The position numbers and the translations under genes were made by a program. The notes beneath the pieces were generated by a model that saw nothing but the letters and a program-made list of their open reading frames with translations, had not been told where the DNA came from and ran no database searches. A stretch of 9,296 nt of DNA from Planctomycetes bacterium RBG_16_41_13 (GTDB lineage: Bacteria; Planctomycetota; Brocadiia; Brocadiales; Brocadiaceae). Shown in pieces: positions 1 to 9,296 of this stretch (position 1 is its first letter; every line of letters starts with the position of its first letter). Location: positions 1 through 9,296 of the forward strand of contig MHYI01000027.1 in NCBI GenBank assembly GCA_001828295.1, written 5' to 3'.

Positions 1-2
1 AT

Positions 3-125
3 TGGAGCGGTTTTCTGCATGAATGTGCCAGGCAAAAAGGTTTTTATCAGGTTACATTGGCTATGAAATCCAGGGTATCTCAGGCGACCATCAGTAACCT
101 TGAAAAGGTGGAAAAAGATGTGTGA
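3..125 (+). pseudogene. Probable remnant of an XRE-family helix-turn-helix regulator
   Basis: The plus-strand frame beginning at position 3 is open to a TGA at 123-125. Its peptide runs from LHECARQKGFYQ through VTLAMKSRVSQ to ATISNLEKVEKDV. The spacing of R, Q, LA, VSQ, IS and LE fits helices 1 to 4 of a Cro/C1-type (XRE) DNA-binding domain, whose usual pattern is R..KG.sQ..lA...gvsq..iS.lE. The reading frame stops just after the recognition helix, where family members normally continue with a P-s-l-e-t-l-like helix. I could not find that continuation in the other two frames, so this looks like a truncated or decayed gene and not a simple one-base frameshift. The 5' part lies outside the window. 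The call rests on motif spacing over about 35 residues only. Confidence 0.4.
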
Positions 126-449
126 TGTATGAGGAGCGACAAAAGACTTTTCTTCGTGGTATTGAACATTATTGACATCGGAGTATTCATCAAAAATCGT
201 GCATTGAAAAATATTTGGCAACTATTCAGCGCAATATATTTAAACCACCGAAACAAGACTCGCTCCCAAGCTCCTGTTTATTCGGCAGACAGGTAATTAC
301 CCAGGAAACTCTGTTTTTGGCGAGGATTTGATTTAACATCTCATTAAAAACCGGAGTTTCCCGAATAAGTGTGCTCCCAAACTGAAGTTTGGGGACAAGT
401 CGCTGTTTGATGGTAATGTTTACGCTGAATAGTTACCTTCAGATTTATA
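126..449. other. Non-coding stretch downstream of the peroxiredoxin gene
   Basis: I see no convincing gene here. A 55-codon plus-strand frame (129-296) has no ribosome site and no recognisable domain. The only structure I can support is the palindrome at 376-393, listed separately. A related but broken sequence (CTCCCAAGCTCCTGTTT) begins near 262. The stretch may be the decayed remainder of the gene at 3-125. Confidence 0.5.
376..393. repeat. Short palindrome downstream of the peroxiredoxin gene
   Basis: CCCAAACT and AGTTTGGG form a perfect 8-bp inverted repeat separated by only GA. It lies 56 nt past the peroxiredoxin stop codon. There is no T-run after it on either strand, so it is not a classic intrinsic terminator. 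It could protect the 3' end of the transcript or be one copy of a dispersed palindromic repeat. Confidence 0.55.
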
Positions 450-971
450 TTAACCCTTACCCAAGGTCTTCTTTCCTGGTTTCCATTCAACAGGACAAAG
501 TTCTCCGGTCTGTAAAGCATTGAGTACTCTAAGAATCTCTTCGACACTTCTCCCAACGCCCAGATCATGAACGAGTTGGTATTTTATTTTTCCTTCAGGA
601 TCAATAATAAATGTGCCCCTTAACGCGATACCTTTATCCTCAAGCAACACTCCATATTTTCTTGAGACTTCTTTTGTGATATCACTGAGCAGCGGGTAAT
701 TAAGTTTCCCAAGATCCTTAAGCCAAGCCTTGTGTGAGAATACGCTGTCAATGCTTACCCCAAATACCTGGGCATTGAGCGATTTAAAATCTCCGTCTTT
801 CTTTGAAAATTCCGTTATTTCCGTTGGACAAATAAAGGTAAAATCCAGGGGATAGAAAAATAGCACCACCCATTTACCCTTATAATTATCCAGACTAAAA
901 TCCTCAAATTTTTCACCCACAACACCTTGTAGTGTAAAACAAGGTGCACATTGTCCTACTTGTATACCCAT
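450..971 (-). CDS. Typical 2-Cys peroxiredoxin (AhpC/TSA family)
   Basis: A 173-residue cytosolic thiol peroxidase that would reduce hydrogen peroxide and organic hydroperoxides. The peroxidatic cysteine is C48 in PLDFTFICPTE, preceded by the family's P41 and T45. The resolving cysteine is C159 in GELCPVEWKPG. Both are present, so the typical 2-Cys mechanism with an inter-subunit disulfide is expected, reduced by thioredoxin or an AhpF-like partner not in the window. The C-terminus stops at KKTLGKG and lacks the YF tail, and no GGLG loop is seen, so an over-oxidation-resistant enzyme is likely. An extra CAPC pair (C8, C11) near the N-terminus is unusual. The ATG at 971 follows a strong GGAGGG ribosome site at about 976-981. 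The gene has its own promoter and stands alone. Confidence 0.95.
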   Translation of the reverse strand: MGIQVGQCAPCFTLQGVVGEKFEDFSLDNYKGKWVVLFFYPLDFTFICPTEITEFSKKDGDFKSLNAQVFGVSIDSVFSHKAWLKDLGKLNYPLLSDITKEVSRKYGVLLEDKGIALRGTFIIDPEGKIKYQLVHDLGVGRSVEEILRVLNALQTGELCPVEWKPGKKTLGKG

Positions 972-1008
972 ATTTCCCTCCGTTCTTTAAAATGAAAATA
1001 TTGCCATT

Positions 1009-1023
1009 CAATAATGATTACCG
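1009..1023. promoter_or_regulatory. Possible Fur/PerR-type operator in the peroxiredoxin leader
   Basis: The 15-mer CAATAATGATTACCG has the palindromic core TAATnATTA at its centre. That core matches the middle of the 7-1-7 box bound by PerR and other Fur-family regulators, but the outer three bases on each side do not match. It sits right at the predicted transcription start of the peroxiredoxin gene, where a repressor would block initiation. AT-rich palindromes arise easily by chance, so this is only a candidate. Confidence 0.25.
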
Positions 1024-1051
1024 ATTATATAGCGCTGAATGTGAAAATCAA
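1024..1051 (-). promoter_or_regulatory. Sigma-70-type promoter of the peroxiredoxin gene
   Basis: On the minus strand TTGATT (1051-1046) and TATAAT (1029-1024) are separated by 16 bp. Transcription would start near 1017, leaving a leader of about 45 nt that carries the strong ribosome site of the downstream gene. Confidence 0.55.
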
Positions 1052-1065
1052 GTAATATTTCGCTG

Positions 1066-1443
1066 TTATTTTTTTATTACGAAAAAGGTCAACGCCATTA
1101 CTTGAAAAACAATGGCTAATAATAGATAGGAATGAACATCTCCGTTACGGTGAAGGTAGGCAAAAATGAGGGAGCCAAATACAAAACACTGTATTACAGA
1201 GGCCATGATTGGTAACCAGGAAGCGGGTTCATAGGTAAGACTACGGTTAATATTCTTTACTTCGCGTAATATCGATTCCAGGACATAGTCATTTTCTTCA
1301 CATTTTTCTTCCGTTTTTGTTTGGCCGGCAAGGCAAGCGCCGCAGATTACCGTTCCTCCTTCCTGATACAACGCATTTCCTGATTCAATATCAATTTTGG
1401 AAAGACTTCTTTTGCAGTTGGCACATACTCTGATTTCTAACAT
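1066..1443 (-). CDS. Small zinc-ribbon membrane protein of unknown function
   Basis: I do not recognise this 125-residue protein as a named family. Its N-terminus carries two CxxC knuckles, C7-A-N-C10 and C34-G-A-C37, spaced like a zinc ribbon. A further unpaired cysteine is C48. A charged linker (about 42-72) follows. Two hydrophobic segments at about 76-97 and 104-123 should be membrane helices joined by a short HRNGDVH loop. The protein ends in KK. The likely topology is a cytosolic metal-binding head on a two-helix anchor, but this is inferred. The ATG at 1443 has no clear ribosome site, yet it must be used or lie further upstream, because the first CxxC begins at residue 7. It is 94 bp upstream of the peroxiredoxin gene, which has its own promoter, so co-function is not implied. 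Confidence 0.7.
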   Translation of the reverse strand: MLEIRVCANCKRSLSKIDIESGNALYQEGGTVICGACLAGQTKTEEKCEENDYVLESILREVKNINRSLTYEPASWLPIMASVIQCFVFGSLIFAYLHRNGDVHSYLLLAIVFQVMALTFFVIKK

Positions 1444-1473
1444 ACGGAATTAATTATTCGAAAGGTTTTCATA

Positions 1474-1534
1474 TTTTGTAACAATTTAGTTTTTTGAAAA
1501 AGACTCAAGTGTTACCAAAAAACTAAAATGTTAC
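1474..1534. repeat. Long inverted repeat built from the GTAACA..TTTAG motif
   Basis: GTAACAATTTAGTTTTTT (1478-1495) and AAAAAACTAAAATGTTAC (1517-1534) are complementary at 17 of 18 positions, with a 21-nt loop. The loop end holds another version of the motif on the minus strand (GGTAACACTTGAGT, from 1516). No T-run follows the stem on either strand, so a simple intrinsic terminator is unlikely. The left arm with its flank (1474-1500) matches 9209-9235 at 25 of 27 bases. Confidence 0.8.
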
Positions 1535-1559
1535 CTAAACTGGCATAGCCAGCATTTCT

Positions 1560-1629
1560 CAATCCTCAGTCCTCAATCTGCAATCCTCAATCTGCCGACT
1601 GCCGATTGCCGACTGTAGATTGTAGCTTG
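1560..1629. repeat. Degenerate heptanucleotide tandem array
   Basis: Ten consecutive 7-mers can be read without a gap: CAATCCT, CAGTCCT, CAATCTG, CAATCCT, CAATCTG, CCGACTG, CCGATTG, CCGACTG, TAGATTG, TAGCTTG. The unit drifts from a CAATCTG type to a CCGACTG type to a TAGATTG type while period seven is kept exactly. No reading frame is associated with it. Confidence 0.85.
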
Positions 1630-1640
1630 CAGAAGGGACA

Positions 1641-1675
1641 ATTAAATATTTTGCCAAAAAATGCAAAGAAATTAC
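1641..1675 (-). repeat. Composite intergenic repeat, copy A (two conserved blocks)
   Basis: Read on the minus strand this holds GTAATTTCTTTGCA (1675-1662), one spacer base, then TTTTTGGCAAAATATTTAAT (1660-1641). Both blocks recur without mismatch on the plus strand at 9130-9143 and 9167-9186. There they have the same order, but 23 bases lie between them. It lies downstream of the response-regulator stop, next to the heptad array. Confidence 0.8.
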
Positions 1676-1705
1676 CGATAAGGTACTAAATTGTTGCCAT
1701 CTTTT

Positions 1706-3067
1706 TTATTTCAAGTGGTAAAGGTCTAGCTTTCTATAAAGAGTTCTTTCGCCAATCCCAAGCATTCTGGCGGCTTCTTCTCTATTGCCTCCCACACTGG
1801 CTAATGTGCATTTAATGAGTTCTATTTCTGCATCCTCCATAGTCATTCCCGCCATCAAACCATGAGAGACTGGCATCTCGTCGCTCTTTTTTTCGATATG
1901 ATCGGGCAGGTCTTCAACATCTAAATATTTTTTCGTGGTAATAACTACCATGCTTTCTATGCAATTCTTTAGTTCTCTGATATTGCCCGGCCAATGGTAT
2001 CTTAATAATATTTTTCTGGCTTCAGGGGTAATTTGCAAAATTTCCTTACTATATAATCTGGAAAATTCACGAATAAATGTGTCAATGAGCAATGGAATAT
2101 CTTCAAGCCGTTCGCGGAGAGGAGGCAGTTTTATGCGAATAACATTTAATCTGAAGTACAGGTCTTCCCTGAATTTTCCTTCTTTTATAAGATTTCCAAG
2201 TTCCTGATTCGTGGCAGCTATTAAGCGCACATCTACTTCAATGGATTCGTTGCTGCCGATGCGCGTAAGCACCCCGTCTTCTAACACACGCAACAGTTTT
2301 GCTTGTGCGGAAAGAGGCATGTCGCCTATTTCATCAAGAAAGAAAGTGCCGCGGTGTGCGTATTCAAACTTCCCCTTCCGCTGATACAACGCCCCGGTAA
2401 ATGATCCTTTTTCATGTCCGAACAATTCGCTTTCTAGAATATTTTCCGGAATAGCGGCAGAATTAAGGATTACCAAAGGATTATGCTTCCTCAGGCTGTT
2501 ATTATGTATGGTTTTTGCTATCAGTTCCTTCCCTGTGCCGCTTTCCCCGGTAATCAATACGGTGGCATTCGTTCCGGAAATCTGATTTACCATGGTCAAT
2601 ACCTTTTGCATACTGGCGCTGTTGCCAATAATTCCTGTAAGGCCATATTTTTCATCAAGCTGTTTCTGGAGCAATATGTTATTTCTAACCAGATTTTGTT
2701 TTTCAACGAGTTTATTAATTTCTGCGCGCAGATGGTTAATATTAATTGGTTTCAGAAGAAAGGTAGCGGCGCCTTTTCGCATGGCATCAACGGCAGTTTC
2801 AACAGTGCCGTATCCTGTTATCAAAATAATTTCCGCTTCAGGCAATTTTTCCTTAGTCGCTTTAAGAATTTCCATGCCGCTGAAATCATGCATAATCAGG
2901 TCGGTAATTACGACGTCTATCTCTTCCGTTTCAATAATCTTCAAACCCTCTTTGCCACTGGTAGCAACAATACATTTATATCCTACCTTTTGTATTGCTT
3001 CCGCCGTAGCATTTGCATGTTCTTCGTTATCATCGATGATCAGAATTGTTGTATTATACTTAGACAT
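1706..3067 (-). CDS. NtrC-family sigma-54-dependent response regulator
   Basis: A 453-residue transcription activator with the three classic modules. The receiver (about 1-120) has the acidic pair D12/D13, phospho-acceptor D56, T84 and K106. The AAA+ domain (about 145-385) has Walker A GESGTGKE (174-181), Walker B GTFFLDEIG (240-248), the sensor-I stretch AATN (284-287) and FREDLYFRLNV (299-309), which should hold the arginine finger. The sigma-54 contact loop reads GSFTGA (221-226) instead of the usual GAFTGA. A Fis-type helix-turn-helix ends the protein (GGNREEAARMLGIGERTLYRKL). Phosphorylation by the adjacent kinase should drive ring assembly and ATP-dependent opening of sigma-54 promoters. 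The ATG at 3067 overlaps the kinase stop by 8 nt, which indicates translational coupling. Its targets cannot be read from the window, and I saw no convincing -24/-12 site here. Confidence 0.95.
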   Translation of the reverse strand: MSKYNTTILIIDDNEEHANATAEAIQKVGYKCIVATSGKEGLKIIETEEIDVVITDLIMHDFSGMEILKATKEKLPEAEIILITGYGTVETAVDAMRKGAATFLLKPININHLRAEINKLVEKQNLVRNNILLQKQLDEKYGLTGIIGNSASMQKVLTMVNQISGTNATVLITGESGTGKELIAKTIHNNSLRKHNPLVILNSAAIPENILESELFGHEKGSFTGALYQRKGKFEYAHRGTFFLDEIGDMPLSAQAKLLRVLEDGVLTRIGSNESIEVDVRLIAATNQELGNLIKEGKFREDLYFRLNVIRIKLPPLRERLEDIPLLIDTFIREFSRLYSKEILQITPEARKILLRYHWPGNIRELKNCIESMVVITTKKYLDVEDLPDHIEKKSDEMPVSHGLMAGMTMEDAEIELIKCTLASVGGNREEAARMLGIGERTLYRKLDLYHLK

Positions 3068-3875
3068 TTTCGAGGTTTATGGGTAATTGTATGGTAAAAT
3101 TTGTACCTTTGCCTTCATGGCTTTGAACGCTAATTGTGCCTCTGTGTTCTTCTATAATTCTTTTCGTAGTAGGAAGCCCGAGCCCGGTGCCGGCAGTTTT
3201 TGTAGAATAGTACACTTGAAAGATTTTATTGAGCGAATCGTTGGAAATGCCATGGCCTGTATCTGTGATATCTATTTGTACCGACTTTTTTATTTTTGAG
3301 GTTCGAATCATAAGTTCCCCTCCGTGTTCCATAGCCTGCTGCGCGTTGATAATAATATTAAGAAAGGCTTGTTTTATAAGTTTACTGTCAATATAACATA
3401 AAGGCAAACCAGGATGATAGCTTTTAAGAACAACGACATTTTTTTGTTTGATTTCCGGTGTTGCAAAGTTGATTACTTCATCTAGAATTTCATTAACATC
3501 ACAGTATTCTAATTCCAGTTTTTGTCCTTTGGCAAACCGGAGAAAATCATTCAGGATTTCTTCTAATCTTAGTGCTTCTTTCTGGATAATCTCTATTTTT
3601 CTATAAACTTTCCGGGTGTCGTCTCCTGAAGCGCCAATGATATTTTGCAGGTCTTCTTTTAGAAGTTGTAGGTGAATGTTTAGGGTGCTTAGCGGGTTTT
3701 TAATCTCATGGGCAAGTCCCCCTGCCAATGTACCGGCAAACGCCAATCGTTCAGAATCAATCGTGCGTTTTTCCAGTTCTTTTGTTTTACGAATTATCCC
3801 CCTGTTATAATAGTAATATGCTAACGGAACTACGATTATTACAGACGCAATAGCACCGGTCAGATATTGAATCAC
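3060..3875 (-). CDS. Membrane-anchored sensor histidine kinase without a sensor domain
   Basis: A 271-residue kinase with one N-terminal hydrophobic segment (about 4-24) followed directly by the dimerisation domain, with phospho-acceptor H56 in LAHEIKNPLS. The ATP-binding domain shows the N box around N177 (FLNIIINAQQAM), the G1 box DTGHGI (205-210), the F box IFQVYYSTK and the G2 box GTGLGL (229-234). There is no periplasmic, PAS or HAMP region, so the signal must come through the membrane helix or a partner protein. It should phosphorylate D56 of the overlapping regulator. The GTG at 3875 has no ribosome site and lies only 9 bases past the T-run of the cold-shock gene terminator. The same frame stays open upstream through the terminator, so the true start is uncertain. 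It probably relies on read-through or on an unrecognised start. Confidence 0.92.
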   Translation of the reverse strand: MIQYLTGAIASVIIVVPLAYYYYNRGIIRKTKELEKRTIDSERLAFAGTLAGGLAHEIKNPLSTLNIHLQLLKEDLQNIIGASGDDTRKVYRKIEIIQKEALRLEEILNDFLRFAKGQKLELEYCDVNEILDEVINFATPEIKQKNVVVLKSYHPGLPLCYIDSKLIKQAFLNIIINAQQAMEHGGELMIRTSKIKKSVQIDITDTGHGISNDSLNKIFQVYYSTKTAGTGLGLPTTKRIIEEHRGTISVQSHEGKGTNFTIQLPINLENV

Positions 3876-3884
3876 TTTTTTAAT

Positions 3885-3930
3885 AAAAAAAAGAGCCAGG
3901 AAGATGGCTGAATTTGCTTCCTCCCGGCTC
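3885..3930 (-). terminator. Intrinsic terminator of the cold-shock gene
   Basis: On the minus strand GAGCC, a 3-nt bulge and AGGAAG pair with CTTCCT and GGCTC around a loop of about 13 nt. Eight consecutive T residues follow directly (3892-3885). It begins 24 nt past the cold-shock stop codon. The kinase GTG lies just beyond the T-run, so this terminator also controls how much transcript enters the two-component genes. Confidence 0.85.
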
Positions 3931-3954
3931 GTTAAATGATATTTTATATATTTT

Positions 3955-4161
3955 TTAAGAAGCTACGCGATTAACTTTTTGGGCTTGCAGACCTTTCGCT
4001 CCTTCGACGACTTCAAATTCCACCTTTTCTCCGTCTTCGAGTGTTTTGAATCCGTCACCGCCAATATTAGAATAGTGAACAAAGACGTCTCCTCCACCCT
4101 CTTGCTCGATAAAACCAAAACCCTTTTTTGCATCAAACCACTTAACCTTGCCAATCGCCAT
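3955..4161 (-). CDS. Cold-shock domain protein (CspA family)
   Basis: A 68-residue single-domain RNA and single-stranded DNA binding protein, the normal length for bacterial Csp proteins. RNP1 is KGFGFI (13-18) and RNP2 is VFVHY (26-30), with the surface aromatics W8, F15, F17, F27 and H29 in place. Such proteins melt mRNA secondary structure and act as RNA chaperones and anti-terminators. Which Csp paralogue this is cannot be told. I start it at the ATG at 4161 because [10 protein letters not shown] is the family N-terminus and AAGGAG lies 9 nt upstream. An in-frame ATG at 4194 would add 11 residues without support. A long leader and a strong terminator frame it as a single-gene unit, and it sits directly downstream of pnp, another gene linked to cold growth in E. 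coli. Confidence 0.95.
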
Positions 4162-4344
4162 TATCTCATTCTCCTTATATTTAATACTTACCACTTTAAA
4201 AAAACGAACAAACTTAGCAACATTTTACTTTACCGTACGGTTCTACATCCTCCTAAAAAGATAAAAAAGATATAAAATAGATATATTATTTGTTTACAGA
4301 ATCTCTAATACGTCCTCCTTTTTGAAATGTTCCCAAATATTATA
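4162..4344 (-). promoter_or_regulatory. Promoter and long 5' leader of the cold-shock gene
   Basis: A perfect TATAAT at 4344-4339 (minus strand) lies just after the pnp stop codon. The -35 region is weak (AGTTAA or GTTAAA at 17 or 16 bp). Transcription from about 4332 would give a leader near 170 nt, similar to the long leader of E. coli cspA. The leader holds three purine-rich ribosome-site-like tracts: GGAGG at 4318-4314, AGGAGG at 4254-4249 directly followed by ATGTAG, and the real AAGGAG before the gene. It also holds the palindrome ACCGTACGGT (4232-4241). No other gene is seen in this gap. Confidence 0.5.
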
Positions 4345-4361
4345 CCCAATTTTAGTTAATT

Positions 4362-6479
4362 TTAACTCTTAGGAGTGAGGGGTTGTTCGCTTTCCTTTAA
4401 AGCAGCTTTCCGGCTTAATTTGACTCTTTTTTGGTCATCTATGCCGATTACTTTTATCATTATTTCCTGGCCTACCTCCACAACATCACCCGCCTTTTCA
4501 ACATATCCGTCAGAAAGCTCGGAAATGTGTACCAAGCCATCGTGCCCGGGAATTATTTCAACAAACGCCCCGTATTCTTTTATTGATAAAACTTTTCCCT
4601 TATACGTTTTCCCCACCTCAACTTCCTTCGTCATATTTTCAATCCATGTTTTTGCTTTTTCTGCCGATTCAGCAAGGGTTGCGGAAACGATTACCGTTCC
4701 ATCATCTTCAATTTCAATTTTTGCCCCGGTTTCTTCCTGTATTTTCTTTATGTTTTTTCCGCCAGGGCCAATAACCATTCCGATTTTTTCCGGGTTAATT
4801 TTAATCTGTACAATTTTTGGCGCGTATACAGAAATTTTTTCTCTCGGTTTTTCAATGACTTTTTCCAGTTCCTGAAGAATATGAAGCCTGCCCTCCCTGG
4901 CTTGCGCCAGCGCATCACGCATTATTTTCTCAGTAATTCCAGCAATTTTTATATCCATTTGCAACGCGGTTACGCCCTGAGCCGTGCCTGCAACCTTAAA
5001 ATCCATATCTCCCAGGTGATCTTCAGTTCCTAATATGTCAGATAAAATACATACACTGTTCTCTTCTTTCACCAAGCCCATAGCAATGCCGGCTACCGGA
5101 GCTTTTATAGGTACACCGGCATCCATTAAAGCAAGCGTCCCGCCGCAAACTGATGCCATCGAAGAAGACCCGTTAGATTCGGTAATATCAGACACCACAC
5201 GGGTTGTGTAAGGGAATTTGTTCGATGGTGGAAGGACTTCTGCCAGTGCCCGCTCCGCCAATGCCCCATGCCCGATTTCTCTCCTGCCAGGCCCTCGCAA
5301 CGGCTTTGTTTCACCAACACAAAAAGGCGGAAAATTGTAATCCAGCATAAATTTCTTTGAATATTCATCTTCAAGTCCGTCCACTTTTTGTTCATCCATC
5401 GTGGTGCCGAGGGTTGCCACAACAATTGCCTGTGTTTCTCCCCTTGTAAACAAAGCAGAGCCATGTGCTCTGGGGAGAATGCCAACCTCACAGGTAATAG
5501 GCCTTATATCCTTCAATCCACGGGAATCAGGCCGCAATCCTTTGGATACTATTTGTTCCCGTACTACAACTGTTTCAACAGTCTCAAAGATTGCTTTAAT
5601 TTCTTTTGGTGTAGGTGCATTTTCGACACCTTCAACACAGTATTCATTAATTATGGCCGCAAGTATTTCATCAAGCGCTTCTTTTCGGTATCCTTTTCCC
5701 GGAGTCAGATTCTTTTCTACAATAGCGGTATAATATTTTTGTTTAATTTCTTCCATGAGTTCTTTATTCATCATGGAAGGAGCAACAATTTGCTTTTCTT
5801 TTCCGCATTTTTCAATAAGTTCGTGTTGAAGAGTTATGATTTCTTTTATAGCTGCATGTCCAAACATAATGGCGTTCACCATCTGTTCTTCTGGAATTTC
5901 CTTTGCAGACGCCTCAACCATCATAACAGCATCCTCGGTTCCGGAAACAACAATGTCCATACTGCTTTGAGCCAACTCGGCATGTGTGGGGTTGATAATA
6001 AATTCCCCTTCAATTTGCCCAACCCTTACCGAGCCGGTAGGTTTGCTAAAGGGAATGCTGGAAATGGATAATGCGGCGGAAGCTCCCACCATCGCAAGTA
6101 TATCAGGATCATTTTCCTTATCGGCGGAAAGTACTATTGACATAACCTGCACTTCGCGGAAGTACGTATCTGGGAAGAGTGGCCTGATAGGGCGGTCTAT
6201 CAACCGCATGGTGAGGATTTCTTTTTGAGAAGGCCTTCCTTCTCTCTTGAAAAAACCGCCAGGAAATTTCCCGGCAGCATATGTCTTTTCCCGGTAATCG
6301 ACGGTAAGTGGAAGAAAATCTACGTTTCCCTTTTCTTCTGATGCAGAAACCGCTGTAACTAATACTATCGTTTCGCCATATTGCACTAATACGGCACCAT
6401 CGGCCTGCCTTGCGACCCGGCCTGTTTCTATGCTAAGCGCTCTATTGCCGATCAACTTCTCCACTTTAAATTGTGCCAT
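4362..6479 (-). CDS. pnp: Polyribonucleotide nucleotidyltransferase (PNPase)
   Basis: A 705-residue exoribonuclease, the usual length. It degrades RNA 3' to 5' by phosphorolysis and can add tails in reverse. The order is a first RNase PH domain (about 1-140, with GGFFKREGRPS and RPLFPD), a helical linker, and a second RNase PH domain (about 315-545) with GPGRREIGHGALAER (396-410) and DILGTEDHLGDMD (481-493). In the latter, D487 and D493 should match the catalytic aspartates of E. coli PNPase. The KH domain has IGPGGKNI (570-577) and the S1 domain spans about 622-690. Nothing is missing, so an active homotrimer is expected. The ATG at 6479 has AGAGG about 7 nt upstream. It follows rpsO by 117 bp, the widely conserved rpsO-pnp order, and is probably co-transcribed with it. 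Confidence 0.98.
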   Translation of the reverse strand: MAQFKVEKLIGNRALSIETGRVARQADGAVLVQYGETIVLVTAVSASEEKGNVDFLPLTVDYREKTYAAGKFPGGFFKREGRPSQKEILTMRLIDRPIRPLFPDTYFREVQVMSIVLSADKENDPDILAMVGASAALSISSIPFSKPTGSVRVGQIEGEFIINPTHAELAQSSMDIVVSGTEDAVMMVEASAKEIPEEQMVNAIMFGHAAIKEIITLQHELIEKCGKEKQIVAPSMMNKELMEEIKQKYYTAIVEKNLTPGKGYRKEALDEILAAIINEYCVEGVENAPTPKEIKAIFETVETVVVREQIVSKGLRPDSRGLKDIRPITCEVGILPRAHGSALFTRGETQAIVVATLGTTMDEQKVDGLEDEYSKKFMLDYNFPPFCVGETKPLRGPGRREIGHGALAERALAEVLPPSNKFPYTTRVVSDITESNGSSSMASVCGGTLALMDAGVPIKAPVAGIAMGLVKEENSVCILSDILGTEDHLGDMDFKVAGTAQGVTALQMDIKIAGITEKIMRDALAQAREGRLHILQELEKVIEKPREKISVYAPKIVQIKINPEKIGMVIGPGGKNIKKIQEETGAKIEIEDDGTVIVSATLAESAEKAKTWIENMTKEVEVGKTYKGKVLSIKEYGAFVEIIPGHDGLVHISELSDGYVEKAGDVVEVGQEIMIKVIGIDDQKRVKLSRKAALKESEQPLTPKS

Positions 6480-6596
6480 TTTGACCTCTCAATCTATGTT
6501 CTTTAAATTTTCCATTGACCAGCAAAGGAATGGTTAGTTTTAATTGTCTTATGCATTGGTGTGGGTATGTATATTGATTCCTCCATGAATTTAGAT

Positions 6597-6863
6597 TTAT
6601 TTGCGTAAACCTAGTTTATTTATTAGTTTTTTGTATCTTTCGCGGTCTGTTCTTGATAAATAATTAAGTAACGCTGAACGATTGCCTACCATCTGCAGCA
6701 ATCCTCTTCTCGATGCATGATCTTTCTTATGCACCTTCAGATGGCCCGTTAAATGATTGATTCGTCCGGAGAGCAAAGCTATCTGCACTTCTGAAGAACC
6801 TGTATCATTTTCATGAATTTTAAGATCATTAATAATTTTCTGTTTTGCTTCTTTACTTATCAT
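6597..6863 (-). CDS. rpsO: 30S ribosomal protein S15
   Basis: An 88-residue primary 16S rRNA-binding protein of the small subunit platform. It shows the S15 signatures [11 protein letters not shown] (17-27) and [16 protein letters not shown] (41-56), including H41, D48 and S51, which correspond to rRNA-contact residues of E. coli S15. It ends in the family's LGLRK. I choose the ATG at 6863 because it gives the standard length and N-terminus ([10 protein letters not shown]). An in-frame GTG at 6893 would add ten atypical residues. The ribosome site for the ATG is modest (AAAGGA about 12 nt upstream), while the GTG has AGGG a few bases upstream, so the longer form cannot be excluded. It has its own promoter and a structured leader, and pnp follows. 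Confidence 0.95.
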
Positions 6864-6901
6864 CGAAACACCAAATCCTTTAAAAATACCCACATTGCCC
6901 T

Positions 6902-6925
6902 ATGTGTAAATACCTATTAACACAT
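6902..6925 (-). promoter_or_regulatory. Hairpin in the rpsO leader
   Basis: On the minus strand ATGTGT and ACACAT form a 6-bp stem. After one T/T mismatch the inner bases AAT/ATT can extend it. The element lies inside the predicted leader, between the start site near 6945 and the S15 start codon. S15 is known to repress its own translation through leader RNA structures that differ between bacterial groups, so this is a candidate binding element by position only. Confidence 0.4.
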
Positions 6926-6951
6926 CGTTAAAACAAACAATATAAGAGCAA

Positions 6952-6981
6952 AGTATAGCAAAGTCCATCTGTTCTTTGCAA
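6952..6981 (-). promoter_or_regulatory. Sigma-70-type promoter of rpsO-pnp
   Basis: On the minus strand TTGCAA (6981-6976) and TATACT (6957-6952) are 18 bp apart. The expected start near 6945 gives a leader of about 80 nt to the S15 ATG. The position upstream of a ribosomal protein gene supports the call. Confidence 0.55.
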
Positions 6982-7013
6982 CAAAAAAAATGGGGTATGC
7001 CGTGGTAATTAAG

Positions 7014-7076
7014 GTACGATTTACGATTTAGATTTAAATCGTACTTCGTACATTGTAAATCGTAAATCGTAACCGG
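7014..7076. repeat. Heptanucleotide array forming a 16-bp perfect hairpin
   Basis: Nine 7-mers are read without a gap: GTACGAT, TTACGAT, TTAGATT, TAAATCG, TACTTCG, TACATTG, TAAATCG, TAAATCG, TAACCGG. The left and right halves are inverted: TACGATTTACGATTTA (7015-7030) is the exact reverse complement of 7056-7071. The 25-nt middle holds two smaller palindromes, GATTTAAATC and GTAC-TTC-GTAC. It lies 22 nt past the stop of the TPR gene and upstream of the rpsO promoter. No T-run follows directly, so a rho-independent terminator role is uncertain. Confidence 0.85.
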
Positions 7077-7098
7077 TGGTTGTCCATAGAAAAAAATG

Positions 7099-9051
7099 CT
7101 ATTGTTGCCGGGGGGTTAATTCATTGATAGCCTTCATCATTTCCTCCGCCTGTTTGTGCTGTGGATTTATACGCAATGACTCTTTTATGTGAAAAAGGGC
7201 TTTGGCAGTATCGTGAAAATGGTCTTTATAAACAACTCCAAGACTGAGATGCACATCGGCATTGCCGGGGTCTAGTTTGTATGCTTCCAAAAGTTTATTA
7301 TACGCATCTTCCACCCGACCTTTTTTGAAGTAGATTACCGCCATATTATAGTGCGCCAGCGCGAAGTTGCTTCTGATTTTTAATGCCTTTTCTAATTCAG
7401 AAAGGGCTTCTTCATACCTTCCCGTGTCAATATAAACGCTTCCGAGATTATTGTGCGCATCCGCATAATAGGGGTTTGTTTTAAGCGCCGCCATATATTC
7501 ATTAATTGCCATGTCGGGCATGCCTTTTCTTTTATAAAGGAGTCCCAGATTGTTATGCGCTTCCGGGTATTGTTCCCTCAGCCGAACGGCAAATTGCAGC
7601 TCCTCAATCGCCTTATCCTGCATTCCTTTCAAAGAATACGCCGCGCCGAGATTGCTGTGCGCCTTTGGATGTGTCGGCATTGCCTGTATAGAGCCTTCAA
7701 ACGCCTGAATTGCCTTATCGATTAAACCATTATGGTAATAAAAATATCCAAGGCCATTGTAAATCCTGTAACTCTTTGGCGAACGGCGTATCGTTTCCAT
7801 GCTAAAGGTAAATTCATTAAGCCAAATCCTGTTTCTCTGTATTGTGCCCCACATCAGCAAAAGACAAATTATCACGACAAATGACAGAAAATAATGCCTT
7901 CTTCTATAAAAACATTGAAAGCCTTTGTTAAATGCCAGGCCCGCAAACAGAGCAAATCCTATGCCTGGGATATAAAGATATCTTTCCGCCATTATATTCA
8001 GCAGAGGGGCAATGTTAAGCACGGGCAAAAGCGTTACAAAAAACCAGGTGAAAGCAAAAACCCACTTCCCGGAAAAACAACTTTTTTTTACCAGTACCAT
8101 AGTGCAGCAGATTACTATAAGAGAAATAATAAACGCCCCATCGAAGACAGAATATGCCACAGGAACAACATAATCCGCATTTAAGGGAATGGGAATGAAG
8201 AAAAGTTTAAGGTAATACCCAACTACCTTTGTCATCATAAGGGCATTTATAGAGAGGCTTTTTTCAGGATAAAATATCACTTCTCCCGGATTTTTAAATA
8301 CCTTGAATCGCAAAAACAAATATATGCCGCTAATAATAATGTATCCAATATAGTGGGTAACAAAACGGCCCCTGAGAAAATAAACGCTGCGCGGAAGCAT
8401 ACCGGCACACTGGTGGCTGGCAATCTCTTTTCTTTTAAAAATAAAATCGTGGGCAAATGCAAGGAGCGGAAAGGTGATTGCCATTTCCTTTGATAATAAC
8501 GCAAATAAATAGGCAATCAGGGATACCGCATAAAAGGCAGAAAGATTCCTGACGTTTGCCGTTTTATCTGAAGATTTGAGAAAAAAAATAAACGCAATCA
8601 ACAAAAAGGTCGCAGATAAAAGATCCTCGCGGTAACTTATGGCATTTACTGCCTCAGAGAATACCGGATGTATGGAAAACATCAGGCAAGAGATCAAAGA
8701 GACCAGACGACTCCCAAAAAGCCGATACGCCAGAAAATACAATAAAACCACATTAACGGTATGGATAATGTTATTGACGAAGTGGTATCCTGCAGGCCTT
8801 AATTGCCACAGGGCATAGTCGATAAAATACGAAAGGGTAACAATGGGGCGGTACGTCAGTTCATTAGATACAGCAGCATATTTTTTGCTAAAAAGTGCGG
8901 TAAGATAACGCCATTCACGAATAAAGTGATTGTTAGTTATCGTGAGGTAATCGTCATAAACAAACGTATTTGCCAGAGAATTGAGATAGACGACAAGAGG
9001 GGTGGCAACGATTATCGCAAATAACAAAATATGATATTTTCTGTTTAACAT
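7099..9051 (-). CDS. TMTC-like GT-C membrane glycosyltransferase with C-terminal TPR array
   Basis: A 650-residue protein in two halves. The first about 400 residues hold roughly ten membrane helices. After helix 1 comes FVYDD (about 30-34), matching the acidic pair in the first external loop of GT-C/PMT-type enzymes. Further motifs are SIHPVFSEAV with YREDLLSA (about 126-147) and AERYLYIPGIGF (about 355-366). These resemble the HP..E.V...R.DLL and ERYLY.P..GF motifs of TMTC-type O-mannosyltransferases. The C-terminal part (about 426-632) has six TPR repeats, typically with N-L-G-x-x-Y and A-x-x-x-x-x-x-A-L. A role in transferring a lipid-linked sugar to protein is inferred. The substrate is unknown, and a non-catalytic TPR membrane protein is possible. 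I choose the ATG at 9051; a TTG at 9057 is in frame. Neither has a ribosome site. It is transcribed toward rpsO. Confidence 0.8.
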   Translation of the reverse strand: MLNRKYHILLFAIIVATPLVVYLNSLANTFVYDDYLTITNNHFIREWRYLTALFSKKYAAVSNELTYRPIVTLSYFIDYALWQLRPAGYHFVNNIIHTVNVVLLYFLAYRLFGSRLVSLISCLMFSIHPVFSEAVNAISYREDLLSATFLLIAFIFFLKSSDKTANVRNLSAFYAVSLIAYLFALLSKEMAITFPLLAFAHDFIFKRKEIASHQCAGMLPRSVYFLRGRFVTHYIGYIIISGIYLFLRFKVFKNPGEVIFYPEKSLSINALMMTKVVGYYLKLFFIPIPLNADYVVPVAYSVFDGAFIISLIVICCTMVLVKKSCFSGKWVFAFTWFFVTLLPVLNIAPLLNIMAERYLYIPGIGFALFAGLAFNKGFQCFYRRRHYFLSFVVIICLLLMWGTIQRNRIWLNEFTFSMETIRRSPKSYRIYNGLGYFYYHNGLIDKAIQAFEGSIQAMPTHPKAHSNLGAAYSLKGMQDKAIEELQFAVRLREQYPEAHNNLGLLYKRKGMPDMAINEYMAALKTNPYYADAHNNLGSVYIDTGRYEEALSELEKALKIRSNFALAHYNMAVIYFKKGRVEDAYNKLLEAYKLDPGNADVHLSLGVVYKDHFHDTAKALFHIKESLRINPQHKQAEEMMKAINELTPRQQ

Positions 9052-9058
9052 CTTCAAA

Positions 9059-9087
9059 TGTATATTAATTTCAGCTTAAGTTCGCAA
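9059..9087 (-). promoter_or_regulatory. Candidate promoter of the TPR membrane-protein gene
   Basis: On the minus strand TTGCGA (9087-9082) and TATACA (9064-9059) are exactly 17 bp apart. The expected start falls at or next to the A of the ATG at 9051, which would make the mRNA leaderless. That fits the lack of a ribosome site and favours the ATG over the TTG at 9057. It is a pattern match only. Confidence 0.4.
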
Positions 9088-9129
9088 AAATCAGCTCACA
9101 GGGTAACTGTTTTCATTTTTCATTTAGCA

Positions 9130-9186
9130 GTAATTTCTTTGCACACTTCCATTCGTCAGTGCGTGCTTTTTGGCAAAATATTTAAT
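9130..9186 (+). repeat. Composite intergenic repeat, copy B (two conserved blocks)
   Basis: GTAATTTCTTTGCA (9130-9143) and TTTTTGGCAAAATATTTAAT (9167-9186) repeat the two blocks of 1641-1675 without mismatch and in the same order. Here 23 unrelated bases separate them, against one base in the other copy. The block at 9209-9235 follows 22 bases later and completes the shared arrangement. Confidence 0.8.
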
Positions 9187-9208
9187 GTTGAAATACGCAT
9201 ATTTAATT

Positions 9209-9235
9209 TTTTGTAACACTTTAGCTTTTTGAAAA
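9209..9235 (+). repeat. Second copy of the GTAACA..TTTAG repeat block
   Basis: These 27 bases match 1474-1500 at 25 positions; the differences are a C for A and a C for T. The core reads GTAACACTTTAGCTTTTTG. Here the motif is single, while in the left gap it is present as an inverted pair. Confidence 0.8.
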
Positions 9236-9243
9236 CTCATGTA

Positions 9244-9264
9244 GTGCGACGAGGTTCGTCGCAC
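9244..9264. repeat. GC-rich perfect hairpin, REP-like
   Basis: GTGCGACGA and TCGTCGCAC form a perfect 9-bp stem around GGT. It is markedly richer in G and C than its surroundings. The stem is followed on the plus strand by CAAAAAA, not by T residues, so it is not an evident terminator for that strand. On the minus strand no T-run follows either. Its look is that of a dispersed palindromic (REP-like) element, but only one copy is in the window. Confidence 0.6.
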
Positions 9265-9296
9265 CAAAAAACGTTGTGCGATAAAGAATAGGGTCT

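Follow-up and report, generated by a model that had tools for sequence, protein, structure and literature searches.

Three sequence blocks recur, in the same order, in two intergenic gaps of a 9,296-nucleotide stretch of DNA from Planctomycetes bacterium RBG_16_41_13 (this whole stretch is referred to here as the window), and this recurrence is most probably explained (probability about 0.85) by two families of short non-autonomous mobile DNA, an IS66-type MITE and a second repeat named E2, which would be nested in opposite ways in gap A and gap B, the MITE probably being mobilized in trans. Anammox-type genomes contain a MITE family whose terminal inverted repeat (TIR) is block 3; blocks 1 and 2 belong to the left end of E2. 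The order, places and strands of the blocks in both gaps are as the first-pass annotation had described them, as are the spacers of 1 base (gap A) and 23 bases (gap B) between blocks 1 and 2, and block 2 is an exact 20-bp match between the two gaps (pair I4). The suggestion that the blocks mark where a small non-autonomous element ends holds for block 3, as a MITE terminal repeat, and for blocks 1 and 2 together, as one end of another short mobile repeat, but not for the three as one composite: they are pieces of two unrelated repeat families, and their order results from nesting at a different point in each gap. The nested arrangement is ordinary in kind. Ordered, conserved blocks between anammox genes can, then, reflect nested mobile DNA instead of regulatory sites, and for intergenic repeats present in hundreds of copies in anammox-type genomes an IS66-type transposase accompanied by a DruA-domain protein is a plausible source.

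The window and its relatives

The window contains open reading frames that we take to encode a peroxiredoxin, a sigma-54 response regulator, a histidine kinase and a cold-shock protein, together with, on the same reading, polynucleotide phosphorylase, ribosomal protein S15 and a TPR protein. Identity between the polynucleotide phosphorylase and its counterpart in Candidatus Kuenenia hertensis is 89%, and the window matches a genome of the genus Kuenenia, G015 (contig of 4,406,153 bp, about 4.4 Mb), at about 95% identity over 416-6998 and 7112-9074. In the same genus, the genomes of the Kuenenia stuttgartiensis strains KUST, MBR1 and CSTR1 share over 99% identity (PMC7709395). All genome-wide counts concern the genomes of relatives, G015 being the closest of those searched, and the gene contexts of the repeats are based on crude longest-ORF gene calls.

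Nested elements in gaps A and B

Gap A is best read as an E2 copy nested within a MITE, as suggested by a TIR on each side and a flanking duplication, although the duplication is equal at only 7 of 8 bases and the right TIR has only 12 bp (Table 1). Two further occurrences of block 3 in this gap were absent from the first-pass annotation: a copy at 1478-1500 on the plus strand, forming an inverted pair with 1516-1534 (pair I7), and a half copy at 1697-1686. In G015, the orthologous gap has the same layout, with one 19-bp unit fewer and with a 23-nt segment present between blocks 1 and 2, and the apparently free spacer between these blocks is therefore an indel. Kuenenia hertensis (L001) lacks the whole gap-A insertion, and the MITE is thus polymorphic between relatives at the one site examined in this way.

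Gap B appears to hold the reverse arrangement, a MITE nested within E2, the right end of the MITE lying beyond the window. The E2 body, which matches that of L191, for example, is broken at 9213 by the MITE, and is uninterrupted at this insertion point in L183 and L191. The hairpin of this MITE also lies within a MITE in L168, and another MITE inside E2 was found at L207. G015 has other sequence at the gap-B site. A further dispersed repeat, with TAGCTTAAG and CATCGTTTCTGGGTG and distinct from both E2 and the MITE, was seen in the G015 orthologue of gap B and at L204 and L274.

Table 1. Features as assigned in the window, with the related insertion sequences in the last rows
Feature	Position	Strand	Sequence or detail	Reading or basis
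Block 1	1675-1662 (1662..1675); 9130-9143	minus; plus	GTAATTTCTTTGCA	part of E2 left end
Block 2	1660-1641 (1641..1660); 9167-9186	minus; plus	TTTTTGGCAAAATATTTAAT	part of E2 left end
Block 3	1534-1516; 9213-9235	minus; plus	GTAACAnTTTAGnTTTTTGAAAA	MITE TIR
Gap A, left 8-bp target-site duplication of MITE	1470..1477		CATATTTT	equals 1698-1705 at 7/8 bases
Gap A, putative IS66-type MITE	1478..1697		220 bp, E2 between its terminal repeats	TIRs and flanking 8-bp repeat
Gap A, left TIR	1478..1500	plus	block 3	
Gap A, tandem TIR units, two of 19 bp	1497..1534	minus	1516-1534 is block 3 of the first-pass annotation; 1497-1515 degenerate	TRF period 19
Gap A, E2	1535..1689	minus	left end TTAGTACC (1689); tail CTGGCTATGCCAGTTTAG (1552-1535)	G015 profile, orthologue L165/L291
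Gap A, E2 body, 7-bp-unit array	1558..1622			TRF periods 7 and 14
Gap A, right TIR	1686..1697	minus	CTAAATTGTTGC	cut to 12 bp where E2 begins (junction GCAACAATTTAG/TACC)
Gap A, right target-site duplication	1698..1705		CATCTTTT	
Gap B, E2 left part	9124..9212	plus	TTAG 9124-9127, blocks 1 and 2, start of body	by-eye comparison with E2 copies
Gap B, optional 23-nt segment of E2	9144-9166		this E2 is without TACCTTAT	
Gap B, putative MITE in E2 body	9213..9296	plus	left TIR 9213-9235, hairpin GTGCGACGAGGTTCGTCGCAC; right end beyond window	
Gap B, predicted target duplication of MITE			AATTTTTT-like; second copy would fall beyond window base 9296	
Autonomous IS66 copies, G015	L315, L316, L317		2368 bp each	
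Autonomous IS66 copy, G002	L301		2412 bp	
L316, TnpC ORF	1363-2901			overlaps next ORF
L316, DruA-domain protein ORF	2720-3601			overlaps TnpC ORF

The MITE family

Block 3 was sought in 14 genomes with up to 3 mismatches and was present in 13 of them, 12 of which had at least 22 matches; G013 had a single match, against 2 for the control, and G014 none. Eight of the 12 rich genomes are assigned to Kuenenia, Brocadia, Jettenia, Loosdrechtia or Brocadiaceae, and the other four to Planctomycetes or Planctomycetota. In G015, the search recommended by the first-pass annotation (up to 3 mismatches) gave 484 matches against 2 for the control, with positions listed for about 100 of the matches. A sample of 246 genomes of the phylum, searched with 2 mismatches, contained block 3 in 11 genomes (7 to 395 matches each) and none in the remaining 235, whereas the control pattern had 3 matches in all over the same genomes. 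Convergent pairs, at the pairing threshold used, accounted for 21 of 44 matches in 400 kb of G015, the rest being without a partner.

The ends of 75 paired MITEs gathered from loci, which include some chance pairs (L017, L131 and L197, for example), were used to look for target duplications. An exact 8-bp flanking repeat is present in 27/75, as against 0.04 expected by random pairing (27/74 without L167, which is counted twice via a tandem TIR), and the flanks are equal at 7 or 8 of 8 bases in 43/75. Mean flank identity at length 8 is 0.74, against 0.40, and none of the other lengths between 2 and 14 shows a similar excess. Flanks agree at 4 or more of the 8 bases in 61 of the 75 elements; these are 102-320 bp long (median 166), which is too short for a transposase gene, and their interiors are diverse, forming 26 clusters (70% of interior length). 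Members of the family have TIRs of about 19-26 bp that start with GTAACA and enclose a variable interior rich in hairpins, and they are flanked by target duplications of 8 bp. These MITEs are mostly intergenic, with the midpoint within a called ORF in only 6/75. Among the 75 examined, 67 have a gene on both sides; 6 of these lie between convergent (+,-) genes, against 37 of 242 background gaps, and 16 between divergent genes, against 38 of 242 (raw counts). The MITEs are therefore not concentrated between convergent genes, and are somewhat more often found between divergent ones.

By eye, the MITE interiors of L141, L144, L153 and L162 look like swapped hairpin modules, and GTAGAGACGCATTGCAATGCGTCTCTAC, in the middle of the GAGAAAC..-type palindrome region, is present in some MITE copies and missing from others. 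A second MITE type, with ends GTAACTATTCAGCGTA, lies at 218-436 of the window, where matching 8-bp flanks were not seen; at this site, all that G015 has is a short palindrome made of the two ends, the interior of about 180 bp being absent. The same ends also bracket another IS66 element (L308, 767-2483), with an 8-bp flanking repeat, caaatttc.

The IS66-family partner

A search for IS66 transposases in four genomes showed that the ends of the MITE also bracket a whole insertion sequence (IS) at some loci. GTAACACTTTAGTTCTTTGAAAA at both ends and an exact 8-bp duplication are present in 4/4 of the autonomous copies, three of them in G015 and one in G002 (Table 1). Four of the 14 IS66 matches in G015 have the left end and three of these have both, the fourth (L314) having the left end only; block-3 ends were not found in the loci of the other 10, several of which bear the end GTAACTATTCAGCGTA. 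Neither of the two IS66 matches in G001 has block-3 ends, despite the 67 block-3 matches of this genome, and one of the four in G003 (L312) has block-3-like ends, which are imperfect; the MITE is without a clear IS66 partner in these two genomes.

The ends of IS66-family elements typically begin with GTAA and their target duplications are typically of 8 bp; small tnpA and tnpB genes are usual in the family, but are missing from some subgroups. The first ORF of L316 encodes a TnpC of 512 amino acids (PF03050, E 1.6e-37; zf-IS66 PF13005, E 3.4e-6) and the second a DruA-domain protein of 293 amino acids. Accessory tnpA or tnpB were not found in the two main ORFs searched, PF14236 (DruA) being the sole domain match of the second. 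This DruA-domain protein has 4367 relatives with E values up to 1e-3; one Brocadia protein among the best 120 of these joins PF03050 and PF14236, and only two plasmid records contain a relative. DruA is best known from the Druantia anti-phage system, whereas the protein found here looks like a partner in transposition. An IS66-family IS with TnpC and DruA is thus the likely source of the MITE transposase, judging from the common ends and the length of the duplication, and would cut and paste the MITE in trans.

The E2 repeat

The left end of E2 was searched for with an extended block 1 (TTAGTACCTTATCNGTAATTTCTTTGCA, 28 positions, up to 3 mismatches) and a reversed-pattern control. Block 1 with its neighbouring bases is clearly above chance in G015 (4.4 Mb), with 64 copies against 0 control matches, and no copy was found in the 14 other genomes searched. 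The left boundary is sharp in the profile of the 64 copies, and TTAG is kept there in most of them, element and target being indistinguishable at this point. Block-2-like sequence is in place (up to 3 edits) in 57/64 copies. The 23 nt that separate block 1 from block 2 in gap B are present as a segment in 20/64, and the functional sites with free spacers proposed in the first-pass annotation are unsupported, the spacer difference being an indel of this segment. A tail like CTGGCTATGCCAGCTTAGG lies within 500 bp in 28/64 copies, and the body consists either of repeated 7-bp units or of other sequence that is rich in AT or in C. No TIR was found in E2, and the best of many combinations of offset and length for a target duplication gave 0.31 against 0.27 (27 pairs), which was taken as noise. 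Block 2 alone has 16 and 10 matches in G001 and G002, against 3 and 5 for the controls (3 mismatches); these were not accepted as E2, the left end having 0 matches in both genomes.

The E2 copy of L168, which is without the tail, is absent at the matching sites of G001 and G002; parts of the alignment separated by 132 bases in the query are only 11 bases apart in G001. E2 is therefore inserted DNA, as seen at L168 and also, within the MITE, in gap A. Elements of this family are of about 100-400 bp, with no TIR found, a fixed left end (TTAG/TACCTTATC...), the optional 23-nt segment, a variable body, often of 7-bp repeats, and, in many copies, the fixed tail CTGGCTATGCCAGCTTAGG. The left end lies at a TIR-like position in 7/64 copies, compared with 58/1754 TTAG sites, a modest excess that hints at MITE ends as E2 targets. 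With less assurance, and on the basis of this excess, E2 may enter next to TTAG, and would have landed in the TTTAG of MITE ends.

The left end is found near genes (median 50 bp), and the mapping of hits against gene starts and strand, as proposed in the first-pass annotation, revealed no consistent gene orientation: the 50/64 copies with a called gene on both sides are distributed over 17 (-,-), 16 (+,+), 9 (+,-) and 8 (-,+) contexts. A regulatory role found no support in the gene orientation of either E2 or the MITEs, and a regulatory site with a fixed gene context was dropped for the inconsistent orientation of E2. At L264, just 2 bases separate the left end (E2 from 601) from the 5' side of a tRNA-Val gene (522-598, minus strand), and one copy (L174/L268) adjoins a tRNA-Arg gene. 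At 7011-7072, the window has an inverted array of 7-bp units where G015 has a different 7-bp-unit array resembling part of E2.

Why the block order recurs

With E2 within a MITE in gap A and a MITE within E2 in gap B, the common order of the blocks would have arisen from independent nesting. The ordered set does not generally occur together in G015: a block-3 match lies 50-350 bp downstream of only 13 of the 64 E2 copies, and within 300 bp upstream of 1/64. Rough expectations for the downstream figure, from 44 block-3 matches in 400 kb of G015 and 22% of the sample lying outside called ORFs, are 2/64 when the density is taken over the whole genome and near 10 on the assumption that every block-3 match is intergenic, and the co-occurrence of E2 and block 3 is therefore mostly what crowding in intergenic DNA would produce.

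The recurrence of the order in both gaps, and the greater frequency of block-3 matches downstream than upstream of E2, could also be accounted for by one functional composite, such as a set of regulator-binding sites with an order conserved near genes. This is very improbable, given that 51/64 E2 copies have no TIR match in these 300 bp downstream, that block 3 occurs in genomes in which no E2 left end was found, that gene orientation around E2 is inconsistent and that the insertions are missing in related species; the downstream asymmetry is, moreover, partly expected, because the E2 left end lies near genes, with the body on the other side. The three blocks also seem ill-suited to be the ends of a single non-autonomous element. 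The gap-A TIRs (1478-1697) do enclose blocks 1 and 2, such that this copy could move as a unit, but the MITE of gap B starts inside E2 rather than around it, and this improbable reading was dropped because the ends of E2 and of the MITE differ in boundaries, genome ranges and copy numbers. Hardly any credence can be given to block 3 as a REP/BIME-type repeat or a transcription terminator instead of a MITE end. Its high copy number, its location mostly between genes, its palindromic form when paired and the many matches without a visible partner would suit such a repeat, but convergent gene pairs are not preferred, and the 8-bp target duplications, together with the same ends on a transposase-bearing IS, led to its rejection.

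For E2 itself, the absence of a clear duplication, a left end adjoining TTAG and a hairpin close to either end (TTTGC..GCAAA and CTGGC..GCCAG) recall the usual layout of IS200/IS605 elements. E2 might, on this basis, be a passenger of a single-strand HUH (Y1) transposase, with neither TIR nor duplication, with subterminal hairpins and with insertion 3' of TTAG. This is possible, but doubtful: none of the 22 PF01797 (Y1) loci in G015 holds the E2 left end, a tail-like match at 3/22 is about what E2 density predicts (rough estimate), and the hairpin stems, though present, show no covariation beyond shuffles, with 269/295 pairs in the head stem of 59 copies (shuffled mean 268) and 235/280 in the tail stem of 56 tail-like matches (shuffled mean 232). 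The candidate was set aside, with no partner among these loci. A wider proposal, which is speculative and rather unlikely, is that E2 might represent a hitherto undescribed class of short mobile repeat in bacteria, with fixed ends that are not inverted repeats, a body reassembled between these conserved ends out of 7-bp units or other sequence, and preferred entry beside TTAG, including inside MITE ends, and that IS66-type MITEs might act as frames gaining or losing hairpin interiors at a fixed site, as at 218-436 of the window compared with G015. The nesting of an IS66-type MITE and E2 remains the preferred explanation of the two gaps.

Comparison with known systems

In a literature search covering titles and the beginnings of abstracts, no description of these MITE or E2 families was found, nor anything joining Kuenenia with miniature inverted-repeat elements or DUF4338 with IS66. 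The partner IS resembles the IS66 family in its TnpC, with PF03050 and zf-IS66, its GTAA ends and its 8-bp duplications, but differs from usual members in that its second ORF encodes a DruA-domain protein (PF14236) rather than a small tnpA or tnpB product, and in that its ORFs overlap. IS-derived MITEs are known in bacteria, such as that of Cardinium (PMC9769881), and have been reviewed (PMC10969869). As far as the available portions of these two sources go, the block-3 MITE is similar in being short and non-coding, with TIRs common to a full IS; it also has target duplications, a high copy number and a mostly intergenic location. Its likely parent belongs to the IS66 family, a name absent from the main text of the review (PMC10969869), and it further differs in the diversity of its interiors (61 elements in 26 clusters). 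As a short mobile repeat with a tandem array, E2 is reminiscent of the Porphyromonas gingivalis MITE with an internal minisatellite, as outlined in the accessible part of its description (PMC4596501), but that element, as a MITE, has inverted ends, and none were found in E2. Large sulphur bacteria have TAACTGA heptamer repeats throughout their genomes, according to the accessible part of the report (PMC4853749). The arrays of E2 are likewise genome-wide 7-mer repeats, but, unlike the TAACTGA repeats as presented there, they mix several 7-mers inside a bounded element.
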